Shown here: positions 1 to 64,000 of the stretch, piece by piece
Position numbering within the stretch: the first letter of the stretch is position 1
Layout: every line of letters starts with the position of its first letter
Origin: Candidatus Gastranaerophilales bacterium
GTDB lineage: Bacteria > Cyanobacteriota > Vampirovibrionia > Gastranaerophilales > Gastranaerophilaceae
Assembly (NCBI GenBank): GCA_944324365.1
Contig: CALUWA010000001.1
Location: forward strand, 62,001-126,000
DNA: 64,000 nucleotides
Reading direction: 5' to 3'
The notes under the pieces: generated by a model
The model's input: only the letters and a program-made list of their open reading frames with translations
What the model was told of the DNA's origin: nothing
The model's database searches: none
Position numbers and translations under genes: made by a program

Positions 1-287
1 TCAGTGGCAGTAAAAGTTCTACCCGGCTGTACATAAGGGTTTGTACTCAATGGCGGTACTGATGCGTACGGCGAATTATAGACCGGATACGTCGGTGTGT
101 ACTGCTGATAAGGCATGTACGATTGATATGGAGTATAGTATGACCTTGCTATCGGGAATACACTCCAACCCAGCGGAAATAAACTGCGCGGATTTGTCAT
201 GATTTCTGCACCAAGACATAATGCTGACGTTTGTTTTAGAAAATTTGGCAGTCTATTCAATACATTGTTCCAGTATTGTGAAGTCAT
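1..287 (-). CDS. Tyr/Pro-rich hypothetical protein, C-terminus cut by window edge
   Basis: The frame starts at the ATG at 287, preceded by an AGAGGAT ribosome binding site, and stays open to base 1, so only about 95 residues are visible. The N-terminus (MTSQYWNNVLNRLPNFLKQ) is followed by a short hydrophobic part and then by a stretch dense in Tyr, Pro, Gln and Ser (YYTPYQSYMPYQQYTPTYP). I do not recognise the family. Low-complexity Tyr/Pro content suggests an unfolded or surface-exposed segment, which is inference. A second small protein in this window (32,635-33,033) is also rich in Pro, Asn and aromatic residues, but I see no clear homology between them. Confidence 0.6.
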   Translation of the reverse strand, partial: MTSQYWNNVLNRLPNFLKQTSALCLGAEIMTNPRSLFPLGWSVFPIARSYYTPYQSYMPYQQYTPTYPVYNSPYASVPPLSTNPYVQPGRTFTAT

Positions 288-391
288 ACTTATCCTCTCT
301 TATATATATAAAGTATTTTATTTATATATAATTGCTATTTTAATATATGTAATGCTTAATATTCCTTAATAAATTAAAGTTTAAATTTCAA

Positions 392-420
392 TTGACAACA
401 GAATATGTTTCTACTAAAAT
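392..420 (+). promoter_or_regulatory. Promoter for the tRNA-Leu(TAA) transcript
   Basis: A perfect -35 TTGACA (392-397) and -10 TAAAAT (415-420) are separated by 17 bp. The predicted start near 427 lies about 340 bases upstream of the tRNA, so the tandem head-repeat units would be part of the primary transcript. Confidence 0.75.
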
Positions 421-456
421 ACCAAATGTGGCTGTCTTGATGGCAGTGTATCACCT

Positions 457-768
457 GCCCTCGAGGTAGGAACTCCGCAAGAATGATGAAGTATCTTTGA
501 GTGGAGGTGAGTAGAAGCGTTTAGCTTTGGCTCTTGATTGAAATCTAAATAATCCCAGCCCTTGTGGCAAGGACTCCGCGAGAATGATGTAGTATCTTCG
601 GGTGGAGAAGAGTAGAAGCGTTTAGCTTCCAGCTCTTGATTGAAATCTAAATAATCCCTGCCCTTGTGGCAAGGACTCCGCGAGGACGATTGAGTATCGT
701 CCGAGATGGAGGGGAGAGTAGACGCGCGTCTAGCGTTCCGCTCTCGGGTTAAAATTAAATAGTCGCTT
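457..768 (+). repeat. Three tandem tRNA-head repeat units upstream of tRNA-Leu(TAA)
   Basis: Three diverged units start at 457, 558 and 660 (spacing 101, 102, 109). Units 2 and 3 begin with GCCCTTGTGGC, exactly the first 11 nt of the tRNA-Leu that follows at 769; unit 1 has a decayed head. After the head comes GGACTCCGCGAG or a close variant, a short hairpin (in unit 3 GGACGAT pairs with ATCGTCC), a GAGTAGA segment, a second hairpin, and an AT-rich end (AAATCTAAATAATCC in units 1 and 2). The open reading frame on the opposite strand here is a by-product of the repeats. Confidence 0.85.
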
Positions 769-858
769 GCCCTTGTGGCGGAATCGGTAGACGCGTTGGA
801 CTTAAAATCCAATCGGGGCTCAACCTCGGTGCCAGTTCAAGTCTGGCCAAGGGCACCA
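769..858 (+). tRNA. tRNA-Leu(TAA)
   Basis: A 7-bp acceptor stem (GCCCTTG with CAAGGGC) is followed by a D-arm, an anticodon loop CTTAAAA with anticodon TAA, the long variable arm of leucine tRNAs, and a T-arm with TTCAAGT. The discriminator is A at 855 and CCA is encoded at 856-858, unlike the three other tRNAs in the window. Copies of its 5' head lie upstream and copies of its 3' tail lie downstream. Confidence 0.95.
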
Positions 859-1302
859 TAAAAGACCTGAAAGGGTCTTTTTTTCTGCCATCCTTTCACA
901 CGCAGGTCTAAATTCGAGCGAAGCTCTCATTAAGACCTGGCGGTTTACCGTCAGATTTTTTCAAAATCTGCGGCATGTGGTCTTGCCGCCAATCGCCTTC
1001 GGCTCTTGGGCAATCCCGCACAAGTCTGGCCAAGGGCATTATAAAAGACCTGAAAGGGTCTTTTTTTTCTGCCATCCTTTCACACGCAGGTCTAAATTCG
1101 AGCGAAGCTCTCATTAAGACCTGGCGGTTTACCGTCAGATTTTTTCAAAATCTGCGGCATGTGGTCTTGCCGCCAATCGCCTTCGGCTCTTGGGCAATCC
1201 CGCACAAGTCTGGCCAAGGGCATTATAAAAGACCTGAAAGGGTCTTTTTTTTCTGCCATCCTTTCACACGCAGGTCTAAATTCGAGCGAAGCTCTCATTA
1301 AG
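841..1302 (+). repeat. Tandem 184-bp tRNA-tail repeat units (two full, one interrupted)
   Basis: Copies start at 841, 1024 and 1208, each opening with GTCTGGCCAAGGGCA, the 3' end of tRNA-Leu from the T-loop onward. Each then carries the terminator hairpin, a conserved segment with TTCGAGCGAAGC, a hairpin with AGATTTT/AAAATCT arms, and a GC-richer end. The first two copies differ mainly by one T in the T-run. The third stops at 1302, inside CTCATTAAG, and the remainder of the unit resumes at 1639-1703. The 68-residue reading frames here are repeat artefacts. Confidence 0.9.
860..884 (+). terminator. Terminator after tRNA-Leu(TAA)
   Basis: AAGACC pairs with GGGTCTT across a TGAAA loop, followed by a T-run. 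The same hairpin recurs in the two downstream repeat copies near 1,045 and 1,229. Confidence 0.8.
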
Positions 1303-1320
1303 GTTTGATAAGTATTGTTC

Positions 1321-1349
1321 TCGACAAGTTAAATATATTATTCTACAAT
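1321..1349 (+). promoter_or_regulatory. Promoter of the inserted cassette
   Basis: -35 TCGACA (1321-1326) and -10 TACAAT (1344-1349) are spaced by 17 bp. The transcript would start near 1356 and end at the terminator at about 1517, giving a roughly 160-nt RNA. Confidence 0.6.
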
Positions 1350-1427
1350 GAATTCTGGGTAAGTGCCCGTCACTTCCTCGGACACACGCAATATACGAAG
1401 AAAGCGGTCTGAAAGGAGGTGATGCAG

Positions 1428-1526
1428 ATGAGATTATGGACTGAATTTCTTATGTATTCTTTTTGTAGAATATGTAAAGAAAAAGTTCCAGAACTCGAGA
1501 TTCTGGAACTTTTTTTAAGTCACTAA
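1428..1526 (+). CDS. Putative 32-residue peptide in the inserted cassette
   Basis: The ATG at 1428 follows an unusually strong ribosome binding site, AAAGGAGGTGAT (1412-1423). The peptide begins MRLWTEFLMYSFCRICKE and contains two Cys. An in-frame ATG at 1422 overlaps the ribosome binding site and is less likely. The second half of the ORF runs through the terminator hairpin, so translation and termination would compete if both operate, as in leader peptides. I do not recognise the peptide. It could be a leader peptide, a small toxin-like peptide, or a chance ORF in a small RNA. Confidence 0.4.
   Translation: MRLWTEFLMYSFCRICKEKVPELEILELFLSH
1480..1517 (+). terminator. Terminator of the inserted cassette
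   Basis: AGTTCCAGAA pairs perfectly with TTCTGGAACT over a CTCGAGA loop, followed by seven T. The A-run in front makes it usable in both directions. Confidence 0.85.
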
Positions 1527-1638
1527 TCTTATAGGGTACGAAGTGAAGTCCTAAGGAAACACAACTTCTTTAGGGCTTCCCCCTATATGGATATTATTTA
1601 TGGTTTTGTTGTATTTGTCAAGTCTTGTTTGTTTTACA

Positions 1639-1703
1639 TCTCATTAAGACCTGGCGGTTTACCGTCAGATTTTCAAAATCTGCGGCATGTGCTCTTGCAG
1701 CCA
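1639..1703 (+). repeat. Remainder of the interrupted third tRNA-tail repeat
   Basis: This stretch matches the repeat at 929-992 from CTCATTAAGACC through AAAATCTGCGGCATGTG, with a shortened T-run. It completes the copy broken at 1302. Confidence 0.8.
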
Positions 1704-1720
1704 GCTGTATTCACTTCTAC

Positions 1721-1749
1721 TTGCGCAGTACTGTGATTTTTGTTATAAT
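1721..1749 (+). promoter_or_regulatory. Promoter for rsfS and the following genes
   Basis: -35 TTGCGC (1721-1726) and a consensus -10 TATAAT (1744-1749) are separated by 17 bp, starting transcription just ahead of the rsfS ribosome binding site. Confidence 0.7.
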
Positions 1750-1769
1750 AACTTTCAAGAGAGGTTTTT

Positions 1770-2168
1770 ATGACTGAAAATATGGATTCAAAACAGTTTG
1801 CTTGTATTATTGCACGCTTTTTGGATGATAAGTTGGGTAAAAATATTTCTATATTAAATATCGGGCACGTTTCTTCTTTGGCGGATTATTTCGTTATTGT
1901 TACCGGAGATTCAACTCCGCATGTTAAGGCTTTAATGGAAACTGTTAAGGAACAAACCAAAAAGCAGCTTGGGCGCATGCCTGTCCGTATGGAAAATGAT
2001 AAGCGTAACAGATGGAATTTGCTTGATTACGGCGATGTTGTTGTGCATATTTTGCATAAGGAAGAACGTGAAACTTATGCTATTGAAAAATTCTGGAATA
2101 ATGCTTTCAGTGTTTCCGAAGACGAATGGAAAGAATTGTCAAAAGATTATAAAACTTATGATAAATAA
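1770..2168 (+). CDS. rsfS: Ribosomal silencing factor RsfS
   Basis: This 132-residue protein matches the RsfS/DUF143/Iojap family in length and sequence: LADYFVIVTGDSTPHVKALMETV followed by the conserved W-x-LLDYGDVVVHIL and the E-x-R-x-x-Y-x-x-EKFW region. The family binds ribosomal protein uL14 and blocks joining of the 30S and 50S subunits when nutrients are scarce. The ATG at 1770 follows AGAGAGG at good spacing and a strong promoter. A TPR gene follows 25 bp downstream and is probably co-transcribed. Confidence 0.93.
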   Translation: MTENMDSKQFACIIARFLDDKLGKNISILNIGHVSSLADYFVIVTGDSTPHVKALMETVKEQTKKQLGRMPVRMENDKRNRWNLLDYGDVVVHILHKEERETYAIEKFWNNAFSVSEDEWKELSKDYKTYDK

Positions 2169-2193
2169 ATTATAATAAAGAGAGAGTCAGCTT

Positions 2194-3255
2194 ATGGAAA
2201 AACAGGAATTAGAAAAACAAATTAATGAAACTATTATGGCGATGTCGAAAGATCCGAAAGAGCTTTCTAATTACCATAAACTTTCACGTTTATATCTTGA
2301 GCAGCAGGATTATGATAAAGTTATGTCCGTTTTGGAGAGTATTCTTGCGATTGATCCTAACGATGTTCAGGCTCTTGTCGGGATGGGGACAATGTGGTTC
2401 TATGAAAAAGATTTTAGAAAATCTCTTTCATACTACAACAGAGCTCTTGATATTAATCCGAAAAACTACCTGATTTATTATAATATCGGTAATGTTTTTG
2501 CGGAATGGAAGAATTTTTCAAAAGCGTTATTTTATTATACCAGAGCCGTAGATTTAAATTCCGTAAATCCTGAAATTTATAACGCAATCGCGCTTTTATA
2601 TCAAGATAATGAAGATTATATAGAATCAAAGGCATATTATGAAAAGGCACTTTCTCTTGATCCCGAAAATATAACTGCACTCGTTGATATGGGTAATGTT
2701 TGTTTTAAATTATACGATTATGAAACGGCACTGGACCTGTACAAAAGGGTTTTTGCTTTAAATCTTGACAATAAAATAGTTGCTATATGTATAGGTAACA
2801 CCCTTACATTGATGAAAGACAAAGAAAAAGCTTATTCTTATTATGAAAAAGCCCTTTCTATGGAAGGTGATAATTACCGTGCTTATATCTGCTATGCAAT
2901 CTCGCTTTCTGAATTCGGCGAATACGATATGGCTATTGGTATGTACAACAAAGCTATTGAGCTTGAACCGAAAAAGGTTAATGCATATCAGTTATTGGCT
3001 AATTTGTATGCTAATATGGGCAAACTTGATGATGCTGTAAATCTTTATAAAAAAACATTGCAGTTTGCCCCTAACGACGCAGGTACATATCTCCTTTTGG
3101 GTAACGGGCATTATTTGCAGGGCGATATTGAAAAAGCAATTGCAGCTTATCGGGCAGCTATTAAACTTGAGCCGGATAATGATGAACATAAACTTGTTTA
3201 CCAGCAGGTTTTGGATGAATATATTGATAAAAAGCGCAGTGGGGCACAGGTTTAG
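2194..3255 (+). CDS. Cytoplasmic TPR-repeat protein
   Basis: The 353-residue protein is made almost wholly of tetratricopeptide repeats from about residue 20 to 340, with typical units such as NPKNYLIYYNIGNVFAEWKN. There is no signal peptide, so it is predicted to be a cytoplasmic protein-interaction scaffold. An AGAGAG ribosome binding site precedes the ATG. It lies between rsfS and a small membrane protein gene whose start is 3 bp after its stop, which suggests one operon. The partner and specific function cannot be read from sequence. Confidence 0.85.
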   Translation: MEKQELEKQINETIMAMSKDPKELSNYHKLSRLYLEQQDYDKVMSVLESILAIDPNDVQALVGMGTMWFYEKDFRKSLSYYNRALDINPKNYLIYYNIGNVFAEWKNFSKALFYYTRAVDLNSVNPEIYNAIALLYQDNEDYIESKAYYEKALSLDPENITALVDMGNVCFKLYDYETALDLYKRVFALNLDNKIVAICIGNTLTLMKDKEKAYSYYEKALSMEGDNYRAYICYAISLSEFGEYDMAIGMYNKAIELEPKKVNAYQLLANLYANMGKLDDAVNLYKKTLQFAPNDAGTYLLLGNGHYLQGDIEKAIAAYRAAIKLEPDNDEHKLVYQQVLDEYIDKKRSGAQV

Positions 3256-3258
3256 CGA

Positions 3259-3672
3259 ATGTTTGTAGATAACCCAAAGCCATATATGATTGAGCGGATT
3301 GTTTCTGCCTTGACCTACCCCACTATGGGGCTGGTTGGCTTTGTATGGCTTCTTATCGGACAGTTTGCTAAATCTACTCCTACCAGATTTACCGCATATC
3401 ACTGTTATCTTTCAATTTTTCTGAGTCTTGGATATGTGATTTGCAATTATATTTTTTGGTGGGTATATGATTTAATCTCGCACATACCTTTTATAAACCG
3501 CATTGTCGCAAATCTGGTTGTGTACTTTAATTTTCCTATTTTTTACAGTTATTCGTTTATGCAGATATTGATTTATTCCGTATTAATATATTTGACTGTT
3601 ACTGCATTCTTAGGAATGTATTCTTATTTGCCGTGGTTTTCAGATATAATAAAATCAATTGTTAAGAGATAG
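3259..3672 (+). CDS. Small polytopic membrane protein, unknown function
   Basis: The 137-residue protein has about three hydrophobic segments: residues 15-36 (LTYPTMGLVGFVWLLIGQFA), 45-75, and 85-125, with many aromatic residues. It begins 3 bp after the TPR gene, and translational coupling is likely because no clear ribosome binding site is seen. The layout, with a single ORF following a TPR protein and adjacent hydrophobic helices, resembles small DUF4870/YggT-like membrane proteins, but I cannot assign a family with confidence. Confidence 0.7.
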   Translation: MFVDNPKPYMIERIVSALTYPTMGLVGFVWLLIGQFAKSTPTRFTAYHCYLSIFLSLGYVICNYIFWWVYDLISHIPFINRIVANLVVYFNFPIFYSYSFMQILIYSVLIYLTVTAFLGMYSYLPWFSDIIKSIVKR

Positions 3673-3774
3673 TAATTATCCACTTGCGATTATTTTTTGT
3701 GCGTGTTAGTATGTTATAGTCGAATTTACTAAAAATCAAGTTTGGAATCTTGAGCACAAAGAAAGAGGTAAAAA

Positions 3775-3975
3775 ATGAAAAGCGGAATTCACCCGGATTA
3801 TAAGAAAACAGTTATCAAATGTGTATGCGGTAACGAAATTGAAACAGGTTCTGTAGTTGATAATATTACGGTTGAAATTTGTAACAAATGCCACCCGTTC
3901 TATACAGGTCAGCAAAAAATCCTTGACTCTGAAGGTAGAGTTGAAAGATTTAACAAACGTTACGGCAATAAATAA
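3775..3975 (+). CDS. rpmE: 50S ribosomal protein L31
   Basis: The 66-residue protein begins [20 protein letters not shown] and contains the four Cys of the zinc-binding L31 form (CVCG and [13 protein letters not shown]). It ends with the typical basic [10 protein letters not shown] tail. AGAGGTAAAA precedes the ATG. The gene is monocistronic, with a strong terminator directly downstream. L31 bridges the 30S head and the 50S central protuberance. The zinc-binding form is normally replaced by a Cys-less paralogue under zinc limitation; none is in this window. Confidence 0.97.
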
Positions 3976-3996
3976 TTGTTTAGCGAGATATTTGGT

Positions 3997-4033
3997 TAAA
4001 AAAGCATCGGCCTTAAAATGTCGATGCTTTTTT
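3997..4033 (+). terminator. Terminator after rpmE
   Basis: AAAAAGCATCG pairs with CGATGCTTTTTT around an AT-rich loop. The A-run upstream and T-run downstream could terminate both strands. Confidence 0.9.
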
Positions 4034-4110
4034 GTATTTCAAAATCTTAACAGTTGGAATTTTGCTTGTGCTTAATATATAATTGGATGAGATTTATAAG
4101 GAGTATGAGG

Positions 4111-4806
4111 ATGGAGAATAATAAACCTGTTGTTAATTTGATTTCAAAACCGGATAATATGCTTAAGACTGTATATACTGCGTGTAGAACCTGCTATAGT
4201 GCGGATTATCCGATAAATATTTATAACAGTACCGATGATGAAGCCAAAATGCTTAAGCTTATAGAACGTGTTATTTCTTCAGGGCATTATTCAACTATTG
4301 AGCATATTCAGGTAAGTTTTGCCATTGCAAATGTTTCAAGAGCCTGCACTCATCAGCTTGTAAGGCACAGGCATATGTCTTTTTCGCAAAAGTCACAGCG
4401 TTATGTTAAAGAGAAAGGCCAGTTTGATTTTATTATTCCTCCAACGATTGAAAGAAATCCTGAATTGAAAGAAAAATTTATCAATTTTATGGGAAAAATA
4501 TCCGAACAATATCAGGAATTTGTTGAAGCCGGTATTCCTGCAGAGGATGCAAGAGCGGTTCTTCCGAATGCCACGGCAAGTTCCATGGTTGCAAGCTTGA
4601 ATTTACGCGAAATGATTCACCTTGCAAATTTACGTCTTTGCACCCGTGCGCAATATGAAATTCGTTTGCTTGTAAAAGAAATGTGTGATGCTCTTGTTGC
4701 GGAAGAACCTTGGTTAAAACCGTATCTGATTCCTAAATGCGAAAGACTTGGTTTTTGCGATGAGGATAAATCTTGCGGCAGAAAGCCTAAGTTAGAACAA
4801 ATTTAA
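4111..4806 (+). CDS. thyX: FAD-dependent thymidylate synthase ThyX
   Basis: ThyX makes dTMP from dUMP with methylene-tetrahydrofolate, NADPH and FAD. The diagnostic motif RHRxxSxxxxSxR is present as RHRHMSFSQKSQR at about residues 84-96, and the substrate-binding region ARAVLPNATASSMV and the C-terminal NLRLCTRAQYEIR also match. I place the start at 4111 (MENNKPV, 231 residues) because AAGGAG lies 7 bp upstream; the longer frame from 4054 overlaps the rpmE terminator side and lacks a ribosome binding site. No ThyA is in the window. Confidence 0.96.
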   Translation: MENNKPVVNLISKPDNMLKTVYTACRTCYSADYPINIYNSTDDEAKMLKLIERVISSGHYSTIEHIQVSFAIANVSRACTHQLVRHRHMSFSQKSQRYVKEKGQFDFIIPPTIERNPELKEKFINFMGKISEQYQEFVEAGIPAEDARAVLPNATASSMVASLNLREMIHLANLRLCTRAQYEIRLLVKEMCDALVAEEPWLKPYLIPKCERLGFCDEDKSCGRKPKLEQI

Positions 4807-4889
4807 CAAATTCTTCACAAACTATTTAATTTTAATTGTGTTTAAGTTATATTTTTCTGGTTGTGGAAAATATATGAGGAATAGGATAT

Positions 4890-6263
4890 ATGTATAATGT
4901 AGCAATTGTCGGAGCCGGTCCTGCCGGAATTTTTGCCGCTCTTGAAATTACTAAGCTTAAGCCGGATTGGAAAGTTGTTTTAATTGAAAAAGGTGACAGA
5001 ATTGAAAAGAGAAAGTGCCTCTTAAGAGAGGGCTTTGCTAAATGTCCGACTTGTAAAAAGTGCGGCTTGCTTTGCGGATGGGGCGGAGCAGGTGCTTTTT
5101 CCGACGGTAAATTAACTTTAACTCCGGATGTCGGCGGCCACTTAGATGATTATATGTCGCGTGAAGCTGTTGAAGAGCTTATTGATTATGCTGATAAATT
5201 ATATCTAAAATTCGGTGCAACGGAAGAAGTTTTCGGCACGGATATGAAAGTTTTTCGTGAACTTGAACGACAGGCTTCGCTTGCCGAATTAAAGCTTGTT
5301 CATTCCCCTGTCAGACATTTGGGCACTGAAAGAAGTCTTGATGTGTTGAAAAATATGCAGGATTTTCTTGAAGAAAGAATTACAATCAGAAATGATGTTT
5401 CTGCGAAAAACCTTATTGTTGAGTGCGAACAGGTAAAAGGGCTTTTGCTTGATAACGGTGAAGAAATAAGAGCAGAATATACGATTATTGCTCCGGGCAG
5501 AGAAGGCGCAGATTGGCTTACAAAAGAGTTCAGCCAAAATAAAATCGGAATGGTAAATAATGCTGTCGATGTCGGTGTACGTGTGGAATTACCGGCTCCG
5601 GTATTTGAACCATTGACTTCAAAACTCTATGAATCAAAGTTAATTTACCATTCTCCAACTTTTGGCGATGAAGTTAGAACTTTCTGTATGAACCCGAACG
5701 GCGAAGTTGTTCAGGAAAATTACAACGGAATTGCAACTGTTAACGGTCACAGTTACGCTGAAAAAACAACAAATAATACAAATTTTGCACTTTTAGTAAG
5801 CGAAAAATTTACGGAACCGTTTAAAGAACCTATTCAGTACGGTCAGCATATTGCAAGTCTTGCTAATATGCTTGGCGGCGGAATTTTGGTTCAGCGTTTC
5901 GGAGATTTGCTTGACGGACGTCGTTCTACGCCGGAAAGAATTAAGGCAAGCATCTTGACTCCGACATTGAGTTGTGCAACTCCCGGGGATTTGAGTTTGG
6001 TTATTCCATATCGTCAGATGACAAGCATTATTGAGATGCTTTATGCTCTTGATAAAATTGCACCAGGAACGGCTTCCAGATATACGCTTCTTTACGGTAT
6101 TGAAGTTAAATTTTACTCAGCAAGAGTTAAATTGACAAATGAGCTTGAAACCGAAGGGGTTAAAAACTTATTTGCAATTGGTGATGGTGCCGGTGTTACA
6201 AGAGGTTTGATTCAGGCTTCCGCTTCCGGTGTTCATGCTGCAAGAGTTATTTGCTCAAGATAG
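4890..6263 (+). CDS. FAD-dependent dehydrogenase (COG2509 type)
   Basis: The 457-residue protein opens with a Rossmann FAD motif VAIVGAGPAGIFAALE and an acidic residue at the end of the second strand. It has the family's Cys-rich segment CPTCKKCGLLCGWGGAGAFS at about residues 51-70 and a C-terminal FAD loop LFAIGDGAGVTRGL. Enzymes of this group are annotated as uncharacterised NAD(P)/FAD oxidoreductases; the substrate is unknown. The Cys cluster could hold a metal or a redox disulfide (inference). The gene stands alone between thyX and a convergent large gene. Confidence 0.88.
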   Translation: MYNVAIVGAGPAGIFAALEITKLKPDWKVVLIEKGDRIEKRKCLLREGFAKCPTCKKCGLLCGWGGAGAFSDGKLTLTPDVGGHLDDYMSREAVEELIDYADKLYLKFGATEEVFGTDMKVFRELERQASLAELKLVHSPVRHLGTERSLDVLKNMQDFLEERITIRNDVSAKNLIVECEQVKGLLLDNGEEIRAEYTIIAPGREGADWLTKEFSQNKIGMVNNAVDVGVRVELPAPVFEPLTSKLYESKLIYHSPTFGDEVRTFCMNPNGEVVQENYNGIATVNGHSYAEKTTNNTNFALLVSEKFTEPFKEPIQYGQHIASLANMLGGGILVQRFGDLLDGRRSTPERIKASILTPTLSCATPGDLSLVIPYRQMTSIIEMLYALDKIAPGTASRYTLLYGIEVKFYSARVKLTNELETEGVKNLFAIGDGAGVTRGLIQASASGVHAARVICSR

Positions 6264-6270
6264 TATTTAT

Positions 6271-6307
6271 TTAAAAAAAAAGACCGCTTATAAAGCGGTC
6301 TTTTTTT
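6271..6307 (+). terminator. Bidirectional terminator between convergent genes
   Basis: AAAAAGACCGCTT pairs with AAGCGGTCTTTTT. The T-run contains the stop codon of the minus-strand gene ending at 6306. Confidence 0.92.
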
Positions 6308-8606
6308 ATGCTTGGAACATCTTAAAGTTTCGTTCTACGTTTTTGTCTATTACAGATTTAATTGAATCATATTCTGTTTGCAGTGAACTGTGTTCGGTAT
6401 CAATATTTTTTAATTCGAGGTCATATTGTTTATCTTTTGCTTCAATTTTATTCATTTCTTTGTTATATTTTGCTTCTGCTACAGTGACATCTACATCAAC
6501 TGTACTTTCAGTAATGCTTGCACAGTTCGAATACATTGTAGAAATCCAGTCATTTGATGAGTTTACCTGTTCCATATGTACAAGTCCGCTTTCAAATGCA
6601 AATTGCAGCCATTCTGAGCTGTCTTTAAGATTTGTCGGGATTTCTTTATATCCTTCTTGCATTCTTTCATACAGGTTTTGATACCATTGTGCTTTTGCAT
6701 CAGCATTTTCATCAGGATTGTTTTCGTCAATCCAGGTATAATTAGGTTCTCCGTAGTGTTCAATCATACAATCAATAAGAAATACATCTTTTATTGCCTG
6801 ATAGCTTACTGGATAGTCATTCCCGCCTATATTTATTACAGTTACCGGAGTTGTGGTTGTAGGGAAGGTATAAGGGTTATAGTGCGTTTTATCCACATCC
6901 GTACTTGTTTCTGTGTATGTAATTTCATTTCCGTCCGCATCTGTATATGAATATTCAAAATCCAATGACGGGTACATATGGTTTTGTGATAATACCCAGC
7001 TTGGATCATCGAGGTAATCATAATAGTCTTCTGAAATAGCAGAGCCATTTGTGTCGCCATAGATGAATATGGCAAGATTTCTTGCAGCTTCTTTGTAAGC
7101 TTCATATTTTGCATAAGCATCTGTACCTGCAGTATCTCTGAATATGCTTTCATCAAGGTTTGCGTAGGCATTGTTCTTGAAGTATTCATACATCTGCTTT
7201 AATGAATTATTGACATCATCCTGTTCAACTAATATACTTGAAGAAATAATGCATGGATCACTGGATATAATTACTTGTTCAAGAGGTTGTTCTCCAGTAT
7301 AGTTTTCTTTTTGACTTTCTGTGACATATTTAACATATGTATCGCTTATACCATCGTCATCTGTATCTATGAAGGCATCATAGTCACTGATATCACTTTC
7401 ATACATATACAACTGTTCATAAGTATAGTTTTCTTCATCCATCGCAATTTGATTGACTGCAGTCGTGTTAGGCGGATATGGAGTAGTGTATACCCATTTC
7501 ATTTCATCCCCGACTAAAACGTATTCTCCACCGACAGCTCCGGTAATCTCATTATCTGAAACATAGATTGTTGAAAGATCTAAACTATTATCTATGTAAT
7601 CGACAATATTACCGTCTGAGTCAATTTTTGCATACCCGTATGTTTGTGGGTTTTTCTCATATGAAGTTACAGTTGAGCCAACAAGGCTTTGATTAGAAGC
7701 ATCATATAAACCTTTTATTGCATCAACAAAAGTATCACCAAAATCTTTATTGTATTTTAGCAGGTCATCTTTGCCGTCTGCAGTGTCAGCACCGGTAATA
7801 TCAATACCCAATTGTGCCATCAATTGTTTCATATAGTCACGGTATGTACCAACATCAAAGCTATTACCAGCACTATTTAATTCTTCATATAAATCTTCAA
7901 AGTTTTTTCCGCCGGCTGTAAGCTTGAATGTTTCTCCTCTAGTACCTGCATCACGGACAAATATTTGATTTTCACCATCCATGAACTTATTCATTTCTTC
8001 TTTGATACTTGTTTTATATGCATCTTTAGCTAATCTGTATTCATTTACCAGTTCATTGTATGTAGCATACTCTGCAGAATTTAGTGATGCATCATATCCG
8101 TAGTGTTCTATACCGTTCGCATCAGTCAATCCTTCATAAATTGCCTGCATATCGCCCATTGTAACACCAAGATCCTGCCATACACCGTAATCATCGTAAT
8201 AGCCTACGGTATCAAGTTTATTTTCTTCAAAATATGTTGTATCTTTAGTAAGACCATACATTCCTAAAAAGTCTTCAAGGTTGTTTGATTTTTCAAAATT
8301 TGCAGCGTCTGTTGCTGAAACAAGTATTTCGCCGGCATTGTTAACAATGCCGTACTGATCATTATATGAACTATAAGCTGTTAATGAGTTAAAAGTTAAA
8401 TCCTGATATTGTTCATTACCTACTGTATCGTAGTTAGTAAACATTAATTGGGTTTGATTTAAGGCAGCAATGTACTCATCACTGACTCTTGCACTGTCAG
8501 TGGTAAGACGCATTTTTGCATTATTAATCAATTGCGCTCTCAGTTCGTTATCTGACATACGAGAGGTAATTGATAATAATCTAGCTTGTGATGCTGCCAT
8601 TCCCAT
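6306..8606 (-). CDS. Large protein with helical ends and variable middle (surface or secreted, inferred)
   Basis: The 766-residue protein starts MGMAASQARLLSITSRMSDN and continues as a long helical N-terminus (to about residue 60). The centre is rich in Asp, Tyr, Asn and Thr and has calcium-loop-like segments (DTDDDGISDTY near residue 415; DADGNEITYT near 560; DSDGNIVDY). The end (about 705-766) is a coiled coil finishing NVERNFKMFQA. Helical termini flanking a variable middle are the layout of flagellin, hook-associated and some type III secretion filament proteins, but there is no direct homology I can name and no signal peptide. The ribosome binding site is weak (AAAGGA, 14 nt upstream). 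Function unknown. Confidence 0.75.
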   Translation of the reverse strand: MGMAASQARLLSITSRMSDNELRAQLINNAKMRLTTDSARVSDEYIAALNQTQLMFTNYDTVGNEQYQDLTFNSLTAYSSYNDQYGIVNNAGEILVSATDAANFEKSNNLEDFLGMYGLTKDTTYFEENKLDTVGYYDDYGVWQDLGVTMGDMQAIYEGLTDANGIEHYGYDASLNSAEYATYNELVNEYRLAKDAYKTSIKEEMNKFMDGENQIFVRDAGTRGETFKLTAGGKNFEDLYEELNSAGNSFDVGTYRDYMKQLMAQLGIDITGADTADGKDDLLKYNKDFGDTFVDAIKGLYDASNQSLVGSTVTSYEKNPQTYGYAKIDSDGNIVDYIDNSLDLSTIYVSDNEITGAVGGEYVLVGDEMKWVYTTPYPPNTTAVNQIAMDEENYTYEQLYMYESDISDYDAFIDTDDDGISDTYVKYVTESQKENYTGEQPLEQVIISSDPCIISSSILVEQDDVNNSLKQMYEYFKNNAYANLDESIFRDTAGTDAYAKYEAYKEAARNLAIFIYGDTNGSAISEDYYDYLDDPSWVLSQNHMYPSLDFEYSYTDADGNEITYTETSTDVDKTHYNPYTFPTTTTPVTVINIGGNDYPVSYQAIKDVFLIDCMIEHYGEPNYTWIDENNPDENADAKAQWYQNLYERMQEGYKEIPTNLKDSSEWLQFAFESGLVHMEQVNSSNDWISTMYSNCASITESTVDVDVTVAEAKYNKEMNKIEAKDKQYDLELKNIDTEHSSLQTEYDSIKSVIDKNVERNFKMFQA

Positions 8607-8729
8607 AGTATGCGCTTTTTCCTTTCGCTTTCGTTACGTTTCAGTTAACGGCTTATTTTTTGCTATTCTTTAATATTTCGACCATTTTGTTACATAATGT
8701 TACATTTATAATATTGCACTCTTGCGCTA

Positions 8730-8757
8730 TTCAAAACTCATTAATCTGTTATATAAT
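8730..8757 (+). promoter_or_regulatory. Promoter abutting the peptide-ABC ATPase start
   Basis: -35-like TTCAAA (8730-8735) and -10 TATAAT (8752-8757) with 16-bp spacing. The ATG at 8764 is 6 nt beyond the -10 box and no ribosome binding site exists, so the transcript is probably leaderless. Confidence 0.6.
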
Positions 8758-8763
8758 CTATTT

Positions 8764-9723
8764 ATGAAAATTTTGAATGTTGATAAACTTAATCTGGGTT
8801 TCGATTGTGAGGACGGATTTTGGCAGGCTCTTTGGGATGTGTCATTTTCTCTTGAACGTGGGAAAATACATGCACTTGTCGGGGAATCCGGCTGCGGCAA
8901 GACTATCAGCGCGATGAGTATTCTGGGGCTTTTGCCTAAAAAAGCAAAAATTACCTCCGGTATTATTACTTTTGAAGATGAGAATTTGTTGAAACTTAGC
9001 GGCAAATCAATGCAGCATATTCGAGGGAAAAAAATTGCACTTATTCCGCAGGATCCTATGACTTCTTTAAATCCTTTGTTTACGATAGGTTATCAGCTTC
9101 TTGAAGTTATAAAAATTCATCAGTCTTTAAGTGGGGAACCTGCTCATAAAAAAGCAATTGAAGCATTAGAGGCGGTTCAGATACCTTGTGCGGAAGAAAG
9201 ATTGAAATCTTATCCTCATGAGCTTTCGGGCGGAATGAAGCAGCGTGCAATAATTGCTATGGCACTTGCATGTAATGCGGAAGTTTTGATAGCAGATGAG
9301 CCTACCACTGCGCTTGATGTGACAATTCAGGCGCAAATAATGGATTTAATTAATAAAATTAAGTCAGAATGTAATACGGCAGTGTTATTAATTACTCATG
9401 ATTTAGCATTAGTACGTGAATATGCAGATGTTGTTTCAGTAATGTATGCAGGTAGGATTGTAGAATGCGCTCCGGCCGGGAAATTCTTCAAAAGCCCTCG
9501 TCATCCTTACTCAATCGCCCTTTTAAATTCTATTCCCGAAAACAGGGGCAAAATCTTGGAAACTGTTAACGGCCAGCCTCCTTCTATCAGGCAGGATATT
9601 TCCGGATGTCGTTTCCATCCAAGGTGTAAGAATGTTATGGATATTTGTTCAAAAGAGGTTCCGGCGCTTTTGGATATAGCTTCAGGACACTTATGTGCTT
9701 GTTTTCTTAATAGTAATAATTAA
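8764..9723 (+). CDS. Oligopeptide/dipeptide ABC transporter ATP-binding protein (DppD/OppD type)
   Basis: The protein has a complete ABC ATPase core: Walker A GESGCGKT at residues 40-47, Q-loop IPQDP, signature LSGGMKQR, Walker B VLIADEPTTALDV, and the H-loop ITHDL. The C-terminal extension SGCRFHPRCKNVMDIC is the oligopeptide/dipeptide-transporter C-terminal domain. Start chosen at 8764 (MKILNV, 319 residues) because the upstream frame overlaps the promoter. No permease or binding-protein gene lies nearby, so this ATPase is an orphan here and its partners must be elsewhere. Confidence 0.9.
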   Translation: MKILNVDKLNLGFDCEDGFWQALWDVSFSLERGKIHALVGESGCGKTISAMSILGLLPKKAKITSGIITFEDENLLKLSGKSMQHIRGKKIALIPQDPMTSLNPLFTIGYQLLEVIKIHQSLSGEPAHKKAIEALEAVQIPCAEERLKSYPHELSGGMKQRAIIAMALACNAEVLIADEPTTALDVTIQAQIMDLINKIKSECNTAVLLITHDLALVREYADVVSVMYAGRIVECAPAGKFFKSPRHPYSIALLNSIPENRGKILETVNGQPPSIRQDISGCRFHPRCKNVMDICSKEVPALLDIASGHLCACFLNSNN

Positions 9724-9844
9724 GTTTTCTTTACAATTGTAATAAATATATACAATATCTCTTAAAAAAATGTTACAATTATAGTATAAGATCTTTGGTT
9801 GGATGCATGTTTTGGCATAGGCTTGTTTCGCGTAAAGGATTTAT

Positions 9845-10261
9845 ATGAAATATTTGTATGTATTGTTATTAATAATAATTTTGCTGCTGCTTGGTATTGG
9901 CAGTACCGCGCCTATGAAAAAGTTAAAATGCATAGATAATACCTGCTATATATTAGAGAAAAATTATTGGAATAAAAAACCAAAAATTAAACAAAAATTT
10001 TATAAAAGCCAAATTAGGTATGTAGACATAGAAACTCAGGAAGGGGTAGATTATCTTGTTTTGAAAACATATACAGAGGATATTTACTTAAAATTTGTGC
10101 ATACGACAAAAACGATGTTTAAAAGTAAAGCAAAATTAAAAACTGATATGAATTTGTTTTTCGTAAATTTAGTAAATTCTGATAAAGATGTGGATACTCC
10201 TTGGCAGCGAGATTTAGGTTCTATTCAGATTTATATGTTTGGAAAGCCTCTTTTTCAATAA
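9845..10261 (+). CDS. Small membrane-anchored protein, unknown
   Basis: The 138-residue protein has an N-terminal hydrophobic helix (MKYLYVLLLIIILLLLGIG, residues 1-19) followed by a basic, beta-rich soluble part with two Cys (residues 30-34: CIDNTC). AAAGGA precedes the ATG by about 7 bp. The helix could be a signal anchor or uncleaved signal peptide facing the periplasm, where the two nearby Cys might form a disulfide (inference). I do not recognise the family. Confidence 0.6.
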   Translation: MKYLYVLLLIIILLLLGIGSTAPMKKLKCIDNTCYILEKNYWNKKPKIKQKFYKSQIRYVDIETQEGVDYLVLKTYTEDIYLKFVHTTKTMFKSKAKLKTDMNLFFVNLVNSDKDVDTPWQRDLGSIQIYMFGKPLFQ

Positions 10262-10271
10262 GTCTGAACTC

Positions 10272-10300
10272 TTGACATTTAATATATTTTAAGGTAACTT
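10272..10300 (+). promoter_or_regulatory. Probable promoter for tRNA-Leu(TAG)/tRNA-Ala
   Basis: -35 TTGACA (10272-10277) is followed after 17 bp by TAACTT (10295-10300). It lies about 60 bp upstream of the tRNA-Leu gene. A second TTGACA at 10351 is too close to the tRNA to serve. Confidence 0.5.
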
Positions 10301-10362
10301 GGAATCTGCGGGCAGTAACATTATGCTGTTTGCTTGAGATTTGACAATTGAATATGGCATGT

Positions 10363-10441
10363 GGGCATGTGGTGGAATGGTAGACACGCTAGTCTTAGGA
10401 ACTAGTGCGAAAGCATGGGAGTTCGAGTCTCTTCATGCCCA
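10363..10441 (+). tRNA. tRNA-Leu(TAG)
   Basis: The acceptor stem GGGCATG pairs with CATGCCC, the anticodon loop CTTAGGA gives anticodon TAG, the variable arm is of class II type, and the T-loop is GTTCGAGT. The discriminator is A at 10441 and CCA is not encoded, so it needs the CCA-adding enzyme found at 20,821. The first 8 nt are preceded by a direct duplicate (GGCATGTG twice). Confidence 0.93.
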
Positions 10442-10447
10442 AACTTT

Positions 10448-10476
10448 AAAAATGAGCCTTAAGGGCTCATTTTTTA
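10448..10476 (+). terminator. Terminator between the two tRNAs
   Basis: ATGAGCC pairs with GGGCTCAT across TTAA and is followed by six T. The hairpin separates tRNA-Leu(TAG) from tRNA-Ala, so the latter needs either readthrough or its own start. Confidence 0.85.
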
Positions 10477-10485
10477 TAACAAATC

Positions 10486-10558
10486 GGGGCGTTAGCGCAG
10501 TTGGTAGCGCACGACACTGGCAGTGTCGGGGTCAGGGGTTCGAATCCCCTACGCTCCA
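10486..10558 (+). tRNA. tRNA-Ala(GGC)
   Basis: Acceptor GGGGCGT pairs with ACGCTCC and shows the G3:U70 wobble pair that defines alanine tRNAs. The anticodon loop CTGGCAG gives anticodon GGC. CCA is not encoded. A second, split copy of its T-arm and 3' end follows at 10,639-10,757. Confidence 0.95.
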
Positions 10559-10562
10559 GTAA

Positions 10563-10596
10563 TAAAAAAGGACTACTTTAGGTAGTCCTTTTTTAT
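10563..10596 (+). terminator. Terminator after tRNA-Ala
   Basis: AAAAAAGGACTAC pairs with GTAGTCCTTTTTT across TTTAG. The inverted repeat is near perfect and could act in both directions. Confidence 0.9.
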
Positions 10597-10638
10597 TACT
10601 AAGATTGTGAAGTTGGAACCCATACAAGACGAAGTCTT

Positions 10639-10757
10639 GTCAGGGGTTCGAGCGGGAGCGAGCTGAGGCTGGAGCCGATTTGTAAGGGTTGAAAACCCAC
10701 TACAAATCGCGTAATTGCCGTTAAACGCGAGCGACCAAGACACTCCCCTACGCTCCA
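10639..10757 (+). repeat. Split copy of the tRNA-Ala 3' tail with a 92-bp structured insert
   Basis: GTCAGGGGTTCGA (10639-10651) and TCCCCTACGCTCCA (10744-10757) are the two halves of the tRNA-Ala T-arm and 3' end, broken within the T-loop. The 92 bases between them contain a strong nested hairpin: GATTTGTA with TACAAATC outside and GGGTT with AACCC inside. An additional ACAAGAC/GTCTTGT hairpin precedes it. The start TTCGAGCG and the GATTT/AAATC-GCG hairpin resemble the tRNA-Leu tail units at 841-1,302. No gene is seen here. Confidence 0.75.
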
Positions 10758-10856
10758 TATTTGTAATTTATTATTAGACAAGGAATAAGTATTATTATCT
10801 TGAATTTATTTTGTTAATTTACCCATTGGAAATAGAAACTTAGCCCGCTGGTGGTA

Positions 10857-10885
10857 TTGCGTTTTTATAAAAAAACTGTTATACT
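10857..10885 (+). promoter_or_regulatory. Promoter of the structured RNA
   Basis: -35 TTGCGT (10857-10862) and -10 TATACT (10880-10885) with exactly 17 bp between them. The start is predicted at about 10,892, at the outer stem of the RNA. Confidence 0.7.
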
Positions 10886-10891
10886 GTTAGT

Positions 10892-11069
10892 GCTCTATGC
10901 GGGTGTTCAATTTTGTTCCTACATTTATTTTAATAGGGAGAGTTGACTCTCACAGGTACTGAAGTATACCCACCGATTTTTTAATCGCCAGTGGGAAACG
11001 GATTTACCAAGGCGCTCACCCACCTGCGAGCCTAGCAGGTAACAAAATCACATCCCTTAGAGCTTTTTT
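10892..11069 (+). ncRNA. Structured non-coding RNA of about 180 nt, family not assigned
   Basis: The transcript would begin GTGCTCT and end AGAGC plus six T, so its ends pair. Inside, ATTTTGTT pairs with AACAAAAT, enclosing a series of hairpins: GAGAGTTGACTCTC, GGTACT with AGTATACC, CGATT with AATCG, GTGGG with CCCAC, and ACCTGC with GCAGGT. No ORF of note is present. Own promoter, about 180-nt length, closed ends and a T-run suit a stand-alone RNA such as 6S or a raiA-motif-like RNA; a leader of the downstream tad genes is the alternative. I cannot decide from sequence alone. Confidence 0.65.
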
Positions 11070-11086
11070 ATAATCTAAGGAATTAT

Positions 11087-12280
11087 ATGGCTGATAATAT
11101 CTCTGCAATTATTGTTACAAAAAATAGTTCATTAAGGCAGCTTTTGGACTCTTATCTGCAGGAGATTGGCTGCTTCGATATTTTGGATGATTTTGAAAAT
11201 AGTTCCGAACTTTACAATACAATGTCCTCGTTGGCTAAAGTACTTTTGATTGTTGATTTTGAAAGTGTACCGGATTTTCTTATTGGAAAATACGCGCAGG
11301 ATATTCCGGGCTGCAAGATAATGGTTATAAAAGAAAGTCCTGATGTTGATTTTATCGTAAGAACTGTTCGTGCCGGAGCCAAAGAAATACTGTCTTATCC
11401 TTTGATAAAGAGTGAATTTGTCGAGTCCGTAAATAACTTGAAAATCAGATTTAATGATGATTTACAAACGCAAAATAAGTGTAAAACAATAACTGTGTTT
11501 TCCAACAAAGGCGGAATCGGAAAAACTTCGATTGCTGCGAATTTGGCATTGGAGCTTGCCAAAATTACAAAAGAAAATGTTGCTCTTGTGGATCTAAATT
11601 TTCAGCTTGGAGATATTACAACTTTTTTAGATATAAAACCTTCGTTTGATATATCTTATATGCTGAAAAATCTTGATACTGTAAATAAGGATTTTCTTTT
11701 AAGCACGATGGAGCAATATAAAAATACAAGTTTGTATGTGCTGGCAGATCCTCCTTATTTCAGGCAGGCAGAGAATATTTCGCCTAAGCAGGTTGCGAAG
11801 CTTTTTGAGATTTTAAAAGAAAGCTTTTCGTATATCATTGTGGACACGGATTCCCATTTTGATGCCAAAACCGTGACGGTCCTTGATTACTCGGATATGA
11901 TATTTTTAGTTACGATTGTTAACCTTCCTGCACTCCGTAACTGTCAAAGGTGTTTGGATTTATTTAATAAACTCGGCTATGACGATGCAAAAGTGCAAAT
12001 TCTTATTAACCGGTATATGGAAAATGATGAAATAAGTCTTGAAGAGGTGGAAAATCTGCTTAAAAAACGTGTGTATTGGAAAATTCCTAATAATTATTTT
12101 GCTATGATGGCATCAATTAATAAGGGTATTTTACTTTCGGATTTGAACCAAAATTCAAATGTAGCTGTTAGTTTTAAAGAACTTGCAATATATGTTGCTG
12201 ACAGTGTTTTTAGAAATAGTTTGATAAAAAAGTTTTCTTCTGATAATATAAGCAGGTTAGATCAGATTTTCAGGAGTTAG
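11087..12280 (+). CDS. TadZ/CpaE-like receiver-ParA ATPase
   Basis: The 397-residue protein has an N-terminal receiver-like domain (about 1-125, LLIVDFESVPDF) and a C-terminal MinD/ParA ATPase with the deviant Walker A NKGGIGKTS at about 139-147 and a downstream VDLNFQLGDITTFLD switch. This is the architecture of TadZ/CpaE, which places Flp/Tad pilus machinery at the cell pole. AAGGA precedes the ATG. The next gene starts 2 bp after the stop. No tadB, tadC, pilin, secretin or prepilin peptidase gene is in the window. Confidence 0.85.
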   Translation: MADNISAIIVTKNSSLRQLLDSYLQEIGCFDILDDFENSSELYNTMSSLAKVLLIVDFESVPDFLIGKYAQDIPGCKIMVIKESPDVDFIVRTVRAGAKEILSYPLIKSEFVESVNNLKIRFNDDLQTQNKCKTITVFSNKGGIGKTSIAANLALELAKITKENVALVDLNFQLGDITTFLDIKPSFDISYMLKNLDTVNKDFLLSTMEQYKNTSLYVLADPPYFRQAENISPKQVAKLFEILKESFSYIIVDTDSHFDAKTVTVLDYSDMIFLVTIVNLPALRNCQRCLDLFNKLGYDDAKVQILINRYMENDEISLEEVENLLKKRVYWKIPNNYFAMMASINKGILLSDLNQNSNVAVSFKELAIYVADSVFRNSLIKKFSSDNISRLDQIFRS

Positions 12281-12282
12281 TT

Positions 12283-13572
12283 TTGACATTAAAAGAACGG
12301 TTAAAAAAGTTTGATTTGCTCCCTGTTGTCGAAAATACGACAGAAGATGTTTTGTCGCCGGAAATTCTTTCTTTGTGCAAGACATTATCGAAAGAACTGT
12401 CTTCGAAAATTGCGGCAATTCCTGTTTGGTTTGACTATACGCAGGATGAGCAAAGGGAACTTATTCTGAACTTTCTGACAGCTAAGCTGAGCGATTATGA
12501 AGCTCAAAGAAAACTTTCTGAGGCTGAAAAGGATAAGATATCTTCGTATTTTATCAATTCTGTATATGGCTTTGGGGCGCTTGATTATCTACTTGCCCAA
12601 AAAGAAGTTAAGTCAATTTTTATTAAATCAAGTGACAATATTTTGATAAATCTGAACGGCGATATTGTAAAATCTGATGTAACTATTGATAAAAAGCATC
12701 TGCAATTTTTAATAAACCGCCTTAAAGAATATTCAAATCAAGATTGTTCCGTAATAAATTTTAGATTTAACAATCTTTCTGTAACTATAGTTTTAGAACC
12801 GGTATGCAATCCGCAGTTAGTTTTGAAGAAGATTTCGGATATAAAATTTAATTATGAATTTTTAGAAAAGAGTCAGATCTTGAATGCTGATATTGCTAAT
12901 TTTTTTAAAGCAGCTTTTAGTTTAGGGAAACATTTTTTGATTTCTGCATCGTCCGGAGTTGGTAAGACTGCGTTGTTGAATGCTTTTATAAATGAAACCG
13001 AAGAAAATGTTTCGAAGGTTGTTTTTGAAAACGGTAATTTTATAATATCTGATTGTGAGCATTATAATATTGAAAATTTAACTTTAAGCGAGCGTATAAA
13101 ATTGATAAATGCAGTTGTCGCATCTAAACCAAAAAATATATTTTCGGATTTAAATGAAATTTTGTTTAATCTGGAACTGGCTGACAGGCTGCCTCAGAAT
13201 ACTGGTTTTGCGGCCTGTATTACGGCGGAATCTCCTGCGGATGCAATTAATTTCTTTACATTAGCACAAACTGCTAATTATAAATGCAGTGATAAGTATG
13301 CTAAAGTGAAGTTTACAAAGTACTTTGATTATATTATTCAGCTTGAAAAATCAGAAAATTTCTTTGTTATAAAAAATATTTTTGAAGTTACGACTAATGG
13401 TGCGGGGACTCCTGAACTTTCAGAGCGTCTTTCGTTTTCCGCGGGAGAATATAAGTATGATTTCCCGGCAGCCCAGGTAATCGTTCCGCCGGCCAACGCA
13501 GATCCGGTGGAGGAGCAGAAACAAGAACCTCCTGCAAAGAAACATTCATTTAAAGCCAGATTTAGTGATTAG
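12283..13572 (+). CDS. Degenerate TadA/CpaF-like secretion ATPase
   Basis: The 429-residue protein starts with TTG at 12283, set by AGGAG 8 bp upstream and 2 bp from the previous stop. It follows the TadA/CpaF layout: N-terminal linker, a domain like the CpaF all-beta region, and a Walker A GVGKTALLNAF near residue 225. The Asp box, the GExRGxE Walker B and the His box of secretion ATPases are not recognisable (the corresponding part reads NEILFNLELADRLP). It therefore may bind but not hydrolyse ATP in the usual way (inference). A Pro-rich tail ends the protein. Its 3' end overlaps the convergent gene by 11 bp. Confidence 0.75.
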   Translation: MTLKERLKKFDLLPVVENTTEDVLSPEILSLCKTLSKELSSKIAAIPVWFDYTQDEQRELILNFLTAKLSDYEAQRKLSEAEKDKISSYFINSVYGFGALDYLLAQKEVKSIFIKSSDNILINLNGDIVKSDVTIDKKHLQFLINRLKEYSNQDCSVINFRFNNLSVTIVLEPVCNPQLVLKKISDIKFNYEFLEKSQILNADIANFFKAAFSLGKHFLISASSGVGKTALLNAFINETEENVSKVVFENGNFIISDCEHYNIENLTLSERIKLINAVVASKPKNIFSDLNEILFNLELADRLPQNTGFAACITAESPADAINFFTLAQTANYKCSDKYAKVKFTKYFDYIIQLEKSENFFVIKNIFEVTTNGAGTPELSERLSFSAGEYKYDFPAAQVIVPPANADPVEEQKQEPPAKKHSFKARFSD

Positions 13573-14665
13573 TTATAATCACTTTTTGGTCTATTTTTAT
13601 CAGATTTGCAAACTCATTAAGGTCTTTTGACGGATTTTCGGAATTTGCTGCGAGTATAAATATTTCTTCACCGCTGGAGAGCATAGTATCTCCCGCAAAT
13701 TTAATATCCTGGTAGTAGATGTTTATATTTTCTCTTTTTGGGATAGTGATTTCCTTGTTAATCTCTGATTTATTAATTTTGACAGGCAGGGTTGCACTGA
13801 GTCCGGATTTATATTCAGGTAAACTTCCGGTTATTAAAATGTCAAGGAAATCATTTTTGAGGTGATTTAAAACAGCTGTAATTTCTGCGGTTTTTACGCT
13901 TATTCCGTAGCTTATTACGCACCAGCAGTTTTCTGTCCAGATAAGGTTTGATGTTATAAATCCGTTGAAGCCGGCATTTTCCAGCTTTAGTGCATATTCC
14001 AGTTTGCATAAATATACATTCAGTTTAAGTTTTTGGTTTGCATTCAGGTTAACCGGGCAGTAAGTGAAGCTTTCATCATCCGCAGTCGGTTGAAAGTGAA
14101 TTATATTATCAGCACAAACGTATGTAATGATAGCAATCTTGCTGCCCTCCAGGTATTCTTCCGTAAAATATTCTTTGTCCTGAATGTTGTTTATAACGTT
14201 GTTTTTTTCGAATTTTGAGCGGACTATGTTAGTACAATTATCTCCTTTGCAAAAGCCGTTTACTTTGATTACCTGCGGAAATAGGTTTGATTTATCAGAT
14301 AAGTTCGGAACATTGTTTATTCCGTATTTGTCCATAAATTTTTTGCAAAAGAGTTTAGATTTTTCTAATTGCGAAAATTGTTTGTTAACCCCAATTGGGG
14401 CTATACCGGCTTTATTAAATATGTCAGCTGCTCCGGAGCATAGGATTTTTTCATCAAGGATAATAACAAGATTAATTCCGAGTCCGGCAGCCTCTTGCGC
14501 TATCGCTTTTAAATTCTTGCCTTTTGGTTGAAATAATTTTGCATCAGGAATTTTAAAATCCCGCATGGTGTAGAGGGTATCTGTCAGTGGTGATTGCGAT
14601 ATTGCCAATGCTGCAGCGTGTTCTCGAGCACTGCTGCCGTATATCAGTATATTGATATTTTTCAT
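13562..14665 (-). CDS. PurD-like ATP-grasp protein, probably catalytically altered
   Basis: The N-terminus ILIYGSSAREHAAALAISQSP corresponds to the PurD start (GSGGREHALAWKLAQSP), and AGIAPIGVNKQFSQLEKSK corresponds to the PurD segment ahead of the ATP-grasp fold. Length is 367 residues against about 420-430 for PurD. The glycine-rich loop and the C-terminal N-x-R-x-GDPE metal-binding motif of PurD are absent (here CWCVISYGISVKTAE). Start taken at 14665 because AGGAG precedes it; the longer frame from 14683 lacks one. It sits 18 bp after birA on the same strand. Role unknown; a non-catalytic paralogue is the likeliest reading. Confidence 0.65.
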   Translation of the reverse strand: MKNINILIYGSSAREHAAALAISQSPLTDTLYTMRDFKIPDAKLFQPKGKNLKAIAQEAAGLGINLVIILDEKILCSGAADIFNKAGIAPIGVNKQFSQLEKSKLFCKKFMDKYGINNVPNLSDKSNLFPQVIKVNGFCKGDNCTNIVRSKFEKNNVINNIQDKEYFTEEYLEGSKIAIITYVCADNIIHFQPTADDESFTYCPVNLNANQKLKLNVYLCKLEYALKLENAGFNGFITSNLIWTENCWCVISYGISVKTAEITAVLNHLKNDFLDILITGSLPEYKSGLSATLPVKINKSEINKEITIPKRENINIYYQDIKFAGDTMLSSGEEIFILAANSENPSKDLNEFANLIKIDQKVIITNH

Positions 14666-14683
14666 TTTTTCTCCTGTTTGCAC

Positions 14684-15403
14684 TTAGAGTATATCACCAA
14701 TAGAAAGATTTACCTCCCCCTCGGGAGTTATTATTTTAATTGTCCCGTCATCGTTTACTGATTCAAACCTTCCATGAAGTTTTTCTTTTAAGTGTTGTAT
14801 GGTTATTTCTGTCCCAAGCCCGTTTAAATATTTGATGTATTCAGCTTTGATAGATGGGAACCCGTCTGATAAAAATTTGTCATAGTCATTAAAAAAGTTA
14901 TCCAAAAGTTTTTGCATAAATTCATCGCGGTTAATATCATTTTTTGTTTCAAGGTTAAGTGATGTGGCAATTCTATCCGGAATAGCTTTTATATCTTCTA
15001 TTTTGGCATTAAGATTTACGCCTATTCCGAGAACTATTCCTTTAAGAATATTTCCTTTGAACACGGCTTCGGAAAGTATCCCTGATATTTTTTTGTTATT
15101 TACGAGGTTATCGTTCGGCCAGCGAATTTGCGGTTTAATTCCGTATTCTTCAAGTGTTTTACAGGTTTTAAGTGAAAGATATTGTGTAAGATTTGAATAT
15201 GTTTCCGTAAAATTATCGCCGGGGTGTAGAATAATTGTCATGTATAAATTTCTACACCCAAGGTCAACCCATTTGCGGGTGAAACGTCCTCTGCCGACTG
15301 TTTGACAGTCTGTGTATATGACTGTTTTATCTTCAAATTTTTCTATATTTTCTTTTGCATAAGTGTTTGTTGAATCAATTTTTTTAAGATGAATTATATG
15401 CAT
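14684..15403 (-). CDS. birA: Biotin--[acetyl-CoA-carboxylase] ligase, catalytic domain only
   Basis: The 239-residue protein shows the biotin ligase motif GRGRFTRKW at about residues 38-46, the WPND loop (IRWPNDNLVNNKKISGIL), and GIGVNLN. It charges biotin to AMP and transfers it to the biotin carrier protein of acetyl-CoA carboxylase. The N-terminal DNA-binding domain of the E. coli BirA repressor is missing, so it is a monofunctional class I ligase. GAGG lies upstream of the ATG. The PurD-like gene follows 18 bp downstream. Confidence 0.95.
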   Translation of the reverse strand: MHIIHLKKIDSTNTYAKENIEKFEDKTVIYTDCQTVGRGRFTRKWVDLGCRNLYMTIILHPGDNFTETYSNLTQYLSLKTCKTLEEYGIKPQIRWPNDNLVNNKKISGILSEAVFKGNILKGIVLGIGVNLNAKIEDIKAIPDRIATSLNLETKNDINRDEFMQKLLDNFFNDYDKFLSDGFPSIKAEYIKYLNGLGTEITIQHLKEKLHGRFESVNDDGTIKIITPEGEVNLSIGDIL

Positions 15404-15456
15404 AAAAACCTCAAATGCCTTATTCTGACTATATTTTACATCAAATAAAAAAAATA

Positions 15457-15484
15457 TTGCGCTTTTTTTTTTACGTGTTAGGAT
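15457..15484 (+). promoter_or_regulatory. Promoter of the ATP synthase operon
   Basis: -35 TTGCGC (15457-15462) and -10 TAGGAT (15479-15484), 16-bp spacing, 24 bp ahead of the atpB start. GGGGAGAG is the ribosome binding site. Confidence 0.55.
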
Positions 15485-15507
15485 AAGAGCATAGGGGAGA
15501 GTAATCT

Positions 15508-16197
15508 ATGGAACATTGGATTTATACAACTACATTTTTGGGTCATACTATAAACTTAAACCTGGATACGATTTTTACAATGTGGTTTGCGATGATATGT
15601 TTAGTTATATTTGCGTTGATTGCTACCCGTCATTTATCAATTGTTCCGGGTAAACTTCAAGCATTTTGCGAAAAGATTATGGAGTTTTTCTGGGGGATTA
15701 TGGATACTATGATGCCGGGACGCAACAGGCAGCACGTTCCGCTTGTAGCTTCTTTGTTTTTGTTTATTTTGTTTGCAAATCTTATGGGACAGCTTCCTTT
15801 AAGAATTATTCATATAAAGCAGGGTGAGCTTGCATCTCCGACCAATGATATTAATTTAACCGCCGCAATGGCTGTTATTGTTTTAATTTACTATATAGCA
15901 GCCGGTATAATGAAAAAGGGGCCAAAATTTTTCCTTCATGAATTTTCATTTATCGGTATTGTAATGGCTCTTGTTGAACTTTTAGAGATGATTACACGTC
16001 CTTTGAGTTTGGCAATCCGACTTTTTGCAAATATTTTTGCAGGAGAAATTCTTGTTTCAATATTATTAGGTGCTTGTGCGTATTTTGCACCGCTGCCGAT
16101 AATGTTGTTTGAAATTCTGGTTGCATTCATCCAAGCAACGGTATTTATGATGCTTACGGTTGCCTATATCAGTTCTGCGGCCGGAGAAGAACATTAA
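15508..16197 (+). CDS. atpB: F-type ATP synthase subunit a
   Basis: The 229-residue integral membrane subunit carries the half-channels for proton entry and exit. The essential Arg is present in RPLSLAIRLFANIFAGEIL (about residues 164-182). About five or six hydrophobic helices can be drawn. GGGGAGAG precedes the ATG. It is the first gene of the operon; no atpI is seen upstream. Confidence 0.97.
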   Translation: MEHWIYTTTFLGHTINLNLDTIFTMWFAMICLVIFALIATRHLSIVPGKLQAFCEKIMEFFWGIMDTMMPGRNRQHVPLVASLFLFILFANLMGQLPLRIIHIKQGELASPTNDINLTAAMAVIVLIYYIAAGIMKKGPKFFLHEFSFIGIVMALVELLEMITRPLSLAIRLFANIFAGEILVSILLGACAYFAPLPIMLFEILVAFIQATVFMMLTVAYISSAAGEEH

Positions 16198-16238
16198 TTT
16201 GATAATTTCGTTGATAAGTTAAAATAAGGAGAAAAGTT

Positions 16239-16466
16239 ATGGAAAATTTGAATTTAGCACAATTAGGAGCAGGTCTTGCAATTGGTTTTGGTGCAACAGG
16301 TGCCGGTCTAGGTATTGGTATTGCTACAAAAGGTTTGATGGACGCCATCTCTCGTCAGCCGGAAGTTGCAGGTAAGGCAATGGGTTTCTTCCTTTTAGGT
16401 GCCGCTCTTGCTGAAGCTTGTGCATTGTATGCATTCGTTATCGCATTTATGTTATTAGGAAAATAA
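16239..16466 (+). CDS. atpE: F-type ATP synthase subunit c
   Basis: The 75-residue protein is a helical hairpin with the loop RQPE at residues 39-42. The ion-carrying carboxylate is Glu59 (LAEACALYAF) in helix 2. Residue 26 is Ile where sodium-dependent c subunits have Gln, and the residue after Glu59 is Ala not Ser, so the ring is predicted to carry protons. AAGGAG precedes the ATG. Confidence 0.98.
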   Translation: MENLNLAQLGAGLAIGFGATGAGLGIGIATKGLMDAISRQPEVAGKAMGFFLLGAALAEACALYAFVIAFMLLGK

Positions 16467-16486
16467 TTTAATCGGAGTGTATCATC

Positions 16487-16945
16487 ATGGAATTTAATGC
16501 AACATTTTTAGTATCAATAGTAAGTTTTTTATTGTTCGTCGGCATTATGAACAAGATATTTTATGCTCCGTTGACTAATGTTATGACTGAACGTAAGGAT
16601 CTTCTTGATACAAACTATTCTGATGCAAAGCGGTTTGATGATGATGCCCAGGCTATACTAAAGGATAGAGATGAACGTCTTGGCGAAGCCGAAACTAAGT
16701 CAAGAAAGATTATCTCTGACAGAATAGAAGATGAAAATTCCAAAGGAAAGGCTTTGACGGATGAGGCTTCCAAAAAGTCAGCAGAAGATATTAAATCCCG
16801 CAAAGCTGCCTTGGAACAGGAAAAAGAAGCAGCTGCTCCGGTTTTAAATTCACAGGTCGTCGGACTTGCGGAGTCTATTGCCTCTAAAGTTATGGGAATG
16901 GATGTCAAAATCCCTGAAACAGTATCTTTGAATGGAGTTAAATAA
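16487..16945 (+). CDS. atpF': ATP synthase subunit b' (second stator b)
   Basis: The 152-residue protein has one N-terminal membrane helix (about 5-27) and a long charged coiled coil, the layout of stator b subunits. The presence of two different b-type genes side by side between subunit c and delta is the cyanobacterial and chloroplast arrangement. Its stop overlaps the next start by 1 nt (TAATG). Confidence 0.9.
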   Translation: MEFNATFLVSIVSFLLFVGIMNKIFYAPLTNVMTERKDLLDTNYSDAKRFDDDAQAILKDRDERLGEAETKSRKIISDRIEDENSKGKALTDEASKKSAEDIKSRKAALEQEKEAAAPVLNSQVVGLAESIASKVMGMDVKIPETVSLNGVK

Positions 16946-17454
16946 TGAGCGAATTGGCTAATTTTTGGAACTTAATACTTGAATCAAATACGTTTAACTT
17001 TATTATACTTTTAATTTTGATTATTGCAGTAATGCAGAAATTAAATGTGAAAGCTGCTGTTGAAAAATTAAAAAATGATATTATTGAGGCCATAGAAAAT
17101 TCAAAACGGGCAAAGGAAAATGCTTATAACAACTACACGGATGCAAAGTCTAAAATAGAACATATTGAAGATGAGATTTCCGAAAAATTAAGCCTTGCAT
17201 CACAGCAGGCAGATAACGTAGCCGCTTCTATTACCGATAATATTGAGCGTAAAATCAAGCAGATAGAAACTAACGTTGTGAAAGTTATAGAAGCTGAAGA
17301 AAAAACGCTCGTTACTTCTTTGACTGATAAAACCTCAAAGGCATCAGTCGAACTTGCAAGAAACTATGTAAAATCCCGTTTGGCACAAGAGCCTGAATTG
17401 CACAAGAGATACATAGAAGAAAGCATAAATGAACTAGATAAGGTTAAAATTTAA
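16945..17454 (+). CDS. atpF: ATP synthase subunit b
   Basis: The 169-residue protein has an N-terminal hydrophobic helix (about 13-31, FNFIILLILIIAVMQKLNV) followed by a coiled coil rich in Lys, Glu and Asn. It starts at the TAATG overlap with b' and is followed by atpH after 3 bp. Sequence is divergent, so the call rests on position and architecture together. Confidence 0.9.
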   Translation: MSELANFWNLILESNTFNFIILLILIIAVMQKLNVKAAVEKLKNDIIEAIENSKRAKENAYNNYTDAKSKIEHIEDEISEKLSLASQQADNVAASITDNIERKIKQIETNVVKVIEAEEKTLVTSLTDKTSKASVELARNYVKSRLAQEPELHKRYIEESINELDKVKI

Positions 17455-17457
17455 GTT

Positions 17458-18015
17458 ATGAAAAAATCTGTTGAACAAATTTCATTAGCGGCAAAAAATT
17501 ATGCGGAAGCTCTTATAGAAATCGGGCAAGAAAATTTGATTTCTTTTGATAAGCTCTCTTCTGAGCTGCGTGATATAAACGATACTTTAAACTCATCCCC
17601 TGAATTGCGAAATGTATTGGCAAATCCTTCTTTTACCGATGAGGTGAAGGCTGATGTATTGGAAAGTATTTTCAAGGATAATGTTGATTCTCATCTTATT
17701 AATTTTTTGAAAATATTAATTTCCAAAAAGCGTATTATGGAATTTGGTGAAATTTACCTGGATTTTAACAATAAATTGAATGATATTAGAAATATCCAGC
17801 CTGTAGAAGTCGTATCCGCAGTTGAACTTGATGAGGATACTAAAAACAGAATTGTACAAAAACTCAATGCACGGCTTGGAAAGACTGTTCAGCCTGAATG
17901 GGATGTTGATGAAGATATTATTGCCGGCATAACGGTAAAAATTAACGATGATGTTATTGATATGAGTCTTAAGAACCGTATCGATAAATTAAGTAAAAGT
18001 TTGATGTTAAAATAA
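17458..18015 (+). CDS. atpH: ATP synthase subunit delta
   Basis: The 185-residue protein shows the OSCP/delta pattern: [11 protein letters not shown] at the N-terminus, [17 protein letters not shown] in the middle, and [32 protein letters not shown] at the C-terminus. It ties the stator stalk to the top of F1. The gene lies 3 bp after atpF and 17 bp before atpA. Confidence 0.95.
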
Positions 18016-18032
18016 AACTGAAAGAGGGAAAT

Positions 18033-19544
18033 ATGGCAGTTATTAAACCTGATGAAATCAGCTCTATAATCAGAAGTAAAATCGAAAATTACGAAATCCA
18101 AACCGAGATTGCTAACACCGGCCGTGTTATTGAAATCGGCGACGGTATTGCCAGAATTTACGGTTTGCGCAATGTAATGGCAAGTGAGCTGGTTGTTTTT
18201 GACGACGGAAAAGATACCCTTGGAATTACAATGAACCTTGATGAAGATAATGTCGGTGTCGTAATTCTTGGTGACTATACTCATATCAAAGAAGGTATGA
18301 CAGTAAAAACAACCGGTCGTATTGCATCTGTTCCTGTAGGTGACGGGCTTATCGGCAGAATTGTTGACCCGACAGGTAAAGTTTTGGACGGCAAAGGCGA
18401 ATATGAATATTCAAAAACTCGTCCTATTGAAAGAGTTGCACCCGGTATTGTAACCAGAAGATCTGTTCACCAGCCGCTTCAAACCGGTTTAACAGCGATA
18501 GATGCTTTAACTCCTATCGGCCGCGGACAGCGTGAATTGATTATCGGCGACCGTCAAACCGGTAAGACTGCGATTGCTATTGATACAATTATCAACCAAA
18601 AAGGACAGAATGTAATTTGTATTTATGTTGCAATAGGTCAGAAGGCATCTACTGTAGCGCAAATTGCAAAAACATTGGAAGAACACGGAGCTATGGAATA
18701 TTCTATTATCGTTTCCGCTACGGCAAACGAAGCTGCTCCGCTTCAGTATATCGCACCGTTTGCAGGTGTTGCTATCGGGGAAGAATTCCTTGAACAGGGC
18801 AGAGATGTTTTGATTGTATACGACGATTTAAGTAAACACGCTCAGGCTTATCGTGCTATGAGTTTGCTTCTTAAAAGACCGCCGGGACGTGAAGCTTATC
18901 CTGGTGATGTATTCTATCTTCACTCAAGACTTTTGGAACGTGCTGTTAAACTTAATGATGAGCTTGGCGGAGGCAGTATCACTGCATTGCCTATCATCGA
19001 AACCCAGGCAGGTGATGTTTCAGCTTATATTCCGACAAACGTAATTTCAATTACTGACGGTCAGATATTCTTGGAGTCAAACTTGTTTAACGCGGGTGTA
19101 AGACCTGCTATCAACGCCGGGATTTCGGTATCCCGTGTCGGTGGTGCTGCTCAGACAAAAGGTATTAAACAGGTTGCAGGTAAGTTAAGACTTGACTTGG
19201 CTCAATACAGAGAACTTGAAGCATTTGCTCAATTTGCATCTGATCTTGACCAGGCAACTAAAAACCAGCTGCTTCGCGGTGAAAAATTGACTGAAGTTTT
19301 GAAACAGCCTCAGTATGCACCATTGAGCGTTGCAGAGCAGGTTTGCGTCTTATTTGCGGCGAATGAAGGTCTGCTGGATGATGTTCCTAATACTGAAATC
19401 GGCAGATTTAAGAAAGATTTGTCTGCATATTTGGCAGGCAATTTGAAAGATTTGATGGCAAGATTAAATGAAGGCAGTGCACTTTCTGACGAAGATAAAA
19501 CTGCACTGAAAGATGCTATTAATACTTTCAAAAAAACTTTCTAA
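18033..19544 (+). CDS. atpA: F-type ATP synthase subunit alpha
   Basis: The 503-residue protein is full length for the family. Walker A GDRQTGKT lies at about residues 171-178, followed by the conserved YVAIGQK, the [17 protein letters not shown] region, and the Arg finger segment [24 protein letters not shown]. It forms the F1 hexamer with beta, whose gene is not in this operon, as in cyanobacteria. AGAGGGAAAT precedes the start. Confidence 0.99.
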
Positions 19545-19560
19545 TAAAAGGAGATAAAAT

Positions 19561-19773
19561 ATGAAATGCTATAATCACCATGACAGAGATGCTTTCGGAA
19601 TTTGCAGAGCTTGCGGCAAAGGTTTATGCCTTGAGTGTTTGGATGAGCATGACGGTGCCGTGGTTTGCAAGGATAATCCAAAGTGCAAAAACTTTATGAA
19701 ATGTTTATCCATATTGCCGTTTTTGAGCTTTTGTATACTTCTGATTATTCTCTTCATGTTGATTGTAGATTAG
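19561..19773 (+). CDS. Small B-box-like zinc-finger membrane protein inside the atp operon
   Basis: The 70-residue protein has an N-terminal Cys/His-rich part, CYNHHDRDAFGICRACGKGLCLECL, resembling a B-box zinc finger, then a second C-x-x-x-x-x-C pair and a C-terminal membrane helix (about 48-68). AAGGAG precedes the ATG. It sits 16 bp after atpA and 10 bp before atpG, so it is co-transcribed with the ATP synthase. Proteins of this shape often precede rhomboid or DUF families, but its role here is unknown; assembly or metal sensing would be speculation. Confidence 0.75.
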   Translation: MKCYNHHDRDAFGICRACGKGLCLECLDEHDGAVVCKDNPKCKNFMKCLSILPFLSFCILLIILFMLIVD

Positions 19774-19783
19774 TAGGTGTGTT

Positions 19784-20719
19784 ATGACAAACTTAAAGGA
19801 TATTAAAAACAGAATACAGAGTGTTGAGAGCACTAAGAAAATTACGCGTGCGATGAAGATGGTGGCTGCTGCAAAGGTTAAAAAGGCCGAAAATACCGTA
19901 AAAGCTTCTCGCCCGTTTACTGAAAATTTGAATGCAATGTTTAAAAAACTCTTGTATTCGGTTGGAGATTACAGTGCTGCTACTTTGAAGATTAAGTCAG
20001 CTGTTGATAATTATCCGGCTCTTTTGAGTGTACGTCCGGTAAAATCCGTAGGTATTCTTGTTAATTCTTCAAACAAAGGACTTGCGGGTGCGTATAATGC
20101 CAATGTCGTAAGAAAAACAATTAAAGCAATTGAGGAATATTCTTCACAGGGGATTAAGACTTATCTGTTTGTAATCGGTCAAAAAGGGTATTCTGCATTA
20201 AAAAGAAAGATTTTGGCTTATGATTGCGAGATAGTTAAAACATACCTGGGAGTTGCCGCAACTCCTACTCCTGAAGGTGTTAAACTGATTACGGAGGATC
20301 TTGCGGATTATTTTGTGAATGGTAAAATTGATAAAATTGAAATTGTTACTACCCGTTTCAAAAATATGATGAGCTATTTTGTAGAGGATTGGGTTGTGCT
20401 TCCTCTCAAAAAGCTTGGTGAAGATTCAGAAAGACTTCATGATAATATTATTGACCCTTTGATGGAGTTTGAGCCTGATAAACATCATATTTTGCAAAAA
20501 ATTGTACCTATGTATGTAACAAATATAATTTATCAATCATTACTGGAAGCTCAGGCAAGTGAGCTTGCATCAAGAATGACAGCGATGTCAGCTGCTACAA
20601 ACAATGCAGAACAGATGATTGCGAACCTTTCTGTAGAATACAATAAGTCCCGTCAGGCTGCGATTACTCAGGAAATCGTAGAAGTTGTAAGCGGCGCTAA
20701 CGCTCAGATGGGGGCGTAA
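19784..20719 (+). CDS. atpG: F-type ATP synthase subunit gamma
   Basis: The 311-residue protein has the N-terminal signature IKNRIQSVESTKKITRAMKMVAAAK and the C-terminal ASRMTAMSAATNNAEQMI ... YNKSRQAAITQEIVEVVSGA, the two halves of the rotor coiled coil. It closes the operon, and an inverted repeat follows at 20,738. Cyanobacterial nomenclature calls this gene atpC. Confidence 0.98.
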   Translation: MTNLKDIKNRIQSVESTKKITRAMKMVAAAKVKKAENTVKASRPFTENLNAMFKKLLYSVGDYSAATLKIKSAVDNYPALLSVRPVKSVGILVNSSNKGLAGAYNANVVRKTIKAIEEYSSQGIKTYLFVIGQKGYSALKRKILAYDCEIVKTYLGVAATPTPEGVKLITEDLADYFVNGKIDKIEIVTTRFKNMMSYFVEDWVVLPLKKLGEDSERLHDNIIDPLMEFEPDKHHILQKIVPMYVTNIIYQSLLEAQASELASRMTAMSAATNNAEQMIANLSVEYNKSRQAAITQEIVEVVSGANAQMGA

Positions 20720-20737
20720 TAATATAAGTTTTTTATA

Positions 20738-20773
20738 AAGAAGCAGCCGCGGTTAATCGGTCGGCTGCTTTAA
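20738..20773 (+). terminator. Hairpin at the end of the ATP synthase operon
   Basis: AAGCAGCCG pairs with CGGCTGCTT around a 12-nt loop. The T-run is weak (TTTAATT), so termination strength is uncertain. Confidence 0.65.
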
Positions 20774-20820
20774 TTATATCGTATTTTCGTATAATTTCAA
20801 GGTTAGTCGTAAGGTGCTTG

Positions 20821-22239
20821 TTAAAGTTGTTTGATGAACTCTATAGCATCTTCTTTTGTGGTAATATCCCCGTTTAACTGTGATTCATGAAGAGCATTAA
20901 GAATTTCTCCGAGCTTCGGGGACGGCTTGATATTCAAAATCTGCATGACATCGTTTCCGTCAAGCAGTTTTGGCAAAGGTTTCAGTGTTTCTAGCGAAGA
21001 GAAGTAAAATTCAAGCAGCTTATCAAGATTTCTTATATTGCTTTCAATAATCTCATCGGTTATAACTTCCCCTCTTGCTGAAAATCTGTCTGCTTTTGCC
21101 AAAATTATATTATCTATAACATTATCTTGAAGTTTTCTTATGTATCGGGTCATTGCTTTTTCATTAACATCTTGTGATGTCATAAGCTGCGACGGGTAAA
21201 TATGATTTTTAATCATTTCAGCAATATAGTTTATCTGCTTATTTGAAAAACAAAGATTTTTTAAAATCGGTTTAACTAATTTTGCACCGATATCGTCGTG
21301 TTTTATAAACCTGTGCCGTCCGGTATCCTTATCAATTGTCCATGTGGAAAATTTTCCAATATCATGCAAAAAACCGGCAAGCTTAAGGTGTGCAAGCCTT
21401 GAAAATCCTCCAAAATCAACTTTATTAAGATGTTCTTTTACTCTTAAATCCGAGTTTTCATAAACGAGTTGAATTTGCCTTACTGTTTCAATGCTGTGGT
21501 GAAACAGGTCTAAGTGATGGTGGGTATTTGGCGGAACCTGCTTCAACTCATTAATAACAGGAAAAATTTCTTCCAAAAGCCGTGTTGTGTCCATATTTAA
21601 AAGTGTTTTATCGGTATATGCTCCGCTGAACATTTTCATTAACTCATAATTAATACGCTCTTTTGCGGGTTTATTAATAAGTGTGTTGTATTTGAGTATT
21701 ACACTTCTTGTTTTGTCTGTGATATCAAAGTTCAGCAGAGCCTGAAATCTGTAAACTCTTAACAGTCGAAGCGGATCATCAACAAAATTAGTTTCCTCAA
21801 TATAATTAAGGGTTTTATTTTTAATATCAGCTGTTCCGCCGAATAAGTCAAGAATTTCCCCGGTATGAATATTAACAGCTATTGCATTGATTGTAAGATC
21901 ACGGCGCTTTAAATCTTGCTCAATGTTCCCCCCGATGGGATTTGTAATATCAATGATACTTTGGTGATTGTCATCTTCTTTTTCGTGTAAAACTATTCGA
22001 TATATTTTATTTTCTTCGTCAAGCGGAACATAGGCAGAGTCAAATATTTTGTTGAGTTTCAGGGCAAAATCTTTGGCATCCGCCTCACAAACGATGATAT
22101 CTCTGTCGTAGCTCTTTATGCCAAAATAAAAATCTCTGACGGTTCCGCCTACTATATATATTTCGTTATTCGGAAACTCGTCTGCGATTTTGGATAAAAT
22201 TTTATCCTGCTTGATTTGATTTAGAATTGTTGTATTCAT
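20821..22239 (-). CDS. cca: CCA-adding tRNA nucleotidyltransferase with HD domain
   Basis: The 472-residue protein has the class II nucleotidyltransferase head IYIVGGTVRDFYFG and YDRDI, the RRDLTINAIAVN motif, and the RLLRVYRFQA helix, followed by an HD-phosphohydrolase part (HHSIETVRQI, GFLHDIGKFSTW). It adds or repairs the 3' CCA of tRNAs; three of the four tRNA genes here lack an encoded CCA. The ATG at 22239 lies 38 nt inside the rsmE gene, and no later Met fits, so the overlap appears real and translation is likely coupled. Confidence 0.93.
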   Translation of the reverse strand: MNTTILNQIKQDKILSKIADEFPNNEIYIVGGTVRDFYFGIKSYDRDIIVCEADAKDFALKLNKIFDSAYVPLDEENKIYRIVLHEKEDDNHQSIIDITNPIGGNIEQDLKRRDLTINAIAVNIHTGEILDLFGGTADIKNKTLNYIEETNFVDDPLRLLRVYRFQALLNFDITDKTRSVILKYNTLINKPAKERINYELMKMFSGAYTDKTLLNMDTTRLLEEIFPVINELKQVPPNTHHHLDLFHHSIETVRQIQLVYENSDLRVKEHLNKVDFGGFSRLAHLKLAGFLHDIGKFSTWTIDKDTGRHRFIKHDDIGAKLVKPILKNLCFSNKQINYIAEMIKNHIYPSQLMTSQDVNEKAMTRYIRKLQDNVIDNIILAKADRFSARGEVITDEIIESNIRNLDKLLEFYFSSLETLKPLPKLLDGNDVMQILNIKPSPKLGEILNALHESQLNGDITTKEDAIEFIKQL

Positions 22240-22960
22240 AGGTTATATTTCCAAGCGCAACTATTGTTGCGGTTTCTGCCTTTAAAATTAAATCTCCGAG
22301 TGTGAGCATCGAAATAGAATTTTGTTCAAAAAATTCAAATTCTCTCTCTGAAAACCCGCCTTCAGGCCCGATAATGACAAGAACTTTTGAGTTGTTAAAC
22401 ATCTGCGGATTTTCTTTGCAAAATGTTTTTAAAGTTTTTTGAGCCTTTCTTTCGCAAAAAGCTATAATATAATCAAAGTTTTCAGTTGAAATAACCTTAT
22501 CCAGTGTTGTAAGCTCAAAACAAACCGGAATATTTGCCCGCTCACATTGTTTTGAAGCCTCATACATAATTTTCTGCCACTTAGAAATTTTCTTCTCGAT
22601 TACATCGCGTTTTACGGCGCAGTTGTCGGTTAATAACGGATAAACTCCGGCCGCACCGAGTTCTGTGGCTTTTTCTATTATGGTTGATTGAGCATCGCTT
22701 CTCAATGGTGATTGCGCCAGATAAAGCTGAAATTCCAGTTCTCTCTTTGATTTATATTGTTTATTGATTTTTGCAAAAATTTCTTTACTTGTAATTTTGT
22801 CAATCGTTGTTTCGTATTGAATTTGGTTTTCGTCAATTAAGAGCAAATTCTCTCCGGCTTTTGCGCGCAGTGATCTTGCAATATGGTTATAGTTATCATT
22901 ATCTTCAATTGTTATTTGTGAATCTTTGACATCTGAAGATTTAATAAAAAAATGAGGCAC
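22202..22960 (-). CDS. rsmE: 16S rRNA (uracil-1498-N3) methyltransferase
   Basis: The 252-residue SPOUT-family protein shows VIIGPEGGFSEREFEFF and the knot segment LGDLILKAETATIVALG near the C-terminus. It methylates U1498 in the 30S decoding region. The start is GTG at 22960, set by AAAGGAG upstream, and a -10-like TATAAT lies at 22983-22988. It overlaps cca by 38 nt. Confidence 0.94.
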   Translation of the reverse strand: MPHFFIKSSDVKDSQITIEDNDNYNHIARSLRAKAGENLLLIDENQIQYETTIDKITSKEIFAKINKQYKSKRELEFQLYLAQSPLRSDAQSTIIEKATELGAAGVYPLLTDNCAVKRDVIEKKISKWQKIMYEASKQCERANIPVCFELTTLDKVISTENFDYIIAFCERKAQKTLKTFCKENPQMFNNSKVLVIIGPEGGFSEREFEFFEQNSISMLTLGDLILKAETATIVALGNITYEYNNSKSNQAG

Positions 22961-23318
22961 GTGTATCTCCTTTAATGTTTAAATTATAGCATGTAATTAT
23001 TCGTGAGCATGTGTTTTTTGTTTGTTGAATATATACAATGTACATATCGGCGCTGTTTTTGGCATAAATTGTTACAAATATTTACAAAAATTTTGTTCTA
23101 TTTTTTTAGGTGATTTTAAATTTTTACTCTTTTTCAAGGGTAAAATTTAAAAATTTTCGATAAAAAATTGCTAAAATTTTCAATTTTTATAAAAATAGTC
23201 AATAAATCATCTTAATATTCTCTTTACAATAAGTGTTATTAGGGCAATTTTTTTTATGCACGACTTTTATTATATTTGTGGTGTTGTTATAATTAGTGTG
23301 TAAAGAACAATAACAGAT
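22961..23318 (+). other. Divergent AT-rich intergenic region
   Basis: This gap separates rsmE (leftward) and a membrane protein gene (rightward). It holds the rsmE ribosome binding site and -10 box, a long AT-rich hairpin at about 23,114-23,153 (TTTTAAATTTTTAC with GTAAAATTTAAAA), and a -10-like TATAAT at 23,288-23,293 for the rightward gene. I see no ORF or tRNA. Confidence 0.6.
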
Positions 23319-25070
23319 ATGATACAAAAAGTTAGTGCAAATAGTATAGAAAATAAAAATCATACCCCATTGTTGATTAAGGATAATAACAAACAGAATC
23401 CGTCATTTACCGGGGTTGCTGATTTGCTTATCCGCGGGATGCAGCGATGCGAAGCTGAACCAATGCTGAACGTTACGGTATTGGACTTGTCTACTGCTAT
23501 TGTACCGCGCTCTATTATTGAAACTGTTGCAGCATCTAAACAAAAAGATGAAAACGGAAATGTAATCCGCGACGAAAATGGTAAGGCTAAACGTAAATTT
23601 AATATACTTGCCGGTTTGGAAGCTTTGAGAAGAGAAGGTTCCGGACTTGTTATCAACTGTATTATTCCAAGTTTTGTTGTTGCCGGTGTAGCTAAACTTA
23701 TTAACGGCAAGATTATGGGCAGCGGTTCTAATCTTATCTGGAACTGGGCTGACAGAAATACCTTATCCACCGTAAATAGTTTTTATAAGGGCAAAGGCGC
23801 TGATAACTATACTGCGGCAATAAAAGATATCTTTATGGATTTGAAAGGGGCTGACGGCTCAACTATTGATAAGTCCTTTAAAGAAATATATGATTCAGAC
23901 TCTGCAGCATTTGACGATTTGTTCAAAAGTCTTGGCGAAATGGCAGATGCAAAAAAACTTGACAAAAAAGCTATTAAAAAAGCTATCAGTAATATTGTTG
24001 AAAAAACTCATATATCGGAGAATATTAAATTTACCAAAAATAACCCGGATGGTAAATATTTCGGTAATTCTTTGGAATCCTTGTTAAAAAATACCGTAGA
24101 AGTGCTGCATGATGCAAAACATGCAGGAATTGAATCTGCTGATGATTTTGCCAAATATATTGAAAAAGCTAAAAATTTAGTAAAATGGAAGAGTATCGGC
24201 GGGCTTGGAATTATTATCCCGCTTGCATTGGCCGCTCAGCCGATTAACAGATGGATTACCCATAAATCTGCCGGCAATAAAAAAGGTGCTCCTTTATACA
24301 ATGATAATGAAGAACGTATTCTTTCTAAAGAAGAAAAAGCTCAGCTTTTAAAACAAAAATTTATCTCTATCGGTTCAATGCTCGGTTTGTCATGGCTTTC
24401 AATGATGAAAATGCCGTCTATGGCTATGCTTGAATTTAAAAATATATTCCCGTCAATGGATCAGGCAAGGATTATTTCTACAGCAACATTTGCAAGCCGT
24501 ATGGGCGCATCCGAAGATTTCAATGACTTAAGAGAATCTACCGTGAGAGATCTTGCAACATTCTCAAGTTTCTATTTCTTAGGGGATTATGCCGCTAAGG
24601 GTATTGCATCATTCCTTGAGTGGAAGCATAAGGATGAAGGTATAAAATTAATAAATGATTTAAAACCACTAAAAGAAGGTGCTAACGTATTTGAAAAATT
24701 CTGGCACTGGACAAAACACACCGCACTAAAATCTACAAGTGAACTCGGAGGCAGTGCTCACTTACAAAAACTGCGTTCGGTATGTCAGTTGGGTAACTTG
24801 ACATTCTCACTTATATCATTGGGAGTATTCATCCCGTTGATAAACAGAATCCAAACGAATAAGAATGAACAGAAGCGTAAAGCAGAACTTGCAAATGATG
24901 CAAAAAATGCTTCACAGGCTGCGGCCGCGGGCTCGAAACCCTCGTCCGGGACGAACACCACGTCGTCGTCATCGACAACAGGTACGTCGTCGGACAGAGA
25001 AACAGGTTTGACCGGTCTTATGCCTGTAGACACAAAAAAGACCGCATTTGGAGCATTTTTTAATTCGTAA
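23319..25070 (+). CDS. Large membrane protein, paralogue A, unknown function
   Basis: The 583-residue protein has a polar N-terminus ending in NPSFTG (about residues 27-32), then STAIVPRSIIET, an ALRREGSG motif running into a hydrophobic segment (GLVINCIIPSFVVAGVAKLI), a central charged helical region, a second hydrophobic pair (IGGLGIIIPLALAAQPINRW), the motif NDLRESTVRD, and a last membrane segment (LTFSLISLGVFIPLI). A Ser/Thr linker rich in TCG/ACG codons ends the protein. The next gene is a paralogue 12 bp downstream. I know no characterised family. No usual ribosome binding site is evident. Confidence 0.75.
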   Translation: MIQKVSANSIENKNHTPLLIKDNNKQNPSFTGVADLLIRGMQRCEAEPMLNVTVLDLSTAIVPRSIIETVAASKQKDENGNVIRDENGKAKRKFNILAGLEALRREGSGLVINCIIPSFVVAGVAKLINGKIMGSGSNLIWNWADRNTLSTVNSFYKGKGADNYTAAIKDIFMDLKGADGSTIDKSFKEIYDSDSAAFDDLFKSLGEMADAKKLDKKAIKKAISNIVEKTHISENIKFTKNNPDGKYFGNSLESLLKNTVEVLHDAKHAGIESADDFAKYIEKAKNLVKWKSIGGLGIIIPLALAAQPINRWITHKSAGNKKGAPLYNDNEERILSKEEKAQLLKQKFISIGSMLGLSWLSMMKMPSMAMLEFKNIFPSMDQARIISTATFASRMGASEDFNDLRESTVRDLATFSSFYFLGDYAAKGIASFLEWKHKDEGIKLINDLKPLKEGANVFEKFWHWTKHTALKSTSELGGSAHLQKLRSVCQLGNLTFSLISLGVFIPLINRIQTNKNEQKRKAELANDAKNASQAAAAGSKPSSGTNTTSSSSTTGTSSDRETGLTGLMPVDTKKTAFGAFFNS

Positions 25071-25082
25071 AGGAAAGTAATT

Positions 25083-26981
25083 ATGGAAATTAAACAGATA
25101 ACCCCTCAAATAGAACAACACAGAAAGCAATTACATCAAGGTCAGAATCAGTATCAAAAAAATCCTTACAGTCCTGCATTTACCGGGCCGGTGGATACGC
25201 TGGTGGCTGTTCCGAATGTATTTTTAAGATTTTTGGATACGAACCAGGCTTGGGGCGCAAACCTTGTTGATGTTGGTTCCATGGTTATCCCAAGAACCTG
25301 GTATGATACAAAAAATCGCGGTCTTGCAACCGGGCTTGAAACAGGCAGAAGAGAATCTACTGGTACTTTTAACCATGCTATGGTTGGGGTATATGGTACT
25401 GTAGCCGGCGCTGCTCTTGCTATGGGGCTTAATAAAGCATATCAATTTAAAGCTCACAAAATATTTGCTAATAACGATACATTAAATATTTTAGGGGATT
25501 ATTGGTACAAAGCTTTAAAATCAGGTTCTAAAGATCCATTGAAGGATTATCTTGATAATGTAGTATCAAATATGCGTCTTTACAATCCTACCCGTGAAGA
25601 TGCCGTTGAAGGTATGGTAGGAATTAAAAATGATACTAAAAATGCTGTTGTAGATAAGTTATATGATTTAATTAAAAACGGGCAAAATGATATACTCAAA
25701 AAGCAGGACAGAGATTATATCCGTGCATTGATTACGGCTGATACCGGTGCAGAAAGAAGTGTTGCCATTAACGGCTTCTTTAAGGGTGAACCTGCTCAGG
25801 CCGATAATGTTTTGGCTACTCTTATAGAAAATATTCATAATGTTACCAAAGCATTTAACAAGAAAGCTTCAATTGACAGCTTTAAAGAGGCTGCTTCTGC
25901 AGAGTCTGTTAAATTATTGAAATCTTTGAAACATTTAAATGTAAGTCGTTCTGTTGCAGGGCTTGGCTTTGCGTCATTGTTTGGTATGTCTGTACAACCT
26001 ATAAATATGTATTTGACTAAGAAAAATACCGGTTGTGACGGTTTCCCTGGTGTGCCGGGACGTAAGAAAGACAAATCTAAGAAATTCTTTGCTCTTAAAA
26101 CTGCTATGGCTGCTCTGTTTAGTGCCGGTGCAATATCAACTATTATGATTGGCGATAAAAAATCCGCTATAAAAGAAGCCAGCAAAGTTCTTACGGCTTC
26201 AGATCATTTAAAGGCATTTGGCAACAAGTTCCTTGCTAAAATTCAATTTAAAGGTATGATGCCGACAATTAACCAATTGAAATTTGTTTATGGTATGACA
26301 ATTATGTCAAGATTGATGTGCGCAAGAGATGAAAACGAACTCAGGGAATCTACAGTAAAAGATTCTTTAGGGTTCTTAAACCTGCTTATCCTTGGTGCAT
26401 TGGTTACTAAAGGTGTTACCCGTCTTTTGAATAAAGATTTAATTAACCTGACTAAAAATTCAGGTAAAGGATTTATTAGCTGGATGAAAAATTCTTCCGT
26501 AAAATCAAGAGATGAAGTTATTCTGGAAGCCTTGAAAAATAACGGCATTGATGTTGTCAAAGACGGAAAGGCTCTTTCTTACGGAAAACTTCTTGAAGCA
26601 GCTAAGGGCTTGCCTAAAGAGGTAAGAAAATCTTTGAACGGTAAACTTGCCGTATTGAATATTGCGCAGCTTGTCGGATATGCATATTCCGGTATATTCC
26701 TCGGCTACTATCTGCCTAAGATTAACGATAAGATGTCAAAAGCTAACGAAGAAAAACGTATTGCTAAAGTTGCCAAAGAGCAGGGTAAGACTGTTGAGCA
26801 GGTTAAGGCTGAAATGGCGGAAGAAATAAAACGTATGGAGGCTGAAGCTAAGGGTAATAAGGTTCAAAAAGATGCGAAATCACAGAATTTTACATCTTCC
26901 GAACCTCAAAATGTTTCTGAGCAGAATTCTGTTTTAGCTGATAAAAATAAAGAGTTTCTCAATAAATTTATGGCTGCATAA
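25083..26981 (+). CDS. Large membrane protein, paralogue B, unknown function
   Basis: The 632-residue protein repeats the plan of its upstream neighbour: SPAFTG near the N-terminus, GSMVIPRTWYDT, GRREST before a hydrophobic segment, VQPINMYLTKKNTG, and NELRESTVKD before a further hydrophobic segment. Identity in between is low, so the duplication is old. A Lys/Glu/Ala-rich C-terminal helix extends past the last membrane segment. GGAAAG precedes the ATG. Co-transcription with paralogue A is likely. A hetero-oligomeric membrane complex is a possible reading, but this is inference. Confidence 0.75.
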   Translation: MEIKQITPQIEQHRKQLHQGQNQYQKNPYSPAFTGPVDTLVAVPNVFLRFLDTNQAWGANLVDVGSMVIPRTWYDTKNRGLATGLETGRRESTGTFNHAMVGVYGTVAGAALAMGLNKAYQFKAHKIFANNDTLNILGDYWYKALKSGSKDPLKDYLDNVVSNMRLYNPTREDAVEGMVGIKNDTKNAVVDKLYDLIKNGQNDILKKQDRDYIRALITADTGAERSVAINGFFKGEPAQADNVLATLIENIHNVTKAFNKKASIDSFKEAASAESVKLLKSLKHLNVSRSVAGLGFASLFGMSVQPINMYLTKKNTGCDGFPGVPGRKKDKSKKFFALKTAMAALFSAGAISTIMIGDKKSAIKEASKVLTASDHLKAFGNKFLAKIQFKGMMPTINQLKFVYGMTIMSRLMCARDENELRESTVKDSLGFLNLLILGALVTKGVTRLLNKDLINLTKNSGKGFISWMKNSSVKSRDEVILEALKNNGIDVVKDGKALSYGKLLEAAKGLPKEVRKSLNGKLAVLNIAQLVGYAYSGIFLGYYLPKINDKMSKANEEKRIAKVAKEQGKTVEQVKAEMAEEIKRMEAEAKGNKVQKDAKSQNFTSSEPQNVSEQNSVLADKNKEFLNKFMAA

Positions 26982-27041
26982 ATATTAAATAAGTGTTTGT
27001 AATGTGCTGACACATTTTATATGTGTTAAATTTTATTGCAC

Positions 27042-27070
27042 TTGTATTATATGGATAAATGAAGTATAAT
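27042..27070 (+). promoter_or_regulatory. Promoter of the TPR gene
   Basis: -35 TTGTAT (27042-27047) and -10 TATAAT (27065-27070) with 17-bp spacing, 32 bp ahead of the start codon. Confidence 0.6.
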
Positions 27071-27102
27071 CAACATTATTGGATATAAGTAAGAGGGCAA
27101 AT

Positions 27103-28791
27103 ATGTCAGAAGAGTTGGAGCAGTTTAAAAATAAATTTTCAAAATTAGTAGAGGATGAAAAGTATAGTGAACTGCTAGCTATCTCTGAAACCAAACTGGA
27201 AGAATTGAATAAAACAGCACCTGATGATAAAGAATTTCTTGCTTATATTTATTTTGCAATTGGCTGTGCAAAATATCACTTAGGCAAATATCAAGATGCT
27301 ATTGAAGATTTAGATAAAGCTATTGAACTAGATCCAAAATTAAAAAATGCATATTACGGAAGAGGTGATGTTAAATATGCCCTAGGTAATTTTCAAGATG
27401 CTATCGAAGATTACAATAAGGCTATTGAACTAAAGCCTGATTACATGGATGCTTATAATAATAGAGGCAGGGCTAAACATGCCATAGGTAAGTTTCAGGA
27501 AGCTATTGAAGATTACAATAAGACTATTGAACTAAAGCCTGATTACATGGATGCTTATAATAATAGAGGCAGGGCTAAACATGCCATAGGTAAGTTTCAG
27601 GAAGCTATTGAAGATTACAATAAGACTATTGAGTTGAATCCTAATTATGAGGTTATTTATAATGATAGAGGGGTAGCAAAAGCTGCCCTAGGTAATTTTC
27701 AAGATGCTATTGAAGATTACAATAAGGCTATTGAATTAAAGCCTGATTACTTGGATGCTTATAATAATAGAGGTATTGCAAAAGCTAAACTAGGTAATTT
27801 TCAAGATGCTATTGAAGATTACAATAAGACTATTGAGTTGAATCCTAATTATGAGGTTATTTATAATGATAGAGGGGTAGCAAAAGCTGCCCTAGGTAAT
27901 TTTCAAGATGCTATCGAAGATTACAATAAGGCTATTGAGCTAAAGCCCGATTTTGAACCTGCTTATAATAATAGAGGCAGTGCAAAATCTGACCTAGGTA
28001 ATTTCCAAGAAGCGATTGAAGATTATAATAAGGCTATTGAACTAAAGCCTGATTACGTGGGTGCTTACTATAATAGAGGGCTAGCAAAAGATAAATTAGG
28101 CAAATATCAAGAAGCGATTGAAGATTATAATAAGGCTATTGAACTAAAGCCTGATTACGTGGATGCTTATTATAATAGGGGTATTGCAAAAGCTAACCTA
28201 GGTAATTTTCAAGAAGCGATTGAAGATTATAATAAGGCTATTGAGCTAAAGCCTGATTACTTGGATGCTTATTTACATAGAGGGGTAGTAAAAGCTGAAC
28301 TAGGTAAGTTTCAAGATGCTATCGAAGATTATAACAAGGCTATTGAGCTAAAGCCTGATTACGAGTATGCTTATTTATATAGAGGGGTAGCAAAAGCTGA
28401 ACTAGGTAAGTTTCAAGAAGCTATCGAAGATTACAATAAGGTTATTGAGTTAAAGTGCAATTGTGAAGCTGCTTATTTAAATAGAGGGGTAGCAAAAGCT
28501 AACTTAGATAATTTTCAAGAAGCTATCGAAGATTATAATAAGGTTATTGAGTTAAAGTGCGATTGTGAAGCTGCTTATTTAAATAGAGGGGTAGCAAAAG
28601 CTAACTTAGATAATTTTCAAGAAGCTATCGAAGATTACAATAAGGTTATTGAGTTAATGCCTGATTGCGCAATAGTATATTTACTCAGAGGTGCTACAAA
28701 TTTAGACCTGCACAACTATATCAAAGCAATAAAAGATTTTTGGTTGTTTTTGATAGTTAAAATAGGTTTCAAAAGACAGCACAAACACTAG
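27103..28791 (+). CDS. TPR protein with 14-15 near-identical repeats
   Basis: After about 50 residues the protein is a string of 34-residue TPR units of the form Y-N-N-R-G-x-A-K-x-x-L-G-N-F-Q-x-A-IEDYNKAIELKPDY. Start chosen at 27103 with AAGAGGG 6 bp upstream; the frame could extend to a TTG at 27079. There is no signal peptide, so it is probably a cytoplasmic scaffold. At DNA level the 102-bp units are nearly identical and one two-unit block is duplicated, indicating recent amplification. The last unit is degenerate and ends in a basic tail. Confidence 0.85.
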   Translation: MSEELEQFKNKFSKLVEDEKYSELLAISETKLEELNKTAPDDKEFLAYIYFAIGCAKYHLGKYQDAIEDLDKAIELDPKLKNAYYGRGDVKYALGNFQDAIEDYNKAIELKPDYMDAYNNRGRAKHAIGKFQEAIEDYNKTIELKPDYMDAYNNRGRAKHAIGKFQEAIEDYNKTIELNPNYEVIYNDRGVAKAALGNFQDAIEDYNKAIELKPDYLDAYNNRGIAKAKLGNFQDAIEDYNKTIELNPNYEVIYNDRGVAKAALGNFQDAIEDYNKAIELKPDFEPAYNNRGSAKSDLGNFQEAIEDYNKAIELKPDYVGAYYNRGLAKDKLGKYQEAIEDYNKAIELKPDYVDAYYNRGIAKANLGNFQEAIEDYNKAIELKPDYLDAYLHRGVVKAELGKFQDAIEDYNKAIELKPDYEYAYLYRGVAKAELGKFQEAIEDYNKVIELKCNCEAAYLNRGVAKANLDNFQEAIEDYNKVIELKCDCEAAYLNRGVAKANLDNFQEAIEDYNKVIELMPDCAIVYLLRGATNLDLHNYIKAIKDFWLFLIVKIGFKRQHKH

Positions 28792-28837
28792 CGGATACAC
28801 TTTTTGCATTTACATTTTCCCTGGATTTCACACGAAG

Positions 28838-29105
28838 CGTCATTGCGAGCGAAGCGAAGCAATCCAGGAAATAAGATCGCAGACAAACCTTTGGTTTTCC
28901 GCGATGACATGCGGCAGGCAGGATGTACCAAAATCCTGTCATCGCGCACTTGTTGCGCAATCTATGGATTGCTTCGTCGTATTGCTTCGGATTATTCGGG
29001 TTGTTGCCGGAGTAACGGCCGGCTCCAACTTACGGGCTGGGACACTTCGTGCCACGGCGCCCTTCCGAAAATCCGACCTCGCAATGATGTTCCAGACCAT
29101 CCAAA
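28838..29105 (+). repeat. Palindromic intergenic repeat block (REP-like)
   Basis: The 318-bp gap between convergent genes holds CGTCATTGCGAGCGAAGCG followed by AAGCAATCC, a repeat type known from many unrelated bacterial genomes, and an inverted counterpart GGATTGCTTCGTCGTATTGC near 28,965, plus CTCGCAATGATG near 29,082. Short paired stretches (ATCGCGCACTTGTTGCGC) suggest folded RNA. Base composition is more GC-rich than its surroundings. The reading frames here are repeat artefacts; I see no gene. Confidence 0.75.
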
Positions 29106-29109
29106 ACAG

Positions 29110-30957
29110 CTAGTTTATAATTTTACCGTCAAACAAATCAATTATCATATTAACCTGGTCAGAGTTGCTTGCAGCATTTGAATGTTTGTGAGCAGTTTGG
29201 TCGGGTTTCTTTATTTCTTCTTTTGCTTCCTGAATTTCTTCTTCGTCAGGCTGAGGTTCTTGCGGTTTTGGCTCTATATGCCTGGGCTTTGGTGCAGGCG
29301 CAGCGGCAGGTTTTACCTGTTCATCTCCCGGCTGCGGCAGCCTTACTATAATATTTGAATTGGTTTGGTTAAACAGTGCATCAACCGCATCTGTGAGAAT
29401 TTTTTTCTTGTTGCCTGAGATAAATTGGTTCAGAAGCAGTTCATTTTTTATTGTTAAAATAACTTCTTCCGGTTCAAGTTTAATCGGATTAGCCCACTGT
29501 TTTAATAATGCTCTTGTCGGGGCTGATTGTACGTTTGTCAAAAGCTGTCCCCAAAGTGATGCTATATCTCCGCTTGCTGCAGGTTTTGACAGAGGTACCG
29601 GAGAAAAGTCTTCTGTTTGCGGCGCCGGTTCCTGTTTAATCTCTTGTTTAATCTCCGGCTGTGCTTTTACAGGTTCCGGAGCCGGCTGATGTGCTGGCTG
29701 CGGTTTTGCAAGCTGTTCTTCCAATTGTTCTTTTATTCTATGAATGGTAGAAACTGGTGTCGGCGGTGTTTTGTATTGCGCCGGAGCGGGACTGACTGCA
29801 CCGCCTTCAAGTTTTGTAATTCTATTTTGCAGTTCAACCAGTTTTGTATTTTCCGCCAGATTGGCAAGATCTATTATCCCGACTTCAAGCCATAAACGCG
29901 GGTTATTTGTTGTTTTAACTTCCTTAATGTAATTTGAAGTTTTTTCTATCAAAAATGTAATTTGATGTGTTTCAAGATTTTCTACCTGTTTTTGCAATTC
30001 ACTGATTTGGGCTTCATTTAGCTGGGTCAGCTCAAATATAATCTCAGGTTTGCAGTTTTTCACAATCAAAAGGTTTTTGAAATAATCAAGCAGGTTCGTT
30101 AAAATTTGGGTCGGTTCATTGCCCGAATTGTAAATACTTTCCAAAATTTCAATTGCCTCTTGCGGTTTAGAGTTTATTACAGCTTCTGATAGATTTTTTA
30201 ATTTATCAAATGATATTCTGCCCAAAAGGTTGTTTATATCATCAGTTGAAATTGCTTCCTCGCCGTCCAGAATGCTGAGCTGGTCAAGAAGTGCGATACT
30301 GTCGCGCATACCGCCTGCGGAATTTTTTGCAATGGTAAACAGTGCATCATCCGTAATATTTATTCCTTCTTTATCAGAAATATATCTAAGATGTTTAACA
30401 ATATCGTCAGTTGTAATTCTTCTGAAATCAAAGCGCTGGCAGCGGCTTTTTATCGTGTCAAGAACTTTATGCACTTCGGTCGTCGCAAGAATAAATATAA
30501 CGTTTTTCGGCGGTTCTTCAAGTGTTTTCAAAAGTGCGTTAAATGCAGTGTTTGAAAGCATGTGAACTTCGTCAATAATATATATCTTATACCTGCTGTT
30601 TACAGGTGCATACATAACTTTTTCCAAAATGTTTTGGGCATCTTCAACTTTTCTGTTGCTGGCAGCATCTATTTCTATTACATCCATCGGAACTGAATTT
30701 GTAATATCAATACAATTTTCGCAGACTCCGCAAGGATGAATTGTCGGGCCCTCTTTGCAGTTAAGAGATTTTGCAAAAATTCTTGCAGTTGAAGTTTTAC
30801 CAGTTCCGCGCGGGCCGGTGAAAAGATATGCGTGAGAAATCTTGTTCATTGAAATTGCGTTGGTAAGCGCCTTTTTAATATGCTCTTGCCCTACAATTTC
30901 TTCTAGTCTTTGCGGACGATATTTGCGGTATAAAGGTATATATTTTTCGTTAGTCAT
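29110..30957 (-). CDS. dnaX: DNA polymerase III subunits gamma/tau
   Basis: The 615-residue protein has Walker A GPRGTGKT at residues 48-55, a zinc module CKEGPTIHPCGVCENC, the IIDEVHML Walker B box, and the SRCQRF sensor, all typical of the clamp loader motor. The C-terminal third is Pro/Ala/Gln-rich linker plus a tau-like domain. It loads the beta clamp and couples the two polymerase cores. The ATG is 6 nt from a TATAAT box and has no ribosome binding site, so the mRNA may be leaderless. Confidence 0.97.
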   Translation of the reverse strand: MTNEKYIPLYRKYRPQRLEEIVGQEHIKKALTNAISMNKISHAYLFTGPRGTGKTSTARIFAKSLNCKEGPTIHPCGVCENCIDITNSVPMDVIEIDAASNRKVEDAQNILEKVMYAPVNSRYKIYIIDEVHMLSNTAFNALLKTLEEPPKNVIFILATTEVHKVLDTIKSRCQRFDFRRITTDDIVKHLRYISDKEGINITDDALFTIAKNSAGGMRDSIALLDQLSILDGEEAISTDDINNLLGRISFDKLKNLSEAVINSKPQEAIEILESIYNSGNEPTQILTNLLDYFKNLLIVKNCKPEIIFELTQLNEAQISELQKQVENLETHQITFLIEKTSNYIKEVKTTNNPRLWLEVGIIDLANLAENTKLVELQNRITKLEGGAVSPAPAQYKTPPTPVSTIHRIKEQLEEQLAKPQPAHQPAPEPVKAQPEIKQEIKQEPAPQTEDFSPVPLSKPAASGDIASLWGQLLTNVQSAPTRALLKQWANPIKLEPEEVILTIKNELLLNQFISGNKKKILTDAVDALFNQTNSNIIVRLPQPGDEQVKPAAAPAPKPRHIEPKPQEPQPDEEEIQEAKEEIKKPDQTAHKHSNAASNSDQVNMIIDLFDGKIIN

Positions 30958-30963
30958 AGTATT

Positions 30964-30969
30964 ATTATA
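30964..30969 (-). promoter_or_regulatory. -10 box abutting the dnaX start
   Basis: On the minus strand TATAAT is followed by AATACT and the dnaX ATG (6-nt gap). The -35 region is poor. Only 39 bp separate dnaX and the divergent carboxypeptidase gene. Confidence 0.5.
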
Positions 30970-30996
30970 CCAGAAGAGAATTAAAAAGGTAATTTT

Positions 30997-31875
30997 ATGA
31001 ATTTAATTAAACCAAATCCGCTCAAAATTGGTGATACAATTGCAATTATAGCTCCATCAGGGCCGGTGGAATTTGAGCCGGTTTCAAGGGCAAAGCAGTA
31101 TTTTGAAGCAAAAGGTTACAGAGTTAAACTCGGCGAGCATCTTTTTGATGCAGACAGATATCTTGCCGGAAGTGATGAAGTCAGGGTTGAGGATTTGCAT
31201 AATGCTTTTGCCGATAAGGAAATAAATGCAATTATATGTGCACGCGGCGGATATGGTGCTATCAGGCTGATAAAACTTATTGATTTTGAGCTTATTAAAA
31301 ATAATCCTAAGATTTTTTGCGGATATTCTGATGTAACCCTGCTTTCCGCTTTGTTTTTAAAATATGCCAATCTGATTACGTATTCTTCTCCTATGGCAGT
31401 AAGTGATTTTGCAAACGATTCGGTGGATGAAGTTACAGAGTCATCTTTTTTCAAGGTTCTTGGCGGTGAGAAAGATTTTTATATGTCCAAAACAACTTAT
31501 AGTCCCGGAAAAGCGGAGGGAATAATCTGGGGCGGAAATCTGTCGACTGTTGTGTCGCTTTGCGGTATTGATTTTATACCAGATAGTGATTTTATATTTT
31601 TTGCGGAGGATGTTAATGAGCCGGTTTATAAGCTTGATAAAATGCTTAATCAGCTTATAAATATTAAAAAATTTCGTGAAAATATCAAAGGAATAGCTTT
31701 TGGCGAGTTTTCAGGCGTTGATGATGAAGCTTGGCTTGAGGCGCTTCTTACAGAAACCTCTGAAATCTTAAATGTTCCTTCATACGGCGGATTTAAGTTT
31801 ACTCATGCAAGCGAAAAACAAACCATTCCATATGGCGGATATGCCGTACTGGATGGTTCCCTGAATTTGTACTAA
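30997..31875 (+). CDS. LD-carboxypeptidase (peptidase family S66)
   Basis: The 292-residue protein matches murein tetrapeptide LD-carboxypeptidase: IAIIAPSGP at the start, ARGGYGAIRLI, the nucleophile Ser in CGYSDVT, the Glu of FAEDVNEP, and the C-terminal His/Gly segment THASEKQTIPYGG. It trims the terminal D-Ala from peptidoglycan tetrapeptides during wall recycling. No signal peptide is seen, so it is cytoplasmic. AAAAAGG precedes the ATG. It is divergent from dnaX and 47 bp upstream of the vWA gene. Confidence 0.9.
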   Translation: MNLIKPNPLKIGDTIAIIAPSGPVEFEPVSRAKQYFEAKGYRVKLGEHLFDADRYLAGSDEVRVEDLHNAFADKEINAIICARGGYGAIRLIKLIDFELIKNNPKIFCGYSDVTLLSALFLKYANLITYSSPMAVSDFANDSVDEVTESSFFKVLGGEKDFYMSKTTYSPGKAEGIIWGGNLSTVVSLCGIDFIPDSDFIFFAEDVNEPVYKLDKMLNQLINIKKFRENIKGIAFGEFSGVDDEAWLEALLTETSEILNVPSYGGFKFTHASEKQTIPYGGYAVLDGSLNLY

Positions 31876-31909
31876 ACAATTGGCGAATGTTTCATTTATT
31901 GCTGTTTAT

Positions 31910-31915
31910 TACAAT
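31910..31915 (+). promoter_or_regulatory. -10 box abutting the vWA gene start
   Basis: TACAAT is followed by 6 nt and the ATG at 31922, the same spacing as at four other genes in the window. The -35 region is weak. Confidence 0.4.
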
Positions 31916-31921
31916 GCTGAT

Positions 31922-32638
31922 ATGAAAAAATTTGTTTTATTTATCGCTTTGCTTTTAATATTGCCGGTTTTTGCCGAAAATTATTCTGTGCACAAACCTG
32001 ATACCTATAATGCAATGCCTCAAGAGGGTGAGAGAACTTTATTTATTCTGGATTTCTCAAATTCTATGTCAGAATATCTTGACGGGCAGAGTAAGGCAGA
32101 TATGATGCTTGATACGATGCGGCAGCTTTTACCAAAACTTAATCCGCATAGTTTTGTCGGTTTAAGGGTTTACGGGCATAAAATGGGGTTTACTCCGTAT
32201 GATGCCTGCAAAGCCTCTTCGCTTCTTGTGCCGGTTGCAACGTCTAACGCTGCCGAAATCGAAGGTGCATTATCCCAAACTCATCCGAGAGGAATGACTC
32301 CTATCACTTATTCTTTGAAGCAAGCTGTTAAATATGATTTTATGGGATATCCGGGTAAAAAGCACATAATCCTTCTGACAGACGGCGGTGAAAATTGTGA
32401 CGAAAGCCCGTGTAAGTATGTAATGGAGCTCATCAAGATAAGAAAAGATATAAAAATTGATGTTATAGCATTCAATATAAATGATGAGGATGATCTTGCG
32501 CAATTACAGTGCACTTCGCTTGTAACAGGCGGAAAGTTTTATACCGCAAACACAGCTGCTGAACTTGCCAAAAGCTTAAATAACAGCACAAACGTAACAA
32601 AAGAAGTCGAAGCAAAAATTATCCCGAAAGGTTATTAA
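31922..32638 (+). CDS. Secreted von Willebrand factor A domain protein
   Basis: The protein starts with a signal peptide MKKFVLFIALLLILPVFAEN and contains the metal-ion-dependent adhesion site: DFSNSMS (DxSxS) near residue 40, a Thr in the PRGMTPIT segment near 105, and LLTDGGENCD near 130. Cys residues are consistent with an oxidising periplasm. I chose 31922 over the frame's first ATG at 31880 because it opens with a signal peptide and has TACAAT 6 nt upstream. Such proteins bind other proteins through a divalent metal; the ligand is unknown. Confidence 0.85.
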   Translation: MKKFVLFIALLLILPVFAENYSVHKPDTYNAMPQEGERTLFILDFSNSMSEYLDGQSKADMMLDTMRQLLPKLNPHSFVGLRVYGHKMGFTPYDACKASSLLVPVATSNAAEIEGALSQTHPRGMTPITYSLKQAVKYDFMGYPGKKHIILLTDGGENCDESPCKYVMELIKIRKDIKIDVIAFNINDEDDLAQLQCTSLVTGGKFYTANTAAELAKSLNNSTNVTKEVEAKIIPKGY

Positions 32639-33033
32639 GCGTTATATCTTGTATTTACCTCATTAAGTTCTTCATTTGTTGCATGTACACCCTCGTTGTT
32701 TTGAGGCTGAACAGTAGTATTATTCGCTGCCAGAAGCGGGAGCTGTGGTTGGGTAACATTATTCTTACCAAGATTAAAGAGTGTATTTATTAAACTAAAA
32801 CCTGCATATCTGGTGACAGCGTTTTGCACATATGGCGGCACCCATGAGAAAAATCCGCCGCACATCATAGGCGGTTGATAATACGCCGGCCTCATCGCAA
32901 CTCTGTGAGGCGCAAAGCCCCATATGTTCTTCGGTTTCGCGTCGCCGTAAAAATTATTCTGTATAATTGTTGTACTTCTGCTGCCTCTGTTTCGTATTGA
33001 ATCCGGCTGCATGAATATGCATCTTGGAACCAT
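32635..33033 (-). CDS. Small Asn/Pro/aromatic-rich hypothetical protein
   Basis: The 132-residue protein has no signal peptide and no domain I recognise. It contains IIQNNFYGDAKPKNIWGF, an aromatic and Pro-rich middle (PAYYQPPMMCGGFFSWVPPYV) and a Gln/Asn-rich C-terminus. Its stop overlaps the convergent vWA gene by 4 nt. The ribosome binding site is weak (AAGGGC). Compact packing and no alternative ORF support it, but it could be a small accessory or filament-associated protein; nothing in the sequence decides. Confidence 0.5.
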   Translation of the reverse strand: MVPRCIFMQPDSIRNRGSRSTTIIQNNFYGDAKPKNIWGFAPHRVAMRPAYYQPPMMCGGFFSWVPPYVQNAVTRYAGFSLINTLFNLGKNNVTQPQLPLLAANNTTVQPQNNEGVHATNEELNEVNTRYNA

Positions 33034-33136
33034 AGTGTGCCCTTATACTTTTTCTCTAAATATATAAAGTATATAAAGATTAGATAATTGCCTTGTTTTT
33101 AAAAAATATTAAGTTTTATTAAGATAAAATTTTTAA

Positions 33137-35518
33137 TTATATTTCAAGTCCGCTGAACATTTTAAGTGATGTAACTTTTTCAAGCAGTGGATAATCATTA
33201 ACCTTACCGGATTTAACAAGATTTATGGCCTCTGAGCGCGCAAGTTCAAGTATCTTTGCATCTTTTACAATATCTGAAAGTATCAAATCCGGCAAACCGC
33301 TTTGGCGGGTTCCTAAAAATTCTCCCGGACCTCTTAACTGCAGGTCTTTTTCCGCTATTACAAAGCCGTCATTTGTCTGCGTCATAATATTTAAGCGCTC
33401 TCTGGTTTCTTGTGATCTGGAAGCGGTTACAAGTACGCAATACGATTGTAGTGCACTTCTTCCAACCCTTCCTCTCAGCTGGTGAAGCTGCGAAAGCCCG
33501 AAACGTTCAGCGTTTTCGATGACCATTACTGTTGCATTTGGGACATCTACCCCTACTTCAACAACCGTAGTTGATACAAGAATATCATATTTTTTATTTT
33601 TGAAATCCTGCATAACCTGCTCTTTTTCGTCGTTTTTGAGTTTTCCGTGCAATAATCCTATTTTAAACTGCGGAAACACCTCATTCTGAAGCTTTTCAGC
33701 CTCAATTGTTGCAGCTTTGGCGGAAAGCGTTTCACTCTCTTCAATAAGCGGATAAACCACATAAGCCTGCCGGCCGGAAAGAATTTCGCGTTCTATCAGC
33801 TCATAAACACCTCTGTGTGATGTCGTAAGAGAAGTTTTTATAGGTAGTCTGCCTTTTGGAAGTTCATCAATAATTGTTAAATCTAAATCACCGTGCACAG
33901 TCATTGCAAGAGTTCGGGGTATAGGTGTTGCCGTCATTGTAAGCATTTGCGGGTTGTTTGATTTTTTCTTTAATATATTTCTTTGTTTTACCCCGAATCT
34001 GTGCTGCTCATCAACTACAATTGCACCAAGATTGTGAAATTCAATATTATCCTGAATTAGTGCGTGCGTGCCGACTGCAATATTTGTCTGTCCGTTTCTT
34101 AAATCCTGTTGGAAATTTTCCCTTACTCTTTTGCCTTGTGACCCTAAAAATAAGCCTACGCTTAAGCCTAATGGTGTGAGCCACTGTACAAGGTTATTAT
34201 AATGCTGCTGTGCAAGAATTTCAGTAGGCGCCATAAGAGCTCCCTGGTATCCGTTTTCAACACCGGCAAGGAGCATTATACAGGCCACAACTGTTTTTCC
34301 GCTTCCAACGTCACCTTGCAAAAGTCTTGCCATCGGCTTATCGGAGTTTAAATCGCTTAAGATTTCATTAACAGCTTTTTTTTGCCCGCCTGTCAGCTCA
34401 AACGGCAGACTTGATATAAATTTGTGAACAAGCCCGTCCTCTTTAATTGTTAGCGTAAGTGCTGAGTGTTTGCTGTTTTCTTCTCTTAGACGTACAAGTT
34501 TCAGCTGAAGCAAAAATAATTCCTCAAACACAAGTGTAAATCTCGCCTGTTCAAGCTTTTCCATTGTTTCCGGAAAATGAATTTGCTCAACGGCTGTACG
34601 CTTATCCATTAAACCTATGCGTTCGCGTATTTCATCCGGTATGATATTTACTATATAATCCTTGTATAGCTCAATGGCATTGAATATTGCCTTTCTTAGG
34701 GTTTTTATATTCAGATTTTCACAAACTGTATAAATTGGTACAATTCTTGCCAAATTTAGATTTTTAGTTTCGCCCGTTATAAACTCACCAGTCATAATTG
34801 AGTATGAAGGCTTGTCAAAAGTTAATTTATTCGTATAATTGTCGCGTTTTACAGTACCGGAGAGCATAATCCCGGCATTTTTAGGGAATTGCGAACGCAT
34901 TCTTTCCTGAACGAATTTATTAGCTTTAGCATTGAAAAATGTCAGCTCCAGTTTCCCGCTTTCATCTGTTACCTGGACTTTTGTAATAGAAAGCCCTTTT
35001 GGAGAATTATAAATTGAAACACCGGTAATATATCCGAAAACAGTTGTTGTTTCTCCTTCTTTTAAATCCCTAATTAGTGTTCTTGATGAGTAATCAATAT
35101 GCTTGCGCGGAAAGTAGCAAATCAGATCATTAGCCGTGTATATTCCCAATTTATTCAGCATATACGCAACTTTTGGGCCGACTCCCTTAACATACATTAC
35201 ATCAACTTCCGTAGGATTTTTAGGAATTTCCGCATTTTTTTCAGGTTCTTTGTTTTTTGAAGTTTCAATCTCTGATTTTAGAATTTTAACTAATAAGTTG
35301 ATTGCTCTGCGCCTTTCAGGAACCGATGCAAACGGATAATGTTCAAATGTTTCTAAAAGAACCGCCCATTTAGGATTTTTCTTTGATTGCTTATAGTGCT
35401 TTCTCGCCTCTTTGCATATAAATCCCGAAAAACTATCTGCTTTCCCTCTGATATCAATATATCTGTGCTTTATTTCTATATCTATGGCAAGCTTTAGCTG
35501 CTCCAAATTCTCAATCAT
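33137..35518 (-). CDS. recG: ATP-dependent DNA helicase RecG
   Basis: The protein has a helix-hairpin-helix-like PVAYMLNKLGI part followed by the wedge OB domain (FFNAKANKFVQERM), then the helicase core with Walker A GDVGSGKT, the RecG DEQHRFG box, TATPIPRTLA, and GRVGRS. It remodels stalled forks and Holliday junctions. I place the start at ATG 35518 (793 residues) instead of the TTG two codons earlier because TAAAAT lies 6 nt upstream of that ATG. An N-terminal extension of about 100 residues precedes the usual RecG start. Confidence 0.96.
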   Translation of the reverse strand: MIENLEQLKLAIDIEIKHRYIDIRGKADSFSGFICKEARKHYKQSKKNPKWAVLLETFEHYPFASVPERRRAINLLVKILKSEIETSKNKEPEKNAEIPKNPTEVDVMYVKGVGPKVAYMLNKLGIYTANDLICYFPRKHIDYSSRTLIRDLKEGETTTVFGYITGVSIYNSPKGLSITKVQVTDESGKLELTFFNAKANKFVQERMRSQFPKNAGIMLSGTVKRDNYTNKLTFDKPSYSIMTGEFITGETKNLNLARIVPIYTVCENLNIKTLRKAIFNAIELYKDYIVNIIPDEIRERIGLMDKRTAVEQIHFPETMEKLEQARFTLVFEELFLLQLKLVRLREENSKHSALTLTIKEDGLVHKFISSLPFELTGGQKKAVNEILSDLNSDKPMARLLQGDVGSGKTVVACIMLLAGVENGYQGALMAPTEILAQQHYNNLVQWLTPLGLSVGLFLGSQGKRVRENFQQDLRNGQTNIAVGTHALIQDNIEFHNLGAIVVDEQHRFGVKQRNILKKKSNNPQMLTMTATPIPRTLAMTVHGDLDLTIIDELPKGRLPIKTSLTTSHRGVYELIEREILSGRQAYVVYPLIEESETLSAKAATIEAEKLQNEVFPQFKIGLLHGKLKNDEKEQVMQDFKNKKYDILVSTTVVEVGVDVPNATVMVIENAERFGLSQLHQLRGRVGRSALQSYCVLVTASRSQETRERLNIMTQTNDGFVIAEKDLQLRGPGEFLGTRQSGLPDLILSDIVKDAKILELARSEAINLVKSGKVNDYPLLEKVTSLKMFSGLEI

Positions 35519-35524
35519 ATTCAA

Positions 35525-35530
35525 ATTTTA
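35525..35530 (-). promoter_or_regulatory. -10 box abutting the recG start
   Basis: Minus-strand TAAAAT, then TTGAAT, then the recG ATG. No ribosome binding site is seen. It lies directly behind the terminator of the upstream gene. Confidence 0.4.
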
Positions 35531-35533
35531 GCA

Positions 35534-35563
35534 TAAAAAAAGAACCCTTTCGGGTTCTTTCTT
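35534..35563 (-). terminator. Terminator after the glucan phosphorylase gene
   Basis: AAAGAACCC pairs with GGGTTCTTT across GAAA. On the minus strand it is followed by seven T. Confidence 0.88.
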
Positions 35564-35578
35564 TATTGACCGTTTCAA

Positions 35579-37270
35579 CTATTTGATGTTAGAGAAAGTC
35601 CAAGCATCAAATGTCGGAGTTTCAGAAATTTTCATTTCTTTTCTTGTTTCTCCGGCTGTTGAATCATCGTGCGCGATTGGTTTGTACAATCTGTTGTAGT
35701 ATTCAATAACCATTCTGTCTGAATTGAAGTAAGCTTCAGAAGTTCTGATAGCTTGTCTCATTAGACGTGCCCACTCAGTTTTGTTTTCATAGTAAGTAGG
35801 AATAATTTCATTTTCAATAATGTTCATTACACATTCATGATCTTTCCAATGACGTTCTTCCCAAGGCATTTCGTCATCTAATTCAGGGTATTCAACAGTG
35901 TAACCGTTAATACCATTAAATGTACCTTCAACAGTCCAGCCATCAAAAATTGATAAGTGAACAGCACCGTTAGCATTAGCAGACATACCTGAAGTACCTG
36001 ATGCTTCAAACGGTCTGAGCGGAGTATTTAACCAAATATCTGAACCGCGTTTTAGTCTGCCTGATAATTCAAGTTCATAACCAGGTAATACAACAACGTT
36101 TTTCATGCTGTGTGAACGATTCAACAATTTGTTGAACATTTCTTTGCCCATAATATCATCCGGGTGGAATTTACCAGCAAAGATGATTTGAACTTTGTTT
36201 TCATCAAGCAGTCTGTTAATTCTGTCTTTATCCATAAGAATTAACCATGCACGTTTGTAATCAGCAAATCTTCTTGCCCAGGTAATTGTTAATACGTCAG
36301 GATTAAATCTCTTACCTGCAACGTTTGCGATGTATTCAAACAATTCAACTTTCATTTCACGTTTTACTGCAAGCAAATCTTCAGGAGTTTTAGCAGCCTG
36401 AATTCTTGGATCCTGCCAGTAGTGAAGGTTAACAGCATTAGTGATAGCTCTGATAGGGCATCTTCCGTCAACCCATTCCCACATCTTGTTAGCAACAAGA
36501 CCGTGAAGCTGAGAAACTGCGTTTGCAAGTCTGCTCATTCTTAAAGCTGCAACTGTAAGTGAGAAGTTTTCTCCGCCGAGGTTAACAGCAGTTTCTCTTG
36601 AAGCACCTGCAAAGAAGCCGCCTTCAAGTAATGTATCAACCCAGTGAACTTCGTTACCAGCTGCAACCGGTGTGTGAGTTGTAAATACTGTACGTTTTTT
36701 AACTTCATTCAAATCGCCGTTGTATTGTCTTAGCAATTCAAATGCAGCAGGAAGTGCGTGGCCTTCGTTCATATGGATACAATCAAATTTATATCCGATA
36801 GCCTGAAGAATTCTAACACCTGCAACACCAAGAACAGTTTCTTGTGCAATTCTTATTTTTTCATTTCCGTCATAAAGCTTGTGAGAAATACTCTTAGCCC
36901 AGTCGCTGTTACCTTCAATATCGGTTGTTAAAAGATAAACAGGACAAGTTCCGAATAATTCAGGTCTTACTAAATAAGCTTTAACTTTAACTTTTTCTCC
37001 GAAAATATCAACTTCAGTTGTTACATTTGTATCCTGTAAGAAATCATAATATTTTCTGATGTAAGCAACTTCAACCTGACCATCATGTGCTATTCTTTGA
37101 TCATAGTAACCATATGACCACAACATAGTTACACCGACCATAGGCATTTGCAGATATCCTGCAGATAGCATATGAGATCCGGCTAAAAATCCTAAACCGC
37201 CAGAATAAGTCTTTAGAGACTGGTCAATAGCGATTTCCATTGAAAAATATGCTACGTTTGGTAATGTCAT
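35579..37270 (-). CDS. Alpha-glucan phosphorylase family protein (GT35), PLP lysine replaced
   Basis: The 563-residue protein matches short alpha-glucan phosphorylases: YFSMEIAIDQSLKTYSGGLGFLAG at the N-terminus, HMNEGHA, TWARRFADYKR, and PFEASGTSGM. The Lys that forms the Schiff base with pyridoxal phosphate follows GTSGM or GTGNM in known members; here the residue is Ser430 (GMSANANGA). The rest of the pocket looks intact. Known enzymes release glucose-1-phosphate from glycogen. Whether this one is active is open. AAAGGG precedes the start. Confidence 0.85.
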   Translation of the reverse strand: MTLPNVAYFSMEIAIDQSLKTYSGGLGFLAGSHMLSAGYLQMPMVGVTMLWSYGYYDQRIAHDGQVEVAYIRKYYDFLQDTNVTTEVDIFGEKVKVKAYLVRPELFGTCPVYLLTTDIEGNSDWAKSISHKLYDGNEKIRIAQETVLGVAGVRILQAIGYKFDCIHMNEGHALPAAFELLRQYNGDLNEVKKRTVFTTHTPVAAGNEVHWVDTLLEGGFFAGASRETAVNLGGENFSLTVAALRMSRLANAVSQLHGLVANKMWEWVDGRCPIRAITNAVNLHYWQDPRIQAAKTPEDLLAVKREMKVELFEYIANVAGKRFNPDVLTITWARRFADYKRAWLILMDKDRINRLLDENKVQIIFAGKFHPDDIMGKEMFNKLLNRSHSMKNVVVLPGYELELSGRLKRGSDIWLNTPLRPFEASGTSGMSANANGAVHLSIFDGWTVEGTFNGINGYTVEYPELDDEMPWEERHWKDHECVMNIIENEIIPTYYENKTEWARLMRQAIRTSEAYFNSDRMVIEYYNRLYKPIAHDDSTAGETRKEMKISETPTFDAWTFSNIK

Positions 37271-37455
37271 ATTTTACCCTTTCTTCTTTTATACTACATA
37301 CAAACTGTCACCACCTAAATTGGGGTCTTCAACAGCATAACACAAAAAATAATTCTTAGATACTAATTCGTTAGTTTTTTTGTCACTAATCCTTAAGAAC
37401 TAGTTATATCTATCTAAATAGTCTTAACAAAAGTTAATATTTTAGGTTTTTAGGA

Positions 37456-38688
37456 CTATTTTTTGACCTTATCGAGAATTTTTCTCAGCGCAATTTTTAC
37501 GTGAGAATAATTCAAACCGCCTTGCATATATGCAACATATGGTGCACGCATAGGTCCATCGGCGGACAATTCAATTGTAGAGCCCTCAATAAATGTTCCG
37601 CCGGCCATTATAACCTTATCTTCATAGCCCGGAATATATTCTGGAATTGGGGTTACGTAACCATTTACAGGCGAAAGTGCCTGAATTGTGCGGCAAAATT
37701 CTTCCAATGGTTCCGGTGCTCCAAACGTTATATTTTGAATGATATCCGTTCTTTTCTCATAATATTTCGGAGTAGAGTCGTAACCTATTTCATCAAAAAT
37801 TTTCGAGGCCAAAATAGCACCTTTTACCGCATCAGCCACAACTGACGGTGCCATAAAAAATCCCTGGAAAATTAATCTGTGCTGGTTGAACATTGCACCG
37901 CCTTCACTGCCTATACCCGGAGCGGTCAGCCTGTTTGCCGCGCGCTCTACAAGCAGTTCTTTTCCTGCAATATACCCTCCGGCTTCAACAATTCCTCCGC
38001 CTGCATTTTTTATTAGGGAGCCCGCCATTAAATCAGCACCGACTTCGGTCGGTTCTTTGTCCTCTACAAATTCCCCGTAGCAGTTGTCAACAAAGCAAAT
38101 ACAATTAGGATTTTTTTCTTTTACTATTTTGCAGATTCTTTCTATTTCGTCAATTGTTAAAGATTTTCTCGTCGAATATCCTTTTGAACGCTGGATAAGA
38201 ACCATTGTTGTTGTGTTATCAATTTTAGCTTTAATACCATCTAAGTCTACGGTATTATTTTTGAGCGGAACTTCGTCGTAAATTACACCGTTTCCTATAA
38301 GAGAAGCGCGTTTTGTTTCTTCATCTCCCATAGTTCCGATTACTTCCTGCATTGTGTCATATGGTTCGCCGGCTATTGAGACAAGTTTGTCGCCATACTT
38401 TAGGTTTCCAAAAAGCGCACAGGCAAGTGTGTGGGTTCCTGAGGCAAAGTGGATTCTCACAAGGGCCTTTTCTGTTTTAAAGACACTTGCGAATACTCTG
38501 TCAAGCACTTCTCGCCCAAGATCATCATGACCGTAGCCTGAGACCGTGTAAAAATGTTCCGGAGCAACCTTATTTTCGATGAAAGCATTAAGCACTTTTT
38601 CCTGGTTATAATCTCTTATTTCATCAATAATTTCAAATTCTTTTTGTAAGCTTTTTTCTGCAGCTTTAATAATTTCGCGGCTATTCAT
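37456..38688 (-). CDS. Methionine gamma-lyase family protein (aluminium-resistance/YnbB type)
   Basis: The 410-residue fold type I PLP enzyme begins with YTVSGYGHDDLGREVLDRVFA, typical of this subfamily, and continues with FASGTHTLACALFG, VDNCYGEFVEDKEPTEVGADL and SLIKNAGGG, where the Lys binds PLP. Members are annotated as aluminium-resistance or methionine gamma-lyase-like and are common in cyanobacteria and Firmicutes; the true substrate is uncertain. GAGGGA precedes the start. It is monocistronic. Confidence 0.9.
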   Translation of the reverse strand: MNSREIIKAAEKSLQKEFEIIDEIRDYNQEKVLNAFIENKVAPEHFYTVSGYGHDDLGREVLDRVFASVFKTEKALVRIHFASGTHTLACALFGNLKYGDKLVSIAGEPYDTMQEVIGTMGDEETKRASLIGNGVIYDEVPLKNNTVDLDGIKAKIDNTTTMVLIQRSKGYSTRKSLTIDEIERICKIVKEKNPNCICFVDNCYGEFVEDKEPTEVGADLMAGSLIKNAGGGIVEAGGYIAGKELLVERAANRLTAPGIGSEGGAMFNQHRLIFQGFFMAPSVVADAVKGAILASKIFDEIGYDSTPKYYEKRTDIIQNITFGAPEPLEEFCRTIQALSPVNGYVTPIPEYIPGYEDKVIMAGGTFIEGSTIELSADGPMRAPYVAYMQGGLNYSHVKIALRKILDKVKK

Positions 38689-38802
38689 ATCATATCCCTC
38701 ACAGTGTAAATATACACATAAATTTTATAAAAAATAATATTTCAAGTCAAATTAAGCAATTCTTGTAATTGTAATTTTTTTATAATAATGTAGTAGGACA
38801 CT

Positions 38803-39153
38803 ATGGCTTCAAATTTTAAAGTTAATAACAGATATATCCGAACTTGCAGACAGTATCTCAGAACCCAAAGCGGTGCTGTAAAAAATGAGATGCGCGGCAG
38901 TGTTAATTTTTACAGAGAAAATGCTAAGTACGGCTGGCAGCAGGGAAAACGTCTGGCTCAAATAAAACAATACGACAAGTTTCAGACGACTTTTTTGAAG
39001 TTATATGCTTCACTATTAAAAACAAGAGTCAGAGCAAAGGATTTGCCTGCAATTATGGGCGGGCTTGGGGCGATTTCTCCATTCCCGGGAGGGACTATCG
39101 CCGGTTTTATTTCCGGAAAACTGATTTACGGAATTATAAAAAAGTTTAAGTAA
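38803..39153 (+). CDS. Small basic protein with Gly-rich hydrophobic C-terminus
   Basis: The 116-residue protein has a Lys/Arg/Gln-rich helical N-terminal two thirds and a C-terminal LPAIMGGLGAISPFPGGTIA segment leading into a hydrophobic helix and a basic end (IIKKFK). The C-terminus is like the LETM1/DUF697-type Gly-Pro rich hairpin, but I cannot assign a family. A TATAAT box lies at 38,781-38,786. No partners are obvious nearby. Confidence 0.6.
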   Translation: MASNFKVNNRYIRTCRQYLRTQSGAVKNEMRGSVNFYRENAKYGWQQGKRLAQIKQYDKFQTTFLKLYASLLKTRVRAKDLPAIMGGLGAISPFPGGTIAGFISGKLIYGIIKKFK

Positions 39154-39198
39154 ACAGTTATGCATTTTGACAATTATGCTTTATGCTTAAAAAACTAT

Positions 39199-39567
39199 TT
39201 AGCATATTGCAAGCATTTTCTTCACTTGAGTATAATTTTCCAAAGCTTTTTGTATTCGCGCTTTACTTATTTTTTTTATTGTATATCTAGCATCTCTGCT
39301 GTCATAATATAACTGTTCATAATAATGGAAAACTCCTAAGCGTTTTGCTTCAGCTTCCTGAGTAAGCCAATTTTTAATACTGTCATGAGAGTTTATAGAA
39401 TTTTCTTTTACACCTTTGTTATATAAATATGCTTTGACAAGGCAGAGGGCACTATAAAATATTGCAGTCAATTGCCAAGCCTCAAATTTTTCTGCATCTC
39501 TTAAAAATTTATATAATGCAAAATTTTCTTTAGCTTTATCTATGTATATTTGTGTATATTTGTCCAT
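39199..39567 (-). CDS. HEPN-domain-like protein
   Basis: The 122-residue all-helical protein shows the HEPN pattern: KAKENFALYKFLRDAEKFEAWQ, SALCLVKAYLYNKGV, then YEQLYYDSRDARYTI. The RNase motif R-x4-6-H of HEPN toxins is not present after SRDAR (it reads RYTIKKIS), though a His occurs earlier in NSHDSI. Its ATG overlaps the stop of the upstream gene by 1 nt (TAATG), the tight coupling seen in HEPN/MNT toxin-antitoxin pairs. Function as toxin is inference. Confidence 0.65.
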   Translation of the reverse strand: MDKYTQIYIDKAKENFALYKFLRDAEKFEAWQLTAIFYSALCLVKAYLYNKGVKENSINSHDSIKNWLTQEAEAKRLGVFHYYEQLYYDSRDARYTIKKISKARIQKALENYTQVKKMLAIC

Positions 39568-39893
39568 TAAACAGCCTTTGCAGTTTTAGGTAACGCCAAT
39601 TCTTTGGCTTCTATCATATCTAAAGGATAAATAAAGATTTCAGGAAAATATCTATATTCTTCTTCCCAATCAGTTAGATATCTTGTAATTTTATCCTCTA
39701 TTCCAAAGTCTTCTTTATCATAAAAAACATATATTTCTAATTTATCTTCAGAAGAATTCATATATATGCTATCTACAGCCTTAATATCTTTAATATTTTT
39801 AATTGCATAGAAAAAATCACATACAAAAGGAGAAATAACATAATTGTCTAATAAAACTTTTTTAGGTTTTAAATCTTCACAAGCAACAGCCAT
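39567..39893 (-). CDS. Nucleotidyltransferase-like partner of the HEPN protein
   Basis: The 108-residue alpha/beta protein has a strand-helix-strand order (AVDSIYMNSSEDKLEIYVFY, then EIFIYPLDM) like minimal nucleotidyltransferases, but no GSxxxxxxSDxD motif, so it would not be catalytic in that way. A strong AAAGGAGG precedes the ATG and translation is coupled to the HEPN gene by TAATG. The family is unassigned; the call rests on context and secondary-structure pattern. The final residues end next to the tRNA-Pro region. Confidence 0.45.
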   Translation of the reverse strand: MAVACEDLKPKKVLLDNYVISPFVCDFFYAIKNIKDIKAVDSIYMNSSEDKLEIYVFYDKEDFGIEDKITRYLTDWEEEYRYFPEIFIYPLDMIEAKELALPKTAKAV

Positions 39894-40256
39894 ATTTGTA
39901 ACCTCCTTTGTTAAAGATTAATCATTCTATAAATATAAAAATTTTTAATTTATTTTACTTGCCTCAATTGATTGATTTGTTAAGATAAATTTACACCTTT
40001 AGTATGATTAACACTATTTTACTATTGTAACTTACTTTTATTCTCTTTTCAAGTGTTTCTTTCCACACTCCTTAAGTCGTAACAATTCTCCTTGTATACA
40101 TAGTATATCATAGACTTTTTAGATTGCAAAACTGCAAGAATTTGTTACATGAAGCATCCTCTGAACAATAAAGTATAAAAATTATAATTTGAACACGATT
40201 TGAACATGATGCAAAACTAATTTCCCGAGAAGCTTTATTATGCGCAAAAATAAAAA
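39894..40256. other. AT-rich gap between the HEPN pair and tRNA-Pro
   Basis: No convincing gene. On the minus strand it holds two GGAG-containing stretches and a 20-codon ORF (MIYYVYKENCYDL...) that is not well supported. Next to tRNA-Pro, GTTCAAATC and GTTCAAATT occur as a close pair, echoing the tRNA T-loop and a possible decayed attachment site. The promoter of the HEPN operon must lie here but I see no strong match. Confidence 0.4.
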
Positions 40257-40330
40257 TCGGAATGACAGGATTTGAACCTGCGACCCCCGCGACCCGAACA
40301 CGGTGCGCTACCAAGCTGCGCTACATTCCG
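40257..40330 (-). tRNA. tRNA-Pro(CGG)
   Basis: Acceptor CGGAATG pairs with CATTCCG, the D-arm is standard, the anticodon loop is TTCGGGT with anticodon CGG, and G follows the anticodon as in proline tRNAs. The T-loop is GTTCAAATC. Discriminator A; CCA not encoded. Its first 11 nt are repeated upstream at 40,460-40,470. Confidence 0.94.
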
Positions 40331-40470
40331 ATGGATTATTTGATTTTCTTGTAGCGCCCCTACGGTGCTACCTCTCCTCAAAACAATAATCAATTGTTTT
40401 TCGTCGGCAGAGTCCATACCTCTCACAAAACAATAATCAATTGTTTTGTTCGGCAGAGTGCTACATTCCG
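40331..40470 (-). repeat. tRNA-head repeat unit upstream of tRNA-Pro
   Basis: Read on the minus strand, the unit begins with CGGAATGTAGC, the first 11 nt of tRNA-Pro, then ACTCTGCCGA, and ends AAAATCAAATAATCCAT directly before the tRNA. Inside are two 46-bp copies of a segment with AAAACAAT/ATTGTTTT arms around TGATT and a GAGAGGTA tail, followed by a GTAGC/GCTAC hairpin. The start and end motifs match the tRNA-Leu units at 457-768. A -10 TATAAT at 40,479-40,484 puts the transcript start at the head copy. Confidence 0.8.
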
Positions 40471-40507
40471 ATAGATATATTATAATTTTATTTATAGCAC
40501 TTAAATT

Positions 40508-41503
40508 TTAATTATCAAGCTGTAATTTTTCAATCTGGTTTAAAATCTCAATAATTTTATCGTAGTTTTCCTCTACAACCAGCACTGAGCGTATTTTTGC
40601 CGCATTTCTTATGCCTGCTATGTAGAACGGATAGAATTTTCTGAAAAACTTTATACCGTTATTTTCGCCTCTTAACTTTATTTCTTTATCAAGGTGAGTT
40701 TTAAGCATGTTTAATTTTTCGTGTAAGGCCGGTGGCGGAAGTTTTTCACCGGTAGCAAAATAATGTTCAATTCTGTATATTAAAGTCGGATCCCCCATTG
40801 CGGCTCTGCCTACGGCAACACCGTCAGCTCCGGATTCTTCCAAGCATATTTGCGCGGTTTCAACAGATGTGACATCTCCGTTTGCAAAAACCGGGACATC
40901 AACATTTTCTTTCAAAAGCTTTATACGCTTCCAGTCAGCTTTATCGGCATAAAACTGTGAACGGGTTCTGCCATGTATAGTTATAAAATCAGCACCTGCT
41001 TCTTGCATTTTTTGCCCGAATTCAACGTAATTCAGCTCATCAAAAGTATAGCCCAGTCTGAATTTTACACTTACGGGTTTATCGGTTCCTTCTTTTACCG
41101 CTGTTACCAGATCCATGGCAAGCGGGATATTGCGCATTAACGCGCAGCCATCCTGCCCTTTTACGACTTTGTTTACCGGGCAACCCATGTTTATATCTAT
41201 CATGTCTGCGCGGTTTGACAGGTATTCAGCGGCCGCCTTCATAAGATGCGGCTTATGTCCGCTTATTTGAAAGCTTATTGGGTGCTGCTGTTCGTTTGTT
41301 TTTGTTATATCTGTTTCCTTAACCTGCGCCAGAAATTCAGAACTTATCATTTCGGTTGTCAAAAGTGCATTTTTTGAGTAATGCCTGACCATATCTCTCA
41401 AAACATAATCGGTTATTCCTGCCATTGGGGCAAGTGATACTTTTGATTTTATTAGTTCATCTACTTTATTGTTTTTTTGATGCTGCAGGGGTTTCGTTGA
41501 CAT
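40508..41503 (-). CDS. dus: tRNA-dihydrouridine synthase
   Basis: The 331-residue flavoprotein shows LAPMAGITDYVLR, MIDINMGCPVNKVVKGQDGCALM with the catalytic Cys, VKFRLGY, TIHGRTRSQFY, and VFANGDV, the DusB-like set. It reduces uridine to dihydrouridine in tRNA D-loops. The ATG lies 38 nt inside the upstream TPR gene and no later Met fits, so the overlap is probably real. Located between tRNA-Pro and a secreted TPR gene. Confidence 0.94.
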   Translation of the reverse strand: MSTKPLQHQKNNKVDELIKSKVSLAPMAGITDYVLRDMVRHYSKNALLTTEMISSEFLAQVKETDITKTNEQQHPISFQISGHKPHLMKAAAEYLSNRADMIDINMGCPVNKVVKGQDGCALMRNIPLAMDLVTAVKEGTDKPVSVKFRLGYTFDELNYVEFGQKMQEAGADFITIHGRTRSQFYADKADWKRIKLLKENVDVPVFANGDVTSVETAQICLEESGADGVAVGRAAMGDPTLIYRIEHYFATGEKLPPPALHEKLNMLKTHLDKEIKLRGENNGIKFFRKFYPFYIAGIRNAAKIRSVLVVEENYDKIIEILNQIEKLQLDN

Positions 41504-43604
41504 AATCTTTTAATTCTTCCGCTCTTGATTTTGCATATGTTTTGTATTCATCTTCCTGAACATCAGAATTTGCATATGCAAGAAAATAATTGTATGCTTC
41601 TTTGTACTTTTCAAGTGTATCATAATCTACTGCTATCATATAATTGATAATTTTTAAATCATCCGGATTTATGGAAATAGCTTTCTTGTAATCCGCAATT
41701 GCTTCATTATATTTTTGCTGTGAATCATAAATCATTGCTCTGTAATACAGTGCATAGGCATTATTACTGTCAGCTGACAAGACTTTATTCAGCTGGACTA
41801 AGCTTTCATCGTATTTTTCATTCTCAAAAAGTGTTATCCCGTTTTGTAATGCTTCCCCAGTATTATGTTCTGCAATTCCGGTTAACAAATCTTTTGCGTT
41901 TTGGTTAGTTTTATTAAGTGCAAGTGATTTTTGGGCATACACTTCGGCATTTGTGTAATCTTCGCTGTCTGCGTAAAGTGCTGCAATGTAGTATGCTATA
42001 TCCGAATCCGTAGGCTTTAATTCCAGTGCTTTTTTGTAGTATGTAATAGCATTTGGGATATCATTTAGGTTTTGATAAGCGGATGCCGCACCAAGCATTG
42101 TATCAGCCGTTGCCGGCTCAATTTTAAGGTAAGCTGCAGCGGCATTTTGATAATCTTTATTATTAAAGTATTCGGCTGCAACATTAAGCTGATTATTCAA
42201 CATTGTGCTTTTTAAATCTTTTATCGCATTTGCGACTAAAGAACTTTCCGGGAATTTTTCCTGTGCAGTTTTTAATGTGCTGATTGCGTTATCGTAATTT
42301 TTTTGCTGGGTTTGCGCAATAGCAAGGTTTACATACATTTCGCCGGTTTTATCTTTATCAAGTACAGCAGTATATATAGTTATTGCGTCATCAAGTTTGT
42401 TTTGCTTATGCAGCTCAAGAGCGTAATTATAGAGCATTTCAGTGGTATCTGCTCCGTTTGAATTCTTTTTAACATAGTCGATAAATTGTGCGGTAGTCAT
42501 GCTTGCTTTCGCCGAATTAAACAATTCGCTTTGAGCAATGCTGTTTGAAGGGTCAAGCGACAAAACTTTTTTGAAAGTTTCCTGAGCCGCGCCGTGGTTG
42601 CCGAGAGCTTCCTGGCATTGAGCTTTGTAGAGGTTTACATTTACATTGTTTGGATCGAGTATTAGCACTGAATCGTATGCAATTATTGCAGTTTTAAAAT
42701 CTCCCTTTTGCTGGTAAAGCGTGCCGACATTAACTCTCGTATTTATGTTTCCTGGATTAAGCTGTTCTGATTTTTTGTAATATGAGAGTGCTTCATCGTA
42801 TTTTTCCTGTTTTTGCAAGATTGCCCCGAGGTTTGAGTTTAACTCCGCATCATCGGGATTGTTTAATAATTTTCTTTTATAAATTCTCTCCAAAGAGTAG
42901 AGGACTTCTTTGTTTCCGTCGCTTTTTGTTAAAATGTAATTGAACTCTTCCACGGCCGCTTCTTCCGAGCCTAATTTGTCGAGAAGCTTTGCGTATGCGA
43001 GTCTTAAATCAGTATCAGACGGGGAAACGGAAATTGCTTTTCTGTAAAAGTCAGCGGCTTTCGGATCGTTTCCGAGCAATTTCATAATGTCGCCGGTTTG
43101 CTTATAGCAATCTTTAATGAGTGATTTGTCGCCGAGTGCTTTATTAAATTCATATGCGGCTGCAGAAAAATTACCTTCTGCTCTTAGTGCTTTTGCTTTT
43201 GTGTATCTTGACTGCGGACTTCTGTCAAAATTCAGCATATTAAGGCAGGTGTTCAAATTTTGTGTAACAGGTCCAACTGCGGAGGATGTTTGAGAAGAAT
43301 TTTGTGTCGGGTAAATTGTCATATAAAACAGGGCACTTCTGTAATCATCAGCGGCTTTTGACCAGTCCTTTTCCTTGTTTGCATAATGATGGCCTCTTGC
43401 AAGGTAGGCATTAATAATCTGAACTCGTGCGGAATTATCAAGATAATTTATTCTGAGGGCGCTTTTAAACTCTGTAATTGCACCTGAATATTGGTAATTT
43501 GAAAGATATTGGGTTCCCAAATCAAAATGTTCTTTAAAGTCCGCGAACACAGGCTGGGATAAAATCATAAGACTAAGAAGCGCAATTATATTCTTTTTTA
43601 TCAT
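41466..43604 (-). CDS. Secreted TPR-repeat protein
   Basis: The 712-residue protein begins with a signal peptide (MIKKNIIALLSLMILSQPVFADF) and then consists of roughly 17 TPR units from about residue 25 to 690, for example ALYYRAMIYDSQQKYNEAIADYKKA near 620. It probably works in the periplasm or at the outer membrane as a scaffold. GAGGGC precedes the start. Its 3' end overlaps dus by 38 nt. Confidence 0.85.
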   Translation of the reverse strand: MIKKNIIALLSLMILSQPVFADFKEHFDLGTQYLSNYQYSGAITEFKSALRINYLDNSARVQIINAYLARGHHYANKEKDWSKAADDYRSALFYMTIYPTQNSSQTSSAVGPVTQNLNTCLNMLNFDRSPQSRYTKAKALRAEGNFSAAAYEFNKALGDKSLIKDCYKQTGDIMKLLGNDPKAADFYRKAISVSPSDTDLRLAYAKLLDKLGSEEAAVEEFNYILTKSDGNKEVLYSLERIYKRKLLNNPDDAELNSNLGAILQKQEKYDEALSYYKKSEQLNPGNINTRVNVGTLYQQKGDFKTAIIAYDSVLILDPNNVNVNLYKAQCQEALGNHGAAQETFKKVLSLDPSNSIAQSELFNSAKASMTTAQFIDYVKKNSNGADTTEMLYNYALELHKQNKLDDAITIYTAVLDKDKTGEMYVNLAIAQTQQKNYDNAISTLKTAQEKFPESSLVANAIKDLKSTMLNNQLNVAAEYFNNKDYQNAAAAYLKIEPATADTMLGAASAYQNLNDIPNAITYYKKALELKPTDSDIAYYIAALYADSEDYTNAEVYAQKSLALNKTNQNAKDLLTGIAEHNTGEALQNGITLFENEKYDESLVQLNKVLSADSNNAYALYYRAMIYDSQQKYNEAIADYKKAISINPDDLKIINYMIAVDYDTLEKYKEAYNYFLAYANSDVQEDEYKTYAKSRAEELKDYVNETPAASKKQ

Positions 43605-43792
43605 ATGTAAGCCCTCATATTTGATGTGTATATCTTAATACAAGAATGGATTTTTGTATATATTCCTGTATCTAACCTTAATATTAATTTAACCAATTGT
43701 TAAGATTATTAAACAATAGCGAGAAAAAATTAAAGATAACGAGAGAAAAAGCCGTAGAAAAAGGAGTAAATACATATTGGTAAAGGTGTGTA

Positions 43793-46700
43793 ATGACAGA
43801 GATAGAAAATACAGGCAAAAGCAGCTTAATAAATCAGCTTTGTACTACAAGCGGTGCCAGCGGGGAAGCATTGGAGCGGCTTCGCAAACGTCTTGAAGGC
43901 ATGGATGAGAAGGCTTTACGTGAACTTCTTGCAAACGGAGTAAAGGATTTGGACCGCGGAGTAAGATTAGAGAAAACGGGTACCGCTTCAAACGCCGCAG
44001 AAGGAGCCTACACGGAAACCTTTACCGAAACAAATGCAGAGGGGAAAAGTATTGAGGTTGTCTTGACCTTTGACGGAGAGAACAGACCGCTTAAGCGTGT
44101 AGAGAAGCTGGATGGAAATACAATAAGTACAACAACGTATTCTTGGCACGATGAAGACGAGGATACAATTTCGTATGTTACATTAAATACCGTAAAAGCG
44201 GATAATACAAAAGTCGTAACAACAGCGCTTGAGGTAAACGAGAGGGGAAGCGTTGACAAGGAAGATTTTATAGACAGAACAACAGTGCAGCTTGACGGCA
44301 CGGAAACTGCCGTTTACGTAAAAGACGGAGCGATAGTAGAGCAGAAAGTTAAGCCTGACGGAAAGAAGGTTCTGACGGCATACAACGGCACGGATATAGA
44401 TGCGTATGACGAAAAGGGTCTGCACAGACTGTTTCAGCAGACAGAGAAAGACGGAAAAATAAATTATGTAGAATATGACGGGCAGGGCAATACGTTAACA
44501 ACGGTTCAAAACGGTGAAAGTCCCGCATTAATAGCGCAGAAATTTAATGTATCGCAAAATGCTCTTATGAGATTGAATAAGAAGCGTGGCAAGGGCTCAA
44601 TTGAGCAGGTTGGTTCCGAGATAAGAATACCCGGAGAATTTAACGCTGATTCTTATCCGGTGAGAGTCAGAAAGAGTGCGGATGAAAGCTTGGAAGCCTA
44701 TGCAAGGTATGAGTATAACCAGAGGGCAAAAGAGATTTATACATCTGAGATAACGACTGAAAAACTTACAAAGGATTACGGCGGAAATTACTGGGAGCTT
44801 GCAAAAGACTTGCTTGGACAAAATGCGACAAACGATGCAATCAGCAAGAAAGTTCAGGAACTGCAGCTTTTGAATGGGAACAGCAAGCTTTCGAAGGGCA
44901 CAACAATACGTACGGCGGGTAAGAAAACAGATGCTGCGTATGTAAAAGAGCTTTCAAAATACGGATTCGCTCCGGGTGAGGAAAATTTTGGCTTTTATTC
45001 AAAATTTAATAAGCTCACAAAGTCCGAGCAGCAAAACGTGTTGAATATCCTTAAATATTTAAAGACGCAGAAAATAACAGATAAAACCAGGTTAAAAGCT
45101 GAGATAATGAAGATATATCCGGATATAAATTTATTTGATTCGGATAAAAAGATACCGATGCGCGGCACGGGAACCGGAGCAGTTGGCTTTGGCGCAAGCA
45201 ATGACGGGGTTGCGCTGGAAACATTTGTAACTGAGTATCTGGGACTTAATTTAAACACAGAGCCCGGCAAAACTGTTTATGAAAGATTAAGCAGTTTACC
45301 TCAAGAAGGGTTAAACCAAATATCTGCGGGTGATTTTCTTGAACGTATAGGGCAGGTGCCGACGGGTAAGAAACGGACATTGCAGAACAAGACTTTTAAA
45401 GAGGCGCAGCAGGTATTAAGCCGGTATGGGATAGACATTCGCACTCCTCAAGAGCAGACTCAGGACAGAATAAGATATGAAAGGAGTCCGGAATATGCAG
45501 CACGCCAGAGAAGAGAGGTTGCAGCGGAGAATATAACAATAGCTTACGACCAGGCAATAGATTTAATTAAGCAATACCAGGATAACCAAGGCTGGTTAAA
45601 TATTGGGTATTGGAGAGAGAAGGCCGGGGCGCTTCTTGACTTAGTAGTCCCGGAAGATTCGCCTGTTGCGACCAATTTTGATGGTGTAATAAGACGGTTA
45701 GAGAAGCAGAGAGATTTTGCGAAGAGTTATCTTGCCGGAAATGCGGGAAATCCTGCAACATTCAAGAAGTATTTCAAAGAGTTTACCGGCAAGGAATATG
45801 ATGAGAACAAAGTCAAGGCTTTTTTGGACAAAGCCGAAAAGGGTGAAGATTGGCAGAATGCATATATTGAAGCCTTTGGAACAAAAATCGTAGATGATAT
45901 TACCGGACAGATAGATTTTGTATCAAAGATAGACGGAGCCGGAGATATTGTGGCAATGCTTGTTGGGACAAGCGCGATAGCTGGTACTTCTGCATTTAAG
46001 GGAGCAGCTAAGGGATTGAGCACAAGCATAGGCAGAGCTGCGGGAGCAAAGACAGCTAGGATAGCGACATCTATGGCAGCCGGCGGAGCAACGCTTGGGA
46101 CTTGGACGGCGTTACAGACGACGACAAACAATTTAACAAAAGAAACACCGACGACTCTTGATGACTGGAAGAATGCGGGAGTTGCAACTTTAGAATCCAT
46201 AGGATTTGGTGCTGCGGGCGGGCTTTTGAACACTACCATAGTTGACAAAGTTGTAAAGGCTACTTCAAAAGCTATAGAAAAACCTGCTTTAAAGGCGATG
46301 AAGGCTGTAAAGACATCGCTTGACAAATCTGGTACGATGTCGGGTGCAGATTTGATGAAAACGTTTATAAAGGAGAGTGCACCGGGGACGATTTCGAAGC
46401 AGGCGTCTTTGATTTCTAATTTAGCGGCCGGAACAGTTAAGGCTGCGGGATTTACTACAGAAGTTGCAGGGTTTACTTTATACGAAACCGCGCTGGATGT
46501 ATGCAAGGATTTATTTAACGCGGAGGGTAGATTACCTGAGGATATGACTGTTGAGAATTTGGCGGCTTACCTTGGCGACAGATTAAAGGATCAGGTGACA
46601 ATGCTTGGCGAAATAAAGGGCATATCTTCTTTGCTAATGATGATGAAAGGCGGCAGGGTTGGTGCTCAGCTTGAGTTTGAAAGACAGCTGGAACAGTGTA

Positions 46701-49700
46701 ATACGCTGAAAAATGTTAAGATAAAGACTGCGACTGTAAACGGCAGAGAGGTTTACGAGATAACATATCCGAACGGAAACCGTGCTGTGGCTAATTCGTT
46801 AAATGATGTCGTTGCTAATTGCAATATGATTATGAATTTCGATATGATTAGTAATCTTGCAGGTGCTAAAACTCAAGCTCAAACTGACAATAAAACCGCT
46901 AAAAATTCCCCTAACGGGATGACTGACGCTGAAAATGCTGCGCTTAACGCGGCTAAGGGTGAAAATCCAGCAAATGTCGCTGCGGAAAAGATTAAATCCG
47001 AAGTTATGCGCCGCGAAGGTGATGGCGGAATGCGCTTGAATACTCCGGAATCTCTTGATGCGGAACTAAGATTTGCAGAAGAAAATCCTAACGCACCAAA
47101 AGAAAATCTTGAAACTTTGTCGCTTGTAGTCAACGGAAAACTTAATGAAACTCTTACTGCACGCTATGAAAAAATGGAAGATGCTTTCCGTGAGATTGCA
47201 CAAAACAGGCGCGCAGAAATCAACGAATTAAAAGAAAAGTACGCAAACGATAACCAAAAATTTGCACAAGAGGTGGTTAAACTGCTTGCAGATGATCTTG
47301 GATTTAAAGGACTTTCAGTTCCTGTTAAATTTGTAGAAACAAAATCTGCAGACGGCTTTGCAAACTGGCCTGAGGGCAGAATTGATATTAGCAATAAACT
47401 TACCAATAAAGATAAAATTGTAAATATATTATCTCACGAACTTGTACATATGATTCAATTTAGGGATATTGCGGCACAATACGGTGCAGATGGTGTAAAA
47501 GCCCTTATTGAAAACGATCCGCAGATTAAAGCGGCCGATAAAGAAGGCTTGGTTCAAAAAGCTTTGAATAATGAATTTAACAAGCAATTAATTGAACAGT
47601 TTAATGATGTTGCTGAAACCGGCTCGCTTACGGAATATTTACGCAGTATTTATAAAAATGAATTTATAAATACAAAATCTGCGAACGATCCTGAATATAC
47701 CTCCCAATTAACAGAGCGCGAAGCTTACAGAATGGGAAGCAGACAGCTTGGAGATAATATGGCGGCTGATGCTGCAAAAACAAGATTGGAAGCTATTCGT
47801 GCACGTTTGAAATCTGGAGGAAACCTAAATGAAGTAATGGAAGGCGAACGTGCCGCTGACATGGATGTTAAGGGCAAAGAAAATATAACAGTAAATGAAT
47901 TTGGAGAAGTTTCTCGCGAAAATTCAGCTAAAAATCTTCCGGCAGGTTCTATCTGGGAAGCCTATGACCTTACTAATGAACAACTTAAAGTAAGAGATTT
48001 GTTTACTGATGAATTATTATTCTCAGAAGATACTGTGAAAGCAGAAGAGACTGTTAGGTCAATAATTAAAGCTGTTTCAAAGGAGGACGGTTCTCTTGAT
48101 GCAAAAGTATATAGCATGTTGAAAGTTATTTATAACAGTAAATACTTTAAAGAGGATAACAAACTTGACGGAATAAGCAGTCTGTTTGAGATGACAAAGA
48201 TTAACGGCAAAGTTGATTATAATCTCCTTATGAAAACCTTATCAAAAGATAATGGGCTGGAGAATTTTGTTGATGGTGTTATACCTAGAAATCAACATGA
48301 TACCTATGGTTTTGAGTTATCAATGCAAAATATCAAAACCTGCTTAAGAGATAAGTCAGGCAAAATATCAATTGAAAATTTCGAAAAGTATATTGAGCTT
48401 GCCAACAGTAATTTATTTTACAATGGAAGTCCGTCAGGTATTGAAAACTTTTTTGAAAAATTTCAGGATGCTGACGGTACTGTAAACTTTAAAGTAATGG
48501 ATACATTCTTAAAAGACCAAGCTCGCAGATTAAATAATAATATTGCTCCTGACAAAGAAGTAACTTCTAAGGATTATATCCCTGAACTTGGTCAACAAAT
48601 TCAATATGGTTTTGGCAATACTGCTTTGTTGTTAAAATACGGGCGTGATAATAACGGAAATTTGAATATTGAAAAAATTAATAATTTAAGAGAATTTATT
48701 GAAAACACAAGCTATCTTGGTAATATACTGCAAACTCTATCATCTGCCTCCGTAAAAGATGGTAAATTTAATTATGAAGTATTTAATCAGCTCTTAAATG
48801 TTACACAAAAACTAGCAAATCCGGGGAATATTAATGGTATCTTATATTACTTTAGGTCAGGTAATAACGATAGAATATCTTTTGATAACTTCCTGAAAAA
48901 TCCTGATGAAACGATAGACGTTATAAATTTAATTGACAATTGTTACACTATAACTAGCGCGGGTCTCAATATACCGGTTACAAAAACTCAGGCTGAAGCT
49001 GTAAAATTCTTATACAATACGGTTAAAGATTCGTATAAGGATGCATACAGTATTTTGCCTATAGCTGACGCCGCAAATGAATATAATTTACCGGTTATAA
49101 AAAGACTTGCTGAAGAATTAATGTCAGGTAAACCTTTGACTAAAAAAGACGGAACTCCATATACCGGTGGTGACTACATTATATATTACGATTTGATAAA
49201 TCTTGCTAAGAAATGTGATTCAAAAGAGGCTGCGGATTATGCACTTAAGTGTATAAATGAAAAAGATTACTTTAATAAAAATGAAGATTCCATATATTTG
49301 TCCAATATCTGTTTACTTGTTGACTGCTACAAAAATAATCCTGAATTTACGCTTAAGTACAAATCTCTTGTTTTACAGTGCGGTCCGTATGCGACCCAAA
49401 CACTCAGTGTCTTTATGAATGGCGGTGAGATTTCAGGTCAGCAGTGTAAGCCTTTGAATGAATACCAGATCGATTTTGTAAGTAAAATGCTGCAAAATCA
49501 GGATTCAGGATTTTACTCATCTTCATTAAATGCTAAAATGAATAATATTATTGCGGAGCAGCCAAAAGAGATACTTGATTTAATATATAAAATAAAAGTA
49601 AATAAAACTTACACCGGTCCTCTTGAAGATTTTATCCAAAATCTTGCAAAAGTTAAAACAGATGCTCCGAATACGTATGAGCTCATAGATTATTGCATTA

Positions 49701-51934
49701 ATAATGGAGTAAAACTTGGTATGTCTCGGAGTGAACTTGAATGTAGAAATATTTCAGCAGAGGAGTTGGCAAATGTTAAAGAGTACCTCAATAATCCTAA
49801 TTCCTGTCTCAAAAATGGTAATGAGATACAACTTTCGCTATTAATAGACAATCTTGACAGAATAAAATTCTTTGATGCGCACCCGGATATAGTTTCAATT
49901 ATTAAAGATGATTTATCTATGTATATAGAAGAAACAAGTATTCCGTTAGAAGCATTCACAAAAGGAAAAGTCTTATTTGATATGATTTCTCCTGATGTAA
50001 TAAAAAAATTAGACAGTAAGACACCGATGCTGTTCCAATATGCTGTTGCGGCGGAATATGGGTTATTAACAAGAGAGCAATACAAAAACATTGTCGATGC
50101 ACTTAATGTATCAAACAAATATGGTGAGTCTGCAGTTAATACGATTTATGAAGCAATATCTGGGCGAATTACGGAAGATTTAAGTGCAGAGGTGACTTCT
50201 TCACAAAATATTGACTATATTGCAAAAGCCTGCTCGGAAGGCAGAATCTCCGCAGATTTGGTTAAGGATTTGGTATGGACTCGCGGATACGACATTGCCA
50301 AAAATGATGCTGCAGTTCAGCAGTTGTTAGCAGAAAAAGCAGAAGTTCTAAAAGGTATTAAGCTGAAAACCCAAAATACTCTTCCTGACTTTACAAATAA
50401 AGTCCAAGACTTTATGGAATCTGCCGAATTTAACAAGATATTGACTGCATCAAATCTGACCAAACAAGAATTTATAGATAATATGTACCAGATAGCAAAA
50501 TTGTACTCTTCAGTTCAAAAGAAACCGCAGGATTATATCAACGGAGATTTTTCTCAAAATGCATATGAACTTTATAACTTGAGCTTAAGCCCTGAAAATA
50601 AAGGATTGTCTTTTACTGAAATTGTGAATAAATATAATCAACAGGGCAGAAATTATTCAGATAATGATGCCAGAAATGCAGAGTGGATTACAAATGACAT
50701 AAAGAAAAATATAGAGCAAAACTTGCCAAAAATATACTCGGCATTAGCTGCTACGGATATGGAAGCTGTAAAACTGCTTCTTGATAAGAGATTTGATAAA
50801 TTCTCAGAATCTCTTAATACACTCGCCAAAATGCCTGTTGATGCGCGTATTGCGTTGGCTGATATTATAAGAAACGGTAAACGAATTAACAAAAAAGGCC
50901 AGCCGGACAAATTAACAGGACACCAGAAGATTGATTTAATACAGATTGTAGATCAACTAAGTAGAATAACCGGTGCAGCAGGAGTTAATGTTGATTATAA
51001 AAAATACATGACTCCGCTTCCTAAAGGCGCATTTGTATTGGATATTGATGCTATGAGAGGTGATATCTTCAGATATCTCCTGAAAAGTAATGGTCTTAGC
51101 GAAGCTGAGATTGCATCGCTAAAGACTGAAAATCTGAATTGGGATAAAGAATATGTTTCATTGCTTACCCAAAAGCCTGCGCAAGACAACGGGGAGTTGA
51201 GTGAAGTAATAGTTGAAGCTTCAAAAGGTAATTTTGCAAATTATATAACCGATACAACAAACAAACACGGTCAGGCAAATGCTGAAACTGCCAAGATGTT
51301 TGGTGAACGCGGTTTGAATTATGAAGCATGGCAGACTGGCCCTGCAGAACAAACCTTTAAAATTGGTGATAAAGATTACACAATAAAATTGTGGAATCGT
51401 GTTCCTCAGGAATCTCTGTTTGACGGTTCATACACGACCTGCTGCACGGCTCTCGATGGTTCAAACGGCGGTTCTATGGCGAATTATTTGCTTAATACTG
51501 CGATAAATGTAGTTGAAGTTAAGGATTCAAACGGTAAAACAGTTGCTATGTCACGCTGTTATGTCGGAGAAGTCGGCGGTAAAAATACCCTTGTAATGGA
51601 AAATATTGAAGCAAATAATAGACTGATTAAAGAGATGTATGGTTTTGGAGGCAACATGGAGCTTACCGCAGGGATATTTGATTATATGAAAGATTTTGCA
51701 ACACTTATCGGCGGCAAGGATATGCCTGTAGTAATGTCAACAAGCTATAACAAAATCGGCACAGATCCTTTTAACAATTTAGCGACTGTTACGCTGCCGA
51801 ATAACTTGATCGGTAAGATTTCTAAACCTAAGATTTATTTAAATACCTACTGTGGGTACATTGATGCAAACAACCTTAACGGTAAAAAAGCTGATTTCTA
51901 TATAGTAAGAGGTGAATATGACCAAAATAACTAA
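43793..51934 (+). CDS. Giant multidomain protein (2,713 residues), unknown function
   Basis: Parts visible in order: a repeat-like N-terminus of beta-rich DGxxL units (about 60-235); a LysM-like domain NGESPALIAQKFNVSQNAL (about 237-284) and a possible second one (325-375); a Gly/Ala-rich hydrophobic stretch (about 720-840); a zinc-peptidase-type HELVH near 1214-1218 with a downstream Glu-rich region; a series of EF-hand-like loops (about 1430-1700: DKSGKISIENF, DADGTVNFKV, DNNGNLNIEKI); and a C-terminal domain with SYTTCCTALDG near 2545. No signal peptide. AAAGGTG precedes the ATG. Composition differs between the first 1,020 residues and the rest. I know no characterised homologue. Confidence 0.85.
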   Translation: MTEIENTGKSSLINQLCTTSGASGEALERLRKRLEGMDEKALRELLANGVKDLDRGVRLEKTGTASNAAEGAYTETFTETNAEGKSIEVVLTFDGENRPLKRVEKLDGNTISTTTYSWHDEDEDTISYVTLNTVKADNTKVVTTALEVNERGSVDKEDFIDRTTVQLDGTETAVYVKDGAIVEQKVKPDGKKVLTAYNGTDIDAYDEKGLHRLFQQTEKDGKINYVEYDGQGNTLTTVQNGESPALIAQKFNVSQNALMRLNKKRGKGSIEQVGSEIRIPGEFNADSYPVRVRKSADESLEAYARYEYNQRAKEIYTSEITTEKLTKDYGGNYWELAKDLLGQNATNDAISKKVQELQLLNGNSKLSKGTTIRTAGKKTDAAYVKELSKYGFAPGEENFGFYSKFNKLTKSEQQNVLNILKYLKTQKITDKTRLKAEIMKIYPDINLFDSDKKIPMRGTGTGAVGFGASNDGVALETFVTEYLGLNLNTEPGKTVYERLSSLPQEGLNQISAGDFLERIGQVPTGKKRTLQNKTFKEAQQVLSRYGIDIRTPQEQTQDRIRYERSPEYAARQRREVAAENITIAYDQAIDLIKQYQDNQGWLNIGYWREKAGALLDLVVPEDSPVATNFDGVIRRLEKQRDFAKSYLAGNAGNPATFKKYFKEFTGKEYDENKVKAFLDKAEKGEDWQNAYIEAFGTKIVDDITGQIDFVSKIDGAGDIVAMLVGTSAIAGTSAFKGAAKGLSTSIGRAAGAKTARIATSMAAGGATLGTWTALQTTTNNLTKETPTTLDDWKNAGVATLESIGFGAAGGLLNTTIVDKVVKATSKAIEKPALKAMKAVKTSLDKSGTMSGADLMKTFIKESAPGTISKQASLISNLAAGTVKAAGFTTEVAGFTLYETALDVCKDLFNAEGRLPEDMTVENLAAYLGDRLKDQVTMLGEIKGISSLLMMMKGGRVGAQLEFERQLEQCNTLKNVKIKTATVNGREVYEITYPNGNRAVANSLNDVVANCNMIMNFDMISNLAGAKTQAQTDNKTAKNSPNGMTDAENAALNAAKGENPANVAAEKIKSEVMRREGDGGMRLNTPESLDAELRFAEENPNAPKENLETLSLVVNGKLNETLTARYEKMEDAFREIAQNRRAEINELKEKYANDNQKFAQEVVKLLADDLGFKGLSVPVKFVETKSADGFANWPEGRIDISNKLTNKDKIVNILSHELVHMIQFRDIAAQYGADGVKALIENDPQIKAADKEGLVQKALNNEFNKQLIEQFNDVAETGSLTEYLRSIYKNEFINTKSANDPEYTSQLTEREAYRMGSRQLGDNMAADAAKTRLEAIRARLKSGGNLNEVMEGERAADMDVKGKENITVNEFGEVSRENSAKNLPAGSIWEAYDLTNEQLKVRDLFTDELLFSEDTVKAEETVRSIIKAVSKEDGSLDAKVYSMLKVIYNSKYFKEDNKLDGISSLFEMTKINGKVDYNLLMKTLSKDNGLENFVDGVIPRNQHDTYGFELSMQNIKTCLRDKSGKISIENFEKYIELANSNLFYNGSPSGIENFFEKFQDADGTVNFKVMDTFLKDQARRLNNNIAPDKEVTSKDYIPELGQQIQYGFGNTALLLKYGRDNNGNLNIEKINNLREFIENTSYLGNILQTLSSASVKDGKFNYEVFNQLLNVTQKLANPGNINGILYYFRSGNNDRISFDNFLKNPDETIDVINLIDNCYTITSAGLNIPVTKTQAEAVKFLYNTVKDSYKDAYSILPIADAANEYNLPVIKRLAEELMSGKPLTKKDGTPYTGGDYIIYYDLINLAKKCDSKEAADYALKCINEKDYFNKNEDSIYLSNICLLVDCYKNNPEFTLKYKSLVLQCGPYATQTLSVFMNGGEISGQQCKPLNEYQIDFVSKMLQNQDSGFYSSSLNAKMNNIIAEQPKEILDLIYKIKVNKTYTGPLEDFIQNLAKVKTDAPNTYELIDYCINNGVKLGMSRSELECRNISAEELANVKEYLNNPNSCLKNGNEIQLSLLIDNLDRIKFFDAHPDIVSIIKDDLSMYIEETSIPLEAFTKGKVLFDMISPDVIKKLDSKTPMLFQYAVAAEYGLLTREQYKNIVDALNVSNKYGESAVNTIYEAISGRITEDLSAEVTSSQNIDYIAKACSEGRISADLVKDLVWTRGYDIAKNDAAVQQLLAEKAEVLKGIKLKTQNTLPDFTNKVQDFMESAEFNKILTASNLTKQEFIDNMYQIAKLYSSVQKKPQDYINGDFSQNAYELYNLSLSPENKGLSFTEIVNKYNQQGRNYSDNDARNAEWITNDIKKNIEQNLPKIYSALAATDMEAVKLLLDKRFDKFSESLNTLAKMPVDARIALADIIRNGKRINKKGQPDKLTGHQKIDLIQIVDQLSRITGAAGVNVDYKKYMTPLPKGAFVLDIDAMRGDIFRYLLKSNGLSEAEIASLKTENLNWDKEYVSLLTQKPAQDNGELSEVIVEASKGNFANYITDTTNKHGQANAETAKMFGERGLNYEAWQTGPAEQTFKIGDKDYTIKLWNRVPQESLFDGSYTTCCTALDGSNGGSMANYLLNTAINVVEVKDSNGKTVAMSRCYVGEVGGKNTLVMENIEANNRLIKEMYGFGGNMELTAGIFDYMKDFATLIGGKDMPVVMSTSYNKIGTDPFNNLATVTLPNNLIGKISKPKIYLNTYCGYIDANNLNGKKADFYIVRGEYDQNN

Positions 51935-52115
51935 AGATACAATTATAAGAGATATACTTAAAGAACATATCCTGTTACCGGTAGTATTTGATAAATACGG
52001 CATGGGGTGTGCAAAATGTTCTATGAATGCTGAAGAGACTCTTGAGCAGGGCGCAAAACTCCATAATGTAGATGTTGAAATGCTGCTTCAGGATATTCAA
52101 AAATTCTTAAAATAA
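51918..52115 (+). CDS. DUF1858 domain protein
   Basis: The 65-residue protein matches the DUF1858 pattern: ITKDTIIRDILKEH, a VFDKYGMGCAKC pair of Cys, and ETLEQGAKLHNVDVEMLLQDI. The domain occurs in small stand-alone proteins and in hybrid-cluster or redox proteins and probably binds metal or FeS through the two Cys; a specific role is unknown. Start at 51918 with AGAGG just upstream; it overlaps the end of the giant gene by 17 nt, so coupled translation is likely. Confidence 0.85.
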   Translation: MTKITKDTIIRDILKEHILLPVVFDKYGMGCAKCSMNAEETLEQGAKLHNVDVEMLLQDIQKFLK

Positions 52116-52125
52116 ATAATATTTA

Positions 52126-53412
52126 TTAATTTGCTTTTGCGAGTTCTGATTTTTCTGATAAAACGAGGGCGTTGGAGATTGCGATACCGCCTTTATATGC
52201 AGGTTTGTTAACGACCTGCCCGTCAACATACATCACGGTCGAACCTCCACCGTCCAAATTCATTGCGTTAATACAGCCGGCATTTTTCATAAAGTTCGCC
52301 AGCTGCATTAACGTCATCCCAACGGATTGACCTTCCCTTCCGTCAACGGCAACCATTATAAGATTACCCTCGGCGGTATAACCAATCGCGCTGCGCGGAT
52401 TTTTCCCTCCTATTGCACCAAGCTTCTGGGCTGTCATATCAACAAAAACATCCCCGTTTTTTACAAGATACGGCCCTCCGCTTATAATATGATTTACATC
52501 TTTCCAATCGGGTGTTGTGCCAATGGTAACTTTGACCTTGTTTGCTCCGAAAAGTTTGCTCAAAATGCTTTTCGGCCCGACAATGACATACCCGTCTTTG
52601 GGTATATCCAGAGGATTGGCTGATGCTTTTATAATCTTATTTCCGCTTATTGCAAGCTGTGTTCCGTATTTAGGTGAAGCCGGAGCCTTGCTGCCCCATT
52701 CGCTTGTGTAAGCAATAACATGTGTTGACAACATCCTTGGCTGGTTGATATTATCAATTTTTATAACCTGCTTTCCGGATTTAATGTTTGCATCGAGCTG
52801 GACTCTTGCCATAGTAAACCCGTCATCTGTAATTCCCATTGCTACCCTGTCGTAAATAGGGCCGGTATACATTTTTCCGTCAATCATTAAAGTTCCGAGT
52901 GGAACCCCCGTCTGGGGTTTAAAAAATGTTCCGTTTAAAGCCACAATAGAATTTGTATTTTTTGCAATTGTTGTAATTGTTCTCCTGCTCTTTAAATTTG
53001 ATGTTGTTGAGGACAGAGCCGGTTTTATCTCGAAATTTGAGGCAAGCTTTCGATCTATTTCTACTAAATTTATTCTGACAGGCTTGCCGTCATAGTATTT
53101 TGTCATTTTAACATGCTTTACCCCGCTGGTTACCGTTTTAATCAAAGAATTAGGGTATTTTCTCCGGATACTCTCATCAAAATTCTTTGTTCTTGCTTCA
53201 GGAGAAATTTCATTAAGAATCCTGTTATAGGTTTGGCCTGTATCAATTGTCAAACCCGGCACAGGTGCGTGTGCAAGTTTTAAATCTTCAGCAAAAATAG
53301 GCGGATTAAGCATTAAATGCAAAAGAACAAATACTCCTCCTATGACTGCAAGATTTTGCACTAACGCAGTTGCTTTGCCTGTATTCCCGTTGTAGAGATC
53401 AAGAGTATCCAT
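52126..53412 (-). CDS. Phosphodiester glycosidase family protein (NAGPA/DUF2233)
   Basis: The 428-residue protein has an N-terminal membrane anchor (about 20-43) and a C-terminal NAGPA domain with NPRSAIGYTAEGNLIMVAVDGR, the GMTLMQLANFM helix, and the NLDGGGSTVMYV motif, which carry the active site. The family cleaves phosphodiester-linked sugars such as N-acetylglucosamine-1-phosphodiesters and acts on wall or exopolysaccharide. The catalytic domain is likely on the periplasmic side. AAAGGTG precedes the ATG. Confidence 0.9.
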   Translation of the reverse strand: MDTLDLYNGNTGKATALVQNLAVIGGVFVLLHLMLNPPIFAEDLKLAHAPVPGLTIDTGQTYNRILNEISPEARTKNFDESIRRKYPNSLIKTVTSGVKHVKMTKYYDGKPVRINLVEIDRKLASNFEIKPALSSTTSNLKSRRTITTIAKNTNSIVALNGTFFKPQTGVPLGTLMIDGKMYTGPIYDRVAMGITDDGFTMARVQLDANIKSGKQVIKIDNINQPRMLSTHVIAYTSEWGSKAPASPKYGTQLAISGNKIIKASANPLDIPKDGYVIVGPKSILSKLFGANKVKVTIGTTPDWKDVNHIISGGPYLVKNGDVFVDMTAQKLGAIGGKNPRSAIGYTAEGNLIMVAVDGREGQSVGMTLMQLANFMKNAGCINAMNLDGGGSTVMYVDGQVVNKPAYKGGIAISNALVLSEKSELAKAN

Positions 53413-53604
53413 GTCGTCACCTTTTCTTGTTTTAAGTAACCGGATACCTTTTTTATTTTAGAGTGGGGTGGGGAATAACACTCATCGGAAACCTAAAATA
53501 ACCATTCAGGATCTTCCTACTACTATTGTAACATAAGTTTACAAATACTTCAAGTCTAGACGCCGCAAGGATTTTACAAAACTAAATAAGGTATTTTTAA
53601 CACT

Positions 53605-53808
53605 TTATCTTAATATATCTTTATATTTTAAGTAGTTAATCAGGTAGTAATTTTTGGTAACACAGCCTATATTAATTAATTTATTCAGCAGTTCGGACGA
53701 AAAATGTTTGTCGTAGAATTCCTTAAGGATACGAGCCTTCCCGCTTTTTGCAAAAAGTTTCGGGAAATAACTTAAAAATACCCAAGGTGCGCTTAACGGT
53801 CTTTTCAT
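53605..53808 (-). CDS. Small basic hypothetical protein after the helicase gene
   Basis: The 67-residue protein starts 8 bp after the helicase stop and has AGAGGATAAA before its ATG. It is rich in Lys, Leu and aromatic residues, and looks helical. No known family. Because of the good ribosome binding site and tight spacing I accept it as a gene. The 190 bp between it and the glycosidase gene contain no gene. Confidence 0.5.
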   Translation of the reverse strand: MKRPLSAPWVFLSYFPKLFAKSGKARILKEFYDKHFSSELLNKLINIGCVTKNYYLINYLKYKDILR

Positions 53809-53816
53809 TTTATCCT

Positions 53817-56102
53817 CTAATCTATATTAACAGGTTCTCTCTGAATTTTGTCAATGGCTTCGCGGGCCGTGAATACAAGAGCCTCCGGAACATTAGAAAT
53901 TGTCGTGAACTGCCTTAAAACATCGACAACGCGCTTAAATGCTCTTACAATATCTCCTTCACCCATATCAATCTGTCCGGTTATATCTTCCCATTCGGAA
54001 CCTTCTACCCAAAGTTCAATGAGGGAACTGAAATACGGATTAATATAACATGGAGCTTCTACCAGATACTCATTTTGAATTTTTTCAAGTTTACGCCTGA
54101 TATTTCTTATATGGTTTAATGTTTTTCTGACTGGTTCCGAAAACGGAATATATGGAATATCAATTCTTAAATCTTCCGTAGTAATTGCACAAATAACCCC
54201 CGCAAGCTGTGAAGGTGTAAGTCCCTCAAGGATATGCGAATTTATAATTTCAGCAATAAATAATTCGTTTTCGGAGCGGATTTGGGCTGTCATTATACCT
54301 TTTTCCGTCGGGTAATCGTCAACAATATAACCAAATTCTTTCAACACGCTTCTGTGTGCAAGAAATTTGTTCCAGAAAATATCTCTTTGTCTGTCAATTT
54401 CCTTTTCAAGTTTGTTTTTCCGAACTTTTATACGCTCAATAACTTCTATATTTTTTGAATGTTTTTTGTATAATTTGCACGCATCGCACTGGTAAGTATG
54501 CAGCTTATTAAGCATACTTTTCGTTTCTTGTCCGAATTTAACCGCTTCCGGAGGAAGAGGACGGTTTTTTGAGCGCTCCTGCTTGCAGATTTTCTTGTAT
54601 GTTTGCCTGTTTTGAACGTATAAATGTCTTAGCTTGTCATAAGCACTTAAATCTTCATCACTGCGTTTAAAAGGACAAATAAATTCGCGCTCTTTTAATT
54701 CGTTATCATAGCTTTTTTGAAGTGCTAATAATGGTTTTAGCCTAGAACCAGATGAAAAATATCCGAAACTTTTTAGGATTAACTCTTTAGCTTCATCAAG
54801 CGAAAATCTTTGCAGCAGATTAAGAACCATAGAGTAACTTGGCGAGAAGCGGCTTTCCAATGGATTAGCATCGCTTAATACGAGTTCCGCAACCTCTTCC
54901 GGCGTCTGAAACATTGTTCCGACGACCACAACATAGCCTATCTCATCCATACCGCGTCTGCCGGCACGTCCTGACATCTGTAAAAATTCACTTGCAGTAA
55001 GCATTCTGTGCCCGGAATCTGTCCGTTTGCTCGTTGAACTTATAACAGTTGTGCGGGCAGGCATATTAATTCCCGCCGCAAGTGTTTCAGTCGCAAACAC
55101 GACTTTTATAAGTCCCTTTTGAAATAATTTTTCAACCAAATTCTTCCAGGCCGGCAAAAGTCCAGCGTGGTGTGAAGCTACTCCCTGGAGCAGGTATTCT
55201 ATATGTCTGTTATTATAAAGATGCGGGTTTTCCGCAATATAATCATCAATAATTTGCTTAATTTGAGCCTGTTCACCTCTTGTAACAAGCTCGAGATTAG
55301 CACACATTTCCATCTGCTCGTCGCATTTTTTGCGTGAAAAAGTAAAATAGATTGCAGGAAGCATGTCCTGTTCAAACAGATTTCTCACTATATCTTTGAC
55401 GTGTGATTTTTGTTTTTTTCTTTTCGGACCCCAAATCTTTTTTTCCGGTTTGATTTTTTTGTTTAGCTGGCCGGTTGGCGTAAATAGCGGTAATATTTTA
55501 TCAGGCTGCGAACTGTCAAAATAGAAAAATTTTAGTGGTACAGGGCGGAAATCTGTATCAACAAGTTTCGTTTCGGAATGAACCGTATTTATCCAGGCTG
55601 TAAGCTCATCAGCATTGGCAACCGTTGCGGAAAGTGCAATTATCTGAATATTTGTAGGACAGTAAATAATACTTTCTTCCCAAACAGTTCCCCTGTCCTC
55701 GTCATTCATATAGTGAACTTCGTCAAGTACTACGTATCTAACTCCGGTTAAATTGTCGGCAACTGTTCCAAAATTTGTACCATAGAGCATATTTCTGAAA
55801 ACTTCTGTCGTCATAACAACAATTTGCGCCGAGCGGTTAATTGAAGTGTCGCCAGTCAAAAGTCCTACTTTATCAGAGCCGTATTTTTCAGAAAAATCAT
55901 AATATTTCTGATTTGAAAGCGCTTTCAATGGAGTTGTATAGAAAATTCTGTCACCTTTTTCTAGTGCAAGGTGAATTGCGTGCTGCGCTATTACCGTCTT
56001 GCCGGCACCTGTAGGTGCGCATACAACAACGCTTTTGCCGTCAGTAATATAATTACACGCATCTTTTTGAAAATCATCCAGCTCAAATGGAAATTCGTAC
56101 AT
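53817..56102 (-). CDS. Ski2-like DEAD/DEAH-box RNA helicase
   Basis: The 761-residue protein shows helicase motifs in order: APTGAGKT (Walker A, near residue 30), TTPLKALSNQKY, the DEVHYMND box, ALSATVAN, and the motif VI QMSGRAGRRGMD, then a C-terminal winged-helix/Ski2-like part. It matches cyanobacterial Ski2-like helicases. Such enzymes unwind RNA in 3'-5' direction for RNA decay or processing. AAGGAG precedes the ATG. A small ORF follows. Confidence 0.92.
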   Translation of the reverse strand: MYEFPFELDDFQKDACNYITDGKSVVVCAPTGAGKTVIAQHAIHLALEKGDRIFYTTPLKALSNQKYYDFSEKYGSDKVGLLTGDTSINRSAQIVVMTTEVFRNMLYGTNFGTVADNLTGVRYVVLDEVHYMNDEDRGTVWEESIIYCPTNIQIIALSATVANADELTAWINTVHSETKLVDTDFRPVPLKFFYFDSSQPDKILPLFTPTGQLNKKIKPEKKIWGPKRKKQKSHVKDIVRNLFEQDMLPAIYFTFSRKKCDEQMEMCANLELVTRGEQAQIKQIIDDYIAENPHLYNNRHIEYLLQGVASHHAGLLPAWKNLVEKLFQKGLIKVVFATETLAAGINMPARTTVISSTSKRTDSGHRMLTASEFLQMSGRAGRRGMDEIGYVVVVGTMFQTPEEVAELVLSDANPLESRFSPSYSMVLNLLQRFSLDEAKELILKSFGYFSSGSRLKPLLALQKSYDNELKEREFICPFKRSDEDLSAYDKLRHLYVQNRQTYKKICKQERSKNRPLPPEAVKFGQETKSMLNKLHTYQCDACKLYKKHSKNIEVIERIKVRKNKLEKEIDRQRDIFWNKFLAHRSVLKEFGYIVDDYPTEKGIMTAQIRSENELFIAEIINSHILEGLTPSQLAGVICAITTEDLRIDIPYIPFSEPVRKTLNHIRNIRRKLEKIQNEYLVEAPCYINPYFSSLIELWVEGSEWEDITGQIDMGEGDIVRAFKRVVDVLRQFTTISNVPEALVFTAREAIDKIQREPVNID

Positions 56103-56150
56103 ACTACTCCTTATCGCTTTTGAAAATAGTATAGCACAAATCAGCAGAAC

Positions 56151-56681
56151 TTAGAACTTTATACCGCATATTTTAAGCGATACTGATGGCTTGGAATATT
56201 TAGTTAAATATTTTTTGATAAATGACAAAGCTGTTGACTGCGGCAGTGTAAATTCAAGCGAAGTTCCGTTTTTGAAATGTAAAACAAAATCATACCAGTA
56301 CATAAATTTTGTGTTTGCGGATTTTACAACATCAAATTCCGGCATTAAATCATTAAAGTAGTACCGTTCATTATTAACATCAAAATATAATTCATCTGTG
56401 TTAACGGAAACCTTTGCTGTTGTTTTTCCTTTGTGCTTTAAAACTATTGTACACAATAGTCCTGCAATCAATAAAACAGTACCGCCAAATAATGGTAGAA
56501 TTAATATATTTAAAGCAGCAGCAAAAGGAATATTTTCTTTTGTCACGGATAAAATGCTGTATATTCCATAGCCCAAAAGTCCGAAAAATAAAATTATTCC
56601 GGCAATTAGCGGGGAATTAAACGCAAATTTATCAAATTTTCTTTCCTTCTCAAAATTATCAATAACCATTACCAACCTCAT
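56151..56681 (-). CDS. Membrane protein, possibly PH-like domain
   Basis: The 176-residue protein has two membrane helices (about 25-45 and 56-80) followed by a beta-rich cytoplasmic part (VSVNTDELYFDVNNERYYFNDL) like the bPH domains that follow paired helices. Its ATG overlaps the stop of the upstream membrane gene (ATGA, 4 nt). No characterised homologue is known to me. It lies between the helicase and serS. Confidence 0.65.
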   Translation of the reverse strand: MRLVMVIDNFEKERKFDKFAFNSPLIAGIILFFGLLGYGIYSILSVTKENIPFAAALNILILPLFGGTVLLIAGLLCTIVLKHKGKTTAKVSVNTDELYFDVNNERYYFNDLMPEFDVVKSANTKFMYWYDFVLHFKNGTSLEFTLPQSTALSFIKKYLTKYSKPSVSLKICGIKF

Positions 56682-57133
56682 TTGTAGATTCTTCTGTCAA
56701 AGATAGGCAGCACGTATGCAATAGAAATTAAAAGCATAGGAAGTGAATATATGAAGCATAACCACCCCCATTTATAAAAATAATACTGATACATAAATAT
56801 AGCCACCATTATAAAAAGAACATTCTTAAAAAAATATACTTTAAAGTACTGCTTAATTGTAAATGTTTTTTCCGAATAATTATACCTGAACTTGCAATTA
56901 AGAACAATTGACCATATTACAAAGAAAAAGTATGAGAGATACACCATCCAGCTAAAATAGAATAAAGGTACACCCGCCAAGAGTTTTATTAAAAATGGCG
57001 TTTTCATGTATACATACCTGCATGCAAGTGCAGACCTGCAAAATACGTTCCAGCCTCTGTGAATAGCGCTGTCTTTGTAAGTAAATGGTTCTTTAAGTAT
57101 TTCTTCTAGCGATTCAGAGATACTTTTATTCAT
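56678..57133 (-). CDS. Polytopic membrane protein, unknown function
   Basis: The 151-residue protein has about four hydrophobic segments (about 45-80, 91-115, 121-140) and a Tyr/Phe-rich character. Translation is coupled to the next gene by a 4-nt overlap. It starts 8 bp after serS, so serS and the two membrane genes form one operon. Function not recognised. Confidence 0.65.
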   Translation of the reverse strand: MNKSISESLEEILKEPFTYKDSAIHRGWNVFCRSALACRYVYMKTPFLIKLLAGVPLFYFSWMVYLSYFFFVIWSIVLNCKFRYNYSEKTFTIKQYFKVYFFKNVLFIMVAIFMYQYYFYKWGWLCFIYSLPMLLISIAYVLPIFDRRIYK

Positions 57134-57141
57134 TTAACTCC

Positions 57142-58407
57142 TTAGATTTTATCAAATCCGGTATATTTTCTTAACACTTCCGGAATAATAATTGTACCGT
57201 CTTCCTGCTGATAATTTTCAACAATAGCAGCAAATGTTCTGCCGACCGCAAGTCCGGAACCGTTAATAGTATGAACAAACTGGGTTTTGCCGGTATCTTT
57301 TGAACGATAGCGAATGTTTGCACGTCTTGCCTGGTAATCGCCATAGTTTGAACAGCTTGAAATTTCTTTGTAAGTTCCGTAAGAAGGCATCCAAACTTCC
57401 AAATCCCAGCATTTATTTGCAGAAAAACCTATATCAGCGGTGCAAAGAGCCTCTCTTCTGTATGGAAGTTCAAGAAGCTGAAGCATTTTCTCAGCATCCT
57501 CCGTCAGTTTCTCGTGTTCCTGCGGACTTGTTTCCGGAGTACAAAGTTTCACAAGCTCTACCTTGTTGAACTGGTGAACCCTTATAAGTCCTCTTGTGTC
57601 ACGGCCCGCAGAACCTGATTCCCGTCTAAAACATGGAGTGTATGCCGTCATATATTTAGGAAGATCATCTTCAGATAAGATTTCGTTTGCATAAATATTT
57701 GTAACCGGAACTTCTGCTGTCGGGATAAGATACAAGTCTTCGTCAACACATTTATACATATCTTCTTTAAATTTAGGAAGCTGTCCGGTTCCGGTCATTG
57801 TTGCGGCATTTGCCATAAACGGCGGCAACACTTCTTCGTATCCTTGATTTTGTGTATGGTAATCAAGGAAGAAATTGATTATTGCGCGCTCCAGCTTAGC
57901 ACCAAGACCGCGGTATAAAATGAAACGGCTTTGGGAAATTTTTACTCCGCGTTCAAAATCTACCAATCCTTTTTCTTCACATAAATCCCAATGAGGTTTG
58001 AATTCAAAGTCAAATTTTCTTGGTTCACCCCATTTGTAAACTTCTTTATTATCATCTTCCGAGGTTCCTACAGGGGTCGTTTCATCCGGAATGTTTGGAA
58101 TATGCAGCAAGAGATCTCTCTGCTTGTTGTCAAGTTCAGTCTGGCGTTCTTCAAGAGCTTTAATCTCATCACCGAGCTTTTTAACTTCTGCCTGAACGGC
58201 GTCCGTATTTTCTCCTTTTTTCTTAAGCTCGCCTATCGATTGAGAATCCTTTTTTCTTTTCGCACGCAATTCATCTGCCTGCGCTTGAACTTTACGTCTT
58301 TCTTCATCAATCTTAATAACTTCGTCAATTGATAATTCAGGGTTTCTGCGTTTTAAAAGTTCGTTAATTTTTTCAGGGTTTTCTCTAATCAATTTAATAT
58401 CAAGCAT
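57142..58407 (-). CDS. serS: Serine--tRNA ligase
   Basis: The 421-residue class II synthetase has the long N-terminal coiled-coil arm (about 30-100, binds the long variable arm of tRNA-Ser), motif 2 [21 protein letters not shown] and motif 3 ending [18 protein letters not shown]. Length and motifs match bacterial SerRS. AAGAGG precedes the ATG and a -10-like TATAAT lies upstream. Confidence 0.97.
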
Positions 58408-58508
58408 TTAAGACCTCTTTCTTATTTATTTTATGCGAGATTATTATAAAATAAATATAACTTATAATCAAGAATATTATAACTCCAGCATATAGCAAAT
58501 TTGCAAAG

Positions 58509-58537
58509 TTGAAAATTTTTACTACTAAGTATATAAT
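58509..58537 (+). promoter_or_regulatory. Promoter of the small gene at 58,557
   Basis: -35 TTGAAA (58509-58514) and -10 TATAAT (58532-58537), exactly 17 bp apart. It overlaps the upstream extension of the reading frame and so argues for the start at 58,557. Confidence 0.65.
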
Positions 58538-58556
58538 AGTTATATGGGTGTGTGTT

Positions 58557-58889
58557 ATGAAGATATTTAAAGAGCTTTCCAAAAAACTTAACAGCAGTGC
58601 CAAAAAAGCCTCAAATCAAGGTATGATAAAGCCTATTGATGTTGATTTTGACCTGTCAAAAAATGAATTTTTGGATAGTCTTTCAAAGCATGCTCTTAAG
58701 CTTTATGAAAAGCAAGCTGATATAAAAAACTTTACAAAACTTGTATTGTCAGATCCTGAAAATCTTTCACATAACGAGCGCGTTACCGAACTTTTAAGAA
58801 ACGGCGTTAAAGATCCGCTTGCAAAAGAGAATTTAGAGGATCTTTCAAATAATAACAAGCTGCTTAAAGATTTAGGGCTTATTGATTAG
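58557..58889 (+). CDS. Small helical hypothetical protein
   Basis: The 110-residue protein is charged and helical (FLDSLSKHALKLYEKQADIKNF, then a C-terminal LLRNGVKDPLAKENLEDLSNNN segment). I chose 58557 over the longer frame from 58509 because the latter overlaps the promoter. No known family. Its stop overlaps the convergent isocitrate dehydrogenase gene by 4 nt. Confidence 0.6.
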   Translation: MKIFKELSKKLNSSAKKASNQGMIKPIDVDFDLSKNEFLDSLSKHALKLYEKQADIKNFTKLVLSDPENLSHNERVTELLRNGVKDPLAKENLEDLSNNNKLLKDLGLID

Positions 58890-59878
58890 AGTTTTTCAAT
58901 AATTTTACCGGTAAATTCTGTAGTGGAATATGTCCCGCCTAAATCCGACGTACAGATACCTTCTCGAAGAGTATCAAATAGTGCCTTTTCTATTCTTTCA
59001 GCATATTTATATTCTCCGATGTATTTTAGCATTTCTATCGCAGAAAGCAAAAGTGCTGTCGGATTTGCCTTGTTTTGCCCTTTTATATCGGGAGCCGAAC
59101 CATGCACAGGTTCAAAAACAGCGTAATCAAGTCCGATATTTGCACCTTGCGCAACACCAAGCCCCCCAATCAGACCTGCCGTGAGGTCGGAGACAATATC
59201 ACCGTATAAATTCGGCAGAACCAGTACATCAAATTTTTCAGGGTTCTGGACAAGCTGCATGCACAAGTTATCAACAAGAATTTCTTTTTTTTGAATATCC
59301 CGATAATCCTCCGCAACTTTCCGGTAAGAATCTAAAAACAGCCCGTCAGAAAGTTTCATAATATTTGCTTTTGTGACAACACAAACTTCTTTCCTGTTGT
59401 TTTTTACGGCATAATCAAATGCAAAACGGCAAATTCTCTCACTGGCTTTCCTGGTTATGAGTTTTATGCTTTCTGCAGTATCAGAATCAACCTGACGTTC
59501 AATTCCTGCATACAAATCTTCTGTATTTTCTCGTACAACAACAATATCAACATTATCAAATCGAGTTTTTACGGAAGGCAGATTTTTGCATGGACGCAAG
59601 TTTGCATATAAATCCAGTTCTTTTCTTAATTGCACGTTGACAGAACGGAACCCCTTGCCTATCGGAGTTGTAACCGGAGCTTTAAGGGCAACTTTATTTT
59701 CCCTTATTGAGTCTAAAACTCTTTTGGGAAGCGGAGTACCCTCGGCAGCTATTACATCTTCCCCGGCGGTTTGTATATCCCAATCTATTTTAAGCCCGCT
59801 TGCTTCAATAATTTTAACAACGGCATCGGAAATCTCCGGGCCTATGCCGTCCCCGTTAATCAGTGTTATTGTTCTCAT
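58886..59878 (-). CDS. icd: NAD-dependent isocitrate dehydrogenase family protein
   Basis: The 330-residue beta-decarboxylating dehydrogenase has the isocitrate-type substrate motif FRSVNVQLRKELDLYANLRP (Ser, Asn, Arg, Arg), VRENTEDLYAGIER, and the NAD-binding EPVHGSAPDIKGQN, where Asp-Ile in place of Lys-Tyr favours NAD over NADP. Isopropylmalate dehydrogenase lacks the Ser-x-Asn pair. It converts isocitrate to 2-oxoglutarate. AAGGA lies upstream; the start overlaps the preceding gene's stop (ATGA). Confidence 0.9.
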   Translation of the reverse strand: MRTITLINGDGIGPEISDAVVKIIEASGLKIDWDIQTAGEDVIAAEGTPLPKRVLDSIRENKVALKAPVTTPIGKGFRSVNVQLRKELDLYANLRPCKNLPSVKTRFDNVDIVVVRENTEDLYAGIERQVDSDTAESIKLITRKASERICRFAFDYAVKNNRKEVCVVTKANIMKLSDGLFLDSYRKVAEDYRDIQKKEILVDNLCMQLVQNPEKFDVLVLPNLYGDIVSDLTAGLIGGLGVAQGANIGLDYAVFEPVHGSAPDIKGQNKANPTALLLSAIEMLKYIGEYKYAERIEKALFDTLREGICTSDLGGTYSTTEFTGKIIEKL

Positions 59879-60084
59879 CTTTTTTTATTATTCCTTACAA
59901 TATGCAATACTCTTTTAAATTCTTTATAAAAACCGCATTTTGTTACGACAAGGCTGTCTTCCAAAAAAACATCTCCCTGTACCAGTGCACTCAAAAGCGG
60001 ACATTCAAACTCTTTTACGTAGTTTTCACAAGACAAACATAGATCATCATCTTCTATAAAAACTTTTTCACCATCGCTATACAT
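59875..60084 (-). CDS. Small Cys-containing hypothetical protein
   Basis: The reading frame extends to 60123, but the ATG at 60084 (MYSDGEK, 69 residues) is preceded at 6 nt by TATAAT and a 17-bp-spaced TTTACA, so I take that start. Four Cys are present: a CLSC pair near residue 17, a single Cys, and CGF near 50, which could bind metal. It overlaps icd by 4 nt and probably heads that operon. Function unknown. Confidence 0.5.
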   Translation of the reverse strand: MYSDGEKVFIEDDDLCLSCENYVKEFECPLLSALVQGDVFLEDSLVVTKCGFYKEFKRVLHIVRNNKKR

Positions 60085-60090
60085 AAAGAA

Positions 60091-60119
60091 ATTATACAAA
60101 TTTTTTTGAAATTTGTAAA
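60091..60119 (-). promoter_or_regulatory. Promoter of the small Cys protein and icd
   Basis: Minus strand -35 TTTACA (60114-60119), 17-bp spacer, -10 TATAAT (60091-60096), then 6 nt to the ATG at 60084; no ribosome binding site. Confidence 0.65.
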
Positions 60120-60171
60120 CCATGGCATTATTTGCTATAATACAAAACAGAGTTACAGATAAGGAGAGGAT

Positions 60172-61554
60172 ATGAAAGGAATTATTTTAGCAGGCGGTTC
60201 GGGAAGCAGATTGTGGCCTCTTTCGCGTGATATGTACCCAAAACAGCTCTTAACTCTTGACGGTGAAACAAGCCTGCTTCAAAGTACGTTTAAGCGTTTG
60301 CAGACTCTTATAAGTGCGGACAATATTCTCTCTGTGACAAATGTTAAACATTTTTCGGATGTAAAATTACAGCTTAATAAGATTGATGCGGAAAATGTTG
60401 CTCTTGCAGAGCCTATCGGCAAAAATACTGCACCTGCTATTGCCTGTTCTCTTGAATATTTCAGACAAAAGAATACCGAAGATGATATTGTTATAATTGT
60501 TCCTTCTGACCATCTTATTAAGGATACGGAAGCTTTTCTTGAAACCGTAAAAGAGGGAATGGACTTGGCGGAAGATGGGTATATCGTAACCTTCGGTATA
60601 AAGCCTTCTTATCCCGAAACCGGCTACGGCTATATAAAAACCTCCGGAAATTTGAAATCAGGGTATAAAGTTGAAAAATTTGTTGAAAAACCGGACAGAG
60701 AAACTGCGGAGAAATATCTTGAAGATGGAAATTACTTCTGGAACGGCGGTATATTTATGGCAAAAATTTCCGTATTGCTTAATGAATTTGCCGCATATGC
60801 GCCTGATATTTATAGCAATTTAAAGTATTTGGATTTTTCGAATACGGCAAAAATTGACTATTCAGTATACGAGAATATGCCTTCAATTTCAATTGACTAT
60901 GCGATAATGGAAAAATCTTCCAAAATTGCTCTGGTAAAACTTAAATCCGATTGGAATGATCTCGGCTCATGGCAGTCGTTGTATGATGTGAAGGGAAAAG
61001 ACGCAAACGGCAATGTCTTGACCGGAAAAGTTGTGACAGATAATGTTAAAAATTCATTTATCTATTCACAAAAGGAACTTGTTGCGGTGTCCGGTCTGGA
61101 AGATATAATCCTTGTTGAAACCGAAGATGCAATTATGGCCTGCAAGCGCAATCAATCACAGGATGTTAAAAACCTTTATGACAAATTAAAAGAAAGCGAT
61201 ACTACCAAGTTGCACAAAACAGTTTTCCGTCCTTGGGGCTATTATACCTGCATGAATAGCGGAGAGGGCTATCTTACAAAAACAATTTGCGTGCTTCCAA
61301 AACAGAAATTATCTATACAATCGCATAATTACCGTTCCGAGCATTGGGTTGTTTTGGAAGGAAGAGCACTTGTTATTTTGAATGATAAGGAATATACCGT
61401 TGAAGCTGGCGGAAGTATAGATATTCCGGTAAAAGCCATCCATTCGCTCCAAAATCCTTATGATAACGAGCTAAAAATAATAGAAGTCCAAATGGGCTCT
61501 TATATCTCGGAAGATGATATTATCCGCTATAACGATATTTACGGCAGAGCATAA
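60172..61554 (+). CDS. manC: Mannose-1-phosphate guanylyltransferase / mannose-6-phosphate isomerase
   Basis: The 460-residue bifunctional protein has the pyrophosphorylase motif GGSGSRLWPLSRDMYPKQ at the N-terminus, FVEKPDRETA near residue 165, and a C-terminal cupin with RPWGYYTCMNSGEGY and QSHNYRSEHW, where the His residues bind the metal of the isomerase. It makes GDP-mannose for polysaccharides. GGAGAGGAT precedes the ATG. No other capsule genes are adjacent. Confidence 0.95.
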   Translation: MKGIILAGGSGSRLWPLSRDMYPKQLLTLDGETSLLQSTFKRLQTLISADNILSVTNVKHFSDVKLQLNKIDAENVALAEPIGKNTAPAIACSLEYFRQKNTEDDIVIIVPSDHLIKDTEAFLETVKEGMDLAEDGYIVTFGIKPSYPETGYGYIKTSGNLKSGYKVEKFVEKPDRETAEKYLEDGNYFWNGGIFMAKISVLLNEFAAYAPDIYSNLKYLDFSNTAKIDYSVYENMPSISIDYAIMEKSSKIALVKLKSDWNDLGSWQSLYDVKGKDANGNVLTGKVVTDNVKNSFIYSQKELVAVSGLEDIILVETEDAIMACKRNQSQDVKNLYDKLKESDTTKLHKTVFRPWGYYTCMNSGEGYLTKTICVLPKQKLSIQSHNYRSEHWVVLEGRALVILNDKEYTVEAGGSIDIPVKAIHSLQNPYDNELKIIEVQMGSYISEDDIIRYNDIYGRA

Positions 61555-61557
61555 GTT

Positions 61558-62112
61558 CTACCTGAGTAAAAATCCAATAAAGTCAACTATGCAGTCTGAT
61601 AATCTGTAATAGCTCCTGTTAAATTCAAACGGTCTTAAGCTGTTTTCACGCTGAGCATCTCTGTATAATTCTCTCAGATAATCATTACTTTGATTAAGCG
61701 AGGCGGAGCTTGATACTGAATTATAGGAGTTTCTGGTTCTGTTATTATAGCTTGCACGGATTGCATCCAGCTCACCGTAATCTAAAAATACAGCCCCGCA
61801 GCTGTAACAGGTATCAACCTGTACGTCTAATCCGTTAATTCTGGTTTTTACCATATTTGAAGAACAATTCGGACACATCCTCGCCTCAGACTCATCAACA
61901 GGAGTAAATTGCTTGCCTTCAAGATAAGAGTTTATTTCCTGAATATCATCCCCTGATACCTTTTGCATTAATTGAAGTTCCTTCGCATCAAAATATATTC
62001 CGCCGCACCCATCGGCACAGATATCTATATTAACACCAACAGACGGAATAAAAACTTTTTTCATTACATTGCCGCATGCAGGGCATCTGATTGATTGATA
62101 CGTATCTGCCAT
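61558..62112 (-). CDS. Double zinc-ribbon (zf-TFIIB) protein
   Basis: The protein has two zinc-ribbon modules: CPACGNVMKK ... CADGCGG ... FDAKEL and CPNCSSNMVKTR ... CYSCGAVFLDYGEL, both in the TFIIB-like form. The Ser/Asn-rich linker leads to a C-terminal hydrophobic end (IVDFIGFLLR). I place the start at 62112 (MADTYQS, 184 residues) because AGGAGA precedes it; the frame reaches back to 62145. Function unknown. It converges with manC and is divergent from the TolC-family gene. Confidence 0.85.
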   Translation of the reverse strand: MADTYQSIRCPACGNVMKKVFIPSVGVNIDICADGCGGIYFDAKELQLMQKVSGDDIQEINSYLEGKQFTPVDESEARMCPNCSSNMVKTRINGLDVQVDTCYSCGAVFLDYGELDAIRASYNNRTRNSYNSVSSSASLNQSNDYLRELYRDAQRENSLRPFEFNRSYYRLSDCIVDFIGFLLR

Positions 62113-62175
62113 AAATTCTCCTGTTCTGTAACAATTTGTGGACATATTCTATTGAATATAATAGAATTATATAAT

Positions 62176-63486
62176 ATGAAAAAGGTTTTGTTATCATTTT
62201 TATTATGTATATTTTTAACCCCTTCCGGCTATGCAATTGAGGACAGTGTTCAGATTAATTTGCAGCAGGCACTTGATATTGCGGTTGAAAAGAATATTGA
62301 TCTTCGTGCAGAAAAAATGAATATAGATATTGCAAAGAACAGAATTAAATCCGCAAACCGTCTGCAAAACCCTGAATTTAACATGTTTTATAATATCGGA
62401 ACAGCCGGCAGAAGCGAGCCGCAACAGCTTGGTTTCAGTGAATTAGTTGAAATTGGGAAAAGAGGAGCAAGAAAAAATCTCGCAAAATCCTATCTAGACC
62501 TTCAAAGTGAAAATTTGCGATATGCAAAATTTAACCTAAAAATGGATGTTCGAGTTGCATATATAAATCTTGTTGCAGAAAAGTCTGTTCTTGATACTTT
62601 ACAGCAACAGGAAAAATTGCAAGAACAGCTTCTTAATATAGTAAAGAAAAAAGTTCACAGCGGAAAAGCTCCCGAAATTGACGAGTTACAGGCTGAAATT
62701 GCTCTAAATCAGCTTAGAACACAAGTTAATTCCGCAAAAATATCCGCAAGAAATGCACTTGTTAATTTTAATAAAGTCATAAATCCGGGCGAAGATTCAA
62801 ATTATGATACTCGCGATAAAATATTTGCGGAAGAAAATAACTTTGATGAGCTATTGACTCCAAGTCCGAGTGACGGCATGCCGGAATTTGAAGAGATTAG
62901 AGAGCACGCGCTTGAGCACAGATATGATATTAAAATTGCCAAGCAGCAGATAAATGTTGCAAAGAAGCAGCTCAAGGTTGTGTCCCATCAGAGAATTCCT
63001 GATATCGAAATTGTCGGAGGATACCTGTATCAAAGTAGGGCACAGACCGATGAAGGGTTTAAAAGCGGAGCGTTCGCGGGCGCAAACATTGTAAATTTAC
63101 CTCTTTTTTACACATTTAAACCGGAAATCCAAAATGCACAGCTTGAACTCCAGCAGGCCGAACTTAAATATATTTCCACTGTAAACAAAGCTCTAAAAGA
63201 TGTTGATGCAGCTTATGCAAAGTTTTTGACTGCGAGAGATAATCTTAATTGTTACGAAAAAAATATACTTACAAGTTCACAAAAACTTATAGAATCTTCT
63301 ATTAAAAGTTATGAATCGGGTAAAACAGACCTGACTGCCCTAATTGTTATGAAACAATCTTACAAGTCTATAATAGTCGGTTACACGTATGCTCTTGCCG
63401 AATATTACAACAGCTGGACTAATTTTTTGCGGGAAGTTAATGATGAAAGCTTTGATTTGTACGATGATATAGATGAAAATTTATAA
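62176..63486 (+). CDS. TolC-family outer membrane efflux protein
   Basis: The 436-residue protein has a signal peptide MKKVLLSFLLCIFLTPSGYAIED and then the two-repeat helical hairpin organisation of TolC/CzcC proteins: LQQALDIAVEKNIDLRAEKMNI and a second block near residue 235-270. It forms an outer-membrane exit duct. The ATG at 62176 opens with a signal peptide, unlike the longer frame from 62095. A TATAAT box at 62,157-62,162 is 13 nt upstream. No inner membrane pump is adjacent in this window. Confidence 0.9.
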   Translation: MKKVLLSFLLCIFLTPSGYAIEDSVQINLQQALDIAVEKNIDLRAEKMNIDIAKNRIKSANRLQNPEFNMFYNIGTAGRSEPQQLGFSELVEIGKRGARKNLAKSYLDLQSENLRYAKFNLKMDVRVAYINLVAEKSVLDTLQQQEKLQEQLLNIVKKKVHSGKAPEIDELQAEIALNQLRTQVNSAKISARNALVNFNKVINPGEDSNYDTRDKIFAEENNFDELLTPSPSDGMPEFEEIREHALEHRYDIKIAKQQINVAKKQLKVVSHQRIPDIEIVGGYLYQSRAQTDEGFKSGAFAGANIVNLPLFYTFKPEIQNAQLELQQAELKYISTVNKALKDVDAAYAKFLTARDNLNCYEKNILTSSQKLIESSIKSYESGKTDLTALIVMKQSYKSIIVGYTYALAEYYNSWTNFLREVNDESFDLYDDIDENL

Positions 63487-63542
63487 TGCGCAAAATTTAT
63501 TATTCAGGGATTTTACAATAGTACAAATAACATGGAGAAAAG

Positions 63543-63854
63543 ATGAAAGTACAAAATTCTTATAATACAAATACCCCGTCATTTGGTAAATTTATTAAAA
63601 TTAGCGGGAAAACACATTCCATTAATGCTTTTCGTACTGAACTTAACAGTAAAAGCGACAGATTTATGACACTCGGCGTTAAAAAAGATAAGCATAAGTC
63701 AATTCTGTATTTGTTCAGCGGAAAACATTTTGATGAATTTATTGATATCAGCAGTAATATGCATTTTGGAACGTTTAGAAGAAATGTTGAAAAATATATG
63801 AAGAGCAAACCTGAAAAATTCAGCTTAAAAAAAGCTGAGAAAAAATTTCTCTAA
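63543..63854 (+). CDS. Small hypothetical protein with N-terminal PSFGK motif
   Basis: The 103-residue basic protein begins MKVQNSYNTNTPSFGKFIKI and is otherwise mixed alpha/beta. The polar N-terminus ending in PSFGK resembles the NPSFTG and SPAFTG N-termini of the paralogues at 23,319 and 25,083. GGAGAAAAG precedes the ATG. Convergent 4-nt overlap with the next gene. Confidence 0.6.
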   Translation: MKVQNSYNTNTPSFGKFIKISGKTHSINAFRTELNSKSDRFMTLGVKKDKHKSILYLFSGKHFDEFIDISSNMHFGTFRRNVEKYMKSKPEKFSLKKAEKKFL

Positions 63855-64000
63855 TCGCCGCGTTTTTTTATCCGCCTAGACCTGATAGTTTTATTTATTT
63901 CGGTATCTTCAGCAGCTTTTCTTTTGGCAATATTAAAGTTTGCTTCAGAAGCTTTTAATGTATTTGCTGATCTTTCTCTTTTCTCCGCGGCTTCAGTAAC
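63851..64000 (-). CDS. C-terminus of a Lys/Ala/Glu-rich protein, truncated by window
   Basis: The last 49 codons are visible, reading from the window edge to TAG at 63851. The sequence is a charged helix (EAAEKRERSANTLKASEANF) ending in IRSRRIKKRGD. Overall family cannot be decided from this fragment. Confidence 0.6.
   Translation of the reverse strand, partial: VTEAAEKRERSANTLKASEANFNIAKRKAAEDTEINKTIRSRRIKKRGD

What the first reader, a model, noticed from the sequence alone, without database searches (positions are those of the whole stretch)
457..768. Structured repeat units built on the 5' head of tRNA-Leu, with the same end motifs at tRNA-Pro
Units upstream of tRNA-Leu(TAA) and tRNA-Pro(CGG) each start with exactly the first 11 nt of the tRNA they precede (GCCCTTGTGGC; CGGAATGTAGC), continue with ACTCYGCxGA, hold a hairpin whose arms differ but whose loop is alike (TGAGT or TGATT), then GAG-AGTAG, a second hairpin, and end (A)AATCWAAATAATCC right before the tRNA. 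Different tRNA, different arm sequences, same architecture: this points to a family of small elements that insert at tRNA 5' ends and regenerate the tRNA, or a conserved tRNA leader structure. I know no described family of this kind.
Basis: partly seen in the sequence, partly recalled or inferred. Interest (0 to 1): 0.8.

Follow-up and report, generated by a model that had tools for sequence, protein, structure and literature searches.

The report
Mobile hairpin repeats at tRNA ends
Gut bacteria of the order Gastranaerophilales carry a ~40-letter hairpin repeat that keeps turning up next to tRNA genes, each time with a broken copy of one end of that tRNA and always facing an intact tRNA; it looks like an undescribed miniature mobile element that damages tRNA genes without losing them.

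Summary
The units share a ~40-nt hairpin module, E (ACTCTGCCGA-stem-loop-GAGAGG). In 23 distinct 41-nt copies, 9 of 10 stem pairs show double-sided changes. E matches no Rfam family. It is found in 135 of 143 sampled genomes of this family and almost nowhere outside the order. In three genomes surveyed with a covariance model, 30 of 40 copies lie within about 320 nt of a tRNA, and every one turns its GAGAGG side to the tRNA. There are two mirror forms: upstream and sense (copy of the tRNA 5' end), or downstream and antisense (copy of the tRNA 3' end). Other copies sit in loops of unrelated palindromic repeats. Empty and filled sites exist at the same tRNA-Leu(TAA) and tRNA-Pro(CGG) loci in related species. 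The closest pair (G012 empty, G004 with three units) shows that the unit is a duplication of leader plus tRNA head, with E at the junction. Best reading: a non-autonomous mobile or homogenised hairpin module, not a tRNA leader regulator. Its mobiliser is unknown; neither a RAYT transposase nor a reverse transcriptase fits. I rate it a new variant of known small dispersed repeats, with an unusual polar, tRNA-sparing association.

The parts
392..420 (+). sigma-70-like promoter of the tRNA-Leu(TAA) transcript (-35 TTGACA, -10 TAAAAT), upstream of the array
   Evidence: 11 of 12 consensus matches, 17-nt spacer
457..557 (+). unit 1: decayed tRNA-Leu head 457-467, hairpin module E 472-506 (C-stem CTCC/GGAG), second hairpin about 509-533, AT-rich leader copy S 534-557
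   Evidence: sequence, repeats, fold
558..659 (+). unit 2: exact head copy GCCCTTGTGGC 558-568, module E 573-607, second hairpin about 609-637, S to 659
660..768 (+). unit 3: exact head copy 660-670, module E 675-711, second hairpin about 714-745 (5' arm TAGACGC is a copy of the tRNA D-arm 3' strand), S 746-768
769..858 (+). intact tRNA-Leu(TAA), source of the copied head (769-779)
   Evidence: ARAGORN, Rfam RF00005
40460..40470 (-). copied head of tRNA-Pro(CGG), CGGAATGTAGC
40419..40459 (-). hairpin module E, copy 1 at tRNA-Pro
   Evidence: covariance-model hit, 66.7 bits
40371..40413 (-). hairpin module E, copy 2 at tRNA-Pro (variant with ACGA..GAGGAGAGG base)
   Evidence: covariance-model hit, 49.8 bits; pattern
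40351..40370 (-). second hairpin TAGCACCGTAGGGGCGCTAC: D-arm 3' strand copy plus its reverse complement, nearly the same in several species and genera
40331..40350 (-). leader stretch S (AAGAAAATCAAATAATCCAT) before the intact tRNA
40256..40331 (-). intact tRNA-Pro(CGG)
   Evidence: ARAGORN

Best explanation
The units are insertions of a non-autonomous miniature mobile hairpin (E, ~40 nt: ACTCTGCCGA, variable stem and loop, GAGAGG). Shown: E occurs with its conserved ends in unrelated contexts, in tRNA hairpin loops and in loops of other palindromic repeats; where empty and filled forms can be compared away from tRNAs, E plus about 2 nt replaces 5-6 nt without a target-site duplication. Shown: at tRNA genes the insert comes with a duplication that runs from the insertion point (D-arm, T-arm, or once the anticodon loop) out to or past the end of the tRNA, so an intact tRNA remains on the GAGAGG side and a dead partial copy on the other. 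Inferred: E is copied into a broken or single-stranded hairpin loop by a copy-choice or template-switching event. The jump back to the flank duplicates the tRNA end, and a fold-back leaves the second hairpin. Only events that keep an intact essential tRNA survive, which gives the strict polarity. Inferred: units then multiply by unequal exchange into short tandem arrays, and E copies are homogenised within each genome. The driving enzyme is unknown.
For: Covariation: 98.7% of stem cells paired, 9 of 10 stem pairs with double-sided changes, score 0.453 against 0.122 +/- 0.018 in shuffles. Polar tRNA association: 30 of 40 model hits in three genomes within about 320 nt of a tRNA, GAGAGG side facing it in 30 of 30, at about 19 separate loci. 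Two mirror forms. Empty and filled orthologous loci: at Leu(TAA) no unit is seen in G009, G008, G006, G002, G007, G001 and G010; G000 and G012 are filled; G004 has a scar. Pro(CGG) is empty in G012 and has three units in G004 of the same genus. In G004 the leader before each later head copies the native leader (TTTTGTGT-AAAAT..), and hairpin 2 is a fold-back of its start. Dispersed copies with empty counterparts in G016. Many identical copies in other palindromic repeats of G096, G232 and G148. Loops are alike within genomes: 0.65 against 0.49 identity, 0 of 1000 permutations.
Against: No mobilising enzyme found: RAYT/Y1 genes occur in 18 of 57 relatives and have their own REPs, and RVT_1 is absent from E-rich G016, G004 and G031. 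Most dispersed identical copies may have spread inside a host repeat rather than by their own movement. At tRNA-Pro the second hairpin is kept almost unchanged across genera, which hints at constraint. Several units (e.g. Leu(GAG)) close an H/H' stem, which could mean selection on RNA folding. In the window's own Leu array the AT-rich stretch S does not resemble the outermost leader, so the leader-duplication step is seen clearly only at some loci. No transposition event was observed within a species.
Confidence: 0.5

Rival explanations
1. The units are functional RNA in the tRNA transcript: a structured leader (hairpin, second hairpin, boxA-like TTGAAAAYTAAATA stretch) that aids antitermination, RNase P processing or feedback on tRNA level.
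For: They lie between promoter and tRNA; arms covary; many sense units end in a stretch like TTGA(A/C)AA(C/T)TNAATA just before the tRNA; the Pro unit's second hairpin is kept across genera.
Against: Mirror units lie antisense behind the tRNA, often beyond its terminator. Copies occur away from tRNAs. Orthologous tRNAs in sister species lack them. Most tRNAs of the genome have none.
Confidence: 0.22
2. A site-specific recombinase (integrase-like) uses the tRNA end as attachment core, so that each integration brings a new tRNA end and leaves tandem att-like repeats.
For: Repeated integration into a tRNA with a duplicated tRNA end and tandem accretion is what integrases produce (general knowledge); insertion points fall in D-, T- and anticodon arms.
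Against: The inserted DNA is only ~75-110 nt with no gene. The duplicated stretch has variable outer ends, 0-47 nt beyond the tRNA. T and T' segments are copied from the target itself. Dispersed copies lack the duplicated end.
Confidence: 0.1
3. Ordinary tandem duplication of tRNA 5' or 3' ends followed by decay; E is just a hairpin that happens to be left in the copies.
For: In G004 the duplicated stretch is native leader plus head. A separate 184-bp array on the 3' side of the same tRNA-Leu also carries the tRNA 3' end without E.
Against: The same E core is found at more than a dozen different tRNAs, in both orientations, and in non-tRNA repeats. Strong covariation and invariant ends are not decay.
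Confidence: 0.1
4. E is a REP-type palindrome moved by a RAYT (TnpA-REP, Y1 transposase).
For: Small palindrome, many copies, no target duplication at dispersed sites; Y1 genes exist in the window's genome and in G016.
Against: The RAYT genes are mostly flanked by different palindromes with the REP tetranucleotide (e.g. GTAGGTTGGGCATACTTGCCCAAC) and not by E, apart from one tRNA-Gln unit about 260 bp away. E-rich genomes G004, G012, G020 and G031 have no Y1 gene.
Confidence: 0.03

Closest known systems
E. coli tyrT / rtT repeats (Rfam RtT; anatomy from memory; an rtT VNTR in Salmonella is listed in PMC2658671)
   Same: Tandem ~180-bp repeats at a tRNA gene, each carrying a copy of the tRNA end (3' end of tRNA-Tyr); copy number varies between strains.
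   Different: One tRNA, 3' side only, no conserved hairpin module shared with other tRNAs. Here many tRNAs, both ends, a shared covarying module, copies elsewhere too.
Small dispersed repeats of cyanobacteria (SDR5 etc., Elhai et al. 2008; paper not held, cited in PMC4390886)
   Same: Very small mobile repeats without genes, inserted precisely into other sequences, mobiliser unknown (partly from memory).
REP elements / REPINs with RAYT transposases (PMC3733652, PMC3116915)
   Same: 20-40 nt palindromes in many copies, often between genes.
   Different: E lacks the GTAG tetranucleotide and does not flank RAYT genes; these genomes have separate real REPs.
Kink-turn RNA motif (from memory)
   Same: E has the layout C-stem CTC/GAG, short loop, tandem G.A/A.G, second stem (invariant in all 23 copies).
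   Different: The loop has four nucleotides (UGCC) rather than three; protein binding untested; it may act only as DNA.
Integron attC sites (from memory)
   Same: Hairpins with conserved ends and covarying, freely changing arms, in tandem arrays.
   Different: No attC R-box consensus (RYYYAAC/GTTRRRY), no gene cassettes, tRNA-derived spacers.

Membership tests
REP element mobilised by RAYT | GTAG-type tetranucleotide next to the palindrome | tested here: not met
   E ends are ACTCTGCCGA and GAGAGG; the REPs at RAYT genes start GTAGG
REP element mobilised by RAYT | RAYT gene in genomes with the repeat, flanked by it | tested here: not met
   E-rich G004, G012, G020, G031 lack Y1; RAYT genes carry other flanking palindromes
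rtT-type tRNA-end tandem repeat | Tandem repeats each containing a copy of a tRNA end | tested here: met
rtT-type tRNA-end tandem repeat | Match to Rfam RtT RNA | tested here: not met
   cmscan finds only tRNAs at gathering level and no RtT at permissive threshold
Small dispersed repeat (SDR-like mini mobile element) | Short, gene-free, precise insertion with empty counterparts, many genomic contexts | tested here: met
Small dispersed repeat (SDR-like mini mobile element) | Same sequence family as the described cyanobacterial SDRs | not tested
MITE of a DDE transposon | Target-site duplication and terminal inverted repeats of a known IS | tested here: inconclusive
   No TSD at dispersed sites (5-6 nt replaced); duplicated flank of variable length at tRNAs; no matching IS was sought systematically
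Retroelement (TPRT-like) | Reverse transcriptase in genomes with many copies | tested here: not met
   RVT_1 not found in G000, G004, G016, G022, G031
Known cis-regulatory RNA (T-box or other tRNA-linked leader) | Match to a described RNA family | tested here: not met
   No Rfam 15 match beyond tRNA at a meaningful score
Kink-turn | C-stem, 3-nt bulge, tandem sheared G.A pairs, NC-stem | tested here: inconclusive
   C-stem, tandem GA and NC-stem present in all 23; bulge is 4 nt; structure not probed

The most novel reading that the evidence does not exclude
A new class of hairpin element, ~40 nt and with no gene of its own, enters the loops of structured RNA genes (tRNA D-, T- and anticodon arms) in one fixed orientation. 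Each insertion itself copies the outer end of the tRNA, so an essential single-copy gene is invaded over and over without being lost. This would be tRNA-sparing mobility by a built-in repair step, possibly acting through an RNA or single-stranded hairpin intermediate.
Probability: 0.3. Interest if true: 0.85.

Novelty: new variant of a known kind. Interest (0 to 1): 0.62.

Why it matters
How gene-free mini-elements of 20-50 nt move, and how they spare essential genes, is open. This family gives many separate insertions with a fixed polarity, covarying hairpins, genome-specific loop types and empty sites in sister species, so the insertion rule and the needed host factor can be worked out. It may also explain why some assemblies of these gut bacteria break at tRNA genes (units stand at several contig ends), and it is a trap for tRNA annotation, because partial tRNA copies are common.

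Tried and rejected
tRNA-leader regulator as sole explanation: rejected because of antisense 3' units and dispersed copies. RAYT transposase as mobiliser: tested in 57 genomes and by reading 20 RAYT loci, rejected. Own reverse transcriptase: rejected for the E-rich genomes without RVT_1. I considered that copied tRNA ends stop exactly at RNA ends (RNase P site, terminator), which would point to an RNA intermediate; the outer ends vary from 0 to 47 nt beyond the tRNA, so not supported. That the second hairpin is always a reverse complement of the intact target across the insertion site: true for a good part (mean longest match 7.0 nt against 5.2 in shuffles, up to 16 nt), not for all. Search for a 16S-linked boxA to compare with S: no 16S found in the assembly. 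BLAST of the region against phages and plasmids gives matches only within the tRNA-Leu part. IMG/VR pattern hits are mostly chance matches without a hairpin. Literature: no paper found on this repeat; Elhai 2008 not held.

Full report
What is in the window. Three tandem units stand between a good promoter (392-420) and tRNA-Leu(TAA) at 769. Each has the first 11 nt of the tRNA (decayed in the outermost unit), a hairpin module (here with base ACTCC..GGAG), a second hairpin and an AT-rich stretch that runs into the next tRNA head. At tRNA-Pro(CGG) on the minus strand one head copy is followed by two hairpin modules, a second hairpin and an AT-rich stretch.

Genome-wide picture. Of the tRNA genes of the genome, a minority have such units: Leu(TAA) x3, Leu(GAG) x3, Met(CAT) x3, Ile(GAT) x2, Pro(CGG), Pro(TGG) (inferred from the head at a contig end), Val(GAC), and with a different core (AGTGGAGTGAAACGGAACG) Thr(CGT) x1 and Phe(GAA) x2. 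The other tRNAs read have none, apart from an antisense unit behind Leu(CAA). The module, called E here, reads ACTCTGCCGA - stem - loop - stem - GAGAGG.

E is a structured family. On 23 distinct 41-nt copies the inner stem is paired in 98.7% of cells, 9 of 10 pairs have changes on both sides, and the covariation score is 0.453 against 0.122 +/- 0.018 in shuffles and at most 0.106 when slid. The outer CTC/GAG pairs never vary in this set, but the window's Leu units have ACTCC..GGAG, an extended version. The flanking GA/GA is invariant and gives a kink-turn-like layout, with a loop of four instead of three nucleotides; this is inference from sequence. Covariation could arise at the level of RNA or of single-stranded DNA; the data do not separate the two. 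Rfam 15 has no match.

Where E lies. A covariance model finds 12, 11 and 17 copies in G000, G012 and G020. Against the tRNA positions, 30 of 40 lie within about 320 nt of a tRNA and all 30 have the GAGAGG side facing it (about 19 separate loci, my count from the two tables). About 1-2% of the genome lies that close to a tRNA. One more copy (G000 C14) is cut by a contig end behind a Pro head. Two mirror forms exist. In form a, E is sense, upstream, and the copied head is the tRNA 5' end up to the D-stem or D-loop (..GTGGC| or ..GCAGTTG|). In form b, E is antisense, downstream, and the copied part is the tRNA 3' end up to the T-stem or T-loop (..GGAG|GGATTCGAACC), in Met(CAT) of L053 up to the anticodon loop (..CACGG|GTATGAG). 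In nearly all cases the next base of the intact target is G. Behind E follows a short copy of the target beyond the loop (T), usually with 5-6 nt missing (M), then a second hairpin, an AT-rich stretch S, and the intact tRNA.

Away from tRNAs. In G016, G020, G096, G148 and G232, E sits in loops or internal loops of other palindromic repeats, e.g. CCTCCCCAGATGG|E and GTCATCCTGAGC|E|GCGAAGGATC. Empty counterparts in G016 show GTACAC|GGAGT|GCGAGTGACGC becoming GTACAC-E-TA-GCGAGT, and TTTTGC|TGAAGT|GACCCC becoming TTTTGCG-E-TA-GACCCC: replacement of 5-6 nt, no target duplication.

Empty and filled tRNA sites. Next to the same neighbouring gene, tRNA-Leu(TAA) has no unit in G009, G008, G006, G002 and G007 (also none at the tRNA in G001 and G010, where the neighbourhood is less complete), three in G000, two in G012 and a scar (TGCCTTTGTGGCACATGCCCTTGTGGC) in G004. 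tRNA-Pro(CGG) has none in G012, three near-identical units in G004, and one or two E copies in G000, G008, G009 and G002, at two different insertion points. In G004 the stretch before each later head copies the native promoter-leader (TTTTGTGT-AAAAT..), and its second hairpin (ACACAAAAC-GAAA-GTTTTGTGT) is a fold-back at the start of that copy. A unit there is thus a duplication of leader plus head with E, T and a fold-back at the junction. At other loci, the window's Leu array among them, S no longer resembles the outer leader. Outer duplication ends vary from 0 to about 47 nt beyond the tRNA.

Dynamics. Loop types are genome-specific: core identity 0.65 within against 0.49 between genomes, 0 of 1000 permutations as high (shared descent within a genome is part of this). 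Pro units keep their second hairpin (AGCACCGTAGGTGCGCTAC) across genera while E arms and loops are exchanged. This fits repeated re-insertion or conversion of E; constraint on the unit is also possible.

Distribution. The pattern also hits a few genomes of families f6, f7 and f3. The genome-contig scan names most hosts as Candidatus Gastranaerophilales / Melainabacteria MAGs; the few others are chance matches or ambiguous bins.

Mechanism. The best reading is a gene-free mobile hairpin that is copied into single-stranded or broken hairpin loops, with template switching that duplicates the tRNA end and leaves a fold-back; only events that keep an intact tRNA survive. The anatomy, polarity and empty sites are shown. 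Copy-choice and survival bias are inferred. The enzyme is unknown: RAYT and RVT_1 do not fit.

Judgement. It works like a small dispersed repeat and resembles the rtT repeats of E. coli tyrT in carrying tRNA ends, but it is not a REP, not a described Rfam family and not a simple leader element. New variant of a known kind; the polar tRNA-sparing insertion is the surprising part.

Noticed in passing
window 838-1302: On the 3' side of the same tRNA-Leu(TAA) there is a second, unrelated tandem array: two identical 184-bp units plus a third partial one, each carrying the tRNA 3' end from the T-loop (CAAGTCTGGCCAAGGGCA) and the terminator, like rtT at E. coli tyrT; no E module inside. Parts of the trailer are 81-91% alike in G008, G010 and G003.
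   Followed up: partly
L001, L007, L075, L076, L082: A second core type (CCCAGTGGAGTGAAACGGAACGGAG) has the same unit layout before tRNA-Phe(GAA) and tRNA-Thr(CGT) in four genera.
   Followed up: partly
L388-L407: RAYT-like transposases (~180 aa, one to three per genome) flanked by classical REPs (GTAGGTTGGGCATACTTGCCCAAC and variants) in many Gastranaerophilales.
   Followed up: partly
L086, L088, L101, L102, L209: A third hairpin, AAGAACTCT-stem-AGAG without TGCCGA, abuts E directly on its 5' side.
   Followed up: no
L413, L416 (G020): E lies just upstream of, or inside, the start region of a pilin-like gene (AFTMAEILLSLTIIGVVAAI..) at two loci, with the same flanks.
   Followed up: no
window 10300-10361: tRNA-Leu(TAG) leader without E has a hairpin and the same kind of TTTGACAATTGAATA stretch as S; similar stretches precede tRNA-Asp, Asn and Leu(CAG). 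Possibly an old unit that lost E, or a boxA-like leader signal.
   Followed up: no

Follow-up and report, generated by a model that had tools for sequence, protein, structure and literature searches.

Tandem paralogs A and B of Gastranaerophilales: putative two-repeat membrane proteins with split, fused, and order-swapped relatives

Gastranaerophilales is an order in the non-photosynthetic class neighboring the cyanobacteria. The genome analyzed here comprises 2.05 Mb in 36 contigs, and the window is a stretch of 64 kb from one of them (G000:C1:62001-126000). Herein, two genes, A and B, lie in tandem on the same strand, where the initial annotation had placed them (Table 1). They are separated by 12 bp, and a ribosome-binding-like aggaaag is found between the stop codon of A and the start of B; gene calls are simple longest-ORF calls. 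In a scan for promoters of the sigma-70 type, promoter-like matches did not exceed the chance level. Terminator-like sites were slightly more frequent than expected by chance (6 versus 2.9), and the terminator scan gave none 3' of B. Directly downstream of B, at 27079-28791 of the window, a 570-aa protein with about 14 very similar TPR repeats is encoded; A and B have a TPR-type protein nearby in a few other loci as well, although not consistently. Spurious-looking ORFs at 28804-29181 of the window, L104:15417, and L105:10744 read like ASLRAKRSNPGNK or ASEAKQSRRK and resemble a repeat element dispersed through the genome. The window also contains a 2713-aa ORF (43793-51934), whose sole Pfam match is one LysM domain at residues 237-280.

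Table 1. Positions of genes A and B, of their repeats, and of further features. Plain numbers refer to the window; prefixed positions lie elsewhere in the same genome.
Feature	Position	Strand	Length	Description
Gene A	23319..25070	+	583 aa	Putative two-repeat membrane protein (membrane assignment from hydrophobicity)
A repeat 1	23319..24284	+	residues 1-322	F30-T-G, P63-R64, R104-R105-E106, hydrophobic 110-128, helical insert, hydrophobic 287-305, Q307-P-I-N310-xxx-T314
A repeat 2	24312..24932	+	residues ~332-538	F373-K, S393-R394, R405-E406-S-T-V-R-D411, hydrophobic helix ~412-430, hydrophobic 490-508, P506-L-I-N509
Gene B	25083..26981	+	632 aa	Paralog of A
B repeat 1	25083..26069	+		F33-T-G, P70-R71, R89-R-E91, Q305-P-I-N308-xxx-T312
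B repeat 2	26199..26801	+		F389-K-G, S409-R410, R421-E422-S-T-V-K-D427, P545-K-I-N548
C	G000:C1:274460-276619		720 aa	Fused version of the second half pair
E	G000:C2:45643-47247		535 aa	Relative with halves in swapped order
F	L101:8812-10221		469 aa	Matched by E at 1.5e-8; half-2 profile match once
P-x-F-x-G orphans	63543-63854; L103:9383-11029, L105:8460, L108:10189, L110:19565, L120:13220, L128:12767			Orphan proteins with the N-terminal pattern

A and B are divergent paralogs, as proposed initially. BLASTP aligns them nearly end to end at 22% identity (E 5e-20); hence, the motifs they have in common are not chance islands. All four motif pairs described before are found at matching places, namely VPR (residues 62-64), RREGS, QPINRWITHKSAG, and LRESTVRD in A, and IPR, RREST, QPINMYLTKKNTG, and LRESTVKD in B. 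Conservation was determined over 74 A and 46 B orthologs from about 20 genera, counting the rows with a residue at the respective position. At P63, R64, R105, E106, Q307, N310, R394, D411, and G422 (A numbering), conservation is 100% in the A as well as the B orthologs, and the same holds for the F of the N-terminal F-x-G, which the initial annotation did not contain. T314 is found in 100% of A and 98% of B orthologs, and E406 in 97% and 100%, respectively. Other parts of the motifs are less fixed, with S407 of LREST being a serine in 43% and R405 an arginine in 72% of the A orthologs. Since these key residues are fully conserved in both groups, the motifs are retained in orthologs from other genomes, the point on which the initial reading had been made to depend.

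The hydrophobic segments of A and B, with Kyte-Doolittle means of 1.1-2.2, mostly lie at matching places, in line with the likeness noted at first. About two clear hydrophobic helices are seen per repeat, in addition to weaker ones. Because of this hydrophobicity, A and B are probably integral membrane proteins; the charge bias around the helices gives no clear topology. Conservation is concentrated at hydrophobic-helix ends, and the insert between the helices is variable. AlphaFold2 models of single chains, calculated from 22 sequences, reach a moderate mean pLDDT of 69 for A and 76 for B, and their confidence is highest in the helical inserts and poor at both termini. They contain long predicted helices of 36-58 residues.

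As judged from sequence, each of A and B consists of two homologous repeats, and the motifs represent one repeat signature that occurs twice. Each repeat runs from F-x-G through a helix ending in [P/S]-R, an R-E followed by x3-[RK]-D or S-[ST]-G, a hydrophobic helix, an insert, and another hydrophobic helix to P-x-N-x3-T. The insert is helical and comprises about 160 residues in repeat 1 and about 50-80 residues in repeat 2. In A, RREGS at ~106 recurs as LRESTVRD at ~406, QPIN at ~310 as PLIN at ~509, and F-x-G at ~30 as F-K at ~373. The four motifs reported as separate islands are thus all present but not separate: RRE(G/S)(S/T) and LREST-V-(R/K)D are the same motif in two repeats, as are QPIN and P-[LK]-I-N. 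When the profiles of half 1 and half 2 are compared directly (HH), the probability is 22-28% over 20-42 columns, which is too weak as stand-alone proof of the repeats. Therefore, the repeat assignment leans on a bridge through the relative E, together with half genes that are split in sister families and with the fused and split forms of C.

In 14 loci from two other families of the same class, half 1 (~470-560 aa) and half 2 (~230-310 aa) are encoded by separate adjacent genes, most of which overlap by 4 bp. Among the loci of the sister families (L160-L179), several have the split half genes flanked by cdaA, a diadenylate cyclase gene, and by lysA, whose product is diaminopimelate decarboxylase-like. 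A second half pair, the counterpart of C, sits divergently beside the first pair in sister loci, and C itself is split in several genomes of Gastranaerophilales. The search for further members, advised initially, yielded three more relatives (C, E, and F) elsewhere in the same genome. In E and its orthologs, the first half matches the half-2 profile, and the second half matches both half profiles, meaning that the halves are homologous and that their order is swapped in E. For the E ortholog in L223, the half-1 profile covers residues 185-521 with an i-E of 1.7e-10, and the half-2 profile gives i-E values of 3.8e-7 and 7e-6, all obtained by searching a few dozen sequences. The family signature, which is [P/S]R, RE...[RK]D or RE-S-[ST]-G, and P-x-N-x3-T in this order and twice, is present in A, B, the sister half pairs, and C, and with swapped order in E; for F, the assignment relies solely on the match to E, a single profile match, and inspection by eye. 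Adjoining E divergently, a 273-aa protein with glycine-rich hydrophobic stretches is encoded (L109:4639-5460). It accompanies E in 17 of 20 loci and is a candidate for a partner protein.

In a tree of A, B, and the concatenated sister halves, a well-supported branch separates each of the three sets from the rest (100/100, 100/99, and 100/99). The simplest reading is that the halves were fused first, with a tandem duplication to A and B following in the Gastranaerophilales line; we infer this order, since the root of the tree is not fixed by the data.

The polar N terminus of A, B, and C ends in P-x-F-x-G (or P-S-F-G-K), an ending that also occurs on unrelated orphan proteins of the same genome. 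None of the seven orphans scanned (0/7) matches Pfam at the cut-off. The pattern, which was chosen after the fact, is about 10 times denser in N termini than elsewhere when A, B, and C are included, and an unbiased scan for N-terminal motifs did not single it out. It is possibly a short N-terminal motif. A handling by A and B of proteins tagged in this manner was rejected, given the negative unbiased scan and similar N termini in a genus without A and B (g17).

Among 192 Gastranaerophilales genomes, 178 have a match to B and 176 to A, and all 14 genomes without B are also without A; presence in the sampled genomes of the order is about 92%. E-values of these searches apply to single genomes, and the A and B queries can match each other weakly, so that the presence of a single gene is less certain than a joint absence. 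Assembly gaps may explain the absences in G101 and G117, since other members of their genera carry the pair. G155 and L093 have an A-type protein, but no B was detected; in the latter (genus g18), the B query gives an E of ~1e-16, which is taken as a cross-hit. Genus g20 (G104) carries A and B on separate contigs, and genus g17 is mostly without A and B, yet keeps C and E. The latter two were found in 98 and 95 of 107 genomes of the order, respectively. When the half-1 profile was searched against 292 genomes of the phylum, matches were confined to Gastranaerophilales (120 genomes), with none in the other cyanobacteria searched; the two sister families were not among the genomes listed for this search, which makes the family boundary approximate. 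The family is near-universal in Gastranaerophilales and probably lineage-specific.

In most sampled genera, A lies directly upstream of B, and there is mostly one A-B pair per genome. Since this order is kept while the outer neighbors change, the pair itself is the unit. As regards the suggested look for co-occurring genes, A and B are retained jointly, and the genes around them are not constant. A function could not be assigned from neighbors, as ATP synthase genes and genes taken from their sequences to be tRNA nucleotidyltransferase-like and RsmE-like are near only about half of the loci, and cdaA and lysA have no clear functional tie.

Family membership was accepted at the curated cut-off of a family or at E < 0.001, and a fold at a Foldseek E < 0.001 with a useful TM-score. 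At these thresholds, A and B match no family in Pfam-A, NCBIfam, or PHROGs, and a sequence search against PDB chains gave nothing significant; C, E, and F have no match to described families at the curated cut-off. Literature searches on the order and class also gave no description of such proteins. The statement that no characterized family is known therefore holds for Pfam, NCBIfam, PHROGs, and the PDB. A stray Pfam match of 4 of the 22 orthologs to a primase helical domain (best E 4e-4, ranging up to 1) was taken as chance. Foldseek with the moderate-confidence models of A and B found nothing in the PDB at E < 0.001 (best E 0.043 and 0.45), nor did the B model match the viral models of BFVD at this level.

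Fusion of the halves, overlap of the half genes, and joint retention of A and B support a heteromeric membrane complex, as first proposed, and suggest that the parts act together therein. The proposal is plausible, but A-type proteins without detectable B in some genera show that an obligatory A-B pair is not general, and together with the losses in genus g17, they imply a variable makeup of any such complex. Split and fused states are also known for other membrane proteins, following a general pattern of domain fusion. The likeness lies in the overlapping half genes of the sister lineages and their fusion in Gastranaerophilales, whereas no sequence relation of A and B to any described case was found. 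A multi-subunit, lineage-specific complex of the cytoplasmic membrane is the most likely interpretation. The fuller proposition, in which A and B represent two subunits from an undescribed cytoplasmic-membrane family that is lineage-specific and whose halves and subunits pair in a multi-repeat complex, has about even chances.

Each paralog may instead be an independent transporter or channel. The two repeats would then form a pseudo-twofold permease, and the five proteins A, B, C, E, and F would not be partners but differ in substrate. A two-repeat design with conserved proline, asparagine, and charged residues beside hydrophobic helices, as seen here, is typical of secondary transporters, and internally duplicated ones of the EAAT/glutamate transporter, NhaP, and MFS/OAT types provide the top Foldseek names. 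They resemble A and B in having two homologous halves with polar and proline residues near helix ends. Five diverged paralogs in one genome would fit this explanation as well, as would the fact that the top fold matches, though not significant, are mostly transporters. However, none of the solved transporters reaches significance (TM-scores of about 0.1-0.2), the clear hydrophobic helices are fewer with only about two per repeat, the helical insert is large and variable, and pathway neighbors are not constant. Independent transporters are therefore rather unlikely.

A structural scaffold or membrane-shaping protein, in which the hydrophobic helices are anchors and the helical inserts do the work, would account for the well-modeled insert with its long helices, the charged C-terminal tails, and the near-universal presence without metabolic context; it is nevertheless improbable, as conservation peaks at the hydrophobic-helix ends and not in the variable insert. 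Mobile-element, phage, or selfish cargo spreading as a two-gene block is disfavored to the point of being highly implausible, for the changing gene context between genera is all that fits it, and it is opposed by the lack of PHROG and viral fold matches, the mostly single pair per genome, the clean A and B clades, and the wide presence in the order.

In the preferred membrane complex, repeat 1 would pack against repeat 2 in the same way as the separate half-proteins, and A would pair with B in the same manner as the halves. C, E, and F would make further pairs of the same or of sister complexes. Invariant R, E/D, P, and N residues are found where the hydrophobic helices end; these would line the interface between repeats near one membrane face or form a working surface. 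The complex itself may act as a channel or translocase or, alternatively, as a structural scaffold. A constitutive role of the set is favored, based on its near-universal presence in the order and the lack of a constant pathway-marking neighbor. A bolder extension, which is doubtful but conceivable, is that the five paralogous double-repeat proteins, with ten repeats, constitute one or two hetero-oligomeric membrane machines of a new fold, invented in this class by fusion of half-subunits, order swap, and duplication.

Gastranaerophilales are abundant, little-studied gut bacteria that stand next to the photosynthetic cyanobacteria. The set is near-universal in the order, and none of the other searched cyanobacterial genomes gave a match; it is thus likely to be the mark of an envelope function specific to a part of the non-photosynthetic branch. 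With split, fused, and swapped states inside one class, the family is a good case for the evolution of repeat membrane complexes, and the split lineage makes the interaction of the halves directly testable.
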